Assembly (NCBI GenBank): GCA_017302895.1 | Contig: JAFLBV010000001.1 | Location: 1,721,001-1,785,000 of the forward strand | DNA from: Ignavibacteria bacterium | GTDB taxonomy: Bacteria > Bacteroidota > Ignavibacteria > Ignavibacteriales > Ignavibacteriaceae | Reading direction: 5' to 3' | DNA length: 64,000 nt | In this document: one piece after another, positions 1 through 64,000 of the stretch | Layout: each line of letters begins with the position of its first letter | Position numbering within the stretch: position 1 is the stretch's first letter | Program-made: the position numbers and the translations under genes | The notes under the pieces: generated by a model | Database searches by the model: none | Seen by the model: only the letters and a program-made list of their open reading frames with translations | What the model was told of the DNA's origin: nothing

Positions 1-1
1 A

Positions 2-370
2 GGCACAATTTGTGAGTACCACTCTCTTCTTTTTGCTTCTGATATCATTGGGGAACTGGATACAGAGGTGGAAGTGGAGCTCACCGGCAGGGCATTTTCA
101 TATCAGGGGCTGGATTTGATGAGGGCTAGAATGTTGCGGATATATTTTGAATCACTCCCCGGTGAGTTGGCGGTTACACTTCAAAACGATTCAGGTGAGC
201 TAACCACGGGGTATTCACTCACAGAGGAGTCAGAGTTGATCAAAATTACCCCTGTGTCACAAATGACGGGAGCGGGGGAGTATTGCCGGAGAATTGCGGT
301 AAAGATTAAGGGAACCGGAATAAAAATTTTAAGAATGATAAAACTTGAAACGAGGAGGGTCAGGGCATGA
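2..370 (+). CDS. C-terminal part of an unknown phage-like protein (5' end outside window)
   Basis: The frame is open from base 2 without a stop, so the protein very probably begins before the window; the GTG at 68 is only an internal start candidate. About 122 residues are visible, mostly beta-type sequence with no recognised motif. Its stop overlaps the next start (ATGA), which suggests translational coupling. It is the first visible gene of a tightly packed run leading into a lysis cassette, so I infer a phage structural or accessory protein. The function is unknown. Confidence 0.6.
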   Translation, partial: GTICEYHSLLFASDIIGELDTEVEVELTGRAFSYQGLDLMRARMLRIYFESLPGELAVTLQNDSGELTTGYSLTEESELIKITPVSQMTGAGEYCRRIAVKIKGTGIKILRMIKLETRRVRA

Positions 371-663
371 TGACAGTTGAAGAGATGCGCAACTGGTTTG
401 CACCTGCTGTTGCACACGGCGACCGGTTGCCGGAAAACGGCAGTTTCAATGATGGTACATTTTTTCTCCTGAGACGGGAGGGGATTAAAATATTGTTTCT
501 ATTCACGGGGGGAGAAAGGCTGCAAGTGGCATCAATTCCATATATAACAACTGTGCTCCCAAATCCGGAGTCAATCCCGGAGCATACGAGAATCTTATAC
601 GATTCGGGGGAAGAGACAAGTGAATATATTTTAGTTAAAAGCAAATGGGTTAAAATTAATTAG
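367..663 (+). CDS. Small hypothetical protein in phage-like cluster
   Basis: A 98-residue soluble protein with no signal peptide, membrane segment or recognised motif. It overlaps the preceding frame by four bases and is followed nine bases later by the next gene, after a GGAGGGG ribosome binding site at about 662-668. The middle region looks beta-rich. Position in the run of overlapping genes suggests a phage virion or assembly protein. No family is recognised. Confidence 0.55.
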   Translation: MMTVEEMRNWFAPAVAHGDRLPENGSFNDGTFFLLRREGIKILFLFTGGERLQVASIPYITTVLPNPESIPEHTRILYDSGEETSEYILVKSKWVKIN

Positions 664-671
664 GAGGGGAT

Positions 672-1382
672 ATGCCCGGAGCATCAGGTGGCGACACCTA
701 CAATTACATAATGGAGGAACTGCTGAGATCAGCCTTGGGGAGTGTTTTCCCCGGGAGTGTTTCGGCAGACTCAATCAAAGGGATGTTCGGAAACAACGGA
801 ATCGCCGGAAGCTACAATACAAGTATTTCCGGAATAAAAAAGACTCTGAATGATGAAGTGACATCGGGGAGCAAGGCTCTTGCCGAACAGAGAGCTCTTG
901 GAATAAGAGAACTGGAGAAATCGCGAGGTGGAGCGATCGATGAATTAAAAAGATCACTTGTTGAGGCAGGTCTAAACAAATCGGGGGTAGCGGCAAACAC
1001 CATGAATAAAATATATGAGAGTGAGTCGGACGCCAAAAATTCGCTGGTTACCAAAATTGCTGCACTCGATGAGGAGAGTCGAAAAGACGCCATAAACAAG
1101 CTGCTTGGAATAGAGTCGGTTTCCGCCTCTCTCGGAGCGAGTGACAGACAGTCGAAGCGTGATTTGTTTTCTTTACTCGGAAATCTGAAACTGTCGGGCG
1201 ACAGAAACAGAATGTTAAGAGATGAACTTGACTTAAAGAAACTCGCTTATGAAGAGGGAAAGACAGGTATTGGGGGTGTAATTGGATCAATCCTTGGCAG
1301 TCTTTTGGGAATTGCGGGTGGCGGGCTTGCGCTTGGTGCATCAGACGAATTAAATAATCTGATCTTCGGATCAAAAAAATGA
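672..1382 (+). CDS. Putative phage virion/ejection-type protein with coiled coil and glycine-rich C-terminal hydrophobic segment
   Basis: 236 residues. The centre (about residues 55-200) is charged, alanine/serine-rich and helical, likely coiled coil. The C-terminal part (about 198-225) is a glycine-rich hydrophobic stretch with GSILGSLLGIAGG. Helical body plus glycine-rich membrane-active tail resembles phage ejection (internal virion) proteins, but this is a resemblance only. A strong GGAGGGG site precedes the ATG. The stop overlaps a possible ATG of the next gene. It could equally be a tail-associated chaperone or minor structural protein. Confidence 0.5.
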   Translation: MPGASGGDTYNYIMEELLRSALGSVFPGSVSADSIKGMFGNNGIAGSYNTSISGIKKTLNDEVTSGSKALAEQRALGIRELEKSRGGAIDELKRSLVEAGLNKSGVAANTMNKIYESESDAKNSLVTKIAALDEESRKDAINKLLGIESVSASLGASDRQSKRDLFSLLGNLKLSGDRNRMLRDELDLKKLAYEEGKTGIGGVIGSILGSLLGIAGGGLALGASDELNNLIFGSKK

Positions 1383-1393
1383 GGGAGGAATCG

Positions 1394-1693
1394 ATGGAAA
1401 TATTGTTTGGTCTTCTGGGTGTATGGTATCTGGCACTCTACGGTGCTGTAACCAGTATTATAACGGAAGCTGCATACATGATTGCAAAGGGGTATATTAG
1501 AAAGAGGTGGCTGTTGGTAATTACGGCTTCCGTAGTCACTCTGCTTGGTGATGTTACAACAGGGGAGATAACAACTTCGGTTTTGTCGATTCTCCTTGTG
1601 GCATCTTTCAGCATTCTGTTTTATACTTATATCGGTGAATACACAATCAGGCGGATTTTCGAGTATATCCGGGAGGAGAAAAAGATTGAATAG
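1394..1693 (+). CDS. Putative holin-like small membrane protein
   Basis: About 99 residues from the ATG at 1394, chosen because GGGAGG lies just upstream; an in-frame ATG at 1379 would add five residues and overlap the previous stop. Three hydrophobic segments are visible (about residues 2-25, 37-53 and 58-78), and the tail is basic and acidic. Small size, several membrane spans and position directly before a spanin-like and an amidase gene fit a holin, which would form the membrane lesion that releases or activates the endolysin. Holins are not conserved in sequence, so the call rests on context. Confidence 0.5.
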   Translation: MEILFGLLGVWYLALYGAVTSIITEAAYMIAKGYIRKRWLLVITASVVTLLGDVTTGEITTSVLSILLVASFSILFYTYIGEYTIRRIFEYIREEKKIE

Positions 1694-2210
1694 GTGGATA
1701 GCACTGGCAGTTTGTGTTGTATTGGGAGCATTGATCTTCTGGTTTTTGGCACGAAACAACACCGGGAGCACGCAAACGGGAGTACAAATCATTGAAAAGA
1801 GAGTTGTCAGAGATACTGTTTACACAATCAAATATCGGACAATTGAGAAGGTAAAGCCGGTTTTTACGGTGGATACAGTAGAAGTATTTATCGCTTCAAA
1901 GGATTCGTCACAGGAGGAGGTTCGTGCTCCCGTATTTGCTGCCTCAATGGATACCGTGATGTTTGATTCATCACTTTCTCTTGGGATAAGATACAGGTCA
2001 CCCGCTCCGCTTGATGCAAATTCGTTTTTTGAGATTGAAGCGAGACTCAAAGAAAGGAAGGTGAGGGAGGTGGAAACTGTTTATATCGAAAAGGAGCCGG
2101 ATATTCTAAATAAATGGGTCCATTTCGGACTGGTCATAGCTCCGGGGTACGGATTGCGTAATAAACAAACAGACATATTTATCGGAATGGGGGTAATGAT
2201 AGGATTATGA
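1686..2210 (+). CDS. Putative spanin-like (Rz-type) membrane-anchored protein of lysis cassette
   Basis: The start chosen is TTG at 1686, preceded by GGGAGGAG at 1671-1678; longer in-frame starts would lie deep inside the holin-like gene. The product (about 174 residues) has one N-terminal membrane helix (WIALAVCVVLGALIFWFLA) and then a beta/coil-rich domain, as in inner-membrane spanins and the small phage proteins placed before amidases in Bacteroidota phages. The C-terminus is glycine-rich. It overlaps the holin-like gene by eight bases and the amidase by four. Function is inferred from topology and order. Confidence 0.5.
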   Translation: MNRWIALAVCVVLGALIFWFLARNNTGSTQTGVQIIEKRVVRDTVYTIKYRTIEKVKPVFTVDTVEVFIASKDSSQEEVRAPVFAASMDTVMFDSSLSLGIRYRSPAPLDANSFFEIEARLKERKVREVETVYIEKEPDILNKWVHFGLVIAPGYGLRNKQTDIFIGMGVMIGL

Positions 2211-2815
2211 AAAGAAAAATAAAACACTTAAATGAGGGAGAGTTTATTAGAGAAGTTTTCCCGAAGGCTCAAATTGTACTACACGGGACAGCTTCATCTT
2301 CTGCAACGGGGGTCGGTGACTGGTGGAATTTGCAAAAAGGTGCAATAGCCACGGCCTTTGCAATCGATAAATCGGGTGAAGTAATCGAACTCTTCCCCGC
2401 ATGCTATTGGGCATATCACACCGGGAATGGTTCAGCCTATGATTCAAGAAACATCGGAATTGAGATAGCAAATGAGGGTTATCTGAAGGAGATCAACGGA
2501 AAATTTCATTGGAATGCCGGCTCGGGCTGGCAGGAATACAAAGGGGAAGTCTTTGATCTTAAGTCCACATGGCGGGGTTTTCGATACTTTGCGGGATTTA
2601 CAGAAGCCCAATATGAAGCAACCGCAAAACTATGTGCCGGGCTTTGCTGTTATTTTGATATAAAACCGTCGGTGCAGGACAATTTTGAATATTCGCCTTC
2701 GTATCTTGCATATAAGGGAATTGTAAAACATTGCAATCTCTATTCCGGCAAGCTCGATGTCACACCGGCATTCAATATCAATAAATTTAAAATACTGTTA
2801 AATAAATATCTGTAA
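2207..2815 (+). CDS. N-acetylmuramoyl-L-alanine amidase (phage endolysin, Amidase_2/PGRP fold)
   Basis: 202 residues. It would cleave the amide bond between muramic acid and the stem peptide. The zinc site is readable: HGTAS near residue 27, YHTGNG near 68 with the following NIGIEIANEG strand typical of Amidase_2, and a late HCNLYSGKLD segment near 178 in place of the usual H-x(8)-K-x-D motif. There is no signal peptide, so export would need the holin-like gene upstream. A four-base overlap with the spanin-like gene places it last in the lysis cassette. This is the last phage-like gene. Confidence 0.85.
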   Translation: MKRKIKHLNEGEFIREVFPKAQIVLHGTASSSATGVGDWWNLQKGAIATAFAIDKSGEVIELFPACYWAYHTGNGSAYDSRNIGIEIANEGYLKEINGKFHWNAGSGWQEYKGEVFDLKSTWRGFRYFAGFTEAQYEATAKLCAGLCCYFDIKPSVQDNFEYSPSYLAYKGIVKHCNLYSGKLDVTPAFNINKFKILLNKYL

Positions 2816-2820
2816 TTAGA

Positions 2821-3594
2821 TTGTCAGACCTAAAAGAAAAACTGGAATTCCACTATAAAGCATTCGGACGGGATAAACTCTCGCCCGACCCTTTGGAGAT
2901 TCCCCACAGATTCACTTCACCACACGACATCGAGCTCGCCGCTTTTTTTGCTGCTAAATTCGCTTATGGTTCGGTCGATCAGATAATTAAAAATGTAAAC
3001 CGGTTGCTTGAACTGCTGGATGATTCCCCCTTTAAGATGCTGAAGGATTCTGTGCATCTTGAGGAGAGGGTCGAAGGATTTTATTACCGGTTTTATTCCT
3101 CACAGGATGTGGCAACACTTCTGCTGGGGATTCAGTATTTTATTTCAAAATATGGCGGAACGGGATTAAAACCGCTTTTTATGGAGGGGTTTGACAGGAA
3201 TGGCAGTCTGAAAGAGGGGATTCAGCACTTCAGCAAGTCTTTTATTGATTTTGCAGAGAGGTCGGGAAGACTGACGAGAGGTTTCCGTCATTTCTTTCCT
3301 GAACCTGACAGGGGAAGTGCCTGCAAGCGGATGAACCTTTTCCTCAGATGGATGGTGCGGGAGGACGAACTTGATTTCGGTTTCTGGAAAGAGGCGGGGA
3401 AAGAGAATCTGATAATTCCGCTCGATTTGCACATCGCAAGAATCAGTAAGGAACTCGGACTCACGAGAAGAAATGATTCATCATGGAAGACAGCGGCAGA
3501 AATTACAGATCGTCTCAGGGAATTCGATCCTGATGATCCCGTAAAATACGATTTCGCCCTCTGTCACATCAGCATGAGGAAGCTGAAGTTCTGA
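2821..3594 (+). CDS. TIGR02757 (DUF2400) family protein
   Basis: 257 residues matching the TIGR02757 family: FFAAKFAYGS near the N-terminus, a FRHFFPEP segment, KRMNLFLRWMVR, and the C-terminal PLDLHIARISKELGL with DFALCH. The family is widespread in Bacteroidota and epsilonproteobacteria. Its molecular role is not established, although the helical pattern is reminiscent of HhH DNA-glycosylase-like proteins. The start is TTG six bases after the endolysin stop with no good ribosome binding site. It is an ordinary chromosomal gene and marks the right limit of the phage-like segment. Confidence 0.85.
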   Translation: MSDLKEKLEFHYKAFGRDKLSPDPLEIPHRFTSPHDIELAAFFAAKFAYGSVDQIIKNVNRLLELLDDSPFKMLKDSVHLEERVEGFYYRFYSSQDVATLLLGIQYFISKYGGTGLKPLFMEGFDRNGSLKEGIQHFSKSFIDFAERSGRLTRGFRHFFPEPDRGSACKRMNLFLRWMVREDELDFGFWKEAGKENLIIPLDLHIARISKELGLTRRNDSSWKTAAEITDRLREFDPDDPVKYDFALCHISMRKLKF

Positions 3595-3596
3595 GT

Positions 3597-4550
3597 TTAT
3601 TTTATCTCTTCAAAGCCGCAGAAGTACCATTTACTGTCGGTTTTGGAGAGGTAAATTCTCAGATTGTTGAAAACGAGTTGTCTGCTGACCGAGTTTAAAG
3701 CTGTGGTCAGCTTTTTTTTGTCCTCACTGTTTGTTGAGGGGTCAGTGTCGATAAACTTTTTGATCTTCATTAGCCTGGCACGGTCGGGCATGGTAATCAG
3801 CACGGGAGCCTTTGCAGGATTAAAGTTTTTCACCGGATTAAAAGAGAAGAAAAATCTTGAGTAGGGAGCCATCCCTTTTGGAAAAACCATCTGCAGGGAG
3901 GCTGATGTTACATTCCCTCCTAAAAACTCCACATGTATAAATGGAGTATTGTCTTTTGCCAGAGTGCTCACACCCTCTTCACTTCCATCAATACCGTAAA
4001 TTATCAGGGAAGTTGCGGTATTCAACAGACCAGAAAGGGATGCATCATCAAGGTGTGAAATTGAATAATTATCCTTGTTCCCAGGTTTATATCCTGCCGG
4101 ATTCTTTTTTACAACCGGAGGATTAAAGATCAGTTCCTTCATCAGGTTATCCACCTGTCTGACCCAGAATTTTCGGTTTTTATATTTCTTGATCAGGTCC
4201 CGCTTCAGGAGTTCGGCATCGAGTCTCTTTTTAAAAAATCCTGTTGTTACTTTGAATTTTGTTTTTTTGAAAGCCGGGTCATCAAAAATTTTGATACTCA
4301 GTCCTTTGTTTGCCCATGCTTTGGCGTTCCCTTTTGCTTCAGCTTCTGTTGTGCTTGAATGCAGAACGACTGTGTAGAGGTCACGGGGAATTGCCGGCGA
4401 AGTGGAAATAAGCTCAGGGACCGGACCCGATAGTGAATCGACCGTAAAACCGGGGGGGTAGGTTACTTTAGTCGAATCACTTTTTTGAGCAGGCGTTATG
4501 ACCGACATTATGCCCAAAAGGAGGGCAGTAAATAGTGATGATCGGGACAT
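3597..4550 (-). CDS. Secreted SPOR-like domain protein of unknown function
   Basis: 317 residues with an N-terminal signal peptide (LFTALLLGIMSVITPAQ). Residues about 58-135 read as a SPOR-like repeat: YTVVLHSST, a KGNAKAWANKG helix, FKVTTGFFKK and a closing KFWVRQV strand. SPOR domains bind denuded peptidoglycan glycans. The remaining C-terminal two thirds is an unrecognised alpha/beta region. It is convergent with the TIGR02757 gene, two bases apart, and divergent from the PP2C gene, sharing a 211-bp AT-rich promoter region. Confidence 0.65.
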   Translation of the reverse strand: MSRSSLFTALLLGIMSVITPAQKSDSTKVTYPPGFTVDSLSGPVPELISTSPAIPRDLYTVVLHSSTTEAEAKGNAKAWANKGLSIKIFDDPAFKKTKFKVTTGFFKKRLDAELLKRDLIKKYKNRKFWVRQVDNLMKELIFNPPVVKKNPAGYKPGNKDNYSISHLDDASLSGLLNTATSLIIYGIDGSEEGVSTLAKDNTPFIHVEFLGGNVTSASLQMVFPKGMAPYSRFFFSFNPVKNFNPAKAPVLITMPDRARLMKIKKFIDTDPSTNSEDKKKLTTALNSVSRQLVFNNLRIYLSKTDSKWYFCGFEEIK

Positions 4551-4652
4551 ATGAGCAAAACTCCGTTTTACATCTTTAAGTTGTGCAAAGTAAGACCGTT
4601 AAAAAGCTCTTTTCGCTTTTCGTACAGAAGTAATTTCAAATTTAAGATATTC

Positions 4653-4720
4653 CATCGCAAATTTCAAATTTCTGTTTAAATATCACATCAATGTAAAAAT
4701 TTTTTTCATAATTTGCGATG
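4653..4720. promoter_or_regulatory. 11-bp inverted repeat in divergent promoter region
   Basis: CATCGCAAATT at 4653-4663 is matched exactly by AATTTGCGATG at 4710-4720, with 46 bases between. It lies between the divergent SPOR-like and PP2C genes, about 40 bases before the PP2C start. It may be a two-site operator or a cruciform; no known regulator motif is recognised. Confidence 0.4.
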
Positions 4721-4761
4721 ATAAATACAGAAACTTATGTGCAAAAATCTGAACCTTTAAT

Positions 4762-5670
4762 ATGACCAAGAAATTAGACCGGGAACGCATTGATGTTCAG
4801 GTTGAAACCGTAGCGATAACAGATCCAGGAAAAGAAAGAGAGCGAAACGAAGACTATTTCGGCTACCTTTCAGGTGAGTTTGGATTCCTCTTTGTAGTAT
4901 GCGACGGTATGGGCGGTTCAGCCGGAGGTGAACTTGCTTCGAAGACGGCAGTTGATACAATTCTTGAGCATTTTGACGGTGTGACAGAATATTACACACC
5001 GTACAAGGAATTACAGGCTGCATTCGCGAGAGCGAACACAAAGATAAGACAGATAGCATTGGAGCGACCCGAGTACGAGGGGATGGGTTCGACTGCAGTT
5101 GCTGCCTTGATCATGGATGATAAACTTACTCTTGCACATTTAGGTGACAGCAGAATTTATCTTTACAGAAACAGGAAACTTTTTCCGGTAACAAAAGACC
5201 ATTCTCTTGTCCAGTCACTCGTTGACCGTAAAAAAATAAAGGCTTCAAAAGCTGCAAATCACGAGCAGAAACATATCATCACCAAGGCACTGGGACCCCG
5301 TGCCGCAGCTACCGCCGAAGTATCTGATTTTATTAAGCTGTATAATGGTGACAGGTTGTTGCTTTGTACTGATGGACTCACCGGTGAGGTCTCCGAGAGG
5401 GAGATCAGAACAATCCTCAAGAAAAACAACATTGAAAAGGCAGCTCAGATTCTTGTCGATACCGCCAATGCCAACGGCGGGAAGGATAACATAACAATTC
5501 AACTGATTGAAATTTCCGGCTGCAGTAATCTTCCGTTGGGATATGTAGATAAGAATCCCGTCCATAAACCCAGAAAATATGAGAATATTTTTATCTGGTT
5601 CCTCTATATCACAACAATATTGCTTGTGTTTGTTCTTGGATATTTCTCCTACAACTTCTTTTTTAGATAG
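4762..5670 (+). CDS. Membrane-anchored PP2C-family serine/threonine protein phosphatase
   Basis: 302 residues. All PP2C signature blocks are present: RNEDYFG near residue 29, CDGMGG near 49 (metal-binding Asp), GMGSTAVAA near 109, LGDSRIYL near 128, a late LCTDGLTGE near 208 and GGKDNITI near 238. It would dephosphorylate Ser/Thr phosphoproteins with two divalent metals, as PrpC/Stp do. Unlike the common soluble form it ends in a single membrane helix (about 274-298), so the catalytic domain probably faces the cytoplasm. No partner Hanks-type kinase lies next to it. Confidence 0.9.
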   Translation: MTKKLDRERIDVQVETVAITDPGKERERNEDYFGYLSGEFGFLFVVCDGMGGSAGGELASKTAVDTILEHFDGVTEYYTPYKELQAAFARANTKIRQIALERPEYEGMGSTAVAALIMDDKLTLAHLGDSRIYLYRNRKLFPVTKDHSLVQSLVDRKKIKASKAANHEQKHIITKALGPRAAATAEVSDFIKLYNGDRLLLCTDGLTGEVSEREIRTILKKNNIEKAAQILVDTANANGGKDNITIQLIEISGCSNLPLGYVDKNPVHKPRKYENIFIWFLYITTILLVFVLGYFSYNFFFR

Positions 5671-5672
5671 GG

Positions 5673-5756
5673 CAGAAGGCTGAAGGGAGAAGGCTGAAGG
5701 CTGAAAGGAGAAGGCTGAAGTAGGAGGGCTGAGAGAAGAAGGCTGAAGGCTGAAAA
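5673..5756. repeat. Purine-rich repeats built on GAAGGCTGA
   Basis: Immediately after the PP2C stop the core GAAGGCTGA (or GAGGGCTGA) recurs about seven times with short irregular GA-rich spacers. The opposite strand is open and would encode a low-complexity Ser/Gln/Pro/Phe peptide, which I regard as spurious. Confidence 0.7.
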
Positions 5757-5768
5757 CAAATATTCGCA

Positions 5769-5866
5769 ATTCAACCTTCGCTATTCATCCCTCGCAATTC
5801 ATCCCTCGCTACTCAACCTTCGCAATTCATCCCTCGCTATTCAACCTTCACTATTCATCCCTCGTC
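5769..5866. repeat. Seven tandem 14-bp units
   Basis: Seven consecutive 14-base units with no length variation, alternating between two versions: ATTCAACCTTCGCT and ATTCATCCCTCGCA. The unit starts are 5769, 5783, 5797, 5811, 5825, 5839 and 5853. They are noncoding and lie between the PP2C and TPR lipoprotein genes. Confidence 0.8.
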
Positions 5867-5955
5867 CATCAAAATTCATCTTTTTTATAAGGTGTTTGGT
5901 GATTAGATTTACAGCTGAATTATTTTTAAATATGTTGTGAAAAATTGAGAATAAA

Positions 5956-6495
5956 ATGAAAAAATTATCGTTTATTTCAGCCTTGTTAGTGGTATTGTTG
6001 TTTGCAGGTTGCGGAAAGAATCCACAGACATACCTTGATGAAGCAAAAAAATTGATTGAGGGCAAAAAATTCAAGGATGCAATCAAGGTTTACGAGACCA
6101 TGATAAAAGAGATGCCTGAAAGCGACAGCCTTGTAGTTGCATATTTTAATCTTGGAAATCTGTATCGCATGCCCGAAGTGGCAGAGACCTCAAAAGACAA
6201 ACTTTCTGCGGTTGAAAACTACAAAAAAGTTTTCGAGAAATTTCCAAAATCACCTTATGCACCGATAGCTCTTTTCAATTCCGGATTTATATACGGCAAC
6301 GAGTTGAATGATATCAAGAATGCAACCGAGAATTACAATTTGTTGATCAAGAATTTTCCGGATCATGAACTTTCAAAGATTGCAAAAGATGACATGGCAA
6401 CTTTGGGTAAGACCCCCGAAGAACTCCTGAATGAAAAACTTAAAGAACAGGACAAAAAAGCCAAGGACGGCAATAAAGAAGTTGCACATCCATAA
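5956..6495 (+). CDS. TPR-type lipoprotein
   Basis: 179 residues with a lipoprotein signal peptide whose lipobox is LFAGC (Cys19). After that come TPR-like helical pairs: YLDEAKKLIEGKKFKDAIKVYE, a second around residues 60-100 with AVENYKKVFEKFPKSPYAP, and a third with NLLIKNFPDHELSKIA. The pattern resembles BamD/YfiO or YbgF-type periplasmic TPR lipoproteins, which act as scaffolds in envelope complexes. The C-terminus is lysine-rich and charged. It lies 19 bases before the DUF58 gene, probably the same transcript. The exact partner is unknown. Confidence 0.75.
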   Translation: MKKLSFISALLVVLLFAGCGKNPQTYLDEAKKLIEGKKFKDAIKVYETMIKEMPESDSLVVAYFNLGNLYRMPEVAETSKDKLSAVENYKKVFEKFPKSPYAPIALFNSGFIYGNELNDIKNATENYNLLIKNFPDHELSKIAKDDMATLGKTPEELLNEKLKEQDKKAKDGNKEVAHP

Positions 6496-6514
6496 GCCGG
6501 CAACTGACCATTAG

Positions 6515-7417
6515 ATGGCGTTGAAAGGGAACGAGGATCACAGAAAATATCTTGATCCGGCAGTTATTTCAAAGCTCGCCTCTTTAGACATAAAAACAAA
6601 ATTTGTGGTAGAGGGCTTCATGCTTGGTTTGCACAGAAGCCCTTATCACGGTTTTAGTATCGAATTTTCCCAGCACAGACCCTACATTCAGGGCGATTCC
6701 CTGAAAGATGTTGACTGGAAGATCTATGGCAAGACCGACCGTTATTTCATAAAGCAATACGAAGAAGAGACAAATCTCAAAGCACATATTCTTCTGGATA
6801 CAAGCGGCTCCATGAGATTTGCCTCTGAAGGCAACATCTCAAAACTGGAATACGGAAAGATACTCGCCTCAGTTTTGTCATACATGCTGATTAAACAAAA
6901 CGATGCTGCCGGTTTATACCTCTACAGTAACAAAATTGAAAAAATACTCCCTCCAAAAGCAACCCGGATTTACCTTGATGAGATAATGAAAGCGTTATCA
7001 ACAGCCGAAGGATCGGGCATATCTGATACAGCGGCGTCGGTGGCAGGAATTGCAGATAAAATTACCCGAAGAGGGTTGATTATTGTAATTTCAGATTTGT
7101 TCGAAGACCCTGAAAAGATACTTGAAGCTATTAAGAAACTGACTATCTCCAAGAGCAGGGTGGTGGTTTTTCAAATAGTTGATCCGCTTGAAAGAAGTTT
7201 TGCATTCACAAAAGATGCCATTTTCAAGGATATGGAAACCGGGTCGGAGATTTCAACACAGCCACAGCAGATTGCAAAAGCATACAAAGAAGCTTTCGAG
7301 TCGTTTACCTCCAAAATCAAATCAGGTTGTTTGAACAGTGGAATCGATTACAATTTGATCGACACTTCGCAGCCGTTCGATGTGCCGGTTTCAACATTTC
7401 TTAGAAAGCGAATCTAA
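6515..7417 (+). CDS. DUF58 domain protein with vWA-like fold
   Basis: 300 residues with the DUF58 pattern: GSMRF after LLDTSGS (MIDAS-like DxSGS motif near residue 94), the upstream RPYIQGDSLKDVDWKIYGKT block, and an IVISDLFEDPE strand near 192. DUF58 proteins usually sit with MoxR AAA ATPases and vWA membrane proteins in a cofactor-insertion or chaperone-like system. No moxR is adjacent here, so this copy is separated from the usual partner, or the partner is elsewhere. There is no membrane segment, so it is probably cytoplasmic. Confidence 0.85.
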   Translation: MALKGNEDHRKYLDPAVISKLASLDIKTKFVVEGFMLGLHRSPYHGFSIEFSQHRPYIQGDSLKDVDWKIYGKTDRYFIKQYEEETNLKAHILLDTSGSMRFASEGNISKLEYGKILASVLSYMLIKQNDAAGLYLYSNKIEKILPPKATRIYLDEIMKALSTAEGSGISDTAASVAGIADKITRRGLIIVISDLFEDPEKILEAIKKLTISKSRVVVFQIVDPLERSFAFTKDAIFKDMETGSEISTQPQQIAKAYKEAFESFTSKIKSGCLNSGIDYNLIDTSQPFDVPVSTFLRKRI

Positions 7418-7618
7418 CCTGCCGGCAGCATGAAAGCCGGATGACCGTCCTCACACCCTAAAACGCCTGCAAATATTAAGTTTCAGATAGAAATACTTTA
7501 TTAAAAATAATTAATAAGAAAAGTAATTAATGTACTATTTAAAGAAAATTAGTAAGAAAAATTACTATTTTAGTTAAAGGGTATTTAATTTTTTTAGAAG
7601 CCATATCAGAGGGAAGAA

Positions 7619-10600
7619 TTGCTTCCCGGAGGTACTGAACTGTACACGAAAAACAAGATAATAAAACTGACAATCTTCATGTTGCTCTATGCCATTTTTG
7701 TGGCAGTTGGAGTGGAGATTCATCTTGGGGTAGAGCAGGTGGCTCCATTTTGGCCGGCAAGTGCAGTTTTACTGGCTGCATTATATTATTTTGACCGTAA
7801 AGATCATCCTCTGATCTATATTTTGGCGATAATTCCACATACTCTTCTTAATATGTACGATGGCAGTGGCTTTCTGCTATCATTCCTTTTTAGTCTTGCC
7901 AACATCGGCACCTCCTTTTTACAGTATGAATTCCTGCTTCGCGTAAGTCCAAATCTTTTAGAGTTCGATGATACATTTGAGATCCTTTATTTCATAGTCA
8001 GCGGATTTGTTAAGAGTCTTGTGGCTGCGACATTGGGGGCAATATCCATGAGTCTGCTGACAAACCAGACAGCCAGTTCCCTCGAGGTGATCAAGGTGTG
8101 GGCTACTGCAGAGTGGGTCTGTATACTTTATCTTACTCCTGCCTTTTTTGTGTTTGCGAAGACCGGTATCAGTTTTCAAATCGCAAAAGTCCCAAACAGA
8201 AAGCTGGCAGAGGGATTTCTTCTTGCCCTTTATATCCTCGGAATTGCAATATTCGCTCAGACCCAGATGAGCGATCAGCGGGAATTTTTGTTTAAATATC
8301 TTGCCATGCCCGGGATAATATGGTCACTTTTCAGGTTCAAAACCCGCACAAATTTTTATGTCCTTCTCGGATTTTTTCTCCTTCTTGTAGCAAACCTGCT
8401 TGAGAATGAGGGATTGTTCAGATATCGTGAAGAGGAACTGAAGACCACCATTCTTGATATGAATCTTTATGCTTCTGTAATCGCATCGATATCTCTGTTT
8501 ATCCTGGTGTCGCTAAATCAGCAGAAAAGAAGTCTCAGGCTGGTTGAGGACGGGAGGAAAAAACTTAAGGCAATCTTCGAAAATGCTCCTGTTCCATACA
8601 TTATCCTCGACAGTAGCGGAATTATTGTCGATTGCAACGATGAATTTTGCAAAATGTTCAATGATAAAGGGGATTGTAACAGGAATAAAAAAATAACTGA
8701 TCTGCTTACGGAAGACTCAGCCGAAAAATTTGACCGCTTCATTGCTTCAGGAAAAGATGATCTTGAAGACACACTGGAATTTTTAAATTCGGCCGGAGAA
8801 AAAATCATTGTTCACTTCAAAATGAGAAAAAATTCCGAGTTTGAAATCAGTTTTTATTGTTCAATGGAAAACATAACCGAGAAGCATCAGATAGAGACAG
8901 CCGCCCGCTCCGCAGAGGAGAGATACCGTTATTTGTTTGACCATTCACCTGAAGGGATACTCCTTCTTGATCCTAATTCGTTCAGGATAATCGAATACAA
9001 TCTGGTGGCTGCAGATCTGATTGGAGCCGGTGAAAATGCCAATTATAATTTCCTTCAACTCCTGAAATTGAAGAAAGAGGAAGAGAAAAGACTTTTTGAC
9101 AAAGTAAACGGGGGTGAAATTTTTACGGGTTCTGTCAGTTTGGGCAAACCCGGAGATAAGAGGGCATACCTTGAATTCACCTTGAGTAAAGTTGTAATAA
9201 ATAAAAAAAGATCACTTATCTGTCTTATTCGCGATGTTACAACTCAGAAAAAATCCGAGAGGACAAGAAAATTAAACAGACTCAGGCTGGAGTCACTGTT
9301 AAGGCTCAAAGAGAGTCTCTCCGGAAACAACCTTGAGTTTCTTGGTGAAATTGCTGAAGAGGCAAAAGCAGTAACTGAAGCAAAAGAGAGCATAGCCTTT
9401 TTCTTCGATGAGGGGGAAGTGCTGGTTGCCCATTACAAAGATGAGATATTGCTGAGCAGTGCTTTCCGGTACGATGAATTTATAACGAGTCAGATCGCAA
9501 CTGAGTGGTCAGAACTGTTTAATTCCGATACGCCTTTTATGAGAATAAAGGAAGTTTACGGCTCGCACGGTTCCAACATTAATCATTTCATTGGATATCC
9601 AGCACTTGAGATGAAGTACCCTGAAATAGCCATTGGAGTGGTTTCTCAGACTGATTATGATGAAGGGGATCTGGATCATTTTACACTCTTCAGCGAGTCG
9701 ATAAAAAGTGTCGTTTCCAAGAATGCTGCCGACCTTGAAAACAGATATTTATTGCTTGCGGTACAGCAAAATACAGCCTCAATAGTTATTACTGATACCA
9801 AAGGCAACATCAAGTATGTCAATCCGCAATTCGAGAAAATTACGGGTTACAGTTTTGAGGAAGTGAAGGGGAAAAACCCAAGAGTATTAAAATCAGGCGA
9901 AACACCGCCGGATGAGTATAAAACCATGTGGGAAACCATTTCCACAGGTGAGGGGTGGAAGGGAGTTTTCCATAACAAGAAGAAGAATGGTGAACTTTAC
10001 TGGGAATCTGCATCTCTTTCACCGATTAAAGATCATTTGGGTATTATAACAGGATATCTGGCGATCAAAAATGATATCACTGTGGAACGACAAATGGAAC
10101 AGGATTTGACACAGCGGGAGAAGAGATTCCATACATTGTGGGAACACTCTCTCGATCCGATGAGGCTCACAGATTCCGAGGGGAAGCTCGTGATGGTAAA
10201 TGAAGCCTATTGCAAGCTGTTTGGTTTGTCAAAGGCTGATATGACCGGGAAAATATTTACCGATTATCTGGATGAGTCTGCATATCAAAATGCACGAGAG
10301 AGATACAAAGCGAAATTTGCAGCGAGGTCGATACCCAATTATCAGGAATCGTTACTTCACTTGAAAAACGGTGACAAGATCTGGGTAAACATCCTGAGCC
10401 GGTTCATGGAATATGACGACGGTGAGATGCTTCTGCTTGCAATTTTCAGAGACATAACAGACATCAAACGGCGTGAATCAGAATTGAATGATGCCCGGCA
10501 AAGAGCCGAGACGATGAACAGGTTGAAAAGTATTTTCCTCGCAAACATGAGTCACGAATTGCGTACACCACTTATCAATATTATGGGTTACGCAGAAATC

Positions 10601-11608
10601 CTCATGGATGAAGTTGAAGATGAGGGGAACAAGGAGATGCTTTCATCAATAGTTAATGGAGGCGAGAGACTTCGCGACACATTAAATTCGCTCCTTGACC
10701 TCTCAAATCTCGAATCCGACAAGACAGACACTCTCTTTTCTGTTCACGATCTGAACTCGCTGGCGCAGAAAATTTTCAGGGAATTTGAGGAAGCAGCGAA
10801 GTTAAAGAGGTTGAGGTATGAGATTGAACTTAGCGATGTGGCACCGCTGGCTTTGCTGGATGAGAAACTTCTGTCGCAGGTGTTGCGAAATCTCATGAAC
10901 AATGCCATCAAATATACAGATTCAGGATTTGTCAAGGTGGTTACCGGTATTTCGGGGAGCGGGAAACAAAAAACTGCATTCCTGAAAGTTGTCGACTCAG
11001 GTATAGGTATTCCTGACGAAATGAAAGAGCAGATATTTGAACCTTTCAGACAGGTAAGTGAGGGCAACGGAAGAAAATATGAGGGAGCCGGTCTTGGGCT
11101 TACCATTGCCCGCAAGTATGTGGAGTTGATGGCTGGTGAACTTACAGTTGAGAGTCAGTTTGGTTCCGGTTCGATATTTGAAATTGGTTTTATTTCAGAG
11201 AATGAAGTGACAGGTGAGGATGAGGAAAGTGATAATCCGGACAAGAAAAAGATTCTGATCGTCGAAGATGATGCAGTCTGTGCCAACCTTATGAAGATGT
11301 ACCTCCTAAAGAGTTATGACATTACAGTAGCACATACCGGTGAAGAAGCTCTGGAGTTGCTAAGCGAAGACAAATTTGACATATTGATCCTTGATATCAA
11401 TCTTCCTGGTGGTATGAGCGGAGTGGAAATTGCACACATCGTCAGGGAGATGGAGGTCTATCAGAAGACACCATTGGTTGCAATTACAGCGTTTTCACTC
11501 CCCGGAGATCAACAGAGGTTTCTCGAGTCAGGATTCCAGTGTTTCGTCGAGAAGCCATTCAAGAGGGATGATTTTATATCCCGCATCAATGAACTGATGA
11601 AGGATTAG
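7619..11608 (+). CDS. MASE1/multi-PAS hybrid sensor histidine kinase with receiver domain
   Basis: 1329 residues. Order: an N-terminal MASE1-like membrane module (about 10-290, with PFWPASAVLLAALYY), a PAS (about 310-425), a second PAS (about 430-545), a GAF-like region (about 555-700), a PAS/PAC with GYSFEEVKGKNPR (about 710-830), a PAS/PAC (about 840-955), HisKA with MSHELRTP near 978, HATPase with DSGIGIP and GAGLGLTIARK, and a C-terminal REC with EDDA, phosphoacceptor in ILDINLPGG and VEKPF. It would autophosphorylate on His and pass phosphate to its own receiver. The start is TTG with GAGGGA upstream; an ATG near 7679 would cut into the first membrane helix. It overlaps the convergent kinase gene by four bases. 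Confidence 0.9.
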   Translation: MLPGGTELYTKNKIIKLTIFMLLYAIFVAVGVEIHLGVEQVAPFWPASAVLLAALYYFDRKDHPLIYILAIIPHTLLNMYDGSGFLLSFLFSLANIGTSFLQYEFLLRVSPNLLEFDDTFEILYFIVSGFVKSLVAATLGAISMSLLTNQTASSLEVIKVWATAEWVCILYLTPAFFVFAKTGISFQIAKVPNRKLAEGFLLALYILGIAIFAQTQMSDQREFLFKYLAMPGIIWSLFRFKTRTNFYVLLGFFLLLVANLLENEGLFRYREEELKTTILDMNLYASVIASISLFILVSLNQQKRSLRLVEDGRKKLKAIFENAPVPYIILDSSGIIVDCNDEFCKMFNDKGDCNRNKKITDLLTEDSAEKFDRFIASGKDDLEDTLEFLNSAGEKIIVHFKMRKNSEFEISFYCSMENITEKHQIETAARSAEERYRYLFDHSPEGILLLDPNSFRIIEYNLVAADLIGAGENANYNFLQLLKLKKEEEKRLFDKVNGGEIFTGSVSLGKPGDKRAYLEFTLSKVVINKKRSLICLIRDVTTQKKSERTRKLNRLRLESLLRLKESLSGNNLEFLGEIAEEAKAVTEAKESIAFFFDEGEVLVAHYKDEILLSSAFRYDEFITSQIATEWSELFNSDTPFMRIKEVYGSHGSNINHFIGYPALEMKYPEIAIGVVSQTDYDEGDLDHFTLFSESIKSVVSKNAADLENRYLLLAVQQNTASIVITDTKGNIKYVNPQFEKITGYSFEEVKGKNPRVLKSGETPPDEYKTMWETISTGEGWKGVFHNKKKNGELYWESASLSPIKDHLGIITGYLAIKNDITVERQMEQDLTQREKRFHTLWEHSLDPMRLTDSEGKLVMVNEAYCKLFGLSKADMTGKIFTDYLDESAYQNARERYKAKFAARSIPNYQESLLHLKNGDKIWVNILSRFMEYDDGEMLLLAIFRDITDIKRRESELNDARQRAETMNRLKSIFLANMSHELRTPLINIMGYAEILMDEVEDEGNKEMLSSIVNGGERLRDTLNSLLDLSNLESDKTDTLFSVHDLNSLAQKIFREFEEAAKLKRLRYEIELSDVAPLALLDEKLLSQVLRNLMNNAIKYTDSGFVKVVTGISGSGKQKTAFLKVVDSGIGIPDEMKEQIFEPFRQVSEGNGRKYEGAGLGLTIARKYVELMAGELTVESQFGSGSIFEIGFISENEVTGEDEESDNPDKKKILIVEDDAVCANLMKMYLLKSYDITVAHTGEEALELLSEDKFDILILDINLPGGMSGVEIAHIVREMEVYQKTPLVAITAFSLPGDQQRFLESGFQCFVEKPFKRDDFISRINELMKD

Positions 11609-12828
11609 GAATTCCCTGCTCTATTCAGGATAATTTTGAATGTTGTTCCTTCACCAGGAATTGAATTTGAGACGAAAATTTTTCCGGCATGATACTCTTC
11701 AATAATCCTTTTTGAGAGGCTTAAGCCGAGTCCCCACCCCCGGGTTTTTGTGCTGTAACCCGGTCTGAAGACATCTTTTCTTCTCTTCAGGTCGATACCT
11801 TTTCCATTATCGGTTACATCGATTTCAATTTTGTTTTTCACCTGAACCACATTCACAACAATTCTGCCTGTGGAGTGGTCGATTGCATCGAGTGCATTTT
11901 TGATAAGATTTTCGATAACCCAGCCAAAAAGTTCCTTGTTGATGAAAGCCTCAGCCTGGTCATCACCCTGGAGAACCAGATCAACTTTTTTACCAAGCCG
12001 CGGAAGCCTTCTACTGAAATACTCGTAAATTTCGGTAAGGCTGTCCTTGACATTTTCCTTTTTAAGTTCTGCTTTTGACCCGATTTTGGAGAATCTGTTA
12101 GTTATTCTGCTCAATTTATGAACATCATTGTTTATCTCCTCTGCGGTGTCGAGTACCTTGTCGGGATCGCTGTAATTCAATTTTAACAGTTCGATCCATC
12201 CCATGAGACTTGTAAGAGGGGTACCGAACTGGTGGGCGGTTTCCTTCGCCATTCCCACCCAAATGTTGCTCTGTTCACTTCTTTTTATCTGACTGAATCC
12301 TATATAGGCTGTAATTATGAAGAGAAATGCAATGAGCATCTGCACATAGGGGAAAAACCGGAGCTGGGTTACGAGAGTAGATTCACCAAAATGAATTTTG
12401 TTCAGCACGAGAGTGTCGGTTCCCATAACATGCTTTACGAGGATGGGGGAATTGGCATCATCCATCGAGATTATCTTATCTCTGAAGAATTTTTGCAATT
12501 TGTCTTTAGAGAGAGTGGAATCCATCTTTACATTACGAAAATTCTGTGCCCCCGATATATCGACATTATCCTTTGCATCGGAGAGAATAACCTCGAAATC
12601 GATCGGTTGAATAATATTTTCAAGCAGGAAGGTCAGATCGGTATTGTCCTCGGAGTTCGCAATATACTCCAGAGTATTGGCATAGAGCTGCACTATCTGT
12701 CTTTCTCTCGCTTGAAGTTTTTGTACGATGGTATGGGTATAGTAAAGAGTACCGGCAGCAATAAGCAGGGCAGCAAAAATAAGAGCCATTTTGATATTAG
12801 CGGTAGCCGGACCGCCCGACATTTTCAC
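11605..12828 (-). CDS. Membrane sensor histidine kinase
   Basis: 407 residues. Two membrane helices (about 10-32 and 160-180) frame a periplasmic sensor region of about 130 residues. The kinase core has an atypical H-box, KETAHQFGTPL near residue 203, as in the HAMP-less family that includes NtrY-like kinases. Then come the N-box IENLIKNALDAI, G1 DNGKGID, F-box DVFRPGYST and G2 GWGLGLSLSKRI. It is downstream of purA on the same strand (gap 88 bases), possibly the last gene of a STAS-purA-kinase transcript. No cognate response regulator is adjacent. Confidence 0.88.
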   Translation of the reverse strand: MKMSGGPATANIKMALIFAALLIAAGTLYYTHTIVQKLQARERQIVQLYANTLEYIANSEDNTDLTFLLENIIQPIDFEVILSDAKDNVDISGAQNFRNVKMDSTLSKDKLQKFFRDKIISMDDANSPILVKHVMGTDTLVLNKIHFGESTLVTQLRFFPYVQMLIAFLFIITAYIGFSQIKRSEQSNIWVGMAKETAHQFGTPLTSLMGWIELLKLNYSDPDKVLDTAEEINNDVHKLSRITNRFSKIGSKAELKKENVKDSLTEIYEYFSRRLPRLGKKVDLVLQGDDQAEAFINKELFGWVIENLIKNALDAIDHSTGRIVVNVVQVKNKIEIDVTDNGKGIDLKRRKDVFRPGYSTKTRGWGLGLSLSKRIIEEYHAGKIFVSNSIPGEGTTFKIILNRAGNS

Positions 12829-12916
12829 AGTCTGTCTCCGGGAAATTGTAAAATTGGAAATACCAAATTAATGGATAGAGACGAAGAAGAAAATGTAAAT
12901 AAATATCGTCAGATTG

Positions 12917-14203
<1,287 letters not shown>

Positions 14204-14539
14204 TTAGAAACTTGCCAGTGCGTCTTCAACAGAAGGATAGCTTTCAAAAATTGTAACCAGCTTGGTAATTACCAAGAGGCTGTGGATTTTTTCTTCAACA
14301 TTGGCGAGTTTAAGTTTACCATTCTCTTTATTCACCGTGGTCAAACCTGCGATAAGCATGCCGAGACCGGATGAATTCATAAATTTTACTTCTCCGAGAT
14401 CAACAACGATATTCTTTTTCCCTTCGGAGAGGAATTTTTTGATGGTATCGCTGTACTCATTAGCTTCGGGACCGCCAAGGACATTGCCCTTAAGTTCAAT
14501 GACGATGGCTTCATACCGTTCAGTTACTTTCATTTTCAT
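14204..14539 (-). CDS. STAS-domain anti-sigma factor antagonist (SpoIIAA/RsbV type)
   Basis: 111 residues forming one STAS domain. The phosphorylatable serine motif is MNSSGLGMLIAG near residue 55-66, preceded by the NIVVDLGEVKF strand. Such proteins bind an RsbW/SpoIIAB-type kinase when unphosphorylated and are reset by SpoIIE-type phosphatases. Candidate partners, the RsbW-like kinase (29083-29514) and three phosphatases, lie 14 kb away in this window; the pairing is inference. It is first in a probable operon with purA. The first residues could start at either of two nearby ATGs. Confidence 0.88.
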   Translation of the reverse strand: MKMKVTERYEAIVIELKGNVLGGPEANEYSDTIKKFLSEGKKNIVVDLGEVKFMNSSGLGMLIAGLTTVNKENGKLKLANVEEKIHSLLVITKLVTIFESYPSVEDALASF

Positions 14540-14784
14540 AGAAACTCCTGTTTCTTGGTTCTTTGATTTTTTAAGCTATTGAATGATTAATTACATTTTT
14601 ACAGAACTAAAATATAAAGAATAATTTTTTAAAATTTATCGAAAAGGGTGATTAAATAATTTTAATTTTGACAGAAAAAATAGTAAACTGAGCAGGAATT
14701 GCTTTTATTTTATTTGTTTTTATGATAATTTGCCGATTGCAATTGTAATTAACATTTAATAGCCACAATATTGAGGAAAACGGA

Positions 14785-16206
14785 ATGCATCGTCTTTTTC
14801 AACTCGTTTTAATTCTAATTTTGATTTCGATCACTTCATTTGCCCAGTGGAGTGCTGACCCTGCAAAGAATTACAGAATTGGCGATACCACCATGTCACA
14901 GGACTTGCCCAAAGTGGCGACAAGCCCTGACGGTGGCAGCTACATCTCCTGGTTTGCAAACGGGAATGGCGGATACAAGCTTTACATGCAAAGGCTGGAT
15001 GCTGCAGGTAAAAAACAGTGGGGTGAAGGGGGTCTTCTCATTTCAGAACATCCACAAAACACATATCTTGTTGATTATTCTCTGATTACTGATAAAAATA
15101 ATAATGCAGTAGTTGCTTTTGTCGATGTCAGGACCGGATCCATGGCTACCGTTGCCTATATGATATCACCGGCGGGGAAATTTGTCTGGGGTGCTGACGG
15201 ACTGCTTCTGCTTTCCGGGAGTGGATCAGCGACTAACCCTTCGATCGCAGCAACAACAGAAGGCAAATTTGTAATTGCCTGGAATGCATCAGATGAAGTT
15301 GACAAGATTGCCATGCAGATGATATCAGCAGATGGTAAATTATTGTGGGGTGACAAGCCTGTTGTCTACGGAAGCGGTAATAATGAGGAGGGCTATCTGA
15401 CTCCGTTACTCGTTCCATCCGACAAAGGCTCCGTAATTATGGTACATTCTGTTTCCACCGGGAAATTTCCGGGGCAGTCGATCCGGTTTTTTGCCCAGAA
15501 ATTTAATGCAAAAGGAAGCATTGAATGGAAAAAAGGGGGTGTCCCCGTTCAGTCAATTGGTTATGCGATGAAATTTAGCAGTCCTTTTGTTGCGAGTGAC
15601 GGTGCAAACGGAGCGATAGTTTCCTGGTATGATGACCGTAACCTGACGAACATACAGAGCGGATGGGTTCAGAGAATAAACCCGAACGGAACTTTTGCAT
15701 TTCCTGCAGATGGTGCGGAATTCTCTTCAAAGAAAGGATTTAACAAGTATAATTCCGTTGCATGCCGACTCTCTGCGACCAATGAAATTGTCGTTTTTTG
15801 GAAGATGGCTAATGCCAGCCAGTCAGAAGAGGGTATTTACGCACAGAAATTCGATTCCAAGGGAAAGAAGCTGTGGGGCGATGACGGTGTGGAAATTGAA
15901 AAAATTGGAATAGCCCGTTACAGTCATTTTGATGTGGTTGGAACTGCGAAATCAGCATCCCTTTTCTATATAAGTTCCGATTTTACAGGGTTCAAATCCA
16001 CCATCAAGGGGATTACACTTCCTTCATCGGGACTTAAAAATTCAAGCGGGATATTCAATGTATCATCGGTCGAATCAGAAAGGAGCAGAATTGGTGCAGA
16101 TCTTGATAAATCGAATTCTGCGATTGTAGTCTGGAGTGACAAAAGGACAGGAAAAGACCTCGTTTATGGTCAAAAAGTTACGGAGAAAAACTCAAAAGGA
16201 AAATAA
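14785..16206 (+). CDS. Secreted beta-propeller-like protein, paralogue of next gene, without T9SS tail
   Basis: 473 residues with a signal peptide (LVLILILISITSFAQ). The body contains repeated units of the form YMQRLDAAGKKQWG, FVWGADGLLLLSG, IAWNASDEVDKIAMQ and QKFDSKGKKLWGDDG, suggesting a bladed propeller. It aligns over nearly its whole length with the downstream gene but stops at a YGQKV blade and lacks both the Fn3-like domain and the T9SS sorting domain. It could be released into the periplasm or use another anchor. GAGG at about 14774 precedes the ATG. No function is known. Confidence 0.8.
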   Translation: MHRLFQLVLILILISITSFAQWSADPAKNYRIGDTTMSQDLPKVATSPDGGSYISWFANGNGGYKLYMQRLDAAGKKQWGEGGLLISEHPQNTYLVDYSLITDKNNNAVVAFVDVRTGSMATVAYMISPAGKFVWGADGLLLLSGSGSATNPSIAATTEGKFVIAWNASDEVDKIAMQMISADGKLLWGDKPVVYGSGNNEEGYLTPLLVPSDKGSVIMVHSVSTGKFPGQSIRFFAQKFNAKGSIEWKKGGVPVQSIGYAMKFSSPFVASDGANGAIVSWYDDRNLTNIQSGWVQRINPNGTFAFPADGAEFSSKKGFNKYNSVACRLSATNEIVVFWKMANASQSEEGIYAQKFDSKGKKLWGDDGVEIEKIGIARYSHFDVVGTAKSASLFYISSDFTGFKSTIKGITLPSSGLKNSSGIFNVSSVESERSRIGADLDKSNSAIVVWSDKRTGKDLVYGQKVTEKNSKGK

Positions 16207-16286
16207 TAACGATCCAATCGTTTCAAACACCATTGAGTGAATTTAATAGTTACATCACATTTAATTAACCGGAAAAGGAGTCCGCG

Positions 16287-18269
16287 ATGAAAAGATATCT
16301 GCTTTTTATTCTGTTTTTCGCTGCATTGTCATTTTCGGGTCTGGCACAGTGGTCATCAGACCCGACTGTCAACCTGATGATTGCCGACACAACAGGTGAG
16401 CAGGACTTGCCCAAATCTGTCAGTTGCCCCGATGGCAGCACCTACATTTCATGGTTTGACAGCAGAGGCGGGAGTTATGCAGTTTACATGCAACGGCTCA
16501 ACCCCGAGGGAGTAAAACTTTGGGGCTCACAGGGTCTGCTTATTTCCAATAATCCACAAAATTCATCTTTGGTGGATTACGATCTAACATGTGACGCTCA
16601 GAGCAATGCGATTGTTGTTTTCACCGACATAAGATCGGGGGATCTCGATGTTTTTGCATACAAGATTTCTCCAGCCGGGCAATTTTTGTGGGGAGCTAAC
16701 GGGGTGGCTCTCTCATCGGGAACAGGATACGAAGCCAATCCCACAGTTGCTGTAACTTCCGATGGAAATGTGGTTGTAGCCTGGATTTATGCAGTAAATC
16801 CCTATAAAGTGTACATGCAAAAACTTGATGCCACCGGTGCAAAACAATGGGGAGCAACTCCTCTCATCTACGGGTCCGCAACAGAGGGGTATAATTTTCC
16901 GAAAATAGTACCATCTGATAACGGATCTGTAATAGTTTCACACAAGGTGACAACGGGAAATTTCCCCGCCCAAACAGTAAAGCTGGCTGCACAGAAGTTT
17001 AATTCTTCCGGTTTTGCACAGTGGGGTACCGGTGGAGTCTGGGTGCAAAGCCTTGGAAAGGTTATGGCATTTACAGCACAATATTCAGAATCTGATGGCG
17101 CCAATGGCGTGATAGTCGCATGGCATGACGACCGGAACTCGATAAATCTCCAAAGTGCGTGGGTGCAGAGAGTGAAATCTGATGGAACCCTCGCTTTCCC
17201 GGCAAATGGAGCGGAATGTGCCACCACTTCCGGAATTCATAAATGGAACCCTGTGGCGGCAAAACTTACCGGTTCAGATGAAGTTATGGCTTTTTGGAGA
17301 TTCACAAATTCCGACCAGAATCAGGACGGACTCGCGGTACAGAAGTTTAGTGCTTCAGGTGTAAGACAGTTTACCGATGATGGCATCACCCTGAGGGCGA
17401 TGACAGGCACAGCCAATATTGTCGGATATGATCTTGCAGCAATCTCCAACTCGGCGTATATTGTTTATAATGTCGGAAATTCAGCCGGACTCAGCAACAC
17501 TGTTCAGGGACTGATGATCAACTCCAGCGGTACAAACGCATGGGGAAGCACAATGCCCCTCTCTTCGCTTGTGTCTGACAAGGGACGACTTCAGATGGTG
17601 AAAGATATTTCCGATGCAGGTCTCGCTTTTTGGACTGACAAAAGAGTTGGAAATGGCATTTACGGGCAAAAAATAAATACAAACGGTACTCTTGGTAATG
17701 TTATTGTACCTGTGGAACTCTCAAACTTCGCTTCAACTGTGTCGGGAAATTCTGTTATTCTCGAATGGTCAACAGCAACCGAAACGAACAACGCCGGATT
17801 TACTCTTGAGAGAAAATCCGCGTCCGGTTCCTGGATAAAAGCAGCCGAAATTCAGGGTGCCGGAACTTCAACCAAGCCTGTAGAATACAGATTTTCCGAT
17901 AACAATCTCACACCCGGGACATATAACTACCGGCTTATTCAACGCGATTTTGACGGAAGGGAAACCATCTATTCGCTTCTGAATGAAATTGTAATTTCTG
18001 TTCCCGGACAGTTTGAACTTGGTCAAAACTATCCCAATCCTTTCAATCCGACAACTGTTATTCGCTTCTCGTTACCCGTTTCAGGGATGACCTCTCTGAA
18101 GGTGTACAATGAGACAGGCGAAGAGGTTGCGACTCTCGTTGATGGAGTAAGAGAAGCAGGCAACTATGAAATCAGTTTTGATGCGCGAGGACTAAGTTCC
18201 GGAGTCTACTTTTATACCCTCAGTTCCGGTGAATTTTCTCAGACGAAGAAACTTGTTCTGATGCAGTAA
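16287..18269 (+). CDS. T9SS-sorted secreted beta-propeller-like protein
   Basis: 660 residues. Signal peptide to about residue 20 (ending LAQ), then propeller-like repeats to about 470 of the same type as in the preceding gene. A domain at about 477-565 starts PVELSNFASTVSGN and has the LEWSTATETNNAGF pattern common before sorting tails. The C-terminal T9SS type A sorting domain (about 575-660) contains [10 protein letters not shown] and a closing KKLVLMQ. The protein should be moved through the outer membrane and cleaved or attached on the surface. A good AAAGGAG site precedes the ATG, and a strong terminator follows. Confidence 0.88.
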   Translation: MKRYLLFILFFAALSFSGLAQWSSDPTVNLMIADTTGEQDLPKSVSCPDGSTYISWFDSRGGSYAVYMQRLNPEGVKLWGSQGLLISNNPQNSSLVDYDLTCDAQSNAIVVFTDIRSGDLDVFAYKISPAGQFLWGANGVALSSGTGYEANPTVAVTSDGNVVVAWIYAVNPYKVYMQKLDATGAKQWGATPLIYGSATEGYNFPKIVPSDNGSVIVSHKVTTGNFPAQTVKLAAQKFNSSGFAQWGTGGVWVQSLGKVMAFTAQYSESDGANGVIVAWHDDRNSINLQSAWVQRVKSDGTLAFPANGAECATTSGIHKWNPVAAKLTGSDEVMAFWRFTNSDQNQDGLAVQKFSASGVRQFTDDGITLRAMTGTANIVGYDLAAISNSAYIVYNVGNSAGLSNTVQGLMINSSGTNAWGSTMPLSSLVSDKGRLQMVKDISDAGLAFWTDKRVGNGIYGQKINTNGTLGNVIVPVELSNFASTVSGNSVILEWSTATETNNAGFTLERKSASGSWIKAAEIQGAGTSTKPVEYRFSDNNLTPGTYNYRLIQRDFDGRETIYSLLNEIVISVPGQFELGQNYPNPFNPTTVIRFSLPVSGMTSLKVYNETGEEVATLVDGVREAGNYEISFDARGLSSGVYFYTLSSGEFSQTKKLVLMQ

Positions 18270-18299
18270 TTTGCATAATTCAATAGTGCAGGAATTTTC

Positions 18300-18334
18300 G
18301 GTCGTCATTCGCGAGGATGACGACCTTTTTTTTT
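18300..18334 (+). terminator. Rho-independent terminator
   Basis: GGTCGTCAT pairs with ATGACGACC across a short loop and is followed by nine T. It sits 30 bases after the propeller gene stop. The stem is nearly the same as the one after nrfA at 50398. Confidence 0.92.
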
Positions 18335-18422
18335 GTAAAAATTGTACATCTGTCAGAAATCTCCTTAATAATTCTCTTTTAGTACTATTTGTTGCTACCT
18401 TCTTTTAACCGCCAGGATTGTG

Positions 18423-18465
18423 TCTCATTATGAGAATTGCAGATATTCCCTGTAGAATTATGAGA
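18423..18465. promoter_or_regulatory. Putative activator sites (TCATTATGAGA palindrome and a second half-matching copy)
   Basis: TCTCATTATGAGA at 18423-18435 is a perfect 13-bp palindrome. TAGAATTATGAGA at 18453-18465 keeps the right arm, 30 bp centre to centre. They lie about 250-280 bp before the predicted start of the sigma-54 type promoter at 18683, a usual distance for enhancer-binding proteins. The same core recurs before the next sigma-54 type promoter. Confidence 0.5.
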
Positions 18466-18682
18466 AACCGCAATTCACACCAAAAACGCAGGAAATTTAC
18501 TGCCCTGCCCTCGAAAAAATAATATCTACCTCATTTTCTGAAAAAACTGTATTTAAATGGTACAGTTGCTTATGGTTAAAATTTGTTATATCTGAAAAAT
18601 AGAAATGGCTTTTTCTTCTGATTTTGACCTTTATTGCAGTTTTAGACTGTCTGAAAAAGAAATGGTTTTTGGGCAAAATCGA

Positions 18683-18698
18683 GTTGGCACGAAACTTG
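18683..18698 (+). promoter_or_regulatory. Sigma-54 (RpoN) type -24/-12 promoter
   Basis: TTGGCAC, five bases, then TTGT, with the two key G positions 12 bp apart (18685 and 18697), as in the -24/-12 consensus. The only departure is T for C in the -12 GC. The transcript would begin near 18710. It precedes the small membrane protein gene. Confidence 0.7.
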
Positions 18699-18845
18699 TA
18701 AGTATAGAGATGCATTTAATAGAAAGTGTTTGCCGAATTGCATAACGATCTCCAAGAGATATGTGCTTTTCACCCGGTGTGGAGACTGAGAATACCACGG
18801 CAGATTACTGATCAGCTAACAGATTTTTATACGGAAACCATTTCG

Positions 18846-19256
18846 ATGAATTTAACAGATGTAACGATACTGATTGCGCAAGGAACATTTGTGGTAATAT
18901 TTGTATTCGCTCTTGGCAGTTTTGTGGCATACAAGATGAGAGGGAAGTCAACACCTGTTTATGTAGAAAGGGCAAAGGTTCAGGTTCCCTACAAAGAGTC
19001 ACCTGTGATCATTGAAGAAGATTATCAAATCTCCACGCATATTCAGTCGCATACATTTGGTGAACCTTCGGTTTCAGCTCTGACAATTGGCAGGGTGGAA
19101 CCACCTAAGATCACTTCGAAAACGGTAAAAATCAGTTCATCCAAGCCTGCTCCAAGAACTGCATCGCTCACCAGGTACAAAGTCGTTAATTATACATTTG
19201 AGAGACAGTCGCAAAGTGTGGTTGAAAGGCCGAACATCAACACCAACTGGTCATAA
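18846..19256 (+). CDS. Small single-pass membrane protein of unknown function, sigma-54 controlled
   Basis: 136 residues from the ATG at 18846: a short N-terminus, one membrane helix (about 5-30, LIAQGTFVVIFVFALGSFVAYKM), then a basic/polar tail of about 100 residues with many Ser, Lys and Val. I chose this start because the longer version (GTG at 18726) adds 40 residues of unusual composition before the helix. The longer form remains possible, as it starts 16 bases after the predicted transcript start. It shares its type of promoter and upstream palindrome with the following surface-protein gene, so the two may act together. No family is recognised. Confidence 0.55.
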   Translation: MNLTDVTILIAQGTFVVIFVFALGSFVAYKMRGKSTPVYVERAKVQVPYKESPVIIEEDYQISTHIQSHTFGEPSVSALTIGRVEPPKITSKTVKISSSKPAPRTASLTRYKVVNYTFERQSQSVVERPNINTNWS

Positions 19257-19292
19257 CGACTTAATAATTTTTAGATCCGGTCCCCGGAATTA

Positions 19293-19326
19293 AAGGCTTC
19301 TCGTGATAACGGGGAGCCTTTTTTTT
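19293..19326 (+). terminator. Rho-independent terminator
   Basis: AAGGCTTC pairs with GGAGCCTT (one G-U-type mismatch region) and is followed by a run of T. It closes the small membrane protein transcript before the upstream region of the surface-protein gene. Confidence 0.85.
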
Positions 19327-19327
19327 G

Positions 19328-19478
19328 TATCATAATGAGAATAAACAAATATTTCCACAAATAACCGTATACAATTGAGAAATCCCCCTTTCATTCATTT
19401 TACTGAATAATCAGGGGCATTTTTACACCCCAAATCCACTTCCCAATCCGTCGACAAATAAAATGCTTCATAATGAGA
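19328..19478. promoter_or_regulatory. Two TCATAATGAGA putative activator sites before the surface-protein gene
   Basis: TCATAATGAGA occurs at 19330-19340 and 19468-19478 (same 11 bases twice). It matches the TCATTATGAGA core upstream of the neighbouring sigma-54 type promoter except at the central base. The sites lie about 290 and 155 bp before the predicted transcript start. The rest of the 405-bp gap holds the terminator, the promoter and no convincing gene. Confidence 0.5.
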
Positions 19479-19599
19479 CACTTTGTGCCGTAATTACAAA
19501 TTTAAATTCAGGCAAAATCAGAAGCGTTACATATTCGATATTCAGCCTGAAAACGAAGGAAAAATGCAGAAAACAAGCTAAAAACGAAGAAAATTTCTG

Positions 19600-19615
19600 T
19601 TGGCACAATTATTGC
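19600..19615 (+). promoter_or_regulatory. Sigma-54 (RpoN) type -24/-12 promoter, consensus match
   Basis: TTGGCAC, five bases AATTA, then TTGC: both GG and GC elements are intact with 12 bp between the key G residues (19602 and 19614). The transcript would start near 19627, 35 bases before the ATG of the large surface protein. Confidence 0.85.
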
Positions 19616-19661
19616 TGTATTAAGTTCGATTTTTCAAATAACTAATTAATCGGACTATAAC

Positions 19662-22600
19662 ATGAAAACAGCGAAAACTTTGATAAACAGCGCGATCCTC
19701 GTGATCCTGTTTACTTTCGTTTCTGTTGGGAATCTTCAAGCCCAGGGATCGTGCAATCTGAACGGATTCATGACCTATACACAGGGCGGATGGGGAAGTC
19801 CTTCCAACAGCACCCCGGGTGGAATACGAGATGCATACTTCAATGCAGTTTTTCCATCGGGCGCAGTAATGGGCGGCAATTTTACTGCCTCGTTTACAAG
19901 TGCGTCAGCAGTAAAAGATTTCCTGCCTCAAGGTGGAACCTCTGCAGCGTTTAATGCGAATTACAGCAATCCAACCTCAACTTCCGCAGGGGTTCTTGGC
20001 GGACAGGTAATGGCGCTTCTTCTTAATGTAAAATATGATGAAGCGGGATACCTTGGAACCAATCCTTTGAAGCTAAAAGATCTCGTTATCACGACGGGTA
20101 CTTTCGCAGGAAAAACTGTCAGTGAGTTCCTGGCAATTGCCAACACCAAGATTGGCGGTGGAAGCTCTCCTTACACATTTTCTCAAATCAACGATGCCGC
20201 AACTTCGATAAATGAAAACTTTGATAACGGTACAGTTAATCAAAATTTCCTTACATGCCCGACTACACCACCAGCACCGGCATCACTCGGTGACAAAGTA
20301 TGGAATGATGCAAATCAGAATGGTATTCAGGATAACGGCGAAGCAGGAATCGCAAATGTAACAGTAAAACTTTACACCTCGGCAAATGTACTTGTCGGCA
20401 CAACAACCACAGACGCCAACGGCAACTACAGCTTTACCAATCTTTCAGCAGGAACATATTTCGTTGAATTCACAAAGCCATCAGGTTATACTGCATCACC
20501 AAAAGATGCCGGATCAGATGACACAAAAGATTCAGATGCGGATGTTACAACCGGAAAGACCGGAAACTATACATTAGTTGCCGGACAGAACAACATCACA
20601 GTTGATGCCGGATTTTATGTAACACCACCAGCACCTGCATCACTCGGTGACAAAGTATGGAACGATGCAAACCACAACGGCATTCAGGATAACGGCGAAG
20701 CCGGTATCTCGAATGTTACCGTTAAACTTTACACTTGCGATGATAACCTCGTAGCTACCACATCAACAGATGCCTCCGGCAACTACCTCTTCTCTAATGT
20801 TCAACCCGGAAGCTACTATGTAAAATTCAGCCAGGTTACAGGATTTATCTTTACAACCAAAGATGCCGGATCAGACGATGCTTTGGATTCGGATGCTGAT
20901 CCTTCAAACGGTAAAACTGCTTGTTTCACACTTGCAGCAGGTGAAAACAAAACAACAGTTGATGCAGGTCTCTATGTAAACTTCATCACCATTGGTGACA
21001 AGGTTTGGAAAGACCTCAATAATGATGGTATTCAGGATGCAAATGAACCCGGAATCCCCGGCGTGACAGTAAAACTTTACGACTGTAACAATACTCTGAT
21101 TACTACCACTGTAACCGATGCAAACGGAATCTACCAGTTCTGCTGCAGCATTGGCGGGGGAAGTTACTATGTTGAATTCGTTCTCCCTTCCGGTTATGTT
21201 TTCTCACCAAAAGATGCCGGATCTGATGATACAAAAGATTCAGATGCAGATGTTACAACCGGAAAGACCGCCTGCTTCAATATTTCAGGCGGACAGACCA
21301 ATCTTACACTTGATGCCGGAATTAACCAGCTTCCTGTAAACATTGGTGACAAGGTATGGAACGACATCGACAAAGACGGTGTACAGGACAACGGCGAAGC
21401 AGGTATTCCAAATGTTACAGTTAAATTATATAACTGCCTCGGAGTTCTTGTTTCCACAACAACCACCGATGCAAACGGACTGTATCACTTCAACAACATC
21501 CCTGCAGGCGATTACTATGTTGAATTTACAGCTCCTTCAGGTTATGTATTTTCTCCTCAGAATCAGGGTTCAGATGACAATGCTGACTCTGATGTTGATC
21601 CTTTAACAGGAAAAACAGCATGCAAAACATTTGTTGGCGGAACAACCGACAATTTAAACGATGCAGGTCTCTATTACGGAGCAGCAGATCTTCAGATCAC
21701 AAAAACCGTAAACAGCTCAACTTTGACCTGCGGACAGAGCCTCACTTATACAATCACAGTTACCAACAACGGACCTGCCGATGCGGGCAGCATAACTGTA
21801 AGTGACATACTTCCTGCAGGACTTCTCTATGTATCAGCAACTGCTTCACAGGGAGCCTACACATCAGGTACAGGAAACTGGACTGTTGGAACTCTTACGA
21901 ACGGAAGTTCAGCTACTCTTACAATTGATGTAACAGTTGACTGCTCAGCAATGAACAATGCAAATATCGATCTTGGACCAGCCAGACCGTACAATGTATT
22001 TGTTCTTGAAAACATTATTCAGCCATCTGCAGATACCGAAGGTAAACTTGCAGTTGGTGGAAATGCAAACCTGTCAAACTACAGTGTAGGCGACAAACTT
22101 CCAAACTCAAACGGAGCAGAGGATGTTCTGGTTGTTGGCGGAAACCTTTACTACACAAGTGGTCGTGTTTACAATGGTAATGTAGCTTACGGCGGTCTTA
22201 CAAATCTTCCAATATCAGCCGTTTCAATAGACGAAGGCACTTTAAGACATGACGCTTCAGTAATCGACTTTGCCGCAGCAAAGACTCATCTTGAGAACCT
22301 CAGCACACAGCTTAGCGGTTATGCGGTAAACGGAACCACCACTTTCCAGTGGGGTACTGTGAACCTTACACACAATGATCCTTATCTTAATGTGTTTACA
22401 GTTAACGGCAGTGATCTTAATGCAGCCCATACATTCGAAATAAATGTACCAAACGGTTCAGCAGTAGTGGTCAATATCCTAGGAACAACAATCAACTGGC
22501 ATGGTGGATTGTTCGTTAACGGTACTGCGATGAACAATGTACTTTACAACTTCCCGCAGGCAACTTCCCTTACAATCTCGGGAATAGATGTAAAAGGATC

Positions 22601-24050
22601 GGTTCTTGCACCTCTCGCAGCACTTAACTTCCCTGCAGGTATCATAACCGGACAGACGATTGTTAAGTCGATGACAGGAAGCGGACAGTTCAACCTCGCT
22701 CCGTTCCTTGGAAACATCCCTGCCAATCAGAGCATCGTGAATGTTGCTTCGATCACAGGTTCAAACATCTCTGATCTCAACACAGCCAACAATACTGCAT
22801 CCGCTGTAGCTAATTTCCCATCAAACGGTGGTGGAAGTGGCGGCGGTACAGGTGGTGGCTCCGGATCAGGTAACTGGCAGCAGATCGGTAACATACCTTC
22901 AGGTCAGGTTGTTACATGTCTCGAATCAGACAACCTCGGCAATATCTATGCAGGTACTGCAAGTGGATATATCTACAAGAGAACCGGCAACAATCCAAAC
23001 TGGGTACATGTTAACCCGCTGGTTTACTCAGGCGCAGTATGGGCAATTGAAACCCATCCTAATGGTACACTTCTTGCAGGAACCGTGACAGGTGTTTACA
23101 TTGGAACCAATAACGGAACCGCATGGACACTCAGCACACTTCAATACAAAGATGTCCGCACAATCAGGATAGACGCTCTTGGAAATGTATTCGCAGGAAC
23201 CTGGGGACAGGGAATGTATGTCTCCAACAATTGTGGACTTACATGGACACAGTCGAATACAGGACTTGGAACACACCTTATTGTAACGGGAATAACTGTA
23301 ACAGCCAACAACACAGTATTTGTCGGTACATTCGATGGTGGAGTCTTCAAATCAGTTGATCATGGAGCCAGTTGGGTATCACAGACTGTAGGATACAACT
23401 ACATCTGGGCAATGGCTTCGAACTCAAACGGTGACATCTTCGCCGGAACTTATGGTGACGGACTTTACCGCTCAACCAACGGTGGAACAAGCTGGACCAA
23501 AACAAGCTTCCCCGGAACATATGTATACGAGCTCAGAATAGATGCAGCAGACAATGTATTTGGTGCTTCTTATTCAGGTGGTGTTTTCGCTTCGACCAAC
23601 AACGGAAACACATGGTCGAGCATCGGTATGGGAGGATTTGGATTAAGCTCACTCCTTATCGTTTCAAACGGCAGCACACCTGACGGAATGGGAACCGGAA
23701 AAATCTACACAGGAACAGCAAATGGATCGATCTACATGGCTGTTTCAGGTGTTACAGATGTGAAATCAGAAAAGACTGAGATTCCAACACAGTTCAATCT
23801 TTCACAGAACTATCCTAACCCGTTCAATCCTTCTACAAGAATCAATGTAAGCATACCAAAAGATGGATTCTATGAAGTGTCGGTATTCAGCATCACCGGT
23901 GAACTTGTAGCAAAACTTGCAGCAGAGCAGCTTACGGCAGGTGTTCATTCACTTGACTTCAATGCTTCAAATCTGCCTTCAGGTATCTATATCTACAGAT
24001 TGACCGGAAACGATGTAAGCATCACCAGGAAAATGACTTTAATGAAATGA
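19662..24050 (+). CDS. Giant T9SS surface protein: SdrD-B repeats, DUF11 with inserted choice-of-anchor A domain, propeller, sorting tail
   Basis: 1462 residues. Order: signal peptide (1-28), an unrecognised domain (about 30-200), four SdrD/Cna-B-like repeats starting near 206, 325, 442 and 560 (each with a GDKVW...NGIQD..E.GI..V.VKLY opening), DUF11 from about 675, a choice-of-anchor A-like domain (about 766-1024) with [12 protein letters not shown], then the last DUF11 strands ([16 protein letters not shown]), a Gly/Ser linker (about 1055-1070), a BNR/ligand-type propeller (about 1072-1366) and the T9SS tail with [10 protein letters not shown]. The likely role is adhesion or a surface layer; the repeats probably bind calcium through their D-rich GSDDxxDSDAD segments. 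It is driven by the sigma-54 type promoter at 19600. Confidence 0.9.
20279..21680 (+). repeat. Four in-gene repeats of about 350 bp encoding SdrD-B-like domains
   Basis: Units begin near 20279, 20636, 20989 and 21340. The segment for [14 protein letters not shown] and TTGKT is nearly identical in DNA between the first unit (about 20505-20565) and the third (about 21211-21270), showing recent exchange or duplication, while the second and fourth have drifted. Confidence 0.85.
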
Positions 24051-24130
24051 TGATGGATGATGTGTGTAGAGAGGCGAATGGAATGCAATAATTCAAAAAA
24101 TGCAATAATCCAGTAACACTCTCAAATTTG

Positions 24131-24165
24131 AAGGCTGTCCGCGAGAAACGGGCAGCCTTTTTTTT
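24131..24165 (+). terminator. Rho-independent terminator
   Basis: AAGGCTG with CCG pairs with CGG and CAGCCTT around a GCGAGAAA-type loop, followed by eight or more T. It ends the giant surface-protein transcript. Confidence 0.92.
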
Positions 24166-24244
24166 GTTCGTTTTTTAATAGAGTCACATGTCATGATCAC
24201 AAACCACTCAGCACAAACAACTGGCTTCTTTTAAACTCTTTTCC

Positions 24245-24252
24245 TATCTTTG
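24245..24252 (+). promoter_or_regulatory. Bacteroidota-like -7 element (TATCTTTG)
   Basis: TATCTTTG fits TAnnTTTG, 67 bases before the ECF sigma gene. A clear -33 TTTG is not seen at the usual distance, so confidence is limited. Confidence 0.35.
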
Positions 24253-24318
24253 CACATCCTCTGCAAAACAAAGTTCAACAATCGTGGAACTTAAACTTTT
24301 AGGAGCTCGTCAAAAGCT

Positions 24319-24924
24319 ATGAACGAAAAACAAAATAATGAAGATATGCCCCAACCAGCACAGAATATATTCAGTCTGAAAGATGACTTTGCTCTGATAC
24401 AGGCTTTTAAGGACGGCGAGGAGTCGGCTTTTAAAGATCTGGTGGTCAGACACAAAGAGAAAGTCAGAAATCTTATCTATCTGAATCTTGGCAACACATC
24501 ATCCATCGATGATATCAGTCAGGATGTTTTTCTTTCTGTTTACAGGAAGCTGAAACAGTTTCGTTTTCAATCGCAGTTTACCACATGGTTGTATACGATA
24601 ACCATTAACAAGATTCGGGATCATGTAAGAAAGCAAAAAATCATGTCGATTTTTTCAGCTTTTAATGGTGATGAAGGAGACAATCTCCCCGATTCCGGAG
24701 GGTATAAAGATAACTTCGATATAAACGAAATGGTACGGGATGCAGTTGCGAAACTTCCGCATAAATTGCGTGAGCCTTTAATTCTTCGTGATTTTGAAGG
24801 TCTCAGCTATCAGGAGATTTCAGAGACAACGGGCACAGATATCGGCACAGTTAAATCAAGAATTTTCAGAGCACGCGAAGCACTAAAAAAGATTTTAGAA
24901 CCCTGGCGCGAGGAATTAATATGA
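24319..24924 (+). CDS. ECF-type RNA polymerase sigma factor
   Basis: 201 residues. Sigma-70 region 2 is at about 30-105 (LVVRHKEKVRNLIYL, DDISQDVFLSVYRKL, FTTWLYTITINKIRDHVRK) and region 4 at about 135-190 (LPHKLREPLILRDFEGLSYQEISETTGTDIGTVKSRIFRAREALK). It directs RNA polymerase to alternative promoters. Its stop overlaps the start of the next gene (ATGA), the usual arrangement with a dedicated anti-sigma factor. There is no extra C-terminal domain. Confidence 0.93.
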   Translation: MNEKQNNEDMPQPAQNIFSLKDDFALIQAFKDGEESAFKDLVVRHKEKVRNLIYLNLGNTSSIDDISQDVFLSVYRKLKQFRFQSQFTTWLYTITINKIRDHVRKQKIMSIFSAFNGDEGDNLPDSGGYKDNFDINEMVRDAVAKLPHKLREPLILRDFEGLSYQEISETTGTDIGTVKSRIFRAREALKKILEPWREELI

Positions 24925-26504
24925 AGCAATTTGATAAAAATTTTGAGAATATTTCCGCATTGATCGACAATGAACTGAGAGAGGATCAGGCGGCTATCTA
25001 CAGGGAAAAAGTACAAAATTCCCCTGCGTACAAAGAAAAATATGCGGAAATGGCGAAAATCAAACAGACAGTCCGGAAACTGCCGCCACTACCTGAGGAC
25101 CATTACTTTTATACAAGACTCAACGAATTTATAAAAACCGAGAACAGGAAGACTGCCAAATGGAAGCCCTTCGTAAAACCTGCAGCATCACTTGCGGTAC
25201 TTACTGTTGTCCTGATGTTTTTCTTTAGAGTGAGTCCTGAATTCCTCGATAACCTAGTGGAAGACCAGAAAGGGAATATTGTAGAGTTTTATACAAAGAA
25301 CCTCAGACCCTACTTCCAGGAGGATGAACTTTCGAGAGATGACATCTTTAATTTTGCGTTTTCGCAAGTGTTGCCTGTTGATTCAATGGGGACGAATGTA
25401 ATCAGCCTTGACGGATCGAAAGATGGAGCTTCAATTGCAATCAGACAAATGACGGCAGGCGACTCAAAGATTACGCTGAAAGAATTCACCGAAAAGCTGA
25501 ATCTGAATCAGGATCAGAAAACCAAGCTGGATGGTGTTTTGAAGAAATATGAGAGCAAGATTCGTAAAGCCATCCTGGTAAACGAGAATAACACGGTAGC
25601 TGTAAATGCTAATTTGTGGAACTATAATAAAGCACTAAAGGCTGAGATTATGGCTATCGCAGCGGAAAACCAGGCACTTGCAAAGGTGATGCCGGCTGCT
25701 TTCCTCGAATCGATGCCTGCTTTCTCGGATATCGACTTTGCTGAAAATGAAGATGATTATGTCTGTATCAATCCTGATACCGTGTTTATTGCTTCGATCA
25801 AGGTGAACACAAAAGATCCGAAATTTAACATACCGGTTGCCAACAAAACAGCAATCTTTGCTAACAAAACAGAAAACTTTAACACGGGCAAACACAAATT
25901 TGGCGGGTATTACGGGAAAAACGGTGATTCCTCCAAATCCACCAAATTCAAAGTGTTCATTGATACGAATTTTCTGAAGTTTGATATACCGCAAGGGGCA
26001 TTTGAAGCCGCAACTCCCGATATCATGGTGCTTAAACGCCTCGATTCACTCGTAGATCTGAGCATGAAAAACCTCGACCTTCGTTTCAACTTCGAAGGCT
26101 CGAAACCGGGAGAGCCATTCGGATTTAAGTTCAAGCTGGATTCTATGGGTGTACCGGGTTCAGGAAATATCTTTGAATTCAAGTTTGATACCACAAAGGG
26201 CTTCAATTTCGATATGCATTTCCCCGGTAAGGACAGTGCGGGATTCAAAATAGTTGTCCCCGAGGGGATTGAAAAACTTGAAGACTTAAAAGGACTCGGC
26301 AATCTCGACTCTTTGATGATCTTCAAATTCAAAGGGAAAGATTCCACATTCAATTTCAATTTCCCGTTCAAAAATTTCGACGGCAACATGAAACAGTTCC
26401 AGGAAGAGATGAATAAATTCCGCGAAGAGATGGACAAGTTCCGCGACGAAATGAAACAGCTAAAACCAAAGCCAAAAAAAGAGAAGAAGGCAGTCGTTAT
26501 TTAG
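24921..26504 (+). CDS. Probable membrane anti-sigma factor with large C-terminal extracytoplasmic region
   Basis: 527 residues. The N-terminus (about 1-60, with ISALIDNELRE) resembles anti-sigma N-terminal domains, but the zinc HxxxCxxC motif is absent. One membrane helix follows at about 90-108. The C-terminal 400 residues face the periplasm and include, from about 330 on, repeated F-x-F/F-x-F-K strands (FKFKLDSMG, FEFKFDTT, FNFNFPFKNF), then a charged helical tail (about 485-527). It is coupled by a four-base overlap to the ECF sigma factor. Unusually large and rich in Phe/Lys/Asp for an anti-sigma factor; the periplasmic part may sense envelope stress. Confidence 0.75.
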   Translation: MKQFDKNFENISALIDNELREDQAAIYREKVQNSPAYKEKYAEMAKIKQTVRKLPPLPEDHYFYTRLNEFIKTENRKTAKWKPFVKPAASLAVLTVVLMFFFRVSPEFLDNLVEDQKGNIVEFYTKNLRPYFQEDELSRDDIFNFAFSQVLPVDSMGTNVISLDGSKDGASIAIRQMTAGDSKITLKEFTEKLNLNQDQKTKLDGVLKKYESKIRKAILVNENNTVAVNANLWNYNKALKAEIMAIAAENQALAKVMPAAFLESMPAFSDIDFAENEDDYVCINPDTVFIASIKVNTKDPKFNIPVANKTAIFANKTENFNTGKHKFGGYYGKNGDSSKSTKFKVFIDTNFLKFDIPQGAFEAATPDIMVLKRLDSLVDLSMKNLDLRFNFEGSKPGEPFGFKFKLDSMGVPGSGNIFEFKFDTTKGFNFDMHFPGKDSAGFKIVVPEGIEKLEDLKGLGNLDSLMIFKFKGKDSTFNFNFPFKNFDGNMKQFQEEMNKFREEMDKFRDEMKQLKPKPKKEKKAVVI

Positions 26505-26574
26505 TTATGAGTTTTTAGTTATGAATTATGAGTAGATGCAACTAATAACTAAAAACTCATAATTCATAACTAAA
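26505..26574. repeat. Two mutually exclusive perfect hairpins from a repeated ATGA-rich sequence
   Basis: Bases 26505-26522 pair perfectly with 26545-26562 (18 bp), while 26514-26532 pair perfectly with 26556-26574 (19 bp). Because the arms overlap, only one can form at once. The core word is AGTTATGAATTATGAG and its complement. It starts right after the anti-sigma gene stop. Confidence 0.8.
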
Positions 26575-26618
26575 CCAAGCCGTTCATCACTCAATATTTT
26601 GCAGAGACGGGCTTTTTT
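26575..26618 (+). terminator. Probable terminator with long loop, followed by inverted repeat
   Basis: CCAAGCCGT pairs with ACGGGCTT around a loop of about 23 bases and is followed by six T. Just after it TTGGTAA (26617-26623) and TTACCAA (26629-26635) form a 7-bp inverted repeat with a five-base gap, a possible operator for the next operon, 29 bases before its start. Confidence 0.55.
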
Positions 26619-26663
26619 GGTAATTTATTTACCAATTACCAGAAAATTATGTAAGAGCACTCT

Positions 26664-28721
26664 TTGCAGATACCACCACTGTTCAACCGGTTTTTACTTC
26701 CCGGAATTATCGGATTTGTAGTACTTAGCATTTTCAGAACTTTCTTCATCTCCGGAGACAGTTTTGGGACCGTGCTTGTGTTGGAGTTAGGATCTGTCGC
26801 CATACTTTTTGTGCTCGTATCCGAATCGATAAAGCTGACTTCGTCGTACAAGGCAAAACCCACCTGGCTTGTCACTGCACTCCTTGTTCTTACTTTCATC
26901 GGTATTTTTCTGAAACTCCTTTACAATTCCATCGACAGTCTGTTCCCAATAGCATCAGTATCATATGAAAAACTGATCGGGCTGGATGTGTTGCCGCTCG
27001 TACTTATTCTCCATACTACGACAATAATAATATCAGTGGCTTCACTCGTGATATTCAGGCACCTCTTCTTTCTGAAGCAGAGCAAAAATCTGAACATCTA
27101 TTTCAACGCGATGCTTATTTTTATCGCACTGACGGTTGCCACTTCATTCACTTCCGAAAAGAGATTTACAGATTACGAGTTCATCCAGATAACCTTCTAT
27201 GTGGTTGCCACGATTTTGATGTTCATGAACAGTTTAAAGATTTCGTGGATTGCTTTTTTGAAGAAAAGACAGAAGAGGCAGTTGCTGCTGATCTCGGTTC
27301 TGATGATAGCACTGTTGATAATTTATCTTTCGGTGTCTTCTGACCAGTCAGGATTCAATAATTTACTCTCCGGTTTCTCACATGCTTTTTACCGTTTCAA
27401 TAATCTAATAACCGTTTATGGAATAATTTATTTTGGCGTTTTATTTTTTACTACTTTGTTCCACCTTCCTACAGCGGAAGCGTTTGACAGGCGGACAAAG
27501 GAGATTTCGTCACTGCAGTATTTCAGTAAACTGATAAATCAGGTTTTTGATGCGAAGGAGTTATCCGACACCATTTCAGACCTGGCACTGGATGTATCAG
27601 GGGCGAATGCTTCATGGCTTTTTCTTTTTGGCGACAAGAACCGCACCGAAGGTATTAAGGGGACTGGATTCGTGACGGCGGAGAAAGTGACAGCTTTCCT
27701 CACCTCTAAACATGATTTGACCACGGTAAAAAGGATCCTGATGCTCGACCTGAAGGAGTTTTACCGGAGCGAGATGACGGATGAACAGTACTCTTTTGTG
27801 TATGTGGTGCCGATGATTTCGTATTCGAGGACACACGGAATGCTCATTCTGCTGAAAAAAGATGCAGTCGAGTATGACGACGAGGAGAGAAACATCATTC
27901 AGACTTTCGCAGATTATGCATCGGTTGCGATTGAGAATTCGTACCTGCTTCAGGAGTCAATCGAAAAGGAAAGACTGGAAAAAGAATTCGATGTTGCCCG
28001 GGAAATGCAGCAAAAGATTCTACCGGCTTCACTTCCGGTAATAAAGGGATATGAGATTGCCGCTGTATTTATACCGGCATTTGAGGTTGGGGGTGACTAT
28101 TATGATTTCTTTTCACTTCCAAACGGGATGACGGGTTTTGTAATTGCAGATGTTTCGGGGAAAGGTATTTCCGCTGCATTTGTGATGGCGGAGCTTAAGG
28201 GGATACTCGAATCTTTTGCCACAATGAAATTTACTCCCAAAGAGATTCTGGTGGAGGCAAACAAAGTTTTACAGAAGGTTCTGGACCGCAGGGTGTTTAT
28301 AACCGCTGTTTACGGAATTTTCAATCCGGAAACGGGGGAGTTTACAATTGCGAGGGCGGGGCATTGTCCCGTTTTACACAAATCGGACACCGGTATCACG
28401 GAGAGAGTTCCACAGGGTTTTGGTCTCGGAATGAATTTTACAGGGCTTTTCGAGGAAAAACTCATTGAAGAGTGTTTCGTCTTAAGCGAAGGGGAGCAGC
28501 TCGTGCTTTTCACCGACGGGGTAAATGAGATGAAAAATGAAATTATGAAAGATTTCGGAACAGAGAGGCTAAAATCTCTTGTTCTATCAGAGAATAACGG
28601 AAGTGTGAACAATCTCGCTTCCCGGATAGTAAAAGATTTAACTGAATTTGCAGGATCAAAACCACAGCACGATGATATTACGCTGGTGATCCTGAAAAGA
28701 ATTAAAACGGAGAAACAATAA
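26664..28721 (+). CDS. Membrane-bound SpoIIE/PP2C-type phosphatase with GAF domain
   Basis: 685 residues. The N-terminal half has about eight hydrophobic helices (10-270), then a GAF-like domain (about 275-430, RTHGMLILLKKDAVEYDDEERNI) and a SpoIIE-type PP2C domain (about 435-685): EFDVAREMQQKILP, VGGDYYDFF, IADVSGKGISAAFVMA, AGHCPVL, LFTDGVNE and HDDITLVIL. It would dephosphorylate a phospho-STAS antagonist. The start is TTG; no strong ribosome site is visible. First gene of a five-gene operon; its stop overlaps the next ATG by one base (TAATG). Confidence 0.88.
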   Translation: MQIPPLFNRFLLPGIIGFVVLSIFRTFFISGDSFGTVLVLELGSVAILFVLVSESIKLTSSYKAKPTWLVTALLVLTFIGIFLKLLYNSIDSLFPIASVSYEKLIGLDVLPLVLILHTTTIIISVASLVIFRHLFFLKQSKNLNIYFNAMLIFIALTVATSFTSEKRFTDYEFIQITFYVVATILMFMNSLKISWIAFLKKRQKRQLLLISVLMIALLIIYLSVSSDQSGFNNLLSGFSHAFYRFNNLITVYGIIYFGVLFFTTLFHLPTAEAFDRRTKEISSLQYFSKLINQVFDAKELSDTISDLALDVSGANASWLFLFGDKNRTEGIKGTGFVTAEKVTAFLTSKHDLTTVKRILMLDLKEFYRSEMTDEQYSFVYVVPMISYSRTHGMLILLKKDAVEYDDEERNIIQTFADYASVAIENSYLLQESIEKERLEKEFDVAREMQQKILPASLPVIKGYEIAAVFIPAFEVGGDYYDFFSLPNGMTGFVIADVSGKGISAAFVMAELKGILESFATMKFTPKEILVEANKVLQKVLDRRVFITAVYGIFNPETGEFTIARAGHCPVLHKSDTGITERVPQGFGLGMNFTGLFEEKLIEECFVLSEGEQLVLFTDGVNEMKNEIMKDFGTERLKSLVLSENNGSVNNLASRIVKDLTEFAGSKPQHDDITLVILKRIKTEKQ

Positions 28722-29077
28722 TGGCAGAATTTAAAACCAATTTAAAAGAGGCAAGTGAGTGCAGTATTATTGAACTCACCGGTTATCTTGACGCTCATAC
28801 GGCGCCTGAATTGGAATCGGCGTTCACCGGACTGATTGACAAAAGCAAGTATAAAGTGGTTGTCAATTTTCAGGACCTTGAATATATTTCAAGCGCCGGT
28901 CTTGGTGTATTTATGGCTTACATTGAAACGATGCGCGAGAATGGAGGCGACATTAAACTCGCCAACATGAAACCCACAGTTTACAGTATTTTTGATCTTT
29001 TGGGATTCCCCCTCCTTTACGATATTCTTCCTGATGTCGACGGGGCTCTCACGAAATTTAAACAACAAGGTGCCTGA
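28721..29077 (+). CDS. STAS-domain anti-sigma factor antagonist (RsbV-like)
   Basis: 118 residues, one STAS domain. The phosphoacceptor serine lies in ISSAGLGVFMAYIE near residue 65, after the VVNFQDLEY strand. Translationally coupled to the upstream phosphatase and followed five bases later by the RsbW-like kinase, so this is the likely substrate of both. It is a second, diverged copy relative to the STAS protein next to purA. Confidence 0.93.
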   Translation: MAEFKTNLKEASECSIIELTGYLDAHTAPELESAFTGLIDKSKYKVVVNFQDLEYISSAGLGVFMAYIETMRENGGDIKLANMKPTVYSIFDLLGFPLLYDILPDVDGALTKFKQQGA

Positions 29078-29082
29078 CTAAA

Positions 29083-29514
29083 GTGAATAACAACAATGCT
29101 AACAACCTGGAGTTGAGAGTTAAGAGCAGCACCGAAAACCTTGCGCTGATTCGGGAATTCGTGGGTAATTCCGCGCGGCATTTCAGTATCAGCAAGGAAG
29201 TCGTTGACAAGTTAATTCTTGCAGTTGATGAAGCATCTTCAAATATTATCAGGCATGCGTACAAAAACAGCCCGGAAGGTGAAATTGTGGTTACCTTCAT
29301 CTGTGATGAAAACGAATGCACGATAATTCTTACCGACCACGGAACGGGATTTAATCCCTCCTCGGTGAAGTATCCTGATATGGTTGCATATCTGAAGGAG
29401 AAAAAGCGGGGCGGACTCGGAATCCATCTTATGAAAATATTGATGGATGAGGTTGATTATTTCTCGGTGACCGGTGAGTACAATAAACTCGTTCTTAAAA
29501 AGAAAATTGCCTGA
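29083..29514 (+). CDS. RsbW/SpoIIAB-like anti-sigma factor serine kinase
   Basis: 143 residues, a stand-alone GHKL ATPase domain. Its N-box is LAVDEASSNIIRHAY near residue 46-60, G1 is DHGTGFNP near 86, and G2 is RGGLGIHLMK near 109. It would phosphorylate the STAS antagonist and bind a target, classically a sigma factor. The start is GTG five bases after the STAS gene. No sigma-B-like gene is in the operon, so the target is unknown; the ECF factor at 24319 is a nearby possibility only. Confidence 0.92.
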   Translation: MNNNNANNLELRVKSSTENLALIREFVGNSARHFSISKEVVDKLILAVDEASSNIIRHAYKNSPEGEIVVTFICDENECTIILTDHGTGFNPSSVKYPDMVAYLKEKKRGGLGIHLMKILMDEVDYFSVTGEYNKLVLKKKIA

Positions 29515-29516
29515 AG

Positions 29517-31196
29517 ATGCCCGATACTGAAACACTTAAACTCCAGCGAAATCTCTCTGCTCTTGTGGAGTTCAGCCGGATTGTAAACTCGAGTCTTGAT
29601 CTCGACTTTACCCTGAACAACCTCCTTTTCAGTTGTCTTGGAAAATTCCTGACGACCAAAGGTTTTGTGCTTATCGAAGAAAACGGTACTGCACAAATAA
29701 AAACCGCAAAAGGAATTCCACATCAACTGGTGGAGGAGTTTAATTCCGCAGGTCACCGGTTCTCAGATCAACTCGTTGAGGGGGGGTACTTCTCAAAACT
29801 TGGTGTTTCAGTAGTCGAGAAAATATCTTCATCGAGGAAAGAACTTGGCTACATCGCATTGGGTGAAAAGATTACGAAGCAGCCTTATAACAGCGATGAA
29901 CTTGATTTTATCAGAACAATTTTGAACATTGCTGCCACGGCGATAGAAAATTCACTTAACATAACGGAACTTAAACAGGTTAACCGTAACCTTGATTCAA
30001 GGATTAACAGACTCAGTTCACTGTTTGAACTCGGCAAGGAATTCGGACTTCTTACCGAAGAGTCCCGCATCAGCAAACTTCTTGCTTACTCTCTTCTCGG
30101 GCATTTTCTCTCCTCCGTTTATGCCATAATTATTTTTGAAGAGAGGAAAGCGAAAATTCTTGATTCCACCATTTCCAAGGGGAAATTGAAGGATATTGCA
30201 GATTCCCTCGCTCTTAAAAGTATCGATACTCACTACCTCGGTGATGAGATAGATGAACTTCATCCTGACCTCACATCACTCAAGGTTGAAATTGTTGTCC
30301 CGATGAAGATTCAAAATGAAGCAAAGGGACTCATTTTGCTCGGTAAAAGGGCGAACCAGCAGTTGTTTCTTGAAACTGACATTGAATTTATTTACTCCAT
30401 CGGCAGTCTTGCAATAATATCTTTGGAGAACAAAAGACTTTTCAGGGAAGCCCTTGAAAAGCAAAAGCTTGAAGAAGAGCTTGAGCTCGCAAAAGACATC
30501 CAAAAAAATCTTCTGCCTAAAGAGATACCGTTTATGCCGGCTTATGAGATTGCCGCCACATCGATATCTTCAAAACAGGTCGGGGGCGATTATTATGACA
30601 TAATCAAAAAGGATGAGCATAAATATTTTGTTGCGATCGGGGATGTGTCGGGGAAAGGTGTTCCCGCCGCTCTTCTGATGGCAAACCTGCAGGCATTTTT
30701 GAAATCGATTTGTACTCAGAATGTTGCCATCGATGATGCCACAGGGACGATAAACAACCTGGTGGCAGATAATACTTCGGACGGAAAATTTATCACATTC
30801 TTTTGGGGGATCCTCGATAACAGTAATCTTGAATTTTCCTATGTAAATGCAGGGCACAACCCTCCGCTTCTTATCAGGGATGGCGAGATAACTTACCTCG
30901 ACAAGGGAGGTATCATTCTTGGTGTCATGCCAACTTTTACACCCTATCTTACCGAAACAATTCAGCTTCAGGAGGACGATCTCCTCGTTTTGTTTACCGA
31001 CGGAGTTACTGAAGCTAAAAGCCCCGAGGATGAGGAATTCAGCGATGAGGCTCTCGAATTGCTGGTGAGGGAGTCGGCAGCACTTCCCGCAGGTGAAATT
31101 CTCGACAGGATTCGTCATTCGGTCTATGACTTTGCAAATGGTGCTTTTCAGTCTGACGATATCACAATCATCGTGATAAAGGTAAAAAAGAAGTGA
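29517..31196 (+). CDS. Cytoplasmic GAF-SpoIIE-type phosphatase
   Basis: 559 residues, no membrane segment. Two GAF-like domains (about 15-150 and 165-305) are followed by a short helical linker (LEKQKLEEELELAKDIQKNLLP) and a SpoIIE-type PP2C domain (about 330-559): VGGDYYDII, IGDVSGKGVPAALLMA, AGHNPPLL, LFTDGVTEA and SDDITIIVI. It has the same family of catalytic domain as its two neighbours but a soluble input. The gap to the kinase gene is two bases and it overlaps the next gene by four (GTGA). Confidence 0.9.
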   Translation: MPDTETLKLQRNLSALVEFSRIVNSSLDLDFTLNNLLFSCLGKFLTTKGFVLIEENGTAQIKTAKGIPHQLVEEFNSAGHRFSDQLVEGGYFSKLGVSVVEKISSSRKELGYIALGEKITKQPYNSDELDFIRTILNIAATAIENSLNITELKQVNRNLDSRINRLSSLFELGKEFGLLTEESRISKLLAYSLLGHFLSSVYAIIIFEERKAKILDSTISKGKLKDIADSLALKSIDTHYLGDEIDELHPDLTSLKVEIVVPMKIQNEAKGLILLGKRANQQLFLETDIEFIYSIGSLAIISLENKRLFREALEKQKLEEELELAKDIQKNLLPKEIPFMPAYEIAATSISSKQVGGDYYDIIKKDEHKYFVAIGDVSGKGVPAALLMANLQAFLKSICTQNVAIDDATGTINNLVADNTSDGKFITFFWGILDNSNLEFSYVNAGHNPPLLIRDGEITYLDKGGIILGVMPTFTPYLTETIQLQEDDLLVLFTDGVTEAKSPEDEEFSDEALELLVRESAALPAGEILDRIRHSVYDFANGAFQSDDITIIVIKVKKK

Positions 31197-33730
31197 AGAT
31201 AAACAGCCTCTTTTTTGAACGAAAGTTTATTATAAATGCTGCAACTCTGCTGGTTGCCCTGCTCGGTCTTTTGAGTATCTATCAGCTCATTTTTGTGAAC
31301 ACCACTTCCAACGATGAATGTCTATGGTTTGCCGGCAAAGGGAAGAACGGAAACTGGGTCATCTACATCAGAGATGTGAAGCCCGGCGGTGTGGTCGATC
31401 TGGCAGGAATTAAAAATGAGGATATACTGCTCAAGCTCAACGGGGAGCCTGTTTATGACACTTACAACGCTCAACAGATTCTGAACAAACTTGACTACGG
31501 GCAGTATGCTGAATATACCATAAAGAGGGGCGACAAGGTTTTTACGACCAAGGTCTTCGTGAAAAAACTTATCAGTTACCCCGATCTTTACTATGCCATT
31601 TTCTATTTTGTCTGGCTGATGGTGGGATATCTTGTTATCTTCTCGAATCCCTACGGTCTGGTTCAGACTTTGTTTTATCTCATCGGAGTGTTCGGAACGA
31701 TATATGCGAGCAGGGGAGCATTTATAGATCACCTTCTCTACCTCAATCCGGAATTTTCTGTTCCCGTTTTGTATTACTATCCATGGCTGATTATAAGTTG
31801 TGCCACGGCGGGTATTTTTGTCCACTTTTTCCTGATCTTTCCGCATAAAAGTGTACTTCTTAAATACAAGTATTCTCATTACATACTCTATTCCTTCTTC
31901 ATGATCCCGAGTTTGTTTGCGATTTATCTGACTCATATGAGGCTTAATTATACTGACTATGAGATGTCGTATATCAATCCAGAAGGAATCGTGAATCTTT
32001 TGAATGTGTTTTCACTATTGTTTGGGTTGATCAGTTTGATAGGGAGCAGTGTAAAATACTGGAAGAAAAAAGAAGGGGTGCCTCTCCGCTGGTTGACTGG
32101 GGTCTATGCGTTAGGATTCTTAAGTGTGGTGGGACTCTTCGTCTATGCCCCGCGAAATGCTCTCATTTTCTACAATAATCCTGAATTTTATGTAGTTCTG
32201 CTCACACTGACCCTTATACCGATTGCTTTTGCGGTTGCCATCTTCAAATACCAGTTGATGGATGTTAGCATCGTTGTAAAAAATTCGATCCTGTATGGAA
32301 GTGTATCCATCAGCATTGCGGTAATCTATTTCCTCTCTATTTACGGGTTCGGTCAGGGAGCGGGCACCATATTCGGGGAGGAGTACAAGAACTTTGTCGC
32401 AGTCCTCAGTTTTGTGATATTTGCCCTTGTTTTTCAGAGGACCAAAGATAAATTCCATTTGTTTATCACAAAACGGTTTTTCCCTGATCAGTATTTTAAC
32501 AATCAGATACTGCTTAGTTACGGTGAAGAACTTGCCAATATTGTGGGACTGGAAAACATCCTCAAGTCAGTCAGAGATACTTTCCGCGACCTGATTCTTG
32601 TAAGAAAAATGTCGGTTTATCTAACAAATAACGATTCGTTCCACCTCGCCACAGAGTTTGGAAACAGTGAAAAAAGAGAAACCCTTTCCACACAACTCGC
32701 CGATTTCGAACTTAAATATAAAATCTATCTGGATGAGGGAAAGAAGAAGAGAATTACCGGCGAGTCGTTCGGCATTTTCAACAAAGAAGACAGAGCGTGG
32801 TTCAGACAGGAACATTTTGTCCTGATTATTCCTCTGAAAGTAAGCAGAAGGTTGATTGGTTTTATTGCTTTTGGTGAAAAATATAACGGAAATCCCTTTG
32901 CAGAGAAAGATATTGAGTCGATCAGTTCTGTTGCCTCCCAGATTGCCGTGTCAGTTGAAAATGCCCGGCTTTACCTTGAAGAGACAAAGAAAGCCCAGCT
33001 CGAGAGGGATATTGATGTTGCAAAAAGCATTCAGGAGTCTCTCCTCCCCGCATCTTTCCCTGTTCGTGACAACATTGAGATGTTCGGAAGAATGATTCCT
33101 GCTTCACACATTGGTGGTGATTATTTTGATATCATCAAGGTTTCCGATTCACGATTCTTCCTTGTGATAGGAGATGTCAGCGGTAAGGGGCTTCCGGCTG
33201 CTATACACATGACCCGGGTGCAGGCGATGCTCAGGATGCTCTGCACAGTTGACAGGACACCCGCTGAAATCCTCAAGGAATTGAACAAAAAGATTTACGA
33301 TTCGCTCGGCAAAAACTGGTTTATCACAATGACGCTTATCGGGCTTGATACAAATTTGAACTGCCTCAGGGTATGCAGGGCAGGACACACACCCGTACTG
33401 ATTTCACATAATGGAACAACGAAATTTTTGCAGCCGAAAGGTCTTGCGGTTGGTCTGGACAGAGGAGAACTCTTCGATCAGCATCTTGAAGAGGTTCGTC
33501 TGGAGTTGCATCCCGACACTTCCATTTTGCTCTTCTCAGACGGAATCACCGAGATGATGAACAACAAAAACGAACTTTTCGGAGACGACAGGCTCAAGGA
33601 AATTTTCTCTTCCACAAATCACATGTCACCTGAAGACCAGTATAATGTCATTTCTTCAGAACTCTTAAGTTTCAGAGGTGACAGGGAACCTTATGATGAT
33701 GAAACTGCGCTGATAGTGAGGGTGAAGTAG
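31193..33730 (+). CDS. PDZ, multi-pass membrane, GAF, SpoIIE-type phosphatase
   Basis: 845 residues. Order: an N-terminal membrane helix (about 12-33), a PDZ-like domain outside the membrane (about 45-125, with VKPGGVVDLAGIKNEDILLKLNG), about seven membrane helices (130-420), a GAF domain (about 440-585), a coiled linker and a SpoIIE-type PP2C domain (about 600-845) with GGDYFDII, GDVSGKGLPAAIHM, AGHTPVL, LFSDGITEMM and DDETALIV. The PDZ input suggests that it senses protein C-termini or a peptide ligand in the periplasm. Last gene of the five-gene partner-switching operon; start GTG. Confidence 0.9.
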   Translation: MKINSLFFERKFIINAATLLVALLGLLSIYQLIFVNTTSNDECLWFAGKGKNGNWVIYIRDVKPGGVVDLAGIKNEDILLKLNGEPVYDTYNAQQILNKLDYGQYAEYTIKRGDKVFTTKVFVKKLISYPDLYYAIFYFVWLMVGYLVIFSNPYGLVQTLFYLIGVFGTIYASRGAFIDHLLYLNPEFSVPVLYYYPWLIISCATAGIFVHFFLIFPHKSVLLKYKYSHYILYSFFMIPSLFAIYLTHMRLNYTDYEMSYINPEGIVNLLNVFSLLFGLISLIGSSVKYWKKKEGVPLRWLTGVYALGFLSVVGLFVYAPRNALIFYNNPEFYVVLLTLTLIPIAFAVAIFKYQLMDVSIVVKNSILYGSVSISIAVIYFLSIYGFGQGAGTIFGEEYKNFVAVLSFVIFALVFQRTKDKFHLFITKRFFPDQYFNNQILLSYGEELANIVGLENILKSVRDTFRDLILVRKMSVYLTNNDSFHLATEFGNSEKRETLSTQLADFELKYKIYLDEGKKKRITGESFGIFNKEDRAWFRQEHFVLIIPLKVSRRLIGFIAFGEKYNGNPFAEKDIESISSVASQIAVSVENARLYLEETKKAQLERDIDVAKSIQESLLPASFPVRDNIEMFGRMIPASHIGGDYFDIIKVSDSRFFLVIGDVSGKGLPAAIHMTRVQAMLRMLCTVDRTPAEILKELNKKIYDSLGKNWFITMTLIGLDTNLNCLRVCRAGHTPVLISHNGTTKFLQPKGLAVGLDRGELFDQHLEEVRLELHPDTSILLFSDGITEMMNNKNELFGDDRLKEIFSSTNHMSPEDQYNVISSELLSFRGDREPYDDETALIVRVK

Positions 33731-34300
33731 CTAATTAAAATTATAATGCAACTGTGCCTGAATGGTATTTAACTCGGGGACAGTATTAAAAAATCCGATG
33801 TTCCATTCCACACCTGCGTGTAGAGACCACCCTCTAGATTCCACGGTTTTATCAAAAAAGTAGAAGACTGTATGGAAGGAAATTCCGCTACCGAAAGACC
33901 ATGAATTGACCTCGGGAAATGAGCGGTCATTTATCATAGCCAGTCCGCCACCACCTTCTATGGAAATGCGCGTTGTCACTAATTGTTCCCCCATAAATTT
34001 GAGTGAGAACCCCTGCACAAAAGGGTAGTTCCTCCCGAACCTGTCTTCTGGCAGCAAAATCGAAAACTTCCTTGCATAAAAGGCAGCAGTTCTGAAATAA
34101 TATTTCTCAGAAAACCAGAGTTTGAAATCAACCGACGCCTGAGCGGAATAACCAAATTCCTCAGGTGTGTTTCCTTTCAGCACGCCAAGTCCGGTGCCAA
34201 CTCCAATTTTATGAAGCTTAATAAATTGTGCATTCAATGTGGTATTAAAAATCAAAAAGGTGAAAATTAGAAAAACTGACCGGCTGAGAAATTTATTCAA
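33731..34300 (-). CDS. Putative small outer-membrane beta-barrel protein
   Basis: 189 residues with a signal peptide ending NAQ (about 1-24). The rest alternates hydrophobic and polar residues in strands with Tyr/Phe at the ends (FKLWFSEKYYFRTAAFYARK, FSLKFMGEQLV, WSLHAGVEWNIGFF) and finishes with the aromatic end LHYNFN, typical of outer membrane barrels. It directly abuts, convergently, the phosphatase operon (33730/33731), and lies 26 bases after the three-helix membrane protein gene. Function is unknown. Confidence 0.65.
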   Translation of the reverse strand: MNKFLSRSVFLIFTFLIFNTTLNAQFIKLHKIGVGTGLGVLKGNTPEEFGYSAQASVDFKLWFSEKYYFRTAAFYARKFSILLPEDRFGRNYPFVQGFSLKFMGEQLVTTRISIEGGGGLAMINDRSFPEVNSWSFGSGISFHTVFYFFDKTVESRGWSLHAGVEWNIGFFNTVPELNTIQAQLHYNFN

Positions 34301-34326
34301 GATTTTTCCTGTTTTAGCAATTAAAA

Positions 34327-34683
34327 TTATCTGTTTTTAGCAAGGTACAAAAGCCCTGTCAATATCAAAACACCACCCGAGACCAGCATGAAAAATTGAT
34401 GATCAGGCGACAGGTTGAAGGGATTCAGATTGATTCCGATTTTGCAGGCAACCGGTTGAGCTATCAGGGCAAATCCAACAGAAAGCAATAAAATCAGGGA
34501 ACCCCTCCACCGGATGATTTCACGCTTCTTGAAATATTCGATCGATGCCTGAATACCCTCTTCAGCATTCCGGTTCTGATTTTCTTCTTTCATAAAAAAC
34601 TTTCTGACAAGATAACCGATAAGCCCACCTGCTATGGTGACTCCGACCAGTGCGAGCAAGAAAGTAAAGAGAGTAAATTTCAT
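34327..34683 (-). CDS. Small membrane protein, three predicted helices
   Basis: 118 residues. Hydrophobic segments at about 5-27, 62-82 and 95-113; a charged loop (about 30-55) with KKEEN-type composition lies between the first and second. No family is recognised. It precedes the small barrel protein gene by 26 bases and is divergent from the iron operon, so its promoter shares the 110-bp region that holds the DtxR-like operator. Confidence 0.6.
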   Translation of the reverse strand: MKFTLFTFLLALVGVTIAGGLIGYLVRKFFMKEENQNRNAEEGIQASIEYFKKREIIRWRGSLILLLSVGFALIAQPVACKIGINLNPFNLSPDHQFFMLVSGGVLILTGLLYLAKNR

Positions 34684-34753
34684 AACTGAAAAATAGCAAT
34701 TAAATTATTCAAAATAAATACAGCATGTCTTTTAATTTCCCTTGTATAAAATG

Positions 34754-34767
34754 TTAGGAATACCTAA
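34754..34767. promoter_or_regulatory. DtxR/MntR-like operator (TTAGG-AATA-CCTAA)
   Basis: TTAGG and CCTAA form an inverted repeat with a four-base gap, 26 bases before the DtxR-type gene, directly after TATAAAAT (34745-34752), a plausible -10. The half-site TTAGG resembles those of the DtxR/IdeR class. Binding would block the promoter when metal is present. Confidence 0.65.
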
Positions 34768-34793
34768 ATTTAAATAACAAATTATCTTAATTT

Positions 34794-35468
34794 ATGCCAA
34801 CAATATCAAAACAAGATTATCTAAAAGCCATCTACCAGATTTCATCAGGAAGTGATGGTAACGCAGTTTCGACCACAGAGATTGCGAGCCGCCTCGATGT
34901 ATCCAAGGCAGCAACCAGCGAAATGGTGCAGCGACTCTCAGAGCAGGGATACCTGAACTATGAGAAATACCGGGGAATGTCCCTTACAGAAGAGGGAAGG
35001 AAAGAAGCCCTGAACATCATTCGACGACACCGGATCTGGGAGCTGTTTCTCAGGGATATCCTTGGACTCACCTGGAGCGAGGTACATGCCGAGGCAGAAC
35101 TTTTGGAGCACTCCACTTCCGACTTTCTCATTGAGAAACTCGACGGGTATCTGGGGCATCCTCAGTTTGATCCTCACGGTGAACCGATACCTGACAGGGA
35201 AGGAAACATGCCCGAAGTGCCTGCAGTTGTTCCGCTTCATACTTGTGAAGCAGGCAGGAGCTACAAACTTGTCAGGGTGATCGACAGTTCCTCGGAGCTG
35301 ATGGATTATTTCTCGGGAATAGGACTTTCTTTAAATAAGGAAATTACAGTAAAATCAAAGCTTGCTTTCGACAACTCAACTGTTGTCATTATCGGGAATG
35401 TTACTCACAGTCTTAGTGAAAAGGTGGCAGGGAATCTCTTCCTTGTACCTGTGGAGGATGACCAATGA
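34794..35468 (+). CDS. DtxR/MntR-family metal-dependent repressor
   Basis: 224 residues. Winged helix at about 1-62 (TTEIASRLDVSKAATSEMVQRLSEQGYL), dimerisation/metal domain at about 65-140 with RRHRIWELFL, HAEAELLEHSTSD and the characteristic GHPQFDPHGEPIPD, and an SH3-like FeoA-type C-terminal domain (about 150-222). Holo-protein should repress iron or manganese uptake. It overlaps the next gene by four bases. The operator just before the gene fits autoregulation and control of the FeoB genes downstream. Confidence 0.9.
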   Translation: MPTISKQDYLKAIYQISSGSDGNAVSTTEIASRLDVSKAATSEMVQRLSEQGYLNYEKYRGMSLTEEGRKEALNIIRRHRIWELFLRDILGLTWSEVHAEAELLEHSTSDFLIEKLDGYLGHPQFDPHGEPIPDREGNMPEVPAVVPLHTCEAGRSYKLVRVIDSSSELMDYFSGIGLSLNKEITVKSKLAFDNSTVVIIGNVTHSLSEKVAGNLFLVPVEDDQ

Positions 35469-36481
35469 AAATGATCCATGAAATTTCTGTTTTGGTGTCG
35501 GGAGCCGTAATGTTGATGATTCCCGGACTGGCAAATCTGTTCCGGTCGAAACGGCAAAAGGCATTTATCGAAAAGGAACTGCTTGAGAATGCACTGAAGC
35601 ATCTCTACGACTGCGAGTCGAAAAAGGGGAACGGTTCCTGTGAAAGCATTGGTGGAGCACTTGGGACAGGAAGAAAAAAATCGAATGAGCTCAGGGAGCA
35701 ACTCGAATCCTCCGGACTTATTTCGGTCAAGGATGAAAAAATAGAACTGACTGATACAGGAAGAAGCTACGCCCTGAAGGTCATTCGAATCCACAGACTT
35801 TGGGAGAGTTATCTTGCGGACAAAACAGGTACCCCGAGCATTGAATGGCACAGGGAAGCGGAAGCCCGTGAGCATCAAATTTCCGAGGAGGAAGCTGACA
35901 GGCTTGCCTCCCGACTTGGCAATCCACTCTATGATCCGGATGGCGATCCGATTCCTGACAAGGAAGGATTTGTGCCACCGAGAAAAGGGATTTTACTAAG
36001 GGATTCAGCAGGAAACACATTTGCCAAAGTTACGCATATTGAGGATGAACCACAGGAGGTCTACAACCAGATAATTGCTGAAAATGTCTATCCGGGTTTG
36101 ACAATCAGGGTTCTGGAAAATGAGAACGGAAAAACTGTTTTTGTGGCTGATGGCGAGGAAAAAATCTTCACGCGTCTTCTCACTTCCAATGTGACGATTA
36201 TGGAAATACCAGAATCGGAAAGTGAACCGCTTGAACTGGTTACACTGGATAAGTTAAAAAAAGGCTTTGAATGTGAAATCTACAAGGTTTCAAAGTTGCT
36301 CAGGGGACAGCAGCGAAGACGGTTGATGGATCTGGGATTTGTTCCCGGCAGCACTATCTCGTTTGAGATGTCAAGTGCCTCCGGTGACCCCGTTGCTTAC
36401 AGGGTTCGAGGCGCTGTTGCTGCATTGAGATTGGAACAGGCAAGACTGATTTTTGTGAAAAATGTAAGAAAGGTTGCTTAA
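35465..36481 (+). CDS. Membrane-anchored DtxR-like/FeoA fusion protein
   Basis: 338 residues. An N-terminal hydrophobic segment (about 4-25, [20 protein letters not shown]) is followed by a DtxR-like region (about 30-160) including an [11 protein letters not shown] segment and [13 protein letters not shown] that parallels the DPHGEPIPD of the regulator just upstream. A first SH3-like part covers about 175-250, and a C-terminal FeoA domain (about 255-335) has the [10 protein letters not shown] motif. FeoA domains assist the FeoB transporter. The membrane-helix plus DtxR layout looks like the C-terminal end of metal ABC permease-DtxR fusions, reduced to one helix (inference). It sits two bases before feoB. 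Confidence 0.75.
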
Positions 36482-36483
36482 AG

Positions 36484-37251
36484 ATGAGTGGCGGAGCATG
36501 TGAAATCTGTCCGGCAAATCAAAATGCCTCATTAAAGAGGCTTGGACTCAATCTTGACAAGTTCAATTTTGTAGTTGCCCTTGCGGGAAATCCGAACACA
36601 GGGAAAAGTACTGTTTTCAATTCCCTTACGGGTTTAAGGCAACACACAGGTAACTGGCCCGGTAAAACTGTGGCAAGAGCCGAGGGAGCATTTGAGTATG
36701 ACGGGAGCAGATATAAAATAGTTGATCTCCCCGGAACCTACTCACTCCTCTCAACCAGTACCGATGAGGAAATTGCCCGTGATTTTATTCTTTTTGGAAA
36801 ACCAGATGTTACGATTATTGTTGCAGATGCCACACGAATCGAGCGGAATCTCAATCTTGTGTTGCAGGTGCTCGAGATTACGGATAAGGCGGTTTTGTGT
36901 GTTAATTTGATGGATGAAGCAAAAAGAAACGGTATTGAAGTCGATATAAGAAGTTTGTCACGGGATCTGGGAATCCCGGTGGTTCCCGCCTCCGCACGAC
37001 AGGGAGAGGGCATACCTGCACTTCTTTCTTATATTAATCAGGTGGCAAAAGGGGATTTTATTTGTAAACCCCGAAAAGTTTCTTCTCTCTCACCCGAGAT
37101 TTCCTCGGCAGTAACTGAATTGACGAGTAAAATAAAAAAAGAATACCCTGACCTTCCCAATGCAAGATGGGTAGCCATCCGCCTTCTTGAAGGGGATCAA
37201 AGAATTATCGACGCAATCGAAAATGATGAATTTGCAGAACTTTACAGATGA
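36484..37251 (+). CDS. feoB: Ferrous iron transporter FeoB, GTPase part (split gene)
   Basis: 255 residues: the cytoplasmic G protein domain and its helical GDI-like part. G1 GNPNTGKST near residue 36, G3 DLPGTYSLL near 80, G4 NLMDEA near 140, and G5 SARQGEG near 170 are all present. The usual FeoB continues from here into membrane helices, but this frame ends with TGA after ELYR. The reading frame of the next gene is the same, separated by a further in-frame TGA. The N-terminus has a CEIC pair (residues 5-8), possibly metal-binding. It should work together with the membrane part. Confidence 0.9.
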
Positions 37252-37308
37252 AAAATTTTAATTGGTTTGGAAGATTCCATACAGTATTGAACACAAGATT
37301 TTAGAGAT

Positions 37309-38709
37309 ATGAAAAAAGAAATTCTGGAAACAGCAAGAAATTTAAGAATCGAGAGAGGTGAAAATTTTCACGACAGCCTCGTCGAGTCAATCTATTCCGA
37401 GGCGGCTTCAATAGCAGGGGGAGCAGTAAAGTTTGGTGACTCAAAAAAAGCCTTCAGGCTCGATACCACAATAGACAAACTTGTGACAAGCAGGATATTT
37501 GGTTTCCCACTAATGCTTCTGATGCTTGCTATCGTGTTTTGGATAACAATTGTGGGAGCAAACTACCCGTCTGGCTGGCTTGCCACTCTTTTGGTTGAGT
37601 GGGGTCATCCCTGGTTAAAGGAACTTTTTACAAATATCGGAGCACCGTGGTGGCTTTCGGGGGTACTTATTGATGGAGCATATCTTGCAGGAGCATGGGT
37701 TATAAGCGTAATGCTCCCGCCTATGATGGTGTTTTTTCCGCTCTTTACACTCCTTGAGGATTTTGGCTATCTCCCAAGAGTGGCTTTTAATCTTGATTCT
37801 ATTTTCAGGCGGGCAGGAGCTCACGGAAAACAGGCACTTACAATGAGTATGGGATTCGGTTGTAATGCTGCCGGAGTTGTCGCAACAAGAATTATTGATT
37901 CACCCCGGGAGAGACTGATAGCAATAATCACCAACAATTTCTCTCTCTGTAATGGCAGGTGGCCCACTCAGATACTCATTGCATCAATATTTATCGGAAC
38001 TGTGGCACCTCCCTGGCTTGCAGGTATTGCATCAGCCGGTGCGGTAGTTTTTGTGGCTCTTCTTGGAATATTTTTAAGCCTGCTTGTTTCATGGTCACTG
38101 TCAAAAACATTTTTGAAAGGGGAAGTCTCCACTTTTAGTCTTGAACTGCCTCCCTACAGACCACCACGAATTTTGCAGACGCTTTACACTTCACTAATCG
38201 ACAGGACACTTTTTGTGCTGTGGAGAGCTATTGTGTTTGCCGTACCAGCGGGACTGGTTATCTGGCTTGTTGCAAACATTCATATCGGTGATCTTTCGAT
38301 TGCAGAACATTTCATCAAGTATGCCGATCCTGTTGCAATCTTCTTTGGACTTAACGGGGTCATTTTTCTCGCTTACATAATTGCCATCCCGGCGAATGAG
38401 ATCGTAATCCCGACAATTCTGATGCTGACGGTAATGTCAGCAAAAGTAGCGGGTGCGGGTGCAGGAGCGGGTGTCATGTTTGATCTTGACGAAGTTCAGA
38501 CGGCAGCTCTTCTCCAGCACGGCGGATGGACTATGCTCACGGGAATTAATCTCATGCTTTTTTCTCTGTTGCACAATCCATGCTCAACGACAATTTACAC
38601 CATATATAAAGAAACGGGCTCTGCAAAATGGACAATCTTTTCCACCTTCATGCCGATAGTTTTGGGGCTCCTTGTCACATTTGTTATCGCTACCATATGG
38701 AGGATGTAG
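37309..38709 (+). CDS. feoB: Ferrous iron transporter FeoB, membrane part (split gene)
   Basis: 466 residues. A cytoplasmic helical start (about 1-62) is followed by about nine to eleven membrane helices and the two gate regions: [16 protein letters not shown] near residue 181 with a conserved Cys, and LCNGRWPTQ near 218 with Cys, the variant seen in CNGR(F/W)P-type FeoB proteins. The ending FVIATIWRM is membrane-embedded. It carries Fe(II) through the inner membrane when driven by the GTPase protein. It begins at ATG 57 bases after the GTPase stop, in the same frame. The ribosome site is weak, so it may depend on coupling. Confidence 0.9.
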
Positions 38710-38756
38710 GAGTAGAGACCGGGTGAAGATGTAATCTTGAAAATCCCTATTGCCGG

Positions 38757-40631
38757 TTATTTCAAATAAATAATCTTTCTGGTCTCCGCTTTATCTCCGA
38801 ATTCCAAACGGCAAAGATAAACTCCTGAATTGAAGTGTGGCGGCATTGTCAGGAGCACTTCATTCCTCCCTGTCGGGAGGTTACCCGGATTTATCCTCAT
38901 CACTTCCTGTCCGAGGATATTGAATATTCTTACCACCACTTCCCCCGATGCGGGAAGTGAAAAACTGATTTTTGTACTGCCATTAAACGGGTTCGGGAAG
39001 TTTTGACTTACCGTGAATGTTTCCGGTGTCTGTTCCTCCTCTTCGATAGAGGTGGTAGTGGTGTCACCATATACAACGCCATTTACATAAGCACCTGTCA
39101 ATTTGAAAATCTCTTCTCCGAAATCAAATGAAGACCTTGCCTCCACAATCCCAACACCATCAACTGATCTCACCAGATACCAATATAAAGAATTAATTTC
39201 AAGTTCTCTGGTGGCACGCATTTTACCAAAGTGCTCTTTTAAACTGATATCTGAAACCCGGCAGTAGATGTTCCCGGATCCTAAAACACTCATATCGGAC
39301 ACATCTCCCTTTCTAAGAGAATTATCTTCAGTCAATAATATATTATGGGTTGTATCCGATCCCCACCTTATTAATTGGTATATTTTCCCGTTATCTTTCT
39401 TCATCTCGAGCTGTGGGAAATTGGGATTTGAATTAAATCTGTCAGAAACAAAAAACTTGCCCCACCCCGGTACCAGGGTATCTCTCATCACACGGGTGAC
39501 GGTTGTATAGTCAATGGGATACCAAAAAGTATCAGCCCACCAGCCTGTCACCTTGTACACCCAAAAATCGCCAACATGCAAAGGGTAAAAATCAGGTTCC
39601 GGCAAAGGAGTGGTAATCCATTTCACCTCTTCATAGACATTACCTGCTTTTTTGAATATCTTGTTGGTGGTCGAGATGAAAAGATCAGTCGATCCTATTA
39701 TCGTAGATGTGCCGGTAATTCTGGTATCAAATATATTCGACACCTTTTGTCCTGATAAAACCGGTGCTCCCAGTTTTTTACTGTAAAGAGTATCTGCTTG
39801 ATAAAAATAGATACTGTCAGAAGGGGATTTATAAGGAATTACCTGCATCGTACCAAAAAAACTCTTCAGTGCGGAATTGAATGTTCCGGCACTTCCTGCC
39901 TGTGTTGAATACTTTATTTCGTTCATCCAGTCATAAACAGACCGGGAGGTTAAAAGCAGGAATGAACTGTCACGAGTATAAGATACTGATACAGAATCAT
40001 ATGACCACATCGGTTGATATAGATCAGTATAATTGATACCTCCATCATTTGACCGCACAATCCCACCTGAATTCCAGGCGATTACTTCGTTGTCATTGAA
40101 AGGGGAGATGCAGATAAACCGTTCGACCTGGTGAAGTATCTGGAAAGTCTTACAGTAATCATACGAAACCTTGTAAGCGCCGTCAATTTTCACATAAAAT
40201 TTCCCAGGATTCTGTTTTGAAGCGAAGAAGAACTCAATTTTTTTGTTCGGGTGGAATATATTAATTCCCTTCCCCTTTACAAATGCTCCCGTGGAATCTC
40301 CTGAAATTTGCCCCGCTATGTAAAAGCTATCGGGATGCTCCGATGAAAATGAGAGAAACTCCGCATCCACTTTCGAAACAAGATTTGTACCCGAATATAT
40401 TGTTTTGCTGCTAAAAAGGAGGGTTTCCTCACCTGAATTAATATTCTTTCTGTACAATTTGTTTTCGATAACAAGGTCATTGTTATTCGTTATGGAAGTG
40501 TAGTCGCGGTAGAAGATTGAAGTGGTATTATTATGAGAAAGGGCGTACTCTATCTTTAACCCCGGATCCTGCCAAGGGGCTTGTGCCAATACTGTTGATG
40601 CAATGAATATTGCTGCTATCAACTTTTTCAT
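38757..40631 (-). CDS. T9SS-sorted secreted protein of unknown function
   Basis: 624 residues with a signal peptide (MKKLIAAIFIASTVLAQ). The middle has BNR-like pieces (NDNEVIAWNSGGIVRSNDGG, about 185-205) and a beta-rich domain around 340-510 (YPLHVGDFWVYKVTG), as in exported proteins with an 'HVGDxWxY' start. The C-terminal sorting domain (about 540-624) has NFPNPFNGST and FNSGVYLCRLEFG, ending ETRKIIYLK. It is convergent with the iron operon. The substrate is unknown. Confidence 0.85.
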   Translation of the reverse strand: MKKLIAAIFIASTVLAQAPWQDPGLKIEYALSHNNTTSIFYRDYTSITNNNDLVIENKLYRKNINSGEETLLFSSKTIYSGTNLVSKVDAEFLSFSSEHPDSFYIAGQISGDSTGAFVKGKGINIFHPNKKIEFFFASKQNPGKFYVKIDGAYKVSYDYCKTFQILHQVERFICISPFNDNEVIAWNSGGIVRSNDGGINYTDLYQPMWSYDSVSVSYTRDSSFLLLTSRSVYDWMNEIKYSTQAGSAGTFNSALKSFFGTMQVIPYKSPSDSIYFYQADTLYSKKLGAPVLSGQKVSNIFDTRITGTSTIIGSTDLFISTTNKIFKKAGNVYEEVKWITTPLPEPDFYPLHVGDFWVYKVTGWWADTFWYPIDYTTVTRVMRDTLVPGWGKFFVSDRFNSNPNFPQLEMKKDNGKIYQLIRWGSDTTHNILLTEDNSLRKGDVSDMSVLGSGNIYCRVSDISLKEHFGKMRATRELEINSLYWYLVRSVDGVGIVEARSSFDFGEEIFKLTGAYVNGVVYGDTTTTSIEEEEQTPETFTVSQNFPNPFNGSTKISFSLPASGEVVVRIFNILGQEVMRINPGNLPTGRNEVLLTMPPHFNSGVYLCRLEFGDKAETRKIIYLK

Positions 40632-40797
40632 CTCTTGCCTGCAAATAATTAATATTGAGTTGAAACTTAAGTATTTCGATTAAGATAAGCAAATTATCTA
40701 AATCGCGGGGCAGGGAGAAGGGCAATAAGATTTTGGCAATTGTGTCAATGTTGCTTTTCCTAACAGAAGCAATTGATTTTCTCAATAGATAATATTT

Positions 40798-41058
40798 TTA
40801 GGTGCCCAATTCCACCGGCACACTATCTAAATATAATGTTTCAGGGCAAAGGTCCTGTTCATTTTGCCACTGAACTGTCCCGAGGCACACCTTGGCAGTT
40901 CGGAAGTATGCTATATCTTTCAACTCTTTAAAGATTCCAATATCTAAATAAGGTGTCATATTAAAGACTCTTACTTCACCGTTCGTGAATGTAAGCAGGA
41001 GTCTAAAATTTTCCAATGTTTTTACAGATGCAACTCTTGGATTCATATTTTCGATCAC
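40798..41058 (-). CDS. DUF2442 domain protein (intact copy)
   Basis: 86 residues with the DUF2442 layout: RVASVKTLENFRLLLTFTNGEVRVFNM, PYLD, then FKELKDIAYFRTAKV and a closing VQWQNEQDLCPETLYLDS. DUF2442 proteins are small and often found next to DUF4160 genes, in putative toxin-antitoxin-like pairs. I see no DUF4160 gene beside it. A second in-frame ATG (residue 5) may be the real start. It is the left boundary of an accessory island; a broken copy in the same direction lies at 46430-46632. Confidence 0.85.
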   Translation of the reverse strand: MIENMNPRVASVKTLENFRLLLTFTNGEVRVFNMTPYLDIGIFKELKDIAYFRTAKVCLGTVQWQNEQDLCPETLYLDSVPVELGT

Positions 41059-41314
41059 CTATTTTAAAGGGTCAATTTTAAAAACGGGCTCACCTTTATT
41101 CGTAGATACCAAATTGTATTTCTTTCTAAAATTTCCAACTTACTTATTTTGAAAAAAAGGAAATCCATAATAAAACGAGCATGTTCAATCATTATGATGC
41201 TCTTAAACATAATTCAAGTTATTGTGGAAATTTTCGAATGGAGCCATTTGAATGCTGCTTTTGGTTTTGTCTTCAAATACCAAATAATTCTGATTAACTT
41301 TATATTATTCAGAA

Positions 41315-43066
41315 TCAAATATGTGGAATATCAAACTGTTTAATTGCCTTGATGTAATCATCGTAGCACTTATTAAATTTTTCGAAAGACAAAACAGAAA
41401 TGTATGTATTTAGAAAATTTCCCACTGAATATGGATCATTATGATTGATTATCCTAATTAAGTCCAATGCCACCATTTTCGATTTATCTGGCAAAGTGTC
41501 AAATTTATTAAGAATACTTTCCTTTCCATTTTCTGGAAGGAAAAAACACATATAATTAAAATTTAAATAGCAGCTTGCTAGCATAATTATCTTCGCATCA
41601 CAAGGAGTGAAAAATTCAAAATTCTCCAGTTCCTTCGAACAAAGAAAGAGATGTTCTCGGCCGAATTGTTCCATATCAATATTATGTTTTCTGGGCACAT
41701 TAGTACAAAAAATATCAGAGATTAGGTTGATTAGCCTATAAGCTACAATGTTTATATCTTTTTTATTCTTGAATAATGCAAAAACCTTATTATATCTATC
41801 TGCGATTAGAGCAAAACTCATTCCCTTTGCGACTAGTCCAACACTTATTACTTCTTTCCCCTTAATTTTTAGTTCTACCTCATTCAATTCTGAATTATAA
41901 GAAACATGATAAGGTCGAGTTAGACCAGGTTCTACAGAGAACTTAAAATTATATCTATTAAGTTTTTCATTGTTAAACATTCTTATTACTCTTAAGTCAT
42001 TCAGAATCTTAACAATTTTGTCAAAACTTGCTTTACAACAATTATTGTAAAATCTCTCTGACCCACACTTGCATTTTCCCTCATAATTTGGAAATTGAAC
42101 TTTCGATGATAATTCTTCAGATATTGAATCCATACCAATAGTCATATAACTGTCTGGACCTTGAGATTTAAACTCAATCATTTGAGACCCATCTTCTTTT
42201 GTGACAAAACCCAAATTACCATTGTGGATAGAATAATTGCCTGGTAATAATTTAGAACTCCCATCTTTTTTGTTTAATCTGACCACATTATCCATCCCCA
42301 AGTTAATTACCCCACCTTTGACAAAAATACCATAATTTGCTTCTGAAATCATTGTTTCACCTTTTGGAAGTTCAATGCTCTCTCGTCCATTATCTACTCG
42401 AAAACCATCCGATGTATTCCCTAAAACTGATACGCCGTTATATCGTAAATTGATTTCTTCAACTGAAATTGTATTCGGTGCGAGAACGGTTAGCTCCAAG
42501 AGTTTTTCTTCATTCTCATTCCAAATGCTAAATCTGTTTTTTTTATTTTCAAAATCAAGTACGGTGGAAAAAACATTTAATTCGTTATTGATGATCGCCG
42601 CGACAAATTCATTATTACCATCAAAAAAAGATGCATTTATTCGAAACGGAGCTTCTTTTGCTTCAGGTGGAAGTATCTGAAGAATTACTTTGTCATCAAT
42701 CTCAATTATTGATTTGGCATTGCTGAAAATTGTGTCTCCAATTTTGATCTTTAAGACTTTAGCATTTCCAACAAAAAGTTTATGAGTTGCAGAGCCTTGA
42801 TTCTTGACTATCGGGTTTCTTTTTGCCTCCCAAACAGTCGATTTGGCTATTAGTTCTTTGGTGACATTTGCATGACATCCTGGACAGAGTATTGTCATCT
42901 TATTCGGATCATGTTCAAGTGCATCTTTGAACTCAGGTTCAATATGTTCATATTCAATTATGATGTTTCCGCATATTACACATCCATAACCAGCTTCTTT
43001 TCTAAGTAATCTTCGGATTTCTGGTGGTATATATCTGCTCAGCCCAAATCGATTTTCTTCAGCCAT
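41315..43066 (-). CDS. HNH-type protein with SEC-C motif (putative nuclease)
   Basis: 583 residues. Residues 29-68 form a Cys-rich HNH motif: CVICG, EYEHIEP (His41), then CPGCHANV (Cys61, Cys64, His65). A beta-rich region (about 100-320) follows. A SEC-C zinc motif, CKCGSERFYNNCC, is near residue 331. The C-terminal 240 residues are helical and unrecognised. HNH proteins cut nucleic acid with a metal; SEC-C pairs with nucleases or metal handling. The gene is clearly AT-richer than its surroundings. I see no partner gene in operon. Nuclease activity is inference. Confidence 0.7.
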   Translation of the reverse strand: MAEENRFGLSRYIPPEIRRLLRKEAGYGCVICGNIIIEYEHIEPEFKDALEHDPNKMTILCPGCHANVTKELIAKSTVWEAKRNPIVKNQGSATHKLFVGNAKVLKIKIGDTIFSNAKSIIEIDDKVILQILPPEAKEAPFRINASFFDGNNEFVAAIINNELNVFSTVLDFENKKNRFSIWNENEEKLLELTVLAPNTISVEEINLRYNGVSVLGNTSDGFRVDNGRESIELPKGETMISEANYGIFVKGGVINLGMDNVVRLNKKDGSSKLLPGNYSIHNGNLGFVTKEDGSQMIEFKSQGPDSYMTIGMDSISEELSSKVQFPNYEGKCKCGSERFYNNCCKASFDKIVKILNDLRVIRMFNNEKLNRYNFKFSVEPGLTRPYHVSYNSELNEVELKIKGKEVISVGLVAKGMSFALIADRYNKVFALFKNKKDINIVAYRLINLISDIFCTNVPRKHNIDMEQFGREHLFLCSKELENFEFFTPCDAKIIMLASCYLNFNYMCFFLPENGKESILNKFDTLPDKSKMVALDLIRIINHNDPYSVGNFLNTYISVLSFEKFNKCYDDYIKAIKQFDIPHI

Positions 43067-43169
43067 TGAATTCTATCCTCAAAATAAAAAAAATGTAATC
43101 ATATTACAAATTTAATCAATCGGCACACTTTCTTAACTAAAAGGTGCCGGGACAAAGACCAGCCACTCC

Positions 43170-43267
43170 TTCCCCCGTTCGGGTATAAACAGCCAATAAA
43201 TCATAAAATTACACCTGAAAGGGTATAAAGTATATTTTATCTTTGTATTTATACCCGAAAAGGTATA
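43170..43267. promoter_or_regulatory. Three operator-like sites at exact 40-bp spacing before a HipB-like gene
   Basis: TATACC-cgaaaa-GGTATA (43250-43267) is a perfect inverted repeat. TACACC-tgaaag-GGTATA (43210-43227) has one mismatch, and a weaker site keeps the right half GGTATA at 43170-43187. Centres are 40 bp apart, about four helical turns. TATCTTTG (43238-43245), a possible -7 element, lies between the last two, and the gene starts 29 bases after the last. This fits cooperative autorepression. Confidence 0.65.
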
Positions 43268-43295
43268 TTTTACGAAAGAGTAATTTGGAATATTT

Positions 43296-43517
43296 ATGGC
43301 ATCTGAAAGTCTTCCCGAATTTGTTAAGCAGAAAAGAAAGTACCTTGGTTATACCCAGGTAGAGCTCGCGATGAGAGCCGGTGTTGGTCTGCGTTTTCTG
43401 CGGGAGTTGGAACAAGGTAAGAAATCTCTCCAAATGGATAAAGTGAACAAGGTGCTTTATCTTTTCGGACATGAACTGCGACCCGCAAAAATCATCAGAG
43501 GTGACACAAATGATTAA
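43296..43517 (+). CDS. HipB-like helix-turn-helix regulator (orphan antitoxin-type)
   Basis: 73 residues, one Cro/C1-type HTH: FVKQKRKYLGYTQVELAMRAGVG, then RFLRELEQGKKSLQMDKVNKVL, as in the y4mF/HipB group. HipB antitoxins bind HipA kinase and repress their own operon. No hipA follows: the next frame, ATG at 43510, is only 14 codons, then a 90-bp gap to the restriction-modification gene. It may instead regulate that enzyme, like a controller (C) protein. Three operator-like sites lie upstream. Confidence 0.85.
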   Translation: MASESLPEFVKQKRKYLGYTQVELAMRAGVGLRFLRELEQGKKSLQMDKVNKVLYLFGHELRPAKIIRGDTND

Positions 43518-43646
43518 AGATGGGAAAATGAATTTCTGCGAAGGATCATTTTAAGAGACATGCAGTTAGTTTTAAAAGTCCATTTTACAGTAAAAATATT
43601 TTATCAGATTTCCATATATTTGCGAAAATAATTGATTGGGTAAATC

Positions 43647-46412
43647 ATGCAGGATAAAGAATCAGCTTATAGAAAAATTAGTGAACTGGTAGAACGATTT
43701 CAGGAACAGTTTGTTTCTTATAAAAAATCTGATTACAACGAAACCCTCACTCGAAGAGATTTTATAGATCCTTTTTTTAAGGCTTTAGGCTGGGACATCG
43801 ATAATGAATCAGGGTATGCAGAAGCATATCGAGAAGTGATTCATGAGGACAAAGTCAGAATCGGTGGTGCAACGAAAGCTCCTGATTATTCCTTTCGTCT
43901 TCCGGGTGGAAAAAGACTTTTCTTCGTCGAAGCAAAAAAACCATCAGTTGCCATAAAAGAGGAAATTCAACCCGCTTATCAGGTTCGCCGGTACGGATGG
44001 AGTGCAAAACTCCCAATCAGTGTCATAACTGATTTTGAGGAATTCTCAATTTATGATTGTTCCAAAAAACCCATTCCAACAGATAAAGCTTCCGTCGCTC
44101 GAATAAAATATCTCACTTTCAAAGAATATCTTGATGAATTTGATTTTCTATGGAATACATTTTCCAAAGAGAGAGTTCTGAAAGGGAGTTTTGACAAGTT
44201 TGTCGAGGGTTCTGCGAATAAAAAAGGAACAGCGACTGTTGATAAAGATTTTCTGCAATCTTTGGACGGATGGAGGACTCTTCTCGCTAATTCCATCAGC
44301 AAACTTAACAAGGAACTTGACGAAGACGAACTTAATTTTGCAGTTCAGCAAACCATTGACCGGATAATCTTTTTACGCATCGCTGAAGACAGAAATATTG
44401 AACCTTACGGCAGTCTCGCATTTGCTGTAAAACAGGGTGATTTTTATTCAAATCTCTACTCAATTTTCAAAGATGCGGATGATAAATATAATTCGGGATT
44501 GTTCAACCTGAAGAAAGATTTAATATGCAGTGACCTGAAAATTGAGAATAAAGTACTCAAATCGATTATTAATCAACTTTATTATCCTGAATCACCTTAT
44601 GAGTTCTCTGTACTTGCAGTTGAGATATTGGGAAGTGCATACGAGCAGTTTTTGGGGAAACAAATTAAGATTAGCAAATCTCATAAGGCTGTAATTGAGG
44701 AAAAACCTGAAGTAAGGAAAGCCGGTGGAGTCTATTACACCCCTCAATATATCGTAAACTATATAGTTGAGAATACAGTTGGAAAACTTCTTGAGGACAA
44801 AACACCCGAAGAAGTGAGCAAAATTAAAATAGTTGATCCTGCCTGCGGAAGTGGCAGTTTTCTCTTGGGAGCATATCAGCATTTGCTCGACTGGCACAAA
44901 TCATATTACACAAAATATTCCAAACCCTCCCGGGGAGGAAAAGATAATCCTCTTACCCCAGAAGGAAATTTAACTACTTCCGAGAAAAAACGAATACTAA
45001 CCAACAACATCTTCGGGGTGGACATTGACACCAATGCAGTTGAAGTAACGAAACTCTCCCTCCTCTTAAAATGCCTTGAAGGAGAGACACAGGCTTCGAT
45101 AGCTAATCAATTGTCTCTGTTCAATGAGCGAGTCCTCCCGACTCTGGATGAAAATATCAAAAGCGGCAACAGCCTGATTGACCTGGATTTCTACGATAAT
45201 GAACTTGATTTTGGTTTCGAGAAAAAAGTAAAACCTTTCAGTTGGCAGAAAGCCTTCCCCCATGTCTTTAAACAGGGAGGTTTTGATGCAGTAATTGGAA
45301 ATCCACCGTATTTAAAGTTGACAAGTCATAATACAGAATCTTCAGTACTTCAATATTATTTTCGAAATTATGTTTCTTATTCAGGTGGAAGTTCGAAAAA
45401 TCTATATCAACTGTTTTTAGAAAGGATGATTGAGCTTAGACCTAAAAAATTTTCTTTTATTGTACCAGAAGCAATTTTAACAACTGAAAGTAATGGTAAA
45501 ATCAGAGAACTTTTACTCCAACAGTTCAGAATCACTTCTGTCGTAAATTTTGATCATTTTGTGTTTGAAGGCGCAACAATCGGCACATCCATTATTGTAG
45601 GGGACCAAGGCAATAAACAAAATTCGACAATTATTACCATCGACCCATCAGGACACCAAAGGCAGCGTGGAGAAATTAAAATGGTAATTTCAAGTGCTCC
45701 ATGGGATATACTAATGAAAGATGAAAACATAAAGTTTTTTGAAAAAATTTCGCATTTAGCAATTCCAATGGGTACCATCGTGGAAATGTCAAAAGGAATG
45801 GTAGTTAAAAATAGAAATTCAGTATTGACCATATCACAAGTTGAAAATTCGCTTCCTTTCTTATTGGGAAGTAATATGAAGCGCTATCATTATAATGTTG
45901 ATAAATACGCAGTTTACAGTAATTTAGAGATTATAGGGGGAACGCGCGAAATAACAAAACATTTATCTATACCAAGATTATTCATTAGAAGGACTGGGGG
46001 TATTTTGTGTGCGACATATTCAGAAAATGAAGAGTTAGTTGAAAGCACAATTTATTTGGTCAGAAGCCAAACAATTGATCTAAAATATCTACTGGGACTT
46101 CTTAATTCAAAATTGCTCACATTTTACCTTAAGAAAAAATTAATAACGAATTCACAAGGCTTCCCTCAAATATTGATGAGTCAGTTGGAGAAATTGCCCA
46201 TTGTCACAGGGACAAGTGAATATCACCAAATTATTTCGTCATCAGTCGATCAACTCTTACAACTTAACATAGACAAGCAGACGGCATCACTCCAATCGAA
46301 GTTAAATCAAATTCAAAGCAAAATTGAATATTGTGAAGATAAAATAAATAAAATCGTGTATGAATTGTATGGTTTAACCGATGAAGAAATAAAAATGGTA
46401 GAGGGGGCGTGA
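43647..46412 (+). CDS. Type IIG-like restriction-modification enzyme (Eco57I-type methyltransferase fused to nuclease)
   Basis: 921 residues. The N-terminus has a PD-(D/E)xK-type nuclease core: D80 in APDYSF and E95-x-K97 in VEAKK. The adenine methyltransferase follows with AdoMet motif I DPACGSGSFL near residue 397, FGVDID near 457, and motif IV GNPPYL near 551 (N6-adenine type). The C-terminus (about 690-880) is a TaqI-like target recognition region, and the last 50 residues are a coiled coil. It would methylate and cut DNA at an unknown site, giving phage defence. From about 45290 the DNA is visibly more AT-rich than the first half. Confidence 0.88.
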   Translation: MQDKESAYRKISELVERFQEQFVSYKKSDYNETLTRRDFIDPFFKALGWDIDNESGYAEAYREVIHEDKVRIGGATKAPDYSFRLPGGKRLFFVEAKKPSVAIKEEIQPAYQVRRYGWSAKLPISVITDFEEFSIYDCSKKPIPTDKASVARIKYLTFKEYLDEFDFLWNTFSKERVLKGSFDKFVEGSANKKGTATVDKDFLQSLDGWRTLLANSISKLNKELDEDELNFAVQQTIDRIIFLRIAEDRNIEPYGSLAFAVKQGDFYSNLYSIFKDADDKYNSGLFNLKKDLICSDLKIENKVLKSIINQLYYPESPYEFSVLAVEILGSAYEQFLGKQIKISKSHKAVIEEKPEVRKAGGVYYTPQYIVNYIVENTVGKLLEDKTPEEVSKIKIVDPACGSGSFLLGAYQHLLDWHKSYYTKYSKPSRGGKDNPLTPEGNLTTSEKKRILTNNIFGVDIDTNAVEVTKLSLLLKCLEGETQASIANQLSLFNERVLPTLDENIKSGNSLIDLDFYDNELDFGFEKKVKPFSWQKAFPHVFKQGGFDAVIGNPPYLKLTSHNTESSVLQYYFRNYVSYSGGSSKNLYQLFLERMIELRPKKFSFIVPEAILTTESNGKIRELLLQQFRITSVVNFDHFVFEGATIGTSIIVGDQGNKQNSTIITIDPSGHQRQRGEIKMVISSAPWDILMKDENIKFFEKISHLAIPMGTIVEMSKGMVVKNRNSVLTISQVENSLPFLLGSNMKRYHYNVDKYAVYSNLEIIGGTREITKHLSIPRLFIRRTGGILCATYSENEELVESTIYLVRSQTIDLKYLLGLLNSKLLTFYLKKKLITNSQGFPQILMSQLEKLPIVTGTSEYHQIISSSVDQLLQLNIDKQTASLQSKLNQIQSKIEYCEDKINKIVYELYGLTDEEIKMVEGA

Positions 46413-46429
46413 GCTAAAAGTGAAACATA

Positions 46430-46632
46430 TCATGTGACAGAAACACTATACGGATAGAATGCATTCGGGCAAAGGTCCTGCTCAATTTGCCACTGGACAG
46501 TACCCAAGCATACCTTTGTGTATGGAAGTCTGAGATATCTTTCTGCTCTTTGAAGATTCCGATATTTAGATATGGTGTCATATCGAAGACTCTTACTCCG
46601 CAATTTGTAAAAGTTGTGTGTATGCTCAAAAT
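46430..46632 (-). pseudogene. Broken DUF2442 gene copy (frameshifted duplicate of 40798-41058)
   Basis: On the minus strand one frame reads GVRVFDMTPYLNIGIFKEQKDI and another reads KVCLGTVQWQIEQDLCP, each matching the intact copy. Aligning the bases of the two copies around 46515-46560 shows one base missing here (47 against 48), which causes the shift. The N-terminal start of the intact copy is not preserved. It lies about 20 bases after the restriction-modification gene stop. Confidence 0.85.
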
Positions 46633-46697
46633 AATTCACCACAAAAATAACAGACCCGATAATCTCAGGTTAAATTCGCAATGTGGCCCGGTGTTTG

Positions 46698-46730
46698 TTT
46701 GGTTTATAATTCCTTAATTTGCTATATTTA
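46698..46730 (+). promoter_or_regulatory. Bacteroidota-type promoter: TTTG, 21 bases, TATATTTA
   Basis: TTTG at 46698-46701 and TATATTTA at 46723-46730 with 21 bases between fits the -33/-7 pattern (TTTG, 19-21, TAnnTTTG) except the last base. It points to the truncated glycan-binding remnant and seems to be left from its former gene. Confidence 0.4.
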
Positions 46731-46764
46731 GCACAAAGAAACAACACATTATTTGTGAGTCTGA

Positions 46765-47073
46765 GATTGTAAAGAAAAACCAAACTATCAAAAATCTCCT
46801 CTCAATCACTATCCCAATTATTCAAACGGGGGTTTTTATTTTGGTGATCTTTATTACCAGAATGCCATTTTGACGGGAGCAACTATTGAATTTTCCGACG
46901 GGAGCCGAAGAGATATCACTCTTAAAGTATTTGATGGAATGCAAACCATCGAATTTCCGGAAGTGTTGACTTCGTCTGTGAAACTCATCTGCCGGGGAGT
47001 AAAACCCGGCGAAAGATGGCAGGATGTTTGCATTTCCGAATTCAAAGCGCTGGTTGTCAAGCAGGTGTTATAG
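46765..47073 (+). pseudogene. Truncated C-terminal piece of a discoidin/NADase-type glycan-binding domain protein
   Basis: The frame is open from 46765 with no good start codon. The sequence GATIEFSDGSRRDITLKVFDG, then SSVKLICRGVKPGERWQDVCISEFKAL, matches the end of the NADase-type glycan-binding (discoidin-like) domain found at the end of many secreted proteins. The upstream part and signal peptide are missing, so the gene is decayed. It lies just outside the right boundary of the DUF2442 island, so damage during integration is possible. Confidence 0.6.
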
Positions 47074-47156
47074 AACTCTCAGAGAAATTTAATAGTTACA
47101 TTTAAAGATTACTTTATTTAGTCAAACAAAAATCACTTCTAATCGAAAGGAGCAAT

Positions 47157-47996
47157 ATGAGAAGGCACTTCTTTTTAATTGCATCATTTTTTGTTATCAG
47201 CACATTCAACATATTTTCGCAGGACTTCATCCTTACCGAACCATTTTCTCATTTGGATTTTGAAACTGTCCGTACATACAACGACACAAAAATCACCGAT
47301 TTCCGGCTCGATCCTGTGATCAGGGAGAAGCTGATGCCATATTATCGGAATGCCATCAAGGAGCAGGGGATAATGATGGAAATTCATCTCACTTCTGCGA
47401 TTGATAAAGACTCAAACCGCACACTTCAGGACAGCACTGTTTGTGAATATGACAAAGAGGGAAGACTTGTCTCGATAGTTGTAAACGACAGGGTGAAGTC
47501 GAACAAAACGAAATCCGCTTCTCTTTTCTTCGAATATGACAAAAAAGGAGACCTCATTAAGATTAAAGGGGATAAAAAGACCATCCGTACTTTCACCAGA
47601 GACAAAAACGGTAAGATCACCAAAGCGGATAACATCGCCTACACTTATAAAAAAGGGGCGCTCCAAAAAGTCGGAAAAATTTATAAAGACGGCAACTACT
47701 TCATAGATGCAAAAAAGACCGGGCAGATAATGGACCAGTATGAAGGGAAATACGATGAGTACGGAAGAGCATGGGAAGTCCGGTGGCACGAAGCTGGAGT
47801 TGCACTTCTGTATGACACCAGAGACCGCTGGAGCATGTCTGACGGTGGAGGTGAAGGTTTTAATACGAAGATTGTTGTCGACTACAAAGACGGATTGATG
47901 ACACAATTGCAAAAAACCGACGGAAGTTATGTTGACGAATCCTTATCCCAGGTAATCACATCAACAGTTTACAGAATTTACAGGGACGGGAAATAA
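47157..47996 (+). CDS. Secreted protein with YD-like repeats, paralogue of 51980-52816
   Basis: 279 residues with a signal peptide (FFLIASFFVISTFNIFSQ). The body has beta-hairpin repeats of the YD/RHS style: VCEYDKEGRLVSIVV, FFEYDKKGDLIKIKGD, and YDEYGRAWEVRW. Its length and order of repeats match the gene at 51980 (DFI after the signal, EYDKEGRL-type units, then a K-rich middle and a final VYRIY strand). Function is unknown. GGAG lies upstream and a terminator follows at 48042. Confidence 0.8.
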   Translation: MRRHFFLIASFFVISTFNIFSQDFILTEPFSHLDFETVRTYNDTKITDFRLDPVIREKLMPYYRNAIKEQGIMMEIHLTSAIDKDSNRTLQDSTVCEYDKEGRLVSIVVNDRVKSNKTKSASLFFEYDKKGDLIKIKGDKKTIRTFTRDKNGKITKADNIAYTYKKGALQKVGKIYKDGNYFIDAKKTGQIMDQYEGKYDEYGRAWEVRWHEAGVALLYDTRDRWSMSDGGGEGFNTKIVVDYKDGLMTQLQKTDGSYVDESLSQVITSTVYRIYRDGK

Positions 47997-48041
47997 CAAA
48001 TTTTCAACCTTTGCGGCCCTTGAATATCATAAATTTTACCG

Positions 48042-48073
48042 AAAAGCTGACTTTGAAAAAGGGGCAGCTTTTT
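48042..48073 (+). terminator. Rho-independent terminator
   Basis: AAAAGCTG pairs with CAGCTTTT around a loop of about 15 bases with trailing T, 45 bases after the secreted gene stop. Confidence 0.65.
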
Positions 48074-48268
48074 GGTTTTCCACCCTCCCGAGCAAATTTA
48101 AAACCTTTCCGGTAACACTTTTCCACAAATCCCCAAAATAATATTTTACATTTCTAAAATAAATTGTATATTTCGAAAGAATTTTCTTGCATACAATTGC
48201 TAGTTTTTGTAGTTTTGGTATAAGCAGAATATAAAATCTGATTTAACTAACAAACCGGAAAGAACGGA

Positions 48269-48877
48269 ATGAGAGTAATAAAAAAGTTACTCAATCTACT
48301 GATTCCACCCCCGAACTGGCGTTTTCCTGTTATCGTTACGCTTGGCATCTTCTTTGGACTGGGCTTTCATGTCCTTTACATTTCGAATGCACTTTCCTAC
48401 GCTTCAGACAAACCCGAAGCATGTATCAACTGCCATGTAATGAACTCTTACTACGCCACATGGGAGAAGGGCAGCCACGGACGGGTAACCGTCTGTAACG
48501 ACTGTCATGTTCCCCACGACAACATCATCTCCAAATACATGTTCAAAGCTCAGGACGGTCTGAGGCACTCGTTTATGTTCACATTCAGGCTTGAGCCGCA
48601 AGTGATCAAGATAAAAGATGCCGGAAAACAGGCTGTACAGGCAAATTGTATCAGGTGTCATGACAACACTATACATCCAATTTCGAACAGGGGATATGCT
48701 GCCGGGAACAGATCCATTGATATGGAAGGAGTTTACTGCTGGGACTGTCACAGAGATGTGCCGCACGGAAGAGTAAATTCCCTGTCATCCACTCCCGATG
48801 CAAAAGTACCCGGACTTACTCCGGTTGTACCGGAGTGGCTTAAAACCAACACTTCAAACCAGAAACCAGAGGACTAA
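48269..48877 (+). CDS. nrfH: Cytochrome c nitrite reductase small subunit NrfH
   Basis: 202 residues. One N-terminal membrane helix (about 20-42) anchors a tetraheme domain with four CxxCH sites: CINCH (near 52), CNDCH (near 76), CIRCH (near 129) and CWDCH (near 157). NrfH takes electrons from menaquinol and passes them to NrfA. The length is slightly above the family average because of a C-terminal tail rich in Pro and Ser. The stop is directly followed by the NrfA start. The 272-bp gap upstream holds a terminator, and a TATATTTC element at 48167 is a possible promoter. Confidence 0.94.
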   Translation: MRVIKKLLNLLIPPPNWRFPVIVTLGIFFGLGFHVLYISNALSYASDKPEACINCHVMNSYYATWEKGSHGRVTVCNDCHVPHDNIISKYMFKAQDGLRHSFMFTFRLEPQVIKIKDAGKQAVQANCIRCHDNTIHPISNRGYAAGNRSIDMEGVYCWDCHRDVPHGRVNSLSSTPDAKVPGLTPVVPEWLKTNTSNQKPED

Positions 48878-50362
48878 ATGAAACCTGTTTCCGAATTATT
48901 AAAAGAAAAACCGTGGCTGGGTTGGGTAATCTTCCTTGGTACGGTTGCAATTGTTTTTGTACTCGGCCTTTTTGCTTCAACGATTGTTGAGAGGAGAGCC
49001 GAAAGCTTTACACTTCAGGCTGTTAAACCAATCGCAGATTGGGAGCCAAGAAATGAAGTTTGGGGAGAGAACTATCCCCGTGAATATGAAACCTACATGA
49101 AAACACTCGATACCAATTTTGCGAGCAAGCACGGCGGATCGAAAGAAATAGATTATCTGGAAAAATATCCTGAACTTGTGATTATGTGGGCGGGTTACGC
49201 CTTTGCAAAAGACTACAAGCAGGGAAGAGGACACGGACATGCAATCAGGGATATCCGTCAGACTCTCAGAACGGGCGGTGTAAAGGAAAGTCCACAACCT
49301 GCCACCTGCTGGAGCTGTAAAAGTACAGATGTTCCGAGAGTGATGAACAAAGTGGGAGCAGAGGATTTTTACAAAGGGAAATGGAAAGACAAAGGAGCGG
49401 AAATCGTTAATCCGATCGGATGCCAGGACTGCCATGATCCCAAGAGCATGAACCTCCGGATCACCAGACCTGCACTCGTGGAAGCATACCAAAGGAGAGG
49501 AAAGGACATTACCAAAGCCTCAAGACAAGAAATGAGATCCCTTGTCTGCGCCCAGTGCCATGTGGAATATTTCTTCAAAGGTGAAGGAAAGTACCTAACT
49601 TTCCCATGGGACAACGGTTTTAGCGCAGATTCAATGGAAGCATATTATGACAAAATGGACTATAAAGATTGGGAGCACAAGCTCTCAAAAGCGCCCATGC
49701 TAAAAGCACAGCACCCTGACTATGAACTCTTTATGACGGGAATTCACGCTAAAAGAGGAGTATCATGCTCCGACTGTCATATGCCTTACAAATCGGAAGG
49801 CGGTGTTAAATTTACGGATCATCATATTCAGAGTCCGCTTGCAAATGTTGCCAATTCATGCCAGGTTTGTCACCGTGAGGAGGCAGAAAAGCTGATTCAG
49901 GATGTTTATGACAGGCAGGACAGAGTGGAAGAACTTAGAAGGATTGCAGAAAAGGCGATAGCATCAGCTCATCTTGAAGCGAAAGCTGCATGGGATGCGG
50001 GTGCAACACCTGAAGAAATGAAACCCGCACTCAAGCTTATCCGTCATGCTCAATGGAGATGGGACTGGGTGGCCGCTGCCAACGGACTCGGCTTCCATGC
50101 TCCCGTTGAAGCACTTCGTGTAGTTGGAACTTCTCTCGCAAAAGCCGAAGAAGCACGGAAGGAACTTGCGATTATCTTAATTAAACACGGCAAACCTTAT
50201 CCCGTAGTGCTCCCGGATTTCTCCACAAAGGCGAAAGCTCAGTCGATTCTTGGATTCGATCTAAAAGCCATGATGGCAGACAAGGATGAATTCCTCAAAA
50301 CTGTTGCCAAGCAATGGGATGAGGAAGCGCGCAAAAGACAGGGATTTTTATACGCCTATTAA
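48878..50362 (+). CDS. nrfA: Ammonia-forming cytochrome c nitrite reductase NrfA
   Basis: 494 residues. N-terminal signal anchor (about 15-35). Five heme sites: the catalytic CWSCK (near 144), CQDCH (near 185), CAQCH (near 228), CSDCH (near 298) and CQVCH (near 329), as in classical NrfA. It reduces nitrite to ammonium with six electrons (DNRA). A KDKG segment and the closing helical region (about 340-450) fit family length. The gene abuts nrfH with no gap. A terminator follows at 50398. Confidence 0.96.
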   Translation: MKPVSELLKEKPWLGWVIFLGTVAIVFVLGLFASTIVERRAESFTLQAVKPIADWEPRNEVWGENYPREYETYMKTLDTNFASKHGGSKEIDYLEKYPELVIMWAGYAFAKDYKQGRGHGHAIRDIRQTLRTGGVKESPQPATCWSCKSTDVPRVMNKVGAEDFYKGKWKDKGAEIVNPIGCQDCHDPKSMNLRITRPALVEAYQRRGKDITKASRQEMRSLVCAQCHVEYFFKGEGKYLTFPWDNGFSADSMEAYYDKMDYKDWEHKLSKAPMLKAQHPDYELFMTGIHAKRGVSCSDCHMPYKSEGGVKFTDHHIQSPLANVANSCQVCHREEAEKLIQDVYDRQDRVEELRRIAEKAIASAHLEAKAAWDAGATPEEMKPALKLIRHAQWRWDWVAAANGLGFHAPVEALRVVGTSLAKAEEARKELAIILIKHGKPYPVVLPDFSTKAKAQSILGFDLKAMMADKDEFLKTVAKQWDEEARKRQGFLYAY

Positions 50363-50397
50363 TGCAGTAATCCAATAATCCAGTAATTCAATAATAT

Positions 50398-50432
50398 GGT
50401 CGTCATTCGAGAGAGTGGCGACCTTTTTTTTT
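50398..50432 (+). terminator. Rho-independent terminator after nrfA
   Basis: GGTCGTCATTC pairs with GAGTGGCGACC around GAGA, followed by nine T. The stem is nearly the same as that at 18300. The remaining bases to 50591 carry a run resembling degraded intergenic repeats (GATTAACGCAGAG, CACGGATTAAGCAGG) and TATCTTTG at 50563. Confidence 0.92.
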
Positions 50433-50591
50433 GGGAGAGGACTCGGATACACGCAGAGGGGACATGCCGAAGGCATCCCTTTTGGAGATTAACGCAGAGT
50501 AAATAAGTGAACACGGATTAAGCAGGTTGAACAGATTCATACGGACTGATAGAAAGATTATTTATCTTTGGGGGTTTAATTTCTGACATGT

Positions 50592-51881
50592 ATGAAAAAA
50601 ATACTCTATCTCCACCGCAATGACTTAAGATTCCATGACAATCCCGTTTTGACCTCCATATCCGGGGAAAAATGTGAGTTTCTTCCTGTCTATATTTTCG
50701 ATAAAGAAGATTATCAAAACTTCAGTTTGTCAGGGGTGAACAGAGCCGGGAGGTATAAAAGAAAGTTTATTTACGAGAGCGTGGAGGAACTTTCAAAAAA
50801 GTACCGGGAGCACGGGAGCACGCTTTTATGGGAGCACGGGAGCACATCGGAAATTGTGGCACGCATGATCCGAAGCTATTCCATTACTGATGTCTTTTTG
50901 GTTAAAGAGCATACAGATTATGAAACCAACAGGGAAAATGAGATGATTGCATCCAATCCCGAAGTCCGGTTTACATTTTTTGAAGACAGAACCATGGTGC
51001 ACCCTGATTATCTGCCTTTTCATTTTTCCAATCTTCCCGATTTGTTCACAAATTTTCGTAAAGAAGTCGAAAAAGATCTTCGTGTAAGGCATTCTGATCC
51101 CGAATTATCAGCACTTCCACTAACAATCCGAACTGACCCCGATGAGCACTCGAACCGCCATGAAATAAGAAAACTACTTGAAATTGATGAATCTCTTGAT
51201 CTTAGATTCAAGGGTGGGGAGTCTGAAGGATTGATGAGACTAAATTACTACCTGGATGAAACAAGACTGCTTTCAAAATACAAGGAGACGCGAAACGGAT
51301 TAATCGGTGATGACTATTCGAGCAAATTTTCACCATGGCTTTCTATTGGTGCTCTGTCTCCTCGAAAAATATTTTGGGCGGTAAAGGAATATGAGAAAAA
51401 ATATGAGGCCAATGAATCAACATACTGGCTGATCTTTGAAATGTTGTGGCGCGATTTCTTCCGTTTTACAGCCATGAAGTACGGAAAAAAAATCTTCTAC
51501 AAGAGCGGTATTCAGGGAGCACGGTGGATGGATAAATCAGGTGGTACCCATATTGATTTTATTAAATGGTGCAAAGGGGAAACAGGACAACCTTTTATTG
51601 ATGCCAACATGCAGGAACTAAATGCGACGGGATACATGTCCAACCGGGGAAGGCAGAATGTTGCCAGCTGGCTGGTTCATGACCTAAAACTTGACTGGAG
51701 ACTGGGAGCTGAGTACTTTGAATCGATGCTCCTTGACTATGACCCCTGCAGCAACTGGGGAAACTGGATCTATCTCGCTGGTGTCGGGAATGATGGCCGG
51801 GAAAACCGCAGATTTAATCCTGAACGACAGGCATCGATGTATGATCCGGCCGGGGATTATCAGCGTCTGTGGCAAAAGTGA
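50592..51881 (+). CDS. DASH-family cryptochrome/photolyase
   Basis: 429 residues. N-terminal alpha/beta DNA photolyase domain (about 1-130, LYLHRNDLRFHDNPVL) and a C-terminal FAD-binding region (about 200-429) with FSPWLSIGALSPR, the WRDFFRF block, GQPFIDANMQELNATGYMSNRGRQN near 332-355, and WGNWIYLAGVGNDGRENRRFNPE typical of cry-DASH. Cry-DASH proteins repair cyclobutane dimers in single-stranded DNA with blue light and can be sensors. It has the short form without the C-terminal extension. Confidence 0.94.
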   Translation: MKKILYLHRNDLRFHDNPVLTSISGEKCEFLPVYIFDKEDYQNFSLSGVNRAGRYKRKFIYESVEELSKKYREHGSTLLWEHGSTSEIVARMIRSYSITDVFLVKEHTDYETNRENEMIASNPEVRFTFFEDRTMVHPDYLPFHFSNLPDLFTNFRKEVEKDLRVRHSDPELSALPLTIRTDPDEHSNRHEIRKLLEIDESLDLRFKGGESEGLMRLNYYLDETRLLSKYKETRNGLIGDDYSSKFSPWLSIGALSPRKIFWAVKEYEKKYEANESTYWLIFEMLWRDFFRFTAMKYGKKIFYKSGIQGARWMDKSGGTHIDFIKWCKGETGQPFIDANMQELNATGYMSNRGRQNVASWLVHDLKLDWRLGAEYFESMLLDYDPCSNWGNWIYLAGVGNDGRENRRFNPERQASMYDPAGDYQRLWQK

Positions 51882-51979
51882 AGTTGCTGATATTTGTGTT
51901 TTTATTAAGAACTTTCACATGATTTGCGATTCCATTTATTAAGTTACATTTATAATTCTATAAATTCTGAGGAATCGTA

Positions 51980-52816
51980 ATGTTTAAAAAGTATTTGTTA
52001 GCCTTACTGTTGGGATTATTTATAACTACAAGTGCTCAGGATTTTATTCCTGAAAATGTTCTAGTTTATCTTCAATATTCAAACAATATGAGAGATAAAT
52101 TCCTTCCCGTCTGGCAAAACACGATCAAAAAGAACACCATTATAAAAGAAACCTACATTTCATACGATAACAGCAGCCTTACCGACCAGATTCCTATCCC
52201 GTTTGACTCAACCATATTTAATTATGATACTGAAGGCAAACTGATTTCGGCAATCAGCACTTCACCATTTCCGGGAGCAGAAAACTCCGTAAGACTTACA
52301 ACTACATTTCATTATGATGCCGGTCTCCTTGTCGGCTCGAAAGATGACAGAGGAGATCAGCTTTTTATTAAAAGAGATGAAAAAGGCAGAATAAGCACGC
52401 TGGAATATGGCGAGTATGAGGATAAAATCTTGTACAAATATAAATATTCTGATGACAAACTTATGACGATTGATATTATGTACGGTGAAAATCAGATGAT
52501 CCAGATAGTTCAGGAAGACGGAATCTTTGTTGCGAAGGATACAAGCAGTCTGATGTCAACCGTCGGTGACAAGTATGGCAGAGTCACAAATGTTTATTCC
52601 CACAATTTTGGGATGGACAATCTGTATGATACCGGTGAAAGACTGATTGAATCGAAAATTTATCAGGGTGGAACTACAGAGATTACAATGTTCATCTACT
52701 CCGGTGATCTGCTTCAGGAAATTGGTTACAATAACCATGAAGGTGAGATTGGTGCTGAACTTAAAGACACCAAGATTACAAAATCAGTCAGAACTGTAGT
52801 CAAATACGATAAATAG
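51980..52816 (+). CDS. Secreted protein with YD-like repeats, paralogue of 47157-47996
   Basis: 278 residues with a signal peptide ending SAQ (about 1-19). As in the gene at 47157, the signal is followed by DFI and a conserved RDKFLPVWQNTIKK-type helix, then YD-like hairpins FNYDTEGKLISAIS, IKRDEKGRISTLEYGEYE and DKYGRVTNVYS. It has nearly the same length and a similar closing strand. The two copies flank nrfHA and the cryptochrome gene. Function is unknown. A paired small secreted gene follows 34 bases later. Confidence 0.8.
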   Translation: MFKKYLLALLLGLFITTSAQDFIPENVLVYLQYSNNMRDKFLPVWQNTIKKNTIIKETYISYDNSSLTDQIPIPFDSTIFNYDTEGKLISAISTSPFPGAENSVRLTTTFHYDAGLLVGSKDDRGDQLFIKRDEKGRISTLEYGEYEDKILYKYKYSDDKLMTIDIMYGENQMIQIVQEDGIFVAKDTSSLMSTVGDKYGRVTNVYSHNFGMDNLYDTGERLIESKIYQGGTTEITMFIYSGDLLQEIGYNNHEGEIGAELKDTKITKSVRTVVKYDK

Positions 52817-52850
52817 ATATTTTCCAAAAAAGATAAAACGGAACAGAAAA

Positions 52851-53501
52851 ATGAATAAAATAAAATCATCCCTGCTTATTGTCCTGTTAATTGGTTTGTT
52901 AATGGCAGTAACTGTATCAGCACAGGGAAAGCAAAAACAACCAACAGATGATTCTACAAAAAAATCTCAGGTGTCGAACGATAAACTTCGAAATCAATCG
53001 GATTTTCCAAAATTTCTGAAATATTTCCTGGAGCAAACCTACTACAATAATAATTTCAATATGCTTCTTTACAACAACGACAAGGCAGTTACAAACTTTT
53101 TCCATCCTGTTGTTGGATTTGTACGGGCTACAAATCCGGGAGCATTCTGCGTTCTCGAGCGAGAGAACAACTACGGAATTATGATGCCACAGGAAACCGG
53201 TTGGGAAAAGAACAGTATTACAGGATTAAAATTCTACAATAAAATGCCGAAAAACGGTCAATGTGACGAGTCGAAAGATAAAAACGGCGTTTATTACATC
53301 AAGAACAGTAAATTTCCACAGTACTGGGATCATGAAAAAGAAAAAGGTGTGGCATATTCACTTCCTGCAAAATACAAAAATGCACAGGTAATGAAGGTTG
53401 TTATTCTGGTTGACAAATGGATACAGAAGCGATTCTATTTTGCCAAAATCGACAAAAAATGGTATTTGATTTTGTCTGATGACTGTGATTGCTCGGCGTA
53501 A
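52851..53501 (+). CDS. Small secreted hypothetical protein
   Basis: 216 residues with a signal peptide (LLIVLLIGLLMAVTVSAQ). The mature part starts with a charged linker and has a soluble alpha/beta region rich in Tyr, Asn and Lys. It ends in LSDDCDCSA with a C-x-C pair. No family is recognised. It is 34 bases after the YD-like protein gene, so likely co-transcribed, and convergent with the ABC permease gene. Confidence 0.65.
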   Translation: MNKIKSSLLIVLLIGLLMAVTVSAQGKQKQPTDDSTKKSQVSNDKLRNQSDFPKFLKYFLEQTYYNNNFNMLLYNNDKAVTNFFHPVVGFVRATNPGAFCVLERENNYGIMMPQETGWEKNSITGLKFYNKMPKNGQCDESKDKNGVYYIKNSKFPQYWDHEKEKGVAYSLPAKYKNAQVMKVVILVDKWIQKRFYFAKIDKKWYLILSDDCDCSA

Positions 53502-53602
53502 ATTTACAGAGTTTTTCAGTTGAAAGTTGCTAAAACTGTACTATAAAATCATGTTGTAAGTTGTTATATTTTGACAAGAACGAATTTAAACTGAAAAATG
53601 AG

Positions 53603-55288
53603 TTATACATCCTTCTCTAATGACTTGATACCGATTCTGTAAAAGAACCAGCCGACAGCCATTGAAACCAGGAATACGAGGAGGGAAGTGGTGTATAAAG
53701 CGGAAGCATCAATAATCTTGTTGCGCAGAAAGTTGTTGAAAAACTGTGAAAGCGGTACATAAAGAGCAACAATCAGAAGCACAAGATAGATCATACTGAA
53801 CAAAAAAGAAATTGAAGCCCCTTGGGACGATGAAAGTCTCACGGGGTTTTTCTCTTTCAGGTTGATAAACAGTCCTCCCATTCCAAAGTTCATCATTACA
53901 AGAAACCACGAGGATGAGAATGAGATAATCGCCATAGGGAGCACGAGAGATGGTGAAAATCTCCATACAATAAAAAGAGACATAACCTGTGAGAGAATCA
54001 AAATGATGGTTAAGGGAATCATCAATCTTTTTCTTAACAGTTTCCGGGTGCTTACTGGAGCAGATTTAATCTTCCAGACTACATTTCCTTCAAGGCTTAT
54101 GAGAGGAAAAACATACCTCAAGGCAAGCGTGACGATAAAAAACACATTAAACAGATATACAGCCATAAAAATGGTTGTCAACAACAGGAACCTGTTTGAT
54201 GCGAGCATTGATATTCCCGAAAGGCTCGCAACAAAGATAATAATAAGGAATAGGAGCACCGAAAAGTGTATCACCTGGGCGGGTTCTCTTAAAAAAAGAT
54301 GAAACTCTCTTTTATAAATCACCTCTGAAAAGGCATTTTTCAAAAACGAGGTGTTCCTGAATGCAAATATCGGGGGCTTGCTCACCTTTGTTTCCCTGTT
54401 TTCTCTGAAATCTATCGACTTGTGCCAGGTATCAAGAAATGTTGCCTTCCCGATTAGAGTAACCACAATCAACAGAAAAAATGAGAGGGAAACCTGCAGA
54501 ACATAGTATGGAAATGCTGCTGAAATATCTCCTTTTACTGTCCAAAACATTGCCTCAGCCAGCCAGTTGCTTGGAAGAAAACGGATATAGGGAGGAATCA
54601 GGGAAGCGAAATAACCATCTACATTCGGGAAAAACTTCATCACACCGGCGACCGTATCAATGGGAGATGATACCTGAAAAAAGAGAACAATTATACCAAT
54701 ATAGCCCAAACCGAGGACAGCTACAACTCTCTTAAATCCAAATTTCAGAGCTGTATTTATCAAAACCAACAGGAGGAGCACGCCAAGAAGGCCCGCTGAC
54801 AGCATAAACGGAAGAAAATTAAAAAGAAACAGGAACACTGCATGGAGGACATTTACTTTGAAGTATAGTGTAAATCCGGTCAGAAGTGCCACCATCACCA
54901 TTATCAGGGTTCCGGAGGAATAGAAAAAATTATCAAAGAACTTAATAACGAAAATCCTTATCGGATTTACCGGTTTTGTCAGGAGAAATGCCACTTCGGG
55001 AGATCTGAAAAGAGTGGAGTATGAAACAACAATGTTGCCAACATTCACAGAAAGGAAGAATATGAATAAAATTATCGAGATAAACCGGTGAAGCAGAAAA
55101 AGCCCTATTCGTTGCTCTATCAGCAGGAAATCGAGTGCCCTGATGGCGAAAATATATGCTCCCGCAGCAAATCCGCCATAGACCAGCGTGCTCCCGACAC
55201 TTTTTACCAGTCCGCGCGCGGAAAAATCCATCTCCGGCTTCATAAAGGCTAGTATCTTAAACCAGATGATATGGAGAATTTGGGTCAT
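53603..55288 (-). CDS. ABC-2-type transporter permease
   Basis: 561 residues with about 12 hydrophobic helices, spread over the whole length, in two similar halves each starting with a coupling-type segment (FRSPEVAFLLTKPV near 95; FHLFLREPAQ near 330). This duplicated ABC-2 layout is typical of large exporter permeases. It is translationally adjacent to the ATPase gene upstream (55289). The substrate is unknown. Overlapping membrane genes of this type occur next to gliding or polysaccharide systems, but nothing nearby supports that. Confidence 0.78.
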   Translation of the reverse strand: MTQILHIIWFKILAFMKPEMDFSARGLVKSVGSTLVYGGFAAGAYIFAIRALDFLLIEQRIGLFLLHRFISIILFIFFLSVNVGNIVVSYSTLFRSPEVAFLLTKPVNPIRIFVIKFFDNFFYSSGTLIMVMVALLTGFTLYFKVNVLHAVFLFLFNFLPFMLSAGLLGVLLLLVLINTALKFGFKRVVAVLGLGYIGIIVLFFQVSSPIDTVAGVMKFFPNVDGYFASLIPPYIRFLPSNWLAEAMFWTVKGDISAAFPYYVLQVSLSFFLLIVVTLIGKATFLDTWHKSIDFRENRETKVSKPPIFAFRNTSFLKNAFSEVIYKREFHLFLREPAQVIHFSVLLFLIIIFVASLSGISMLASNRFLLLTTIFMAVYLFNVFFIVTLALRYVFPLISLEGNVVWKIKSAPVSTRKLLRKRLMIPLTIILILSQVMSLFIVWRFSPSLVLPMAIISFSSSWFLVMMNFGMGGLFINLKEKNPVRLSSSQGASISFLFSMIYLVLLIVALYVPLSQFFNNFLRNKIIDASALYTTSLLVFLVSMAVGWFFYRIGIKSLEKDV

Positions 55289-56020
55289 CTAATTTTCAGT
55301 CTCGCTTGTCAGTTCAATAAACAGAGTTTCAAAGTTGTGGCTCAACTCTTTTTTCATGGAAAGGAGTTCTTCAAGCCCGCCCGAAAAGATTATTTTTCCT
55401 TTGTTGATAATGCCGACGTCAGTGCAGATTTCTTCCACAACATTGAGGCTGTGGGTCGACATGAAAACAGTAATTCCTTCTTCCGATTTCCGTTTCAAAA
55501 ATTGTTTTACTAACACAGCCGATTGCGGATCGAGCCCGACCATAGGTTCATCGAGAATTATCAGTTCGGGGTGGTGAAGGAAAGCGGATGCAATCGCCAC
55601 TCGCTGTTTCATTCCTTGTGAGTATTCTTCGGTTCGTTTGTTGAGCCAGTCACCAAGTTTAAGCGTATCAATCATTTCATCGATTCTTGATTTCACACTC
55701 TTTTTATCGAGATTGTACAGCCCCCCGCAGAAATAAAGAAATTCCAGACCTGTTAATCGGTCATAAAGAAAAGGCTGATCGGGGATATAACCGGTGATAA
55801 GCTTTATCGCTTGTGCATCTTTAAGAATGCTAATTCCTTTAACTTCAATATCGCCTTCGGTCAGAGAGTATATACCGGTGAGCATCTTAATTGAAGTTGA
55901 TTTACCCGCTCCGTTTGGTCCCAGGAATCCGAAAAGAGACCCCTTTTTGATGTGGAGGTCGATGGAATTCACGGCTGTGAAAGAGCCGAACTTTTTAGTC
56001 AGTTTTTTGAATTGGATCAA
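55289..56020 (-). CDS. ABC transporter ATP-binding protein
   Basis: 243 residues. Walker A GPNGAGKST near residue 36, Q-loop GYIPDQPFLY near 80, signature YSQGMKQR near 135, Walker B LIILDEP near 155, and H-loop MSTHSL near 188. It powers the permease encoded immediately downstream with no gap. The YSQGMKQR signature and SLTEGDIEV pattern are typical of the ABC-2 export family (CcmA/NatA-like). Confidence 0.92.
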   Translation of the reverse strand: MIQFKKLTKKFGSFTAVNSIDLHIKKGSLFGFLGPNGAGKSTSIKMLTGIYSLTEGDIEVKGISILKDAQAIKLITGYIPDQPFLYDRLTGLEFLYFCGGLYNLDKKSVKSRIDEMIDTLKLGDWLNKRTEEYSQGMKQRVAIASAFLHHPELIILDEPMVGLDPQSAVLVKQFLKRKSEEGITVFMSTHSLNVVEEICTDVGIINKGKIIFSGGLEELLSMKKELSHNFETLFIELTSETEN

Positions 56021-56118
56021 TTGTGTTTTGTTTTTTCGTGGAAAGGATCATGGAAATTTGAGTAAGTAAGATTTAAATATATGTAAAAAATTTTCAGTTC
56101 AATTGGTTCCCGTTTAAT

Positions 56119-56146
56119 AAAAAAGGCAGGCGGTAAGCCTGCCTCG
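56119..56146 (-). terminator. Rho-independent terminator (minus strand)
   Basis: Reading the minus strand, AGGCAGGC pairs with GCCTGCCT around TTACC and is followed by six T. It ends the three-gene caspase operon, 21 bases after the YCF48-like gene stop. Confidence 0.92.
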
Positions 56147-56166
56147 AAAGAAAAAATCACTAGGAA

Positions 56167-58944
56167 TTACTTCAGAACCGACATTTTTCGGGTCGAAGAA
56201 TAAATTATGTTGTCTCCTTTTTTCAACTCCAGTCTGTACAGGTAAACTCCACTTGAAAGATTTCTGGCATCAAACAGTTCTTCATGATAACCCTCAGACC
56301 TGTATCCATCAACCAGTCGGGTGACAAAGCTACCGGAAATATCATAAACCGAGAGTGTGACATTTGCCGGCTCTTTCAAAGTGTATATGATCACGGTTTG
56401 AGGATTAAACGGATTTGGATAATTCTGCATCAGTGCGAACTCCGAAACCGTGTTTTTCTCCTTTTCAGAATCAATGAATGAATTGGTTCCGATAAGAAGC
56501 GAAAATTTTCTGTTTTTCACATGAGCAGGAACAATTATACTCCTTGTTTCTTTCAGATCGTAAAATTTCCTGATCTGTGTGTCATAAAGGAAAACTTCCT
56601 CATCCGGGAACTGGTCCAATCCGGAAACATTAAGGTTAGTTTGGTTTCCTGAGACATTACGAAACTGTATATCAAATGTCAGACCCTTATCACTCATCGG
56701 GCGTGATTCAGCCTGCAGTCGCTTATATGCAGTCCGTAATTCAGGACTATTGATCGTGATTGACACCTCTTCGAAAGTACTTGGTGCCGCAAAATAGTCG
56801 GTCGTATCATAATCGATTGTGGAATTTGGATCGATGGAAACCTGCAGTTTTGACATGGATCGGGTATCTTGTACCGCATCAATCGAGAGAACTTTGCCGT
56901 TCAATTGGATAACACCTTCGGCAGGTCCGCGTTTTTGCAGGGATCCGTTCGGATCGTAGGGCACCTTCAAATGCGTCAGACCGGTCGTGTTGTAGAAGTA
57001 ATATCCTATGAATGGAACCAGTGTAGTAGAGGTTGTCCATGTTCCATTGAACGCGTGCAAAAGTGTATTCTGAGCAAGTCCATTCTCCTGTTTAACCCTG
57101 TCCCAGTTCACTGTACGATGAAATGGATTCGTTATCATTGTCCATGTGTTAATAAGCGGTATTTCGAATATTCCATAATCACTAACAGGAAGTGTCAAGT
57201 CTGTTTCACTTCCAAATGTCACGGGTTTCAGGCTGAGGATCCAGTATGCCATACCGGGAATGAAATCATCGGTATATGGGTACAAGTAGTCAATCACATT
57301 CGATGAAATCGTACCATTGTCACCATAAACTGAATAGTCCTCCAGCCAATTACCCGGAGACATGTAGTAAATGATCTTTTTAGGTGATCTGACTCCCGGT
57401 TTGCCGATCATCCTGTAATCGCTCAACTTATTTCCTCCGAATGAGAATGACTTAGCTCCTGCAAAAGTCTCCGGATATTGGTAGATAGAAAATACCTGGG
57501 TGCTTTGATCTTTTATTGCGTTGTTTTGGGCATCCATTATCCTGATCTTGCCCTGGTTGGTCAGATTTCCGGGGACGCTCCAGATGTATGATCCTGTGGA
57601 GGCCGCAACAGTTTCAACGGGTCCCCATGTGGCACCGCCACTTGCTGAAAATTCTATAGTCACTTGGGAAACTTGTTGGCTCTCCCATCTGATCTGGAAT
57701 TTTCCATTCGCTTTTGCTCCCTCACCTCCGACAGGGGATTTGAGTGTAAGTGTTTTGGCTTTCAGGATATTGAAAAGGTTGTCACTTTGGTCCGAGATCT
57801 GACTGTTTAATACATCACTTATCCTGACCCGGCAGTCACTGCCGGTGATATTCGGAACTGTCCAGGCATATGTTCCCACCGCGGCCGGTGTGGAATTGAT
57901 GATCGTTGTCCAGTTAGTGCCGTTGTTGGTTGTGTATTCAATTTTAACATTTGCCACATCGGTAGAGGTCCAGGTAATGTTCTCGATTGAATTACCGTAA
58001 ATGGTTTCCGGGCCATTAGGATATGTAACTGTAACTTTTGGATTTATTGAGTATTTCAGGATCGTACCATCAAATCCAACAGCAAAACCTTTTGTTGAAT
58101 TTATCATGGCGATTTGAGGAATTATTACCTGTGATGGTATATTTTCCTTGACCCAACTGATACCTCCATCTGTTGTCCTGAGTATGGTTCCTGATTCACC
58201 TGAGACCCATCCATGAATTTGGTCAACAAAAAATACAGAGAGTAAATTTGCAGAAACACCACTGGTTCGCGAAGTCCAACTTTCACCCCCATTGATTGAA
58301 GTCCAGATCAGCCCTCCTTCGCCGATGATACATCCATTTCTTGCGGTGGTGAAGAAAACATCTGTGAAAACCCGCGATATTACAATCTGTCCTAACCAGT
58401 TTGTTCCTCCATTCACGGTCCGAAATATCCTGTCTTTTCCAACTACCCATCCTGTATCTTTATCCAGAAACTTCACAGAACTCAGAGGTAATGTTTCTCC
58501 CGTTCTCACTTCATTCCAGGATTCACCTTCATCAGTTGTTCTCAAACATAACCCGGTAGAGGTAACCAGCCATCCGTTTTGTGAGTTCACAAAGTAGATG
58601 TCGTATACATTTCCACTTGTTGCTGTGTTGGTGAAACTTGCACCACCATTCGTCGTCTTGTATATTTTCCCAGAGGTCCCAATGAAACCTGTATCACGAT
58701 TAACGAAAAAAACAGAATAGTTGCTAAGTAATGGATCGGGTTCTGTTAATTTTGCCCATGAATTGCCACCATCTACGGTTCTGATAAAAGATCCTTTTTC
58801 TCCCACCGCATAACCGATCAGGTTATTGACAAACTGAATATCATGCAGATGTTCTGTTTGAGGAAGCGGAGATACTACAGACCATGATTGCCCCAACACT
58901 GCCGGGCAAACAACATAAAAAAAGAAGTAATAAACCTTTCTCAT
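56167..58944 (-). CDS. T9SS-sorted YCF48/BNR-propeller and Ig-like protein
   Basis: 925 residues. Signal peptide to about residue 18. Residues 20-300 hold six or seven YCF48-like blades with GEKGSFIRTVDGG, GTSGKIYKTTNGG and GESGTILRTTDGG motifs. Two Ig-like domains follow (about 308-395 and 396-485, each with VKIEYTTNNGTNW-type strands), then a long beta-rich domain (about 490-830) and a T9SS sorting domain (about 840-925) with [10 protein letters not shown] and closing RKMSVLK. Surface-exposed; a scaffold or adhesion role is likely. Third gene of the caspase operon, nine bases from the protease gene. Confidence 0.88.
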   Translation of the reverse strand: MRKVYYFFFYVVCPAVLGQSWSVVSPLPQTEHLHDIQFVNNLIGYAVGEKGSFIRTVDGGNSWAKLTEPDPLLSNYSVFFVNRDTGFIGTSGKIYKTTNGGASFTNTATSGNVYDIYFVNSQNGWLVTSTGLCLRTTDEGESWNEVRTGETLPLSSVKFLDKDTGWVVGKDRIFRTVNGGTNWLGQIVISRVFTDVFFTTARNGCIIGEGGLIWTSINGGESWTSRTSGVSANLLSVFFVDQIHGWVSGESGTILRTTDGGISWVKENIPSQVIIPQIAMINSTKGFAVGFDGTILKYSINPKVTVTYPNGPETIYGNSIENITWTSTDVANVKIEYTTNNGTNWTTIINSTPAAVGTYAWTVPNITGSDCRVRISDVLNSQISDQSDNLFNILKAKTLTLKSPVGGEGAKANGKFQIRWESQQVSQVTIEFSASGGATWGPVETVAASTGSYIWSVPGNLTNQGKIRIMDAQNNAIKDQSTQVFSIYQYPETFAGAKSFSFGGNKLSDYRMIGKPGVRSPKKIIYYMSPGNWLEDYSVYGDNGTISSNVIDYLYPYTDDFIPGMAYWILSLKPVTFGSETDLTLPVSDYGIFEIPLINTWTMITNPFHRTVNWDRVKQENGLAQNTLLHAFNGTWTTSTTLVPFIGYYFYNTTGLTHLKVPYDPNGSLQKRGPAEGVIQLNGKVLSIDAVQDTRSMSKLQVSIDPNSTIDYDTTDYFAAPSTFEEVSITINSPELRTAYKRLQAESRPMSDKGLTFDIQFRNVSGNQTNLNVSGLDQFPDEEVFLYDTQIRKFYDLKETRSIIVPAHVKNRKFSLLIGTNSFIDSEKEKNTVSEFALMQNYPNPFNPQTVIIYTLKEPANVTLSVYDISGSFVTRLVDGYRSEGYHEELFDARNLSSGVYLYRLELKKGDNIIYSSTRKMSVLK

Positions 58945-58953
58945 TTCATAACC

Positions 58954-60627
58954 CTACTTTCTTATGAACAAAAACTGGCCACCTTCATCTCCTGTATTTT
59001 TTATCGGCTGATAAACGGGGCTTTGTTCGGAATTATTGGTTACAGGGATCTGAATCTCGTTGAACAACTGTCCGGCGGTGAAGAACCTTGATTTGTTCTG
59101 TTTCAGCTTATCGAGAAAATAATAGGAAAAGATCGAGTGACCCTCCCTTCCACCGTCGGTAACCGGTTCAACGCCGCCTGAAGTAAGCGCGTACCTCGAT
59201 TTTCTCTTGTACACTTCCTGAAAATACTTTTCCGTATCTTCAAAAGCCAGCTCACTCGTTCTTCCACGGAAGATATCGCCACTGAAGCAGGCGTCTGAAA
59301 CCAGAAGTGTATGTTTGGAATTTATTCCCGCAATGAAAGTCTGAAGATCATTGTTTGAAATGTAGCCGGCACTGGAGCTGGTGGTGGCATCAACAGGCAC
59401 CCAAAAACCTTTGTTCAGCTTTTCGTTGAACTCACCGTGCCCTGAGTAAAAGATCAGAACATTATCATCCTTTTTAACGCTGTCGATCAACTGCTCAAGC
59501 GCTGTAATAATGTTTGCTCTCGTGGCCTCCTCATTATAAAGTGAGATCACATGGTCGAAACCATAATCTTTTGCCAGCACCTCTTCAACCGCTTTCGCGT
59601 CATTTACTGCATTTCTGAGAGGATTCCATACACCTTTGTATTTATCGATCCCGATCACAAGAGCGTAATACTGCGCGACCAGAGCCAGATCATCCTGCCT
59701 CCAGACGATGTGGAAGGTATCAATACCGGTGTTACCCGCACTGTCAGTTGCGGAGACGATCACGGGATTTTCACCGATCTTGAGGTTAAGATCAATTGTG
59801 AATTCGCCCGTTGCCTGCAGATCCGCGGGCATTCTGTTCACAAGAACTTCAAGTATGCCACTGTCATCAACAGCCATCCCTACAATGTGCGCCGTTGACT
59901 TTGAAATAACTATCTTCTGACCACGGGTTGTGGGTGGATCAAGAATAACGAATGATGGCGGGGTAATATCCGTAATATAGTCAACCTGGAATGAGACTGT
60001 ACTTTTATTGTCAAGGCTGTCAAACGCGTCAATCATCACGGTGTTCAGTCCGGGTTGCAATTGAGGGTCGGAGTAAAACTGACCGCCTTCGATACTCTTT
60101 GATTTTTGACCGTTCACCAAAACCTGCCTCACTCCGCTTGGATCAGAGAGATTCATTATAACAGGGATCTTGCCTTCCTTGGTAATGTATGGTGCACCGG
60201 CAGTAAGCTTGGGTTGTGAGAGAGTAATAACCGGACCTTTGGAGTCATCCGACATTTCGATCGTAAACTCCAACGATGCAGAATTTTTGTTTTTATCAGT
60301 GGCCCACATCGATACTGAATTGTAACCTTTTACCAGATCAATGATGGTAGAGAACCGGTTCTGATCGTTTACTTCGATCGGTTTCGAGTTGATCGTCAAT
60401 TCAGCGATCCCTTCTTTGTCGGCGACCGAACCTGAAACTGTGATCCTGTTCGCTTTCATTCGCAGCAGTGAGCCTTGCGTTACCGGTGGGGAATCTACCG
60501 CGATGACCGGGGGCTGTTTATCGGTTGATTCCTTGATTACAATCTTCCCTTTGGGAGTGTTACCGACCGACTGGCCAATGATCATTGCCGGGGCAAGTAA
60601 AATCAGAAGAAAAGTTTTCTTTTTCAT
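58954..60627 (-). CDS. Secreted caspase-like (peptidase C14) protein with Ig-like domains
   Basis: 557 residues. Signal peptide (LLILLAPAMIIGQ). Three or four bacterial Ig-like repeats (about 35-310) with the pattern GSVADKEGIAELTINSKP and GMAVDDSGILEVLVNRMP. The caspase domain covers about 318-557: start YYALVIGIDKYK, catalytic His in FYSGHGE near 396, catalytic Cys in VSDACFSGD near 446, both intact. It should cleave after basic or acidic residues outside the cytoplasm; bacterial caspases are mostly arginine/lysine-specific (family knowledge). It is in operon with a membrane protein upstream and a T9SS protein downstream. Confidence 0.9.
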   Translation of the reverse strand: MKKKTFLLILLAPAMIIGQSVGNTPKGKIVIKESTDKQPPVIAVDSPPVTQGSLLRMKANRITVSGSVADKEGIAELTINSKPIEVNDQNRFSTIIDLVKGYNSVSMWATDKNKNSASLEFTIEMSDDSKGPVITLSQPKLTAGAPYITKEGKIPVIMNLSDPSGVRQVLVNGQKSKSIEGGQFYSDPQLQPGLNTVMIDAFDSLDNKSTVSFQVDYITDITPPSFVILDPPTTRGQKIVISKSTAHIVGMAVDDSGILEVLVNRMPADLQATGEFTIDLNLKIGENPVIVSATDSAGNTGIDTFHIVWRQDDLALVAQYYALVIGIDKYKGVWNPLRNAVNDAKAVEEVLAKDYGFDHVISLYNEEATRANIITALEQLIDSVKKDDNVLIFYSGHGEFNEKLNKGFWVPVDATTSSSAGYISNNDLQTFIAGINSKHTLLVSDACFSGDIFRGRTSELAFEDTEKYFQEVYKRKSRYALTSGGVEPVTDGGREGHSIFSYYFLDKLKQNKSRFFTAGQLFNEIQIPVTNNSEQSPVYQPIKNTGDEGGQFLFIRK

Positions 60628-60641
60628 GATTGTTCTCCTGT

Positions 60642-61115
60642 TTAAGGCCTTGCGGGCGGCATGGGTAGTTTCGTTTCTGAGGGAGGATCATTTCTTGGCA
60701 TCCCCAGGAGAATTGCCGCAATTCCTCCACTTACGATAACTCCACCTCCCAAGAGATATAACCATAATTTACTTTTTGACTCATCAACAACCACTTCAAA
60801 ATAGAAATCGTCACCATCAGCAAATTGCTGTGTCTCAGATTCCTTGAGTTCCCAGATGATGGTGCACTTCTTTTTTGCAAAGTATCCTTTGCCAATATCG
60901 CCCTTTAATTCGAGCGGTTCATAAGAAAATTCGGGGTTGTGGCCTCTTTTGAGTTTAACTTCGATCTCGTATTTGTCCTCAGGATCGCCGTCAAACTGGT
61001 AATAAATGTAGATTTTTTGATCTTTTACTTCAAAATTAGTCTCAACTTTCTGTTGAGAGAAGATTGTATTTGTAAAAAGGAACAGAAGCGGGAGAAACAA
61101 GTAAACAAGTTTCAT
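60642..61115 (-). CDS. Small signal-peptide and C-terminal-helix protein, partner of caspase gene
   Basis: 157 residues. Signal peptide to about 20 (ending SQQ), a beta-rich domain (about 25-112) with IYIYYQFDG and an EVVVDES strand, one membrane helix (about 118-138, LYLLGGGVIVSGGIAAILLG) and a short proline-rich tail. The start of the domain resembles small beta-sandwich proteins next to caspase genes in Bacteroidota, but I cannot name a family. It lies 14 bases upstream of the caspase gene. It could be an anchor or regulator of the protease. Confidence 0.6.
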   Translation of the reverse strand: MKLVYLFLPLLFLFTNTIFSQQKVETNFEVKDQKIYIYYQFDGDPEDKYEIEVKLKRGHNPEFSYEPLELKGDIGKGYFAKKKCTIIWELKESETQQFADGDDFYFEVVVDESKSKLWLYLLGGGVIVSGGIAAILLGMPRNDPPSETKLPMPPARP

Positions 61116-61443
61116 GGCATCCTCGGGGTAAGTTGAAAATTATATTGATTAAAAGGAGCGGGTGCGGAAGGATACTGGACTGCGTGCGAACCTGAAATAT
61201 ATTGCCGGATTTGGAAGTGCAGATTCCAAATGAACAGGAAATTCTACAAAAACTCTTCAAACCGGAATTCCAATCAGTTTCATTAAAAACAGGTTCTCTT
61301 GTGAAATATAATCATTATTTTAATTATTGTCAAGTTAAATTTAAAATTAATTATTCATTCAGACTTTTTGGATTTTTATTGTGAGAATTGATCTAAAATC
61401 AGTAGTATTGAAAGGTGAAATTCTTTTAATATGCGATAGTCAA

Positions 61444-62409
61444 ATGAAAAAGTATGCTCTGTATTCATTTATTGCAATCATCGTCCTCACTCTAATTCTT
61501 GTTTATGGATTGCAGAAACCAAATTCTCCTGAAACTGTGCTTGGCAGCCGAATAACAGATTCATCCGTTAAGATACAGTCTTCGGATACAACGCTTTCCC
61601 CCTCAGACTCAATCGGAAAGAATCAAATTTTAATCATTTATCCGTTGGGCAAGGAAAACTTAAAAGGGAAAAATGTTCTGATTACCATGGGTGGTATGGG
61701 TGCAAAACTCAAATGGGTGCAGAAATGGACAGAGGAGCTTTACAAGGCGAAGTTAAAAGAGTTTAATATCGGGATGATAATAGTCGTAAAGGGTCCCGTT
61801 GAGGAATATTATGATTCAAGGGAAATTGAGATAAAAGAGATGACAAAAAGATTTGTAGCTGCATATCAGCAATACGGTTTTAATGAGACTTTTCTTATTG
61901 TTCACTCAAGTGGTGTTTTCCCGGCACATCAGATGTTTGATTTCCTCTATATTGGGGGAGATGACCCGCACAACAAAAGTACGAAAATGCGAAAACTTGA
62001 AGTTCTCGACCCGAAAGGAATCACAAAAAACAGGATAACCTACATAATGCTTGATGGAGAATTGGGAATTCCAAAAGGCTACACTCTTACCGAAAAGATG
62101 GTTAAAAATCTGAAGAAAATTTATTCATTTTATGCAGTTGATTCTAAAACAAAGACTCTTTCCGGAATGGCGCACGAAGCAAAAAAGGTACAGAAAGAAT
62201 TTCCTGGTAAAACAGTCCTGTATGAGTATAAAGCAAAAGACAGCGGGTGCAACCCGGGCGCCAAGTGGTGTGTCCACGAGACTCTGATTACTACGAGACC
62301 GCACAACCCGGCAAAATATGACCTCGAAAAGGATTATCAATTCTTCGATCCAACCCGTAAAGTAGTTACGGGTTATATGGGCGTCGTCAAAAACGGGAAG
62401 TGGGAGTAA
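61444..62409 (+). CDS. Membrane-anchored protein with alpha/beta-hydrolase-like features
   Basis: 321 residues from the ATG at 61444; a GTG at 61381 would add 21 residues before the helix, which I consider less likely. One N-terminal helix (about 3-24, LYSFIAIIVLTLILVYGLQ) anchors it. The globular part has LITMGGMGAKLKWV (near 80), a possible nucleophile motif LIVHSSGVFP (near 160), YIMLDGELGIP (near 215) and CVHETLI (near 270), in an order that fits Ser-Asp-His. It has no close family I recognise. The upstream 328-bp gap shows no gene. Confidence 0.55.
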   Translation: MKKYALYSFIAIIVLTLILVYGLQKPNSPETVLGSRITDSSVKIQSSDTTLSPSDSIGKNQILIIYPLGKENLKGKNVLITMGGMGAKLKWVQKWTEELYKAKLKEFNIGMIIVVKGPVEEYYDSREIEIKEMTKRFVAAYQQYGFNETFLIVHSSGVFPAHQMFDFLYIGGDDPHNKSTKMRKLEVLDPKGITKNRITYIMLDGELGIPKGYTLTEKMVKNLKKIYSFYAVDSKTKTLSGMAHEAKKVQKEFPGKTVLYEYKAKDSGCNPGAKWCVHETLITTRPHNPAKYDLEKDYQFFDPTRKVVTGYMGVVKNGKWE

Positions 62410-62451
62410 AGGTATATTTTGGGAATATCTATTTCAAAAGACTGAATAAAA

Positions 62452-63699
62452 TCAGATGCTGCTGTTTGGATAGATTATTGTTGTCACAGATTCTTCGCCA
62501 AATTCAAATTTTGGCGCAGGGCATCCTGCTTCAGACAGAGTTCTGATTATTGTTGGGATACCTTGACCCTCTGCCTGAGCAAGCTGCATTTTGTTAAAAA
62601 AATATGCCAAAGTCTGATTTCTCCAAAATGGTGCAGAGCGTCCTTTTCTGAATTCGGTTTTGTCGATTTGTGATGGCAGTTTACCGGGTGAGAGGAACTC
62701 AATTCGGTCATTAAAAATTGTAATTCTGACGGGTTGGTCAATCTCGTAATCACGGTGGACCATACAATTTACAACCGCCTCTTGGAGCGCTCTTTTAGGG
62801 TACCGTTCAAGGTTGGGTTTCGAACTTTCCTTATTGAAGAAAGTGGCAGTCTCGTAACCAAGCAGGTCTATCAATTTTTTTGTTTGGGTAATGATATTGC
62901 CGGTGATTTCGTGTCTTACTCCATAAGGTTCACTTCTGTCATTTCCTTTATATATCGATAGATATGCGAATGCACCGCTAAAAAATTTAAGAGGTTCATT
63001 AGAGAACAGTAACAATGAAAAATTTTTCGGAAACTCCTTTTGATTAATCCCTTCATAACCGAGCAAAGGTGGTATGTGAGCTGAAAAAGAGAGGGAAGCT
63101 GAAAGGTAGTCATCGATACTTTTTCTCTCATCCCATAGCTTCATTTCCTGAAGATAACTCCTGAGAGTAATCAAATCGATATCATTTACTGAAGCAGATT
63201 TATTGAGTTGCTTGTCCCATGATGGCATTACGCCCTTGGAACGAAAAAGATCCAACATCAGCCCGTTGCGGGCTTCGCGGGTTTGTCTTCCGATCCTGAT
63301 GTAATACACAGTCTCTCCGGTTCGCACACTTCTGAACGAGTGGGCTTTCTCACTGGCAGCGATAATAAAAACCAGAATTCTTTTTCCTGAACCGACCTGA
63401 ATTTCTTCAGTCACAGGAACGAGGGGAGGGGAAACTCTTTCCCTAAGCAGGGTCAATGTTTTACCCTCAATTTCTTTCAGGCGGTTTGAATCCAGTCCCT
63501 TCAAATCAATTTTCTGAAAACCATATTCATCCCTGGTCTCTGCTGCACCACAAATAATGTAGCCACCGCCGAGATTGGAATAATCGTTCGCAAATGCAAC
63601 AGCGGTTTTAACCACATCCTCGATGTCTGCAACATTCTCTTTCCATTCAACTCGTTCACTCTCTCTTTTGGAGAGTTCATCAAGATCAATAATGCTCAT
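62452..63699 (-). CDS. AlbA_2 (Schlafen-like) DNA-binding/ATPase-like regulator
   Basis: 415 residues. N-terminal AlbA_2/Schlafen domain (about 10-140): ESERVEWKENV, NDYSNLGGGYIICG, and AHSFRSVRTGETVYYIRIG with a following RQT. The C-terminal part (about 285-405) has an ATPase-like region: RALQEAVVNCMVHRDY (HATPase_c_4 N-box) and GKLPSQI, with a DNA-binding-like end. This is the COG2865 architecture of putative transcriptional regulators, often near defence or stress genes. The gene is monocistronic here. Confidence 0.88.
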   Translation of the reverse strand: MSIIDLDELSKRESERVEWKENVADIEDVVKTAVAFANDYSNLGGGYIICGAAETRDEYGFQKIDLKGLDSNRLKEIEGKTLTLLRERVSPPLVPVTEEIQVGSGKRILVFIIAASEKAHSFRSVRTGETVYYIRIGRQTREARNGLMLDLFRSKGVMPSWDKQLNKSASVNDIDLITLRSYLQEMKLWDERKSIDDYLSASLSFSAHIPPLLGYEGINQKEFPKNFSLLLFSNEPLKFFSGAFAYLSIYKGNDRSEPYGVRHEITGNIITQTKKLIDLLGYETATFFNKESSKPNLERYPKRALQEAVVNCMVHRDYEIDQPVRITIFNDRIEFLSPGKLPSQIDKTEFRKGRSAPFWRNQTLAYFFNKMQLAQAEGQGIPTIIRTLSEAGCPAPKFEFGEESVTTIIYPNSSI

Positions 63700-63874
63700 A
63701 TGGTTTTCAGCCGGGGAAATTTTATAAAAAATTCAAGATTCTAATGCGAATATAATATAAAATAAAGCCTGATTTGTAATTATCAATTTCAACCCTTTAG
63801 CTATAAAAATGATGGTTAATACAATATTGCAGGAAGAACTTCCCGTAAGAATTTATAACCAACTCAATTTGATC

Positions 63875-64000
63875 CTAAATCCCAAAAATCAAACTTCCAC
63901 CGAGACAGTAACCACCCTGATAGAAGACCGCGAACTGTCCCGGGGCAATACCTTTGTCGGGCTTTTCTATCTTAACGATTGCGGAAATTTCACTGTCAAA
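63875..64000 (-). CDS. mnmA: C-terminal end of tRNA-specific 2-thiouridylase MnmA (5' part outside window)
   Basis: On the minus strand an open frame runs from the window edge to a TAG at 63875-63877. Its 41 residues end with KGIAPGQFAVFYQGGYCLGG, the conserved C-terminal of MnmA (APGQxAVFY, then CLGGG). MnmA adds sulfur to U34 of tRNAs for Lys, Glu and Gln using an activated persulfide. The catalytic domain lies beyond the window. The 175 bases between it and the AlbA_2 gene hold no other gene. Confidence 0.88.
   Translation of the reverse strand, partial: FDSEISAIVKIEKPDKGIAPGQFAVFYQGGYCLGGSLIFGI

What the first reader, a model, noticed from the sequence alone, without database searches (positions are those of the whole stretch)
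18423..19615. Two sigma-54 type promoters with a shared upstream palindrome driving a small membrane protein and a giant surface protein
Both genes have -24/-12 elements with exact 12-bp phasing (18683-18698 and 19600-19615). TCAT(T/A)ATGAGA occurs three times (18425, 19330, 19468) plus a partial copy (18455), all 150-300 bp upstream, the normal range for an enhancer-binding protein. This looks like a dedicated surface-adhesion regulon with a specific activator. No such activator gene is in the window. A search of the whole genome for the 11-mer should give more regulon members.
Basis: partly seen in the sequence, partly recalled or inferred. Interest (0 to 1): 0.75.

Follow-up and report, generated by a model that had tools for sequence, protein, structure and literature searches.

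The report
Sigma-54 switch for biofilm matrix genes
Two neighbouring genes in this Ignavibacteriales bacterium, one for a giant surface adhesin, carry a promoter and a repeated DNA tag that recur at one exopolysaccharide operon and three further surface-protein loci, so they look like part of one sigma-54-controlled "make sticky matrix" programme, conserved across the bacterial order and built like a biofilm switch known from Vibrio.

Summary
The genome has one rpoN. TCTCATWATGAGA is a palindrome (extended form TGTCTCATWATGAGACA). All eight genome sites with at most 2 mismatches to the 17-mer lie 43-260 bp upstream of -24/-12-type promoters; with weaker copies they mark six promoters: the two in the window (18684, 19600), three other loci with type IX-secreted surface proteins, and an exopolysaccharide operon that starts with a KaiC-like ATPase (TPR/beta-barrel exporter, PgaC-like synthase, deacetylase, sensor kinase).

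Upstream of the KaiC-like gene, the twin palindrome (28-31 bp apart) plus -24/-12 element is conserved across the order: 35 of 51 genomes outside the genus have twin sites in place (permuted matrices 5.5 +/- 3.3), and 49 of 51 the promoter.

The likely activator lies outside the window: an NtrC-type protein (G000:C1:1502820-1504196) in an operon kinase / activator / STAS / REC-SpoIIE phosphatase, whose own promoter carries the palindrome in many relatives; another kinase/activator operon does not. Parts and binding site (TTCTCANNNTGMDWN) resemble the Vibrio fischeri SypG/SypA/SypE switch. New variant of a known kind; activator identity inferred, nothing tested at the bench.

The parts
18300..18325 (+). 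terminator-like hairpin closing the upstream T9SS-cargo gene
   Evidence: 11-bp stem followed by T9
18421..18437 (.). activator site D1, TGTCTCATTATGAGAAT
   Evidence: exact 13-mer palindrome, 2 mismatches to the 17-mer
18451..18467 (.). weak twin site D2, TGTAGAATTATGAGAAA, 30 bp from D1
   Evidence: spacing equals that of the conserved twin sites (28-31 bp)
18684..18699 (+). -24/-12 promoter of the small membrane protein, TTGGCACGAAACTTGT
18846..19256 (+). 136-aa protein with one N-terminal membrane span (ATG 18846; GTG 18726 is an alternative start)
   Evidence: no Pfam match
19292..19321 (+). terminator-like hairpin separating the two transcription units
   Evidence: 13-bp stem and T-run
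19326..19342 (.). activator site E1, TGTATCATAATGAGAAT
19464..19480 (.). activator site E2, TGCTTCATAATGAGACA
19600..19615 (+). -24/-12 promoter of the giant surface protein, TTGGCACAATTATTGC
   Evidence: exact consensus
19662..24050 (+). 1462-aa secreted adhesin: signal peptide, SdrD B repeats, DUF11, choice-of-anchor-A/pAdhesive_15 domain, propeller-like repeats, T9SS type A sorting tail

Best explanation
The two genes belong to one sigma-54-dependent extracellular-matrix regulon. An NtrC-type activator, once phosphorylated by its kinase, binds twin 17-bp palindromes (TGTCTCATWATGAGACA) 43-260 bp upstream, contacts RpoN-polymerase waiting at the -24/-12 element and starts transcription of (a) an exopolysaccharide synthesis and export operon and (b) several giant type IX-secreted adhesins, including the one at 19662. 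Shown by sequence: sites, promoters, rpoN, regulon content, conservation across the order. Inferred: that the sites bind the activator, and that the activator is the EBP at G000:C1:1502820-1504196 (about 65%) in an operon with a PAS histidine kinase, a STAS protein and a REC-SpoIIE phosphatase, which probably adds a partner-switching layer as in Vibrio fischeri Syp. The operon seems autoregulated through a palindrome just before the kinase gene.
For: rpoN and nine true EBPs. Genome-wide link of palindrome and -24/-12 promoter. Regulon content: T9SS adhesins, three with DUF11 + pAdhesive_15, and a PgaC-like/TPR-barrel/deacetylase operon. Footprint of twin palindromes (28-31 bp apart) and -24/-12 before the KaiC-like gene in 51 genomes outside the genus: 35 in place against 5.5 +/- 3.3 for permuted matrices, promoter in 49. 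A palindrome also stands before the synthase gene and before a TED/DUF11/pAdhesive_15 adhesin (L096) in other genera. Activator: orthologue in 55 of 59 genomes at 63% identity or more; palindrome enriched at its operon's promoter (18 of 40 top hits against 6.6 +/- 2.8; mean score 5.1 against 0.3 +/- 0.9) but not at another kinase/EBP operon; G049, which lacks it, has lost both sites and promoter. The sites fit the SypG site TTCTCANNNTGMDWN.
Against: No transcript or binding data. G033 (99% complete) has a weak footprint but no orthologue of the proposed activator, and incomplete G007 likewise. Three other conserved EBPs (L052, L055, L056) were not tested with the promoter control. Twin sites are weak or unrecognisable in about a third of the order. 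The promoter of the small membrane protein has TTGT instead of TTGC, and its second palindrome is poor.
Confidence: 0.78

Rival explanations
1. Same sigma-54 regulon, but the activator is another of the conserved EBPs (L052 NtrX-like, L055 in the lptE-like operon, L056), and the palindrome at the kinase/EBP operon is cross-regulation.
For: L052, L055 and L056 have reciprocal best hits in all three genomes checked; L052 stands five genes from the KaiC-like operon in G049.
Against: In G000 none of these operons carries a good palindrome; G049 keeps L052 yet has lost sites and promoter. L051 is excluded as well as can be: no palindrome at its operon and it is missing in genomes with footprints (G012, G016, G035).
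Confidence: 0.2
2. The palindrome is the operator of an unrelated dimeric repressor or activator that happens to sit upstream of sigma-54 promoters.
For: A short palindrome with an odd centre is typical of many dimeric regulators (general knowledge; no call).
Against: The paired 28-31 bp arrangement and constant offset to -24/-12 across many genera, and the resemblance to LuxO/SypG sites, fit an EBP.
Confidence: 0.06
3. The -24/-12 matches and palindromes are chance patterns.
For: In the window alone, two-mismatch motif matches are at chance level.
Against: Genome-wide association (about 3e-6) and order-wide footprint.
Confidence: 0.01

Closest known systems
Vibrio fischeri Syp biofilm system (SypF/RscS, SypG, SypA, SypE; SypG site TTCTCANNNTGMDWN; PMC10162802, PMC4517449, PMC10804989)
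   Same: Sigma-54 promoters with an EBP site of the same core (TTCTCA-N3-TG); EBP together with histidine kinase, STAS protein and response-regulator phosphatase; controls polysaccharide operons and further biofilm genes.
   Different: Different phylum; synthase-type polysaccharide operon led by a KaiC-like ATPase; T9SS adhesins as targets; no serine-kinase domain found in the REC-SpoIIE protein; regulators lie in one operon away from the polysaccharide genes.
PEP-CTERM/EpsH system with PrsK-PrsR-PrsT (PMC1569441, PMC9850573)
   Same: Sigma-54 plus activator motif upstream of many surface-protein genes, coupled to exopolysaccharide; TPR protein with some similarity to PrsT.
   Different: Cargo carries T9SS sorting tails, not PEP-CTERM; no EBP here reaches the PrsR cut-off (best 426 against 502.6 bits).
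Pga/Ica poly-N-acetylglucosamine systems
   Same: Operon with GT2 synthase, TPR + outer-membrane barrel, deacetylase.
   Different: GT2 scores 199 bits against the PgaC cut-off 422; PgaA 53 against 367; polymer unknown; KaiC-like ATPase and sensor kinase in the operon.

Membership tests
sigma-54 (RpoN)-dependent promoter with enhancer-binding protein | -24(GG)/-12(GC) element with 12-bp phasing | tested here: met
   19600 perfect, 18684 with GT at -12
sigma-54 (RpoN)-dependent promoter with enhancer-binding protein | rpoN and EBP genes in the genome | tested here: met
sigma-54 (RpoN)-dependent promoter with enhancer-binding protein | shared upstream activator sites at a conserved distance | tested here: met
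sigma-54 (RpoN)-dependent promoter with enhancer-binding protein | transcript start and rpoN dependence | not testable with these tools
   needs RNA and mutants
Vibrio Syp-type biofilm switch | EBP site TTCTCANNNTGMDWN | tested here: met
   exact matches at promoters A, C, D, E and F, none at B
Vibrio Syp-type biofilm switch | histidine kinase, EBP, STAS protein and REC-SpoIIE phosphatase acting together | tested here: inconclusive
   all four in one operon, C1:1501.3-1506.1 kb; joint action not tested
Vibrio Syp-type biofilm switch | SypE with both serine kinase and phosphatase activity | tested here: not met
   receiver + SpoIIE domains only
Vibrio Syp-type biofilm switch | syp polysaccharide gene set | tested here: not met
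   synthase-type operon instead
PEP-CTERM PrsR/PrsK | PrsR equivalog (TIGR02915) | tested here: not met
   best 426 against cut-off 502.6
PEP-CTERM PrsR/PrsK | PEP-CTERM sorting signal on target proteins | tested here: not met
   Por_Secre_tail (T9SS) instead
T9SS type A cargo | signal peptide and C-terminal Por_Secre_tail | tested here: met
   residues 1384-1458, 49.5 bits; signal peptide read by eye

The most novel reading that the evidence does not exclude
An order-wide ancestral matrix regulon in Ignavibacteriales is run by a Syp-like cassette (kinase, SypG-like EBP, STAS, SpoIIE phosphatase) that is homologous to, and uses nearly the same DNA site as, the Vibrio fischeri symbiosis biofilm switch, so that one regulatory module for matrix production is shared across phyla, with a KaiC-like ATPase as a further control layer on polysaccharide synthesis.
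Probability: 0.25. Interest if true: 0.75.

Novelty: new variant of a known kind. Interest (0 to 1): 0.6.

Why it matters
Ignavibacteriales relatives in the databases searched are mostly metagenome-assembled genomes, and how such bacteria switch to aggregated growth appears little studied (no paper in the library holds Ignavibacteria, sigma-54 and exopolysaccharide together). The finding gives a testable regulon (a named activator, a binding site, an exopolysaccharide operon and the adhesins made with it), links type IX secretion to sigma-54 control, and suggests that the Vibrio Syp logic (same DNA site core, same regulatory parts) is far older or has converged.

Tried and rejected
Rfam scan of the region: nothing above threshold. 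L051 as activator: no palindrome at its operon and absent from genomes with footprints. L054: orthologue only in one of three genomes checked, and it has its own adjacent -24/-12 promoter without the palindrome. L057, L058 and L059: no clear orthologues in most of those genomes and dedicated neighbours (efflux and Kdp-type genes, an adjacent promoter; read). Paralogy of the 136-aa protein with the 158-aa membrane protein of the EPS operon: only E = 0.21, not shown. An EBP next to the KaiC-like operon in relatives: only one case in 18.

Full report
Setting. The window is G000:C1:1721001-1785000 of a 3.98-Mb genome. Named relatives by the KaiC-like protein are Ignavibacteriaceae MAGs.

Check of the observation. 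Both -24/-12 elements and all four palindrome copies are present; the first promoter is at 18684-18699, one base from the stated place, and has TTGT at -12. In the window alone the motif is not beyond chance at two mismatches, so I tested the genome.

Genome-wide test. One rpoN and nine full NtrC-type EBPs, none in the window. TCATWATGAGA: 19 hits against 4 in the reversed control. -24/-12 with up to 1 mismatch: 231 against 125. Searching TGTCTCATWATGAGACA with up to 3 mismatches, all eight sites with at most 2 mismatches belong to promoters with a -24/-12 element downstream: (A) C1:56576/56599 with TTGGCACTATTTTTGCA; (B) C1:303922 with TTGGCATGCTTTTTGAA; (C) C1:325780/325808 with TTGGCATGATTATTGCT; (D) window 18421/18451 with 18684; (E) window 19326/19464 with 19600; (F) C2:819843, with a weak twin, and TTGGTACGGTTTTTGCA. 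Most exact 11-mer hits elsewhere lie inside genes without such a promoter. The association of site clusters with promoters of at most 1 mismatch has p about 3e-6.

What the regulon makes. A: 1024-aa and 902-aa T9SS cargo proteins. B: 1089-aa protein with thioester domain, DUF11, pAdhesive_15 and T9SS tail. E: 1462-aa adhesin with SdrD B repeats, DUF11, pAdhesive_15 and T9SS tail. F: 1636-aa protein with DUF11 repeats and pAdhesive_15, then a 1044-aa T9SS protein. C: KaiC-like ATPase, 964-aa TPR protein ending in a probable outer-membrane barrel, GT2 synthase nearest PgaC/IcaA, 158-aa membrane protein, deacetylase-like protein, fn3 lipoprotein, PAS hybrid kinase. This reads as exopolysaccharide plus adhesins, that is, biofilm matrix. 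D is a 136-aa protein with one membrane span and unknown role; likeness to the 158-aa protein could not be shown.

Conservation. The KaiC-like protein occurs in 56 of 59 genomes of the order, in a syntenic operon in most genomes inspected. Outside the genus, 49 of 51 upstream regions have their best -24/-12 match at -33 to -68 and 35 of 51 have twin palindromes 27-31 bp apart in the same place; permuted matrices give 5.5 +/- 3.3. Related genomes are not independent, but many genera and three families contribute. Palindromes also precede the GT2 gene (L097, L099) and, in another genus, a TED/DUF11/pAdhesive_15 adhesin (L096).

Activator. The EBP L053 (C1:1502820-1504196) has orthologues in 55 of 59 genomes. 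Its operon encodes PAS kinase, EBP, STAS and REC-SpoIIE. The best palindrome score of a 3-kb stretch falls at the kinase gene start in 18 of 40 genomes (permuted 6.6 +/- 2.8, maximum 13), and the mean score there is 5.1 against 0.3 +/- 0.9. The same test on the L051 kinase/EBP operon is negative. G049, without L053, has lost sites and promoter; G026 lacks both L053 and the KaiC-like gene. G033 and G007 are discordant. I put the identification at about 65%.

Comparison. The sites match the SypG site TTCTCANNNTGMDWN quoted in PMC10162802. SypA is a STAS protein controlled by SypE, a response regulator acting as serine kinase or phosphatase (PMC4517449); SypG acts at the four syp operons, and bmp and bal genes depend on it (PMC10804989). 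The PEP-CTERM PrsK/PrsR system is the other close precedent (PMC1569441). The logic matches both; membership in either is not met on all defining features.

Limits. No expression or binding data; the activator is inferred; the polymer is unknown.

Noticed in passing
L081:9944-11242 (G000:C1:325943-327241): A KaiC-like ATPase is the first gene of an exopolysaccharide operon and is found in 56 of 59 genomes of the order; its role in polysaccharide synthesis is unexplained. A glycosyl hydrolase 9 gene precedes it in all the genomes inspected.
   Followed up: partly
L141:1872-5276 (G000:C1:335371-338775): A 1134-aa PAS hybrid histidine kinase ends the exopolysaccharide operon and may feed back on the regulon.
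   Followed up: no
L085:7369-8855 (G000:C1, about 1.088 Mb): Another EBP with its own kinase and an adjacent -24/-12 element upstream of a 468-aa secreted protein: possibly a second sigma-54 surface-protein system without this palindrome.
   Followed up: no
L091:7432-10692 (G000:C1, about 0.935 Mb): EBP with an adjacent -24/-12 promoter ahead of what looks like a sodium-solute symporter and then a long secreted protein.
   Followed up: no
window 41187-41199 and 41434-41446: Two TCATWATGAT palindromes resembling the motif but without a -24/-12 element noticed nearby; probably chance.
   Followed up: no

What the first reader, a model, noticed from the sequence alone, without database searches (positions are those of the whole stretch)
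58954..61115. Secreted caspase-like protease with Ig repeats between a small membrane protein and a T9SS surface protein
The protease has a signal peptide and intact His-Cys dyad, so it acts in the periplasm or outside, unlike defence caspases (which are cytoplasmic). Gaps of 14 and 9 bases and a terminator after the third gene define the operon. The 157-residue protein could anchor or restrain it and the 925-residue T9SS protein could be its substrate or scaffold. I do not know a described system with these three parts.
Basis: partly seen in the sequence, partly recalled or inferred. Interest (0 to 1): 0.65.

Follow-up and report, generated by a model that had tools for sequence, protein, structure and literature searches.

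The report
Exported caspase beside a surface protein
A bacterium of the Ignavibacteria group carries three genes, kept together in many relatives, for an exported caspase, a small membrane partner and a large surface protein, which hints that some bacteria use caspases to manage their cell surface and not only to kill themselves.

Summary
On the minus strand lie P157 (signal peptide, Ig-like domain, membrane helix, PPxRP tail), a 557-aa exported Ig-repeat caspase with intact His397/Cys447, and a 925-aa type IX (T9SS) cargo, with gaps of 14 and 9 bases and a terminator-like hairpin. The trio is a real unit: in 17 caspase loci, P157 is directly upstream in 16 and a T9SS cargo is the next gene in 13. 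Most relatives also carry an exported papain-like protease, a further secreted protein and a CHASE2 sensor upstream; this genome lacks the papain, and the trio is absent from the same site in a close congener. Two parts are undescribed families: P157, and a 350-residue region of the cargo ('SURF'). P157-type proteins pair with SURF cargoes even without a caspase (19 of 20 loci), sometimes beside a Ser/Thr kinase and PP2C instead. Best reading: an inner-membrane adaptor with a dedicated surface cargo, to which a periplasmic caspase, predicted to cut after Lys/Arg, was added to process or gate that cargo. Substrate, activity and interactions are inferred. Nine paper searches found no such operon described.

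The parts
60642..61115 (-). P157: signal peptide (cut before Gln21), Ig-like domain (about 22-113), membrane helix (about 117-137), PPARP C-terminus
   Evidence: no Pfam/NCBIfam family
60705..60767 (-). membrane helix of P157 (residues about 117-137)
   Evidence: hydropathy; Gly-rich helix conserved in A2
60645..60659 (-). PPARP C-terminus of P157 (PPxRP tail)
   Evidence: conserved in A2 and in the wider tail family
58954..60627 (-). exported Ig-repeat caspase, 557 aa
59701..60507 (-). Ig-type (Glucodextran_B-like) repeats, residues about 41-309
58957..59673 (-). caspase catalytic domain, residues 319-557; His397 (59437-59439), Cys447 (59287-59289)
56167..58944 (-). T9SS cargo, 925 aa: propeller head, KNH Ig domain, SURF region, sorting domain
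56425..57477 (-). SURF region (residues 490-840), shared by cargoes that sit beside P157-type proteins
56215..56421 (-). type A T9SS sorting domain (residues 842-910)
56123..56145 (-). terminator-like hairpin after the third gene
61305..61333 (-). promoter-like site upstream of P157 (TTGACA-17-TATATT)
   Evidence: consensus match only

Best explanation
The three genes are an accessory surface-display cassette with its own protease. The 925-aa protein is exported through the inner membrane and then by the type IX system to the cell surface; its N-terminal head varies between relatives while its SURF region is kept. P157 is a dedicated partner of this cargo: it stays in the inner membrane, with its Ig-like domain in the periplasm and its PPxRP tail in the cytoplasm. 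The caspase has a signal peptide but no lipobox and no type IX sorting domain, so it should stay in the periplasm, where the cargo passes through; it is predicted to cut after Lys or Arg. I propose that the caspase docks on P157 and processes or gates the SURF cargo (or P157 itself) when triggered, in most relatives together with an exported papain-like protease and a CHASE2 membrane sensor. Shown: gene order, export signals, intact catalytic dyad, conserved neighbourhood, type IX translocon gene in the genome. Inferred: docking, substrate, cleavage specificity, trigger.
For: Dyad and signal peptide conserved in 13 of 13 aligned caspases, with Gln19 invariant; Gln21 invariant in 14 of 14 P157s. 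That Gln fits the signal peptidase I Q-rule, for which Ignavibacterium album is reported at 77% (PMC5837995, passages). The model of the catalytic domain matches metacaspase 4 (Z 19.8, 203 residues, 2.8 A) and MALT1 (Z 19.5). In one search the NDA motif (Asp343) aligns with the metacaspase CIND motif; Asp445 and Ser395 sit two residues before Cys447 and His397, as the S1 residues Asp211 and Ser156 named for TbMCA2 (PMC4357240, passages) would if its dyad is His158/Cys213 (recalled). 17 loci: P157 directly upstream in 16, papain upstream in 16, T9SS cargo next in 13. Loci chosen by P157 alone in the phylum: SURF cargo within three genes in 19 of 20, caspase directly after P157 in 8 of 20; some of those caspases are a distant subfamily with CARDB-type domains, yet exported, with both motifs. 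The SURF region is essentially single-copy in the genome, while there are at least 150 T9SS cargo genes. SprA, the T9SS translocon, is present.
Against: No interaction or cleavage is shown. SURF-P157 pairs occur without a nearby caspase in 12 of the 20 P157-chosen loci, so the caspase is not needed for the pair. In one of 17 loci (G067) the caspase has neither P157 nor a cargo beside it, and in G010 and G072 the cargo is several genes away. A loop in SURF has a basic residue in 16 of 21 sequences (column 208), but also in loci without caspase, so it is no sign of a caspase site. Sequence distances of the three proteins correlate (r 0.75-0.79, 0 of 5000 permutations), but shared ancestry alone would give that. 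P157's topology is from hydropathy only.
Confidence: 0.45

Rival explanations
1. Outside-in proteolytic signalling: the SURF cargo is a receptor, not a substrate. Ligand binding by its variable head is passed to P157, which releases or activates the caspase against some other periplasmic protein, with CHASE2 as a further sensor.
For: Heads vary widely: YCF48 propeller, LamG, beta-helix, Fib_succ_major, HYDIN-type Ig, PQQ-type propeller. The same SURF plus PPxRP-tail pair sits beside a PP2C and a Hanks kinase with PEGA domains in L300, beside genes of the same starts in L302 and L303, and beside such a kinase in L304. In Bacteroidetes the P157-like/caspase pair sits next to a Reg_prop/Y_Y_Y/SpoIIE sensor protein. 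A metacaspase-CHASE2 fusion is reported in Trichodesmium (PMC3501461, passages).
Against: A type IX cargo leaves the periplasm, so a route from the surface back to the caspase is not obvious; the window genome lacks the papain gene and its two CHASE2 matches lie in longer frames (742 and 736 aa).
Confidence: 0.27
2. Envelope-level cell death, killing of neighbours, or phage defence by an exported caspase.
For: PADLOC's general caspase model matches the catalytic domain (E 1.1e-19); the authors of PMC3501461 suggest that extracellular metacaspases might act in death or fratricide (passages); the trio is an accessory island next to another accessory gene.
Against: PADLOC matches neither P157 nor the cargo, nor the papain, c4 and CHASE2 proteins of L037; no nucleotide sensor, NTPase or immunity-like gene in the operon; the steady partner is a surface protein.
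Confidence: 0.08
3. General periplasmic maturation protease: the caspase and papain activate each other and trim many exported proteins; the adjacent cargo is one client among many.
For: In the papain proteins a Q..C..W motif, a His and an Asn are invariant in 15 of 15, and all 15 begin with a signal-peptide-like stretch; at least 150 T9SS cargoes exist in the genome.
Against: The adjacent cargo is of one kind (SURF) in 12 of the 13 loci where it is the next gene, and caspase plus cargo are present or absent together in G000 and G076.
Confidence: 0.12
4. Neighbourhood without function: T9SS cargo genes are so common that one lies downstream by chance or by shared transfer.
For: At least 150 cargo genes in the genome; shared ancestry explains part of the conservation.
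Against: With 0.073 as the chance of a cargo next door (my estimate: 240 candidates over an assumed 3300 genes), 13 or more of 15 has P about 1.5e-13 if loci were independent, which they are not; distant caspases in other families show the same trio.
Confidence: 0.05

Closest known systems
Prokaryotic metacaspases / orthocaspases (Peptidase C14)
   Same: caspase fold, His-Cys dyad, predicted basic P1; WD40, FGE and CHASE2 associations are reported (PMC3501461, PMC5756287, passages)
   Different: exported, Ig-repeat N-terminal part, operon with a membrane adaptor and a T9SS cargo
PorP/SprF partners of type B T9SS cargoes (PMC9143113, abstract and outline)
   Same: a dedicated partner protein for one large T9SS cargo
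   Different: P157 is a small single-helix protein, not an outer-membrane barrel; the cargo here has a type A sorting domain; binding is not shown
MALT1 paracaspase
   Same: caspase domain with Ig domains; catalytic domain model Z 19.5
   Different: cytoplasmic animal signalling protein (recalled); Ig domains of different kind and order
Gingipain/PorU-type C25 peptidases of the T9SS
   Same: clan CD cysteine peptidases linked to the T9SS (recalled; gingipain passages in PMC4357240)
   Different: this one is C14 and has no sorting domain, so it is not itself a T9SS cargo

Membership tests
Peptidase C14 (caspase/metacaspase) | C14 domain above the Pfam cut-off | tested here: met
   79.5 bits vs 21.4, E 3.9e-22
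Peptidase C14 (caspase/metacaspase) | His-Cys catalytic dyad | tested here: met
   His397 and Cys447 invariant in 13 of 13 and in 18 of 18
Peptidase C14 (caspase/metacaspase) | caspase fold | tested here: met
   model Z 19.8 to 6w8r over 203 residues, 2.8 A; model pTM 0.45, confidence uneven in the catalytic part
Peptidase C14 (caspase/metacaspase) | proteolysis after Arg/Lys | not testable with these tools
   acidic candidates for S1, Asp343 and Asp445, are conserved; activity needs an assay
T9SS type A cargo (925-aa protein) | type A C-terminal sorting domain | tested here: met
   PF18962 28.7 bits vs 27; TIGR04183 34.9 vs 23
T9SS type A cargo (925-aa protein) | T9SS translocon in the genome | tested here: met
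   SprA frame of 2304 aa, E 4.1e-240; other components not searched
T9SS type A cargo (925-aa protein) | found on the cell surface | not testable with these tools
   needs fractionation
T9SS cargo (the caspase itself) | C-terminal sorting domain | tested here: not met
   no sorting domain; the caspase domain runs to the C-terminus
Caspase-based anti-phage defence | a PADLOC-modelled partner gene in the operon | tested here: not met
   only the general caspase model matched; none for P157, the cargo, or papain, c4 and CHASE2 of L037
PorP/SprF-type cargo partner (P157) | PorP/SprF family sequence or outer-membrane barrel | tested here: not met
   no such family; 157 residues, Ig-like domain plus one helix

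The most novel reading that the evidence does not exclude
P157 and SURF are two ends of an undescribed surface platform of Ignavibacteria and related classes: a variable-headed type IX giant plus a PPxRP-tailed inner-membrane adaptor, to which different output enzymes are attached (caspase with papain and CHASE2; Ser/Thr kinase with PP2C). The caspase version would be a bacterial outside-in proteolytic pathway in the periplasm.
Probability: 0.3. Interest if true: 0.82.

Novelty: new variant of a known kind. Interest (0 to 1): 0.6.

Why it matters
Bacterial caspases are mostly discussed as cytoplasmic death or defence proteases. A conserved caspase that is exported and genetically tied to one named surface protein gives an ordinary, testable candidate substrate and a non-death role. 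The pairing also brings out two undescribed families (P157 type and SURF) that can be searched for in cultured Ignavibacteria and Bacteroidota.

Tried and rejected
Rejected readings. (1) Caspase as a T9SS cargo: no sorting domain. (2) Defence island: PADLOC gives only the bare caspase model. (3) A generic T9SS region: residues 490-840 of the cargo gave one match in the genome by single sequence; by profile one strong match plus seven weak partial ones in one cluster at C1:215-228 kb, so not generic. (4) I first took the longer P157-like proteins of Bacteroidetes (263 aa) for outer-membrane barrels; their extra part looks like hydrophobic helices (my reading, not tested), so I dropped that. (5) The basic residue in a SURF loop as a caspase site: also present where no caspase is. 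(6) A structural relative for P157: best Z 7.9, Foldseek best E 0.021, a common Ig arrangement, inconclusive.

Led nowhere: single-protein scan of named genomes (41 pattern matches, none confirmed); solved structures for P157 and SURF (best E 0.11 and 0.49); paper searches for CHASE2 with CHAT (0 papers) and metacaspase with type IX secretion (1 paper, unrelated by its title). My recalled analogy to cyanobacterial CHAT-CHASE2 gene clusters found no support and is not used.

Full report
WHAT IS THERE. Three minus-strand genes, 61115-60642, 60627-58954 and 58944-56167, with gaps of 14 and 9 bases, an 11-of-12 promoter-like site before them and a terminator-like hairpin after them. The middle one is a 557-aa protein with a signal peptide, Ig-type repeats (Glucodextran_B, E 1.8e-24) and a Peptidase_C14 domain (E 3.9e-22). 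The third is a 925-aa type IX cargo: YCF48-type propeller, KNH Ig domain, type A sorting domain. The first, P157, matches no Pfam or NCBIfam family; its model shows an Ig-like beta sandwich (block-mean pLDDT mostly above 90 from residue 31 to 110), followed by a hydrophobic helix and a PPARP end.

THE CASPASE. In 13 aligned relatives His397 and Cys447 are invariant, as is Gln19 just after the signal peptide. Gln21 is invariant in 14 P157s. Gln at the +1 site is the Q-rule of signal peptidase I substrates; the paper reports a Q-value of 77% for Ignavibacterium album (PMC5837995, passages read). The predicted catalytic domain fits metacaspase 4 (Z 19.8), MALT1 (Z 19.5) and other clan CD peptidases; model confidence is uneven (mean pLDDT 77.5, pTM 0.45). 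Asp343 lies in the NDA motif that aligns with CIND of yeast metacaspase, and Asp445 lies two residues before the catalytic Cys; TbMCA2's described S1 residues include Asp95 and Asp211 (PMC4357240, passages). Equating these positions is my inference. So cleavage after Lys/Arg is predicted, not shown.

RELATIVES. The genome is one of 80 held for its family; named records with the closest caspases are Ignavibacteria MAGs, several titled Ignavibacteriaceae. P157 matched in 23 of 80 family genomes at E <= 0.01, the caspase in 21 of 80 at 1e-20, the papain-like protease in 23 of 80 at 1e-6, but not in this genome. I assembled 17 loci with the close caspase: the window, 12 more family genomes, two named contigs, and two from the phylum search with P157 (one of these, G417, appears to be the contig that one search also returned as L177, having the same length). 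In these 17, P157 is directly upstream in 16; the papain gene is upstream in 16 (next to P157, or in G067, where P157 is missing, three genes before the caspase); and a T9SS cargo gene is next downstream in 13. The cargo is several genes away in G010 and G072, cut off in G078 and absent in G067 (for G072). For G054 I disregard a 68-aa ORF call that overlaps the caspase gene; for G069 the cargo is cut by the contig end and recognised by SURF alone. In relatives the full order is CHASE2 (one N-terminal and two or three C-terminal helices by hydropathy) - c4 - papain with a DUF4384-like part - P157 - caspase - cargo. In the papain proteins a Q..C..W motif, a His and an Asn are invariant in 15 of 15. 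Two further loci, from G044 and G048, have FGE proteins with a P157-like part, two caspases and the papain.

ACCESSORY. In congener G076, whose ABC permease beside the trio is 99% identical, DNA matches window 52871-56075 (93%) and then 61598-62408 (86%), with only 331 bases between. The trio is therefore absent there, and so is the Schlafen/AlbA gene at 62452-63699. Gain and loss cannot be told apart. None of the three other held genomes of the genus has a match to P157 or the caspase at the thresholds used.

TWO FAMILIES BEHIND THE TRIO. Residues 490-840 of the cargo ('SURF', my label) have one match in the genome by single sequence and one strong plus seven weak partial matches by profile, although there are at least 150 sorting-domain genes (150 of 240 candidates scored, all 150 matched). 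SURF has no consistent NCBIfam family and no solved relative. In the family, 24 of 80 genomes have SURF, 27 matches. I fetched 25 of the 27 loci; SURF was called in 24 of these (in L142 it lies outside the stretch). In 17 of 24 a P157-type or PPxRP-tailed protein is within three genes; of the other seven, four are cut by contig ends, one (L141) has P157 further up the same operon, and two (L307, L308) have none. Conversely, of 20 loci chosen by P157 in the phylum (20 of the 37 rows, the strongest after the first two, which are G078 and this genome), 19 have a SURF cargo within three genes, the last being cut off; a caspase follows directly in 8 of 20. Six of those eight caspases are only distantly related to the window's (E about 1e-14 to 1e-31 where printed), begin with signal-peptide-like stretches, and in L255, L256, L257, L263 and L267 show both catalytic motifs; L265 has two caspases that each show only one of the two motif patterns. 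L255, L257 and L267 bear CARDB-like domains instead of Glucodextran_B. In L300 the PPxRP protein (TPR and TIG domains) follows a PP2C and a Ser/Thr kinase with PEGA domains; L302 and L303 have genes with the same starts, and L304 has the kinase. Among 1869 ORFs of the larger fetched loci, 42 distinct ones end in PPxRP-like tails; 41 belong to or neighbour these modules and one (L264, 78 aa) looks spurious. These loci were chosen by related searches, so this is no genome-wide rate.

WIDER CASPASE FAMILY. The catalytic domain is 60-65% identical in many Bacteroidetes (196 of 276 candidate stretches confirmed, best 80 kept). There the caspase is, in the cases looked at, fused to WD40 repeats or sits after a P157-like protein and before a Reg_prop/Y_Y_Y/SpoIIE protein, so exported caspases with other partners are common.

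MECHANISM. Topology follows from sequence: caspase in the periplasm (signal peptide, no lipobox, no sorting domain), P157 in the inner membrane, cargo crossing the periplasm. Because P157 pairs with SURF even without caspase, P157 is most likely the cargo's partner and the caspase an added controller. I rate processing or gating of the cargo at 0.45 and receptor-type signalling at 0.27.

KNOWN OR NEW. Metacaspases with signal-peptide-like helices, extracellular domains, CHASE2, WD40 or FGE are reported, and an operon survey exists (PMC3501461, passages; PMC5756287, passages). Dedicated partners of T9SS cargoes are known for type B cargoes (PMC9143113, abstract and outline). I found no paper on a caspase with a T9SS cargo (open-licence library only; listings read, and passages of the papers named). 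Hence: a new variant of a known kind.

Noticed in passing
window 62452-63699: Schlafen/AlbA_2 plus RecG C-terminal-like gene, also absent from the matching site in G076; PADLOC gives matches to pAgo-associated models (best E 1.9e-19).
   Followed up: partly
L138:5415-10068 (G000:C1 about 1289414-1294067): Second caspase locus of the same genome: an exported WD40-caspase (773 aa, both motifs) starts 4 bases after another T9SS cargo gene, which has a CotH domain.
   Followed up: partly
L300, L302, L303, L304: SURF cargo beside a PPxRP-tailed protein and a Ser/Thr kinase (PEGA domains in L300 and L304); a PP2C gene also lies upstream in L300.
   Followed up: partly
L265:4267-7893: Two neighbouring caspase-like genes, one matching only the His motif pattern and the other only the Cys motif pattern; possibly a split pair.
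   Followed up: no
L198, L199, L203, L206, L215, L220, L230: Bacteroidetes arrangement: protein of about 530 aa (kelch-type in L198), P157-like protein, exported caspase, then a protein of about 1080 aa (Reg_prop/Y_Y_Y/SpoIIE in L198).
   Followed up: partly
L128:838-2907: Caspase of 689 aa with a different N-terminal region, without P157, near a TPR/CsgG-type protein; the only one of 17 loci that breaks the P157-caspase order.
   Followed up: no
G000:C1:215504-227794: Cluster of large T9SS cargoes that weakly share part of the SURF region.
   Followed up: no
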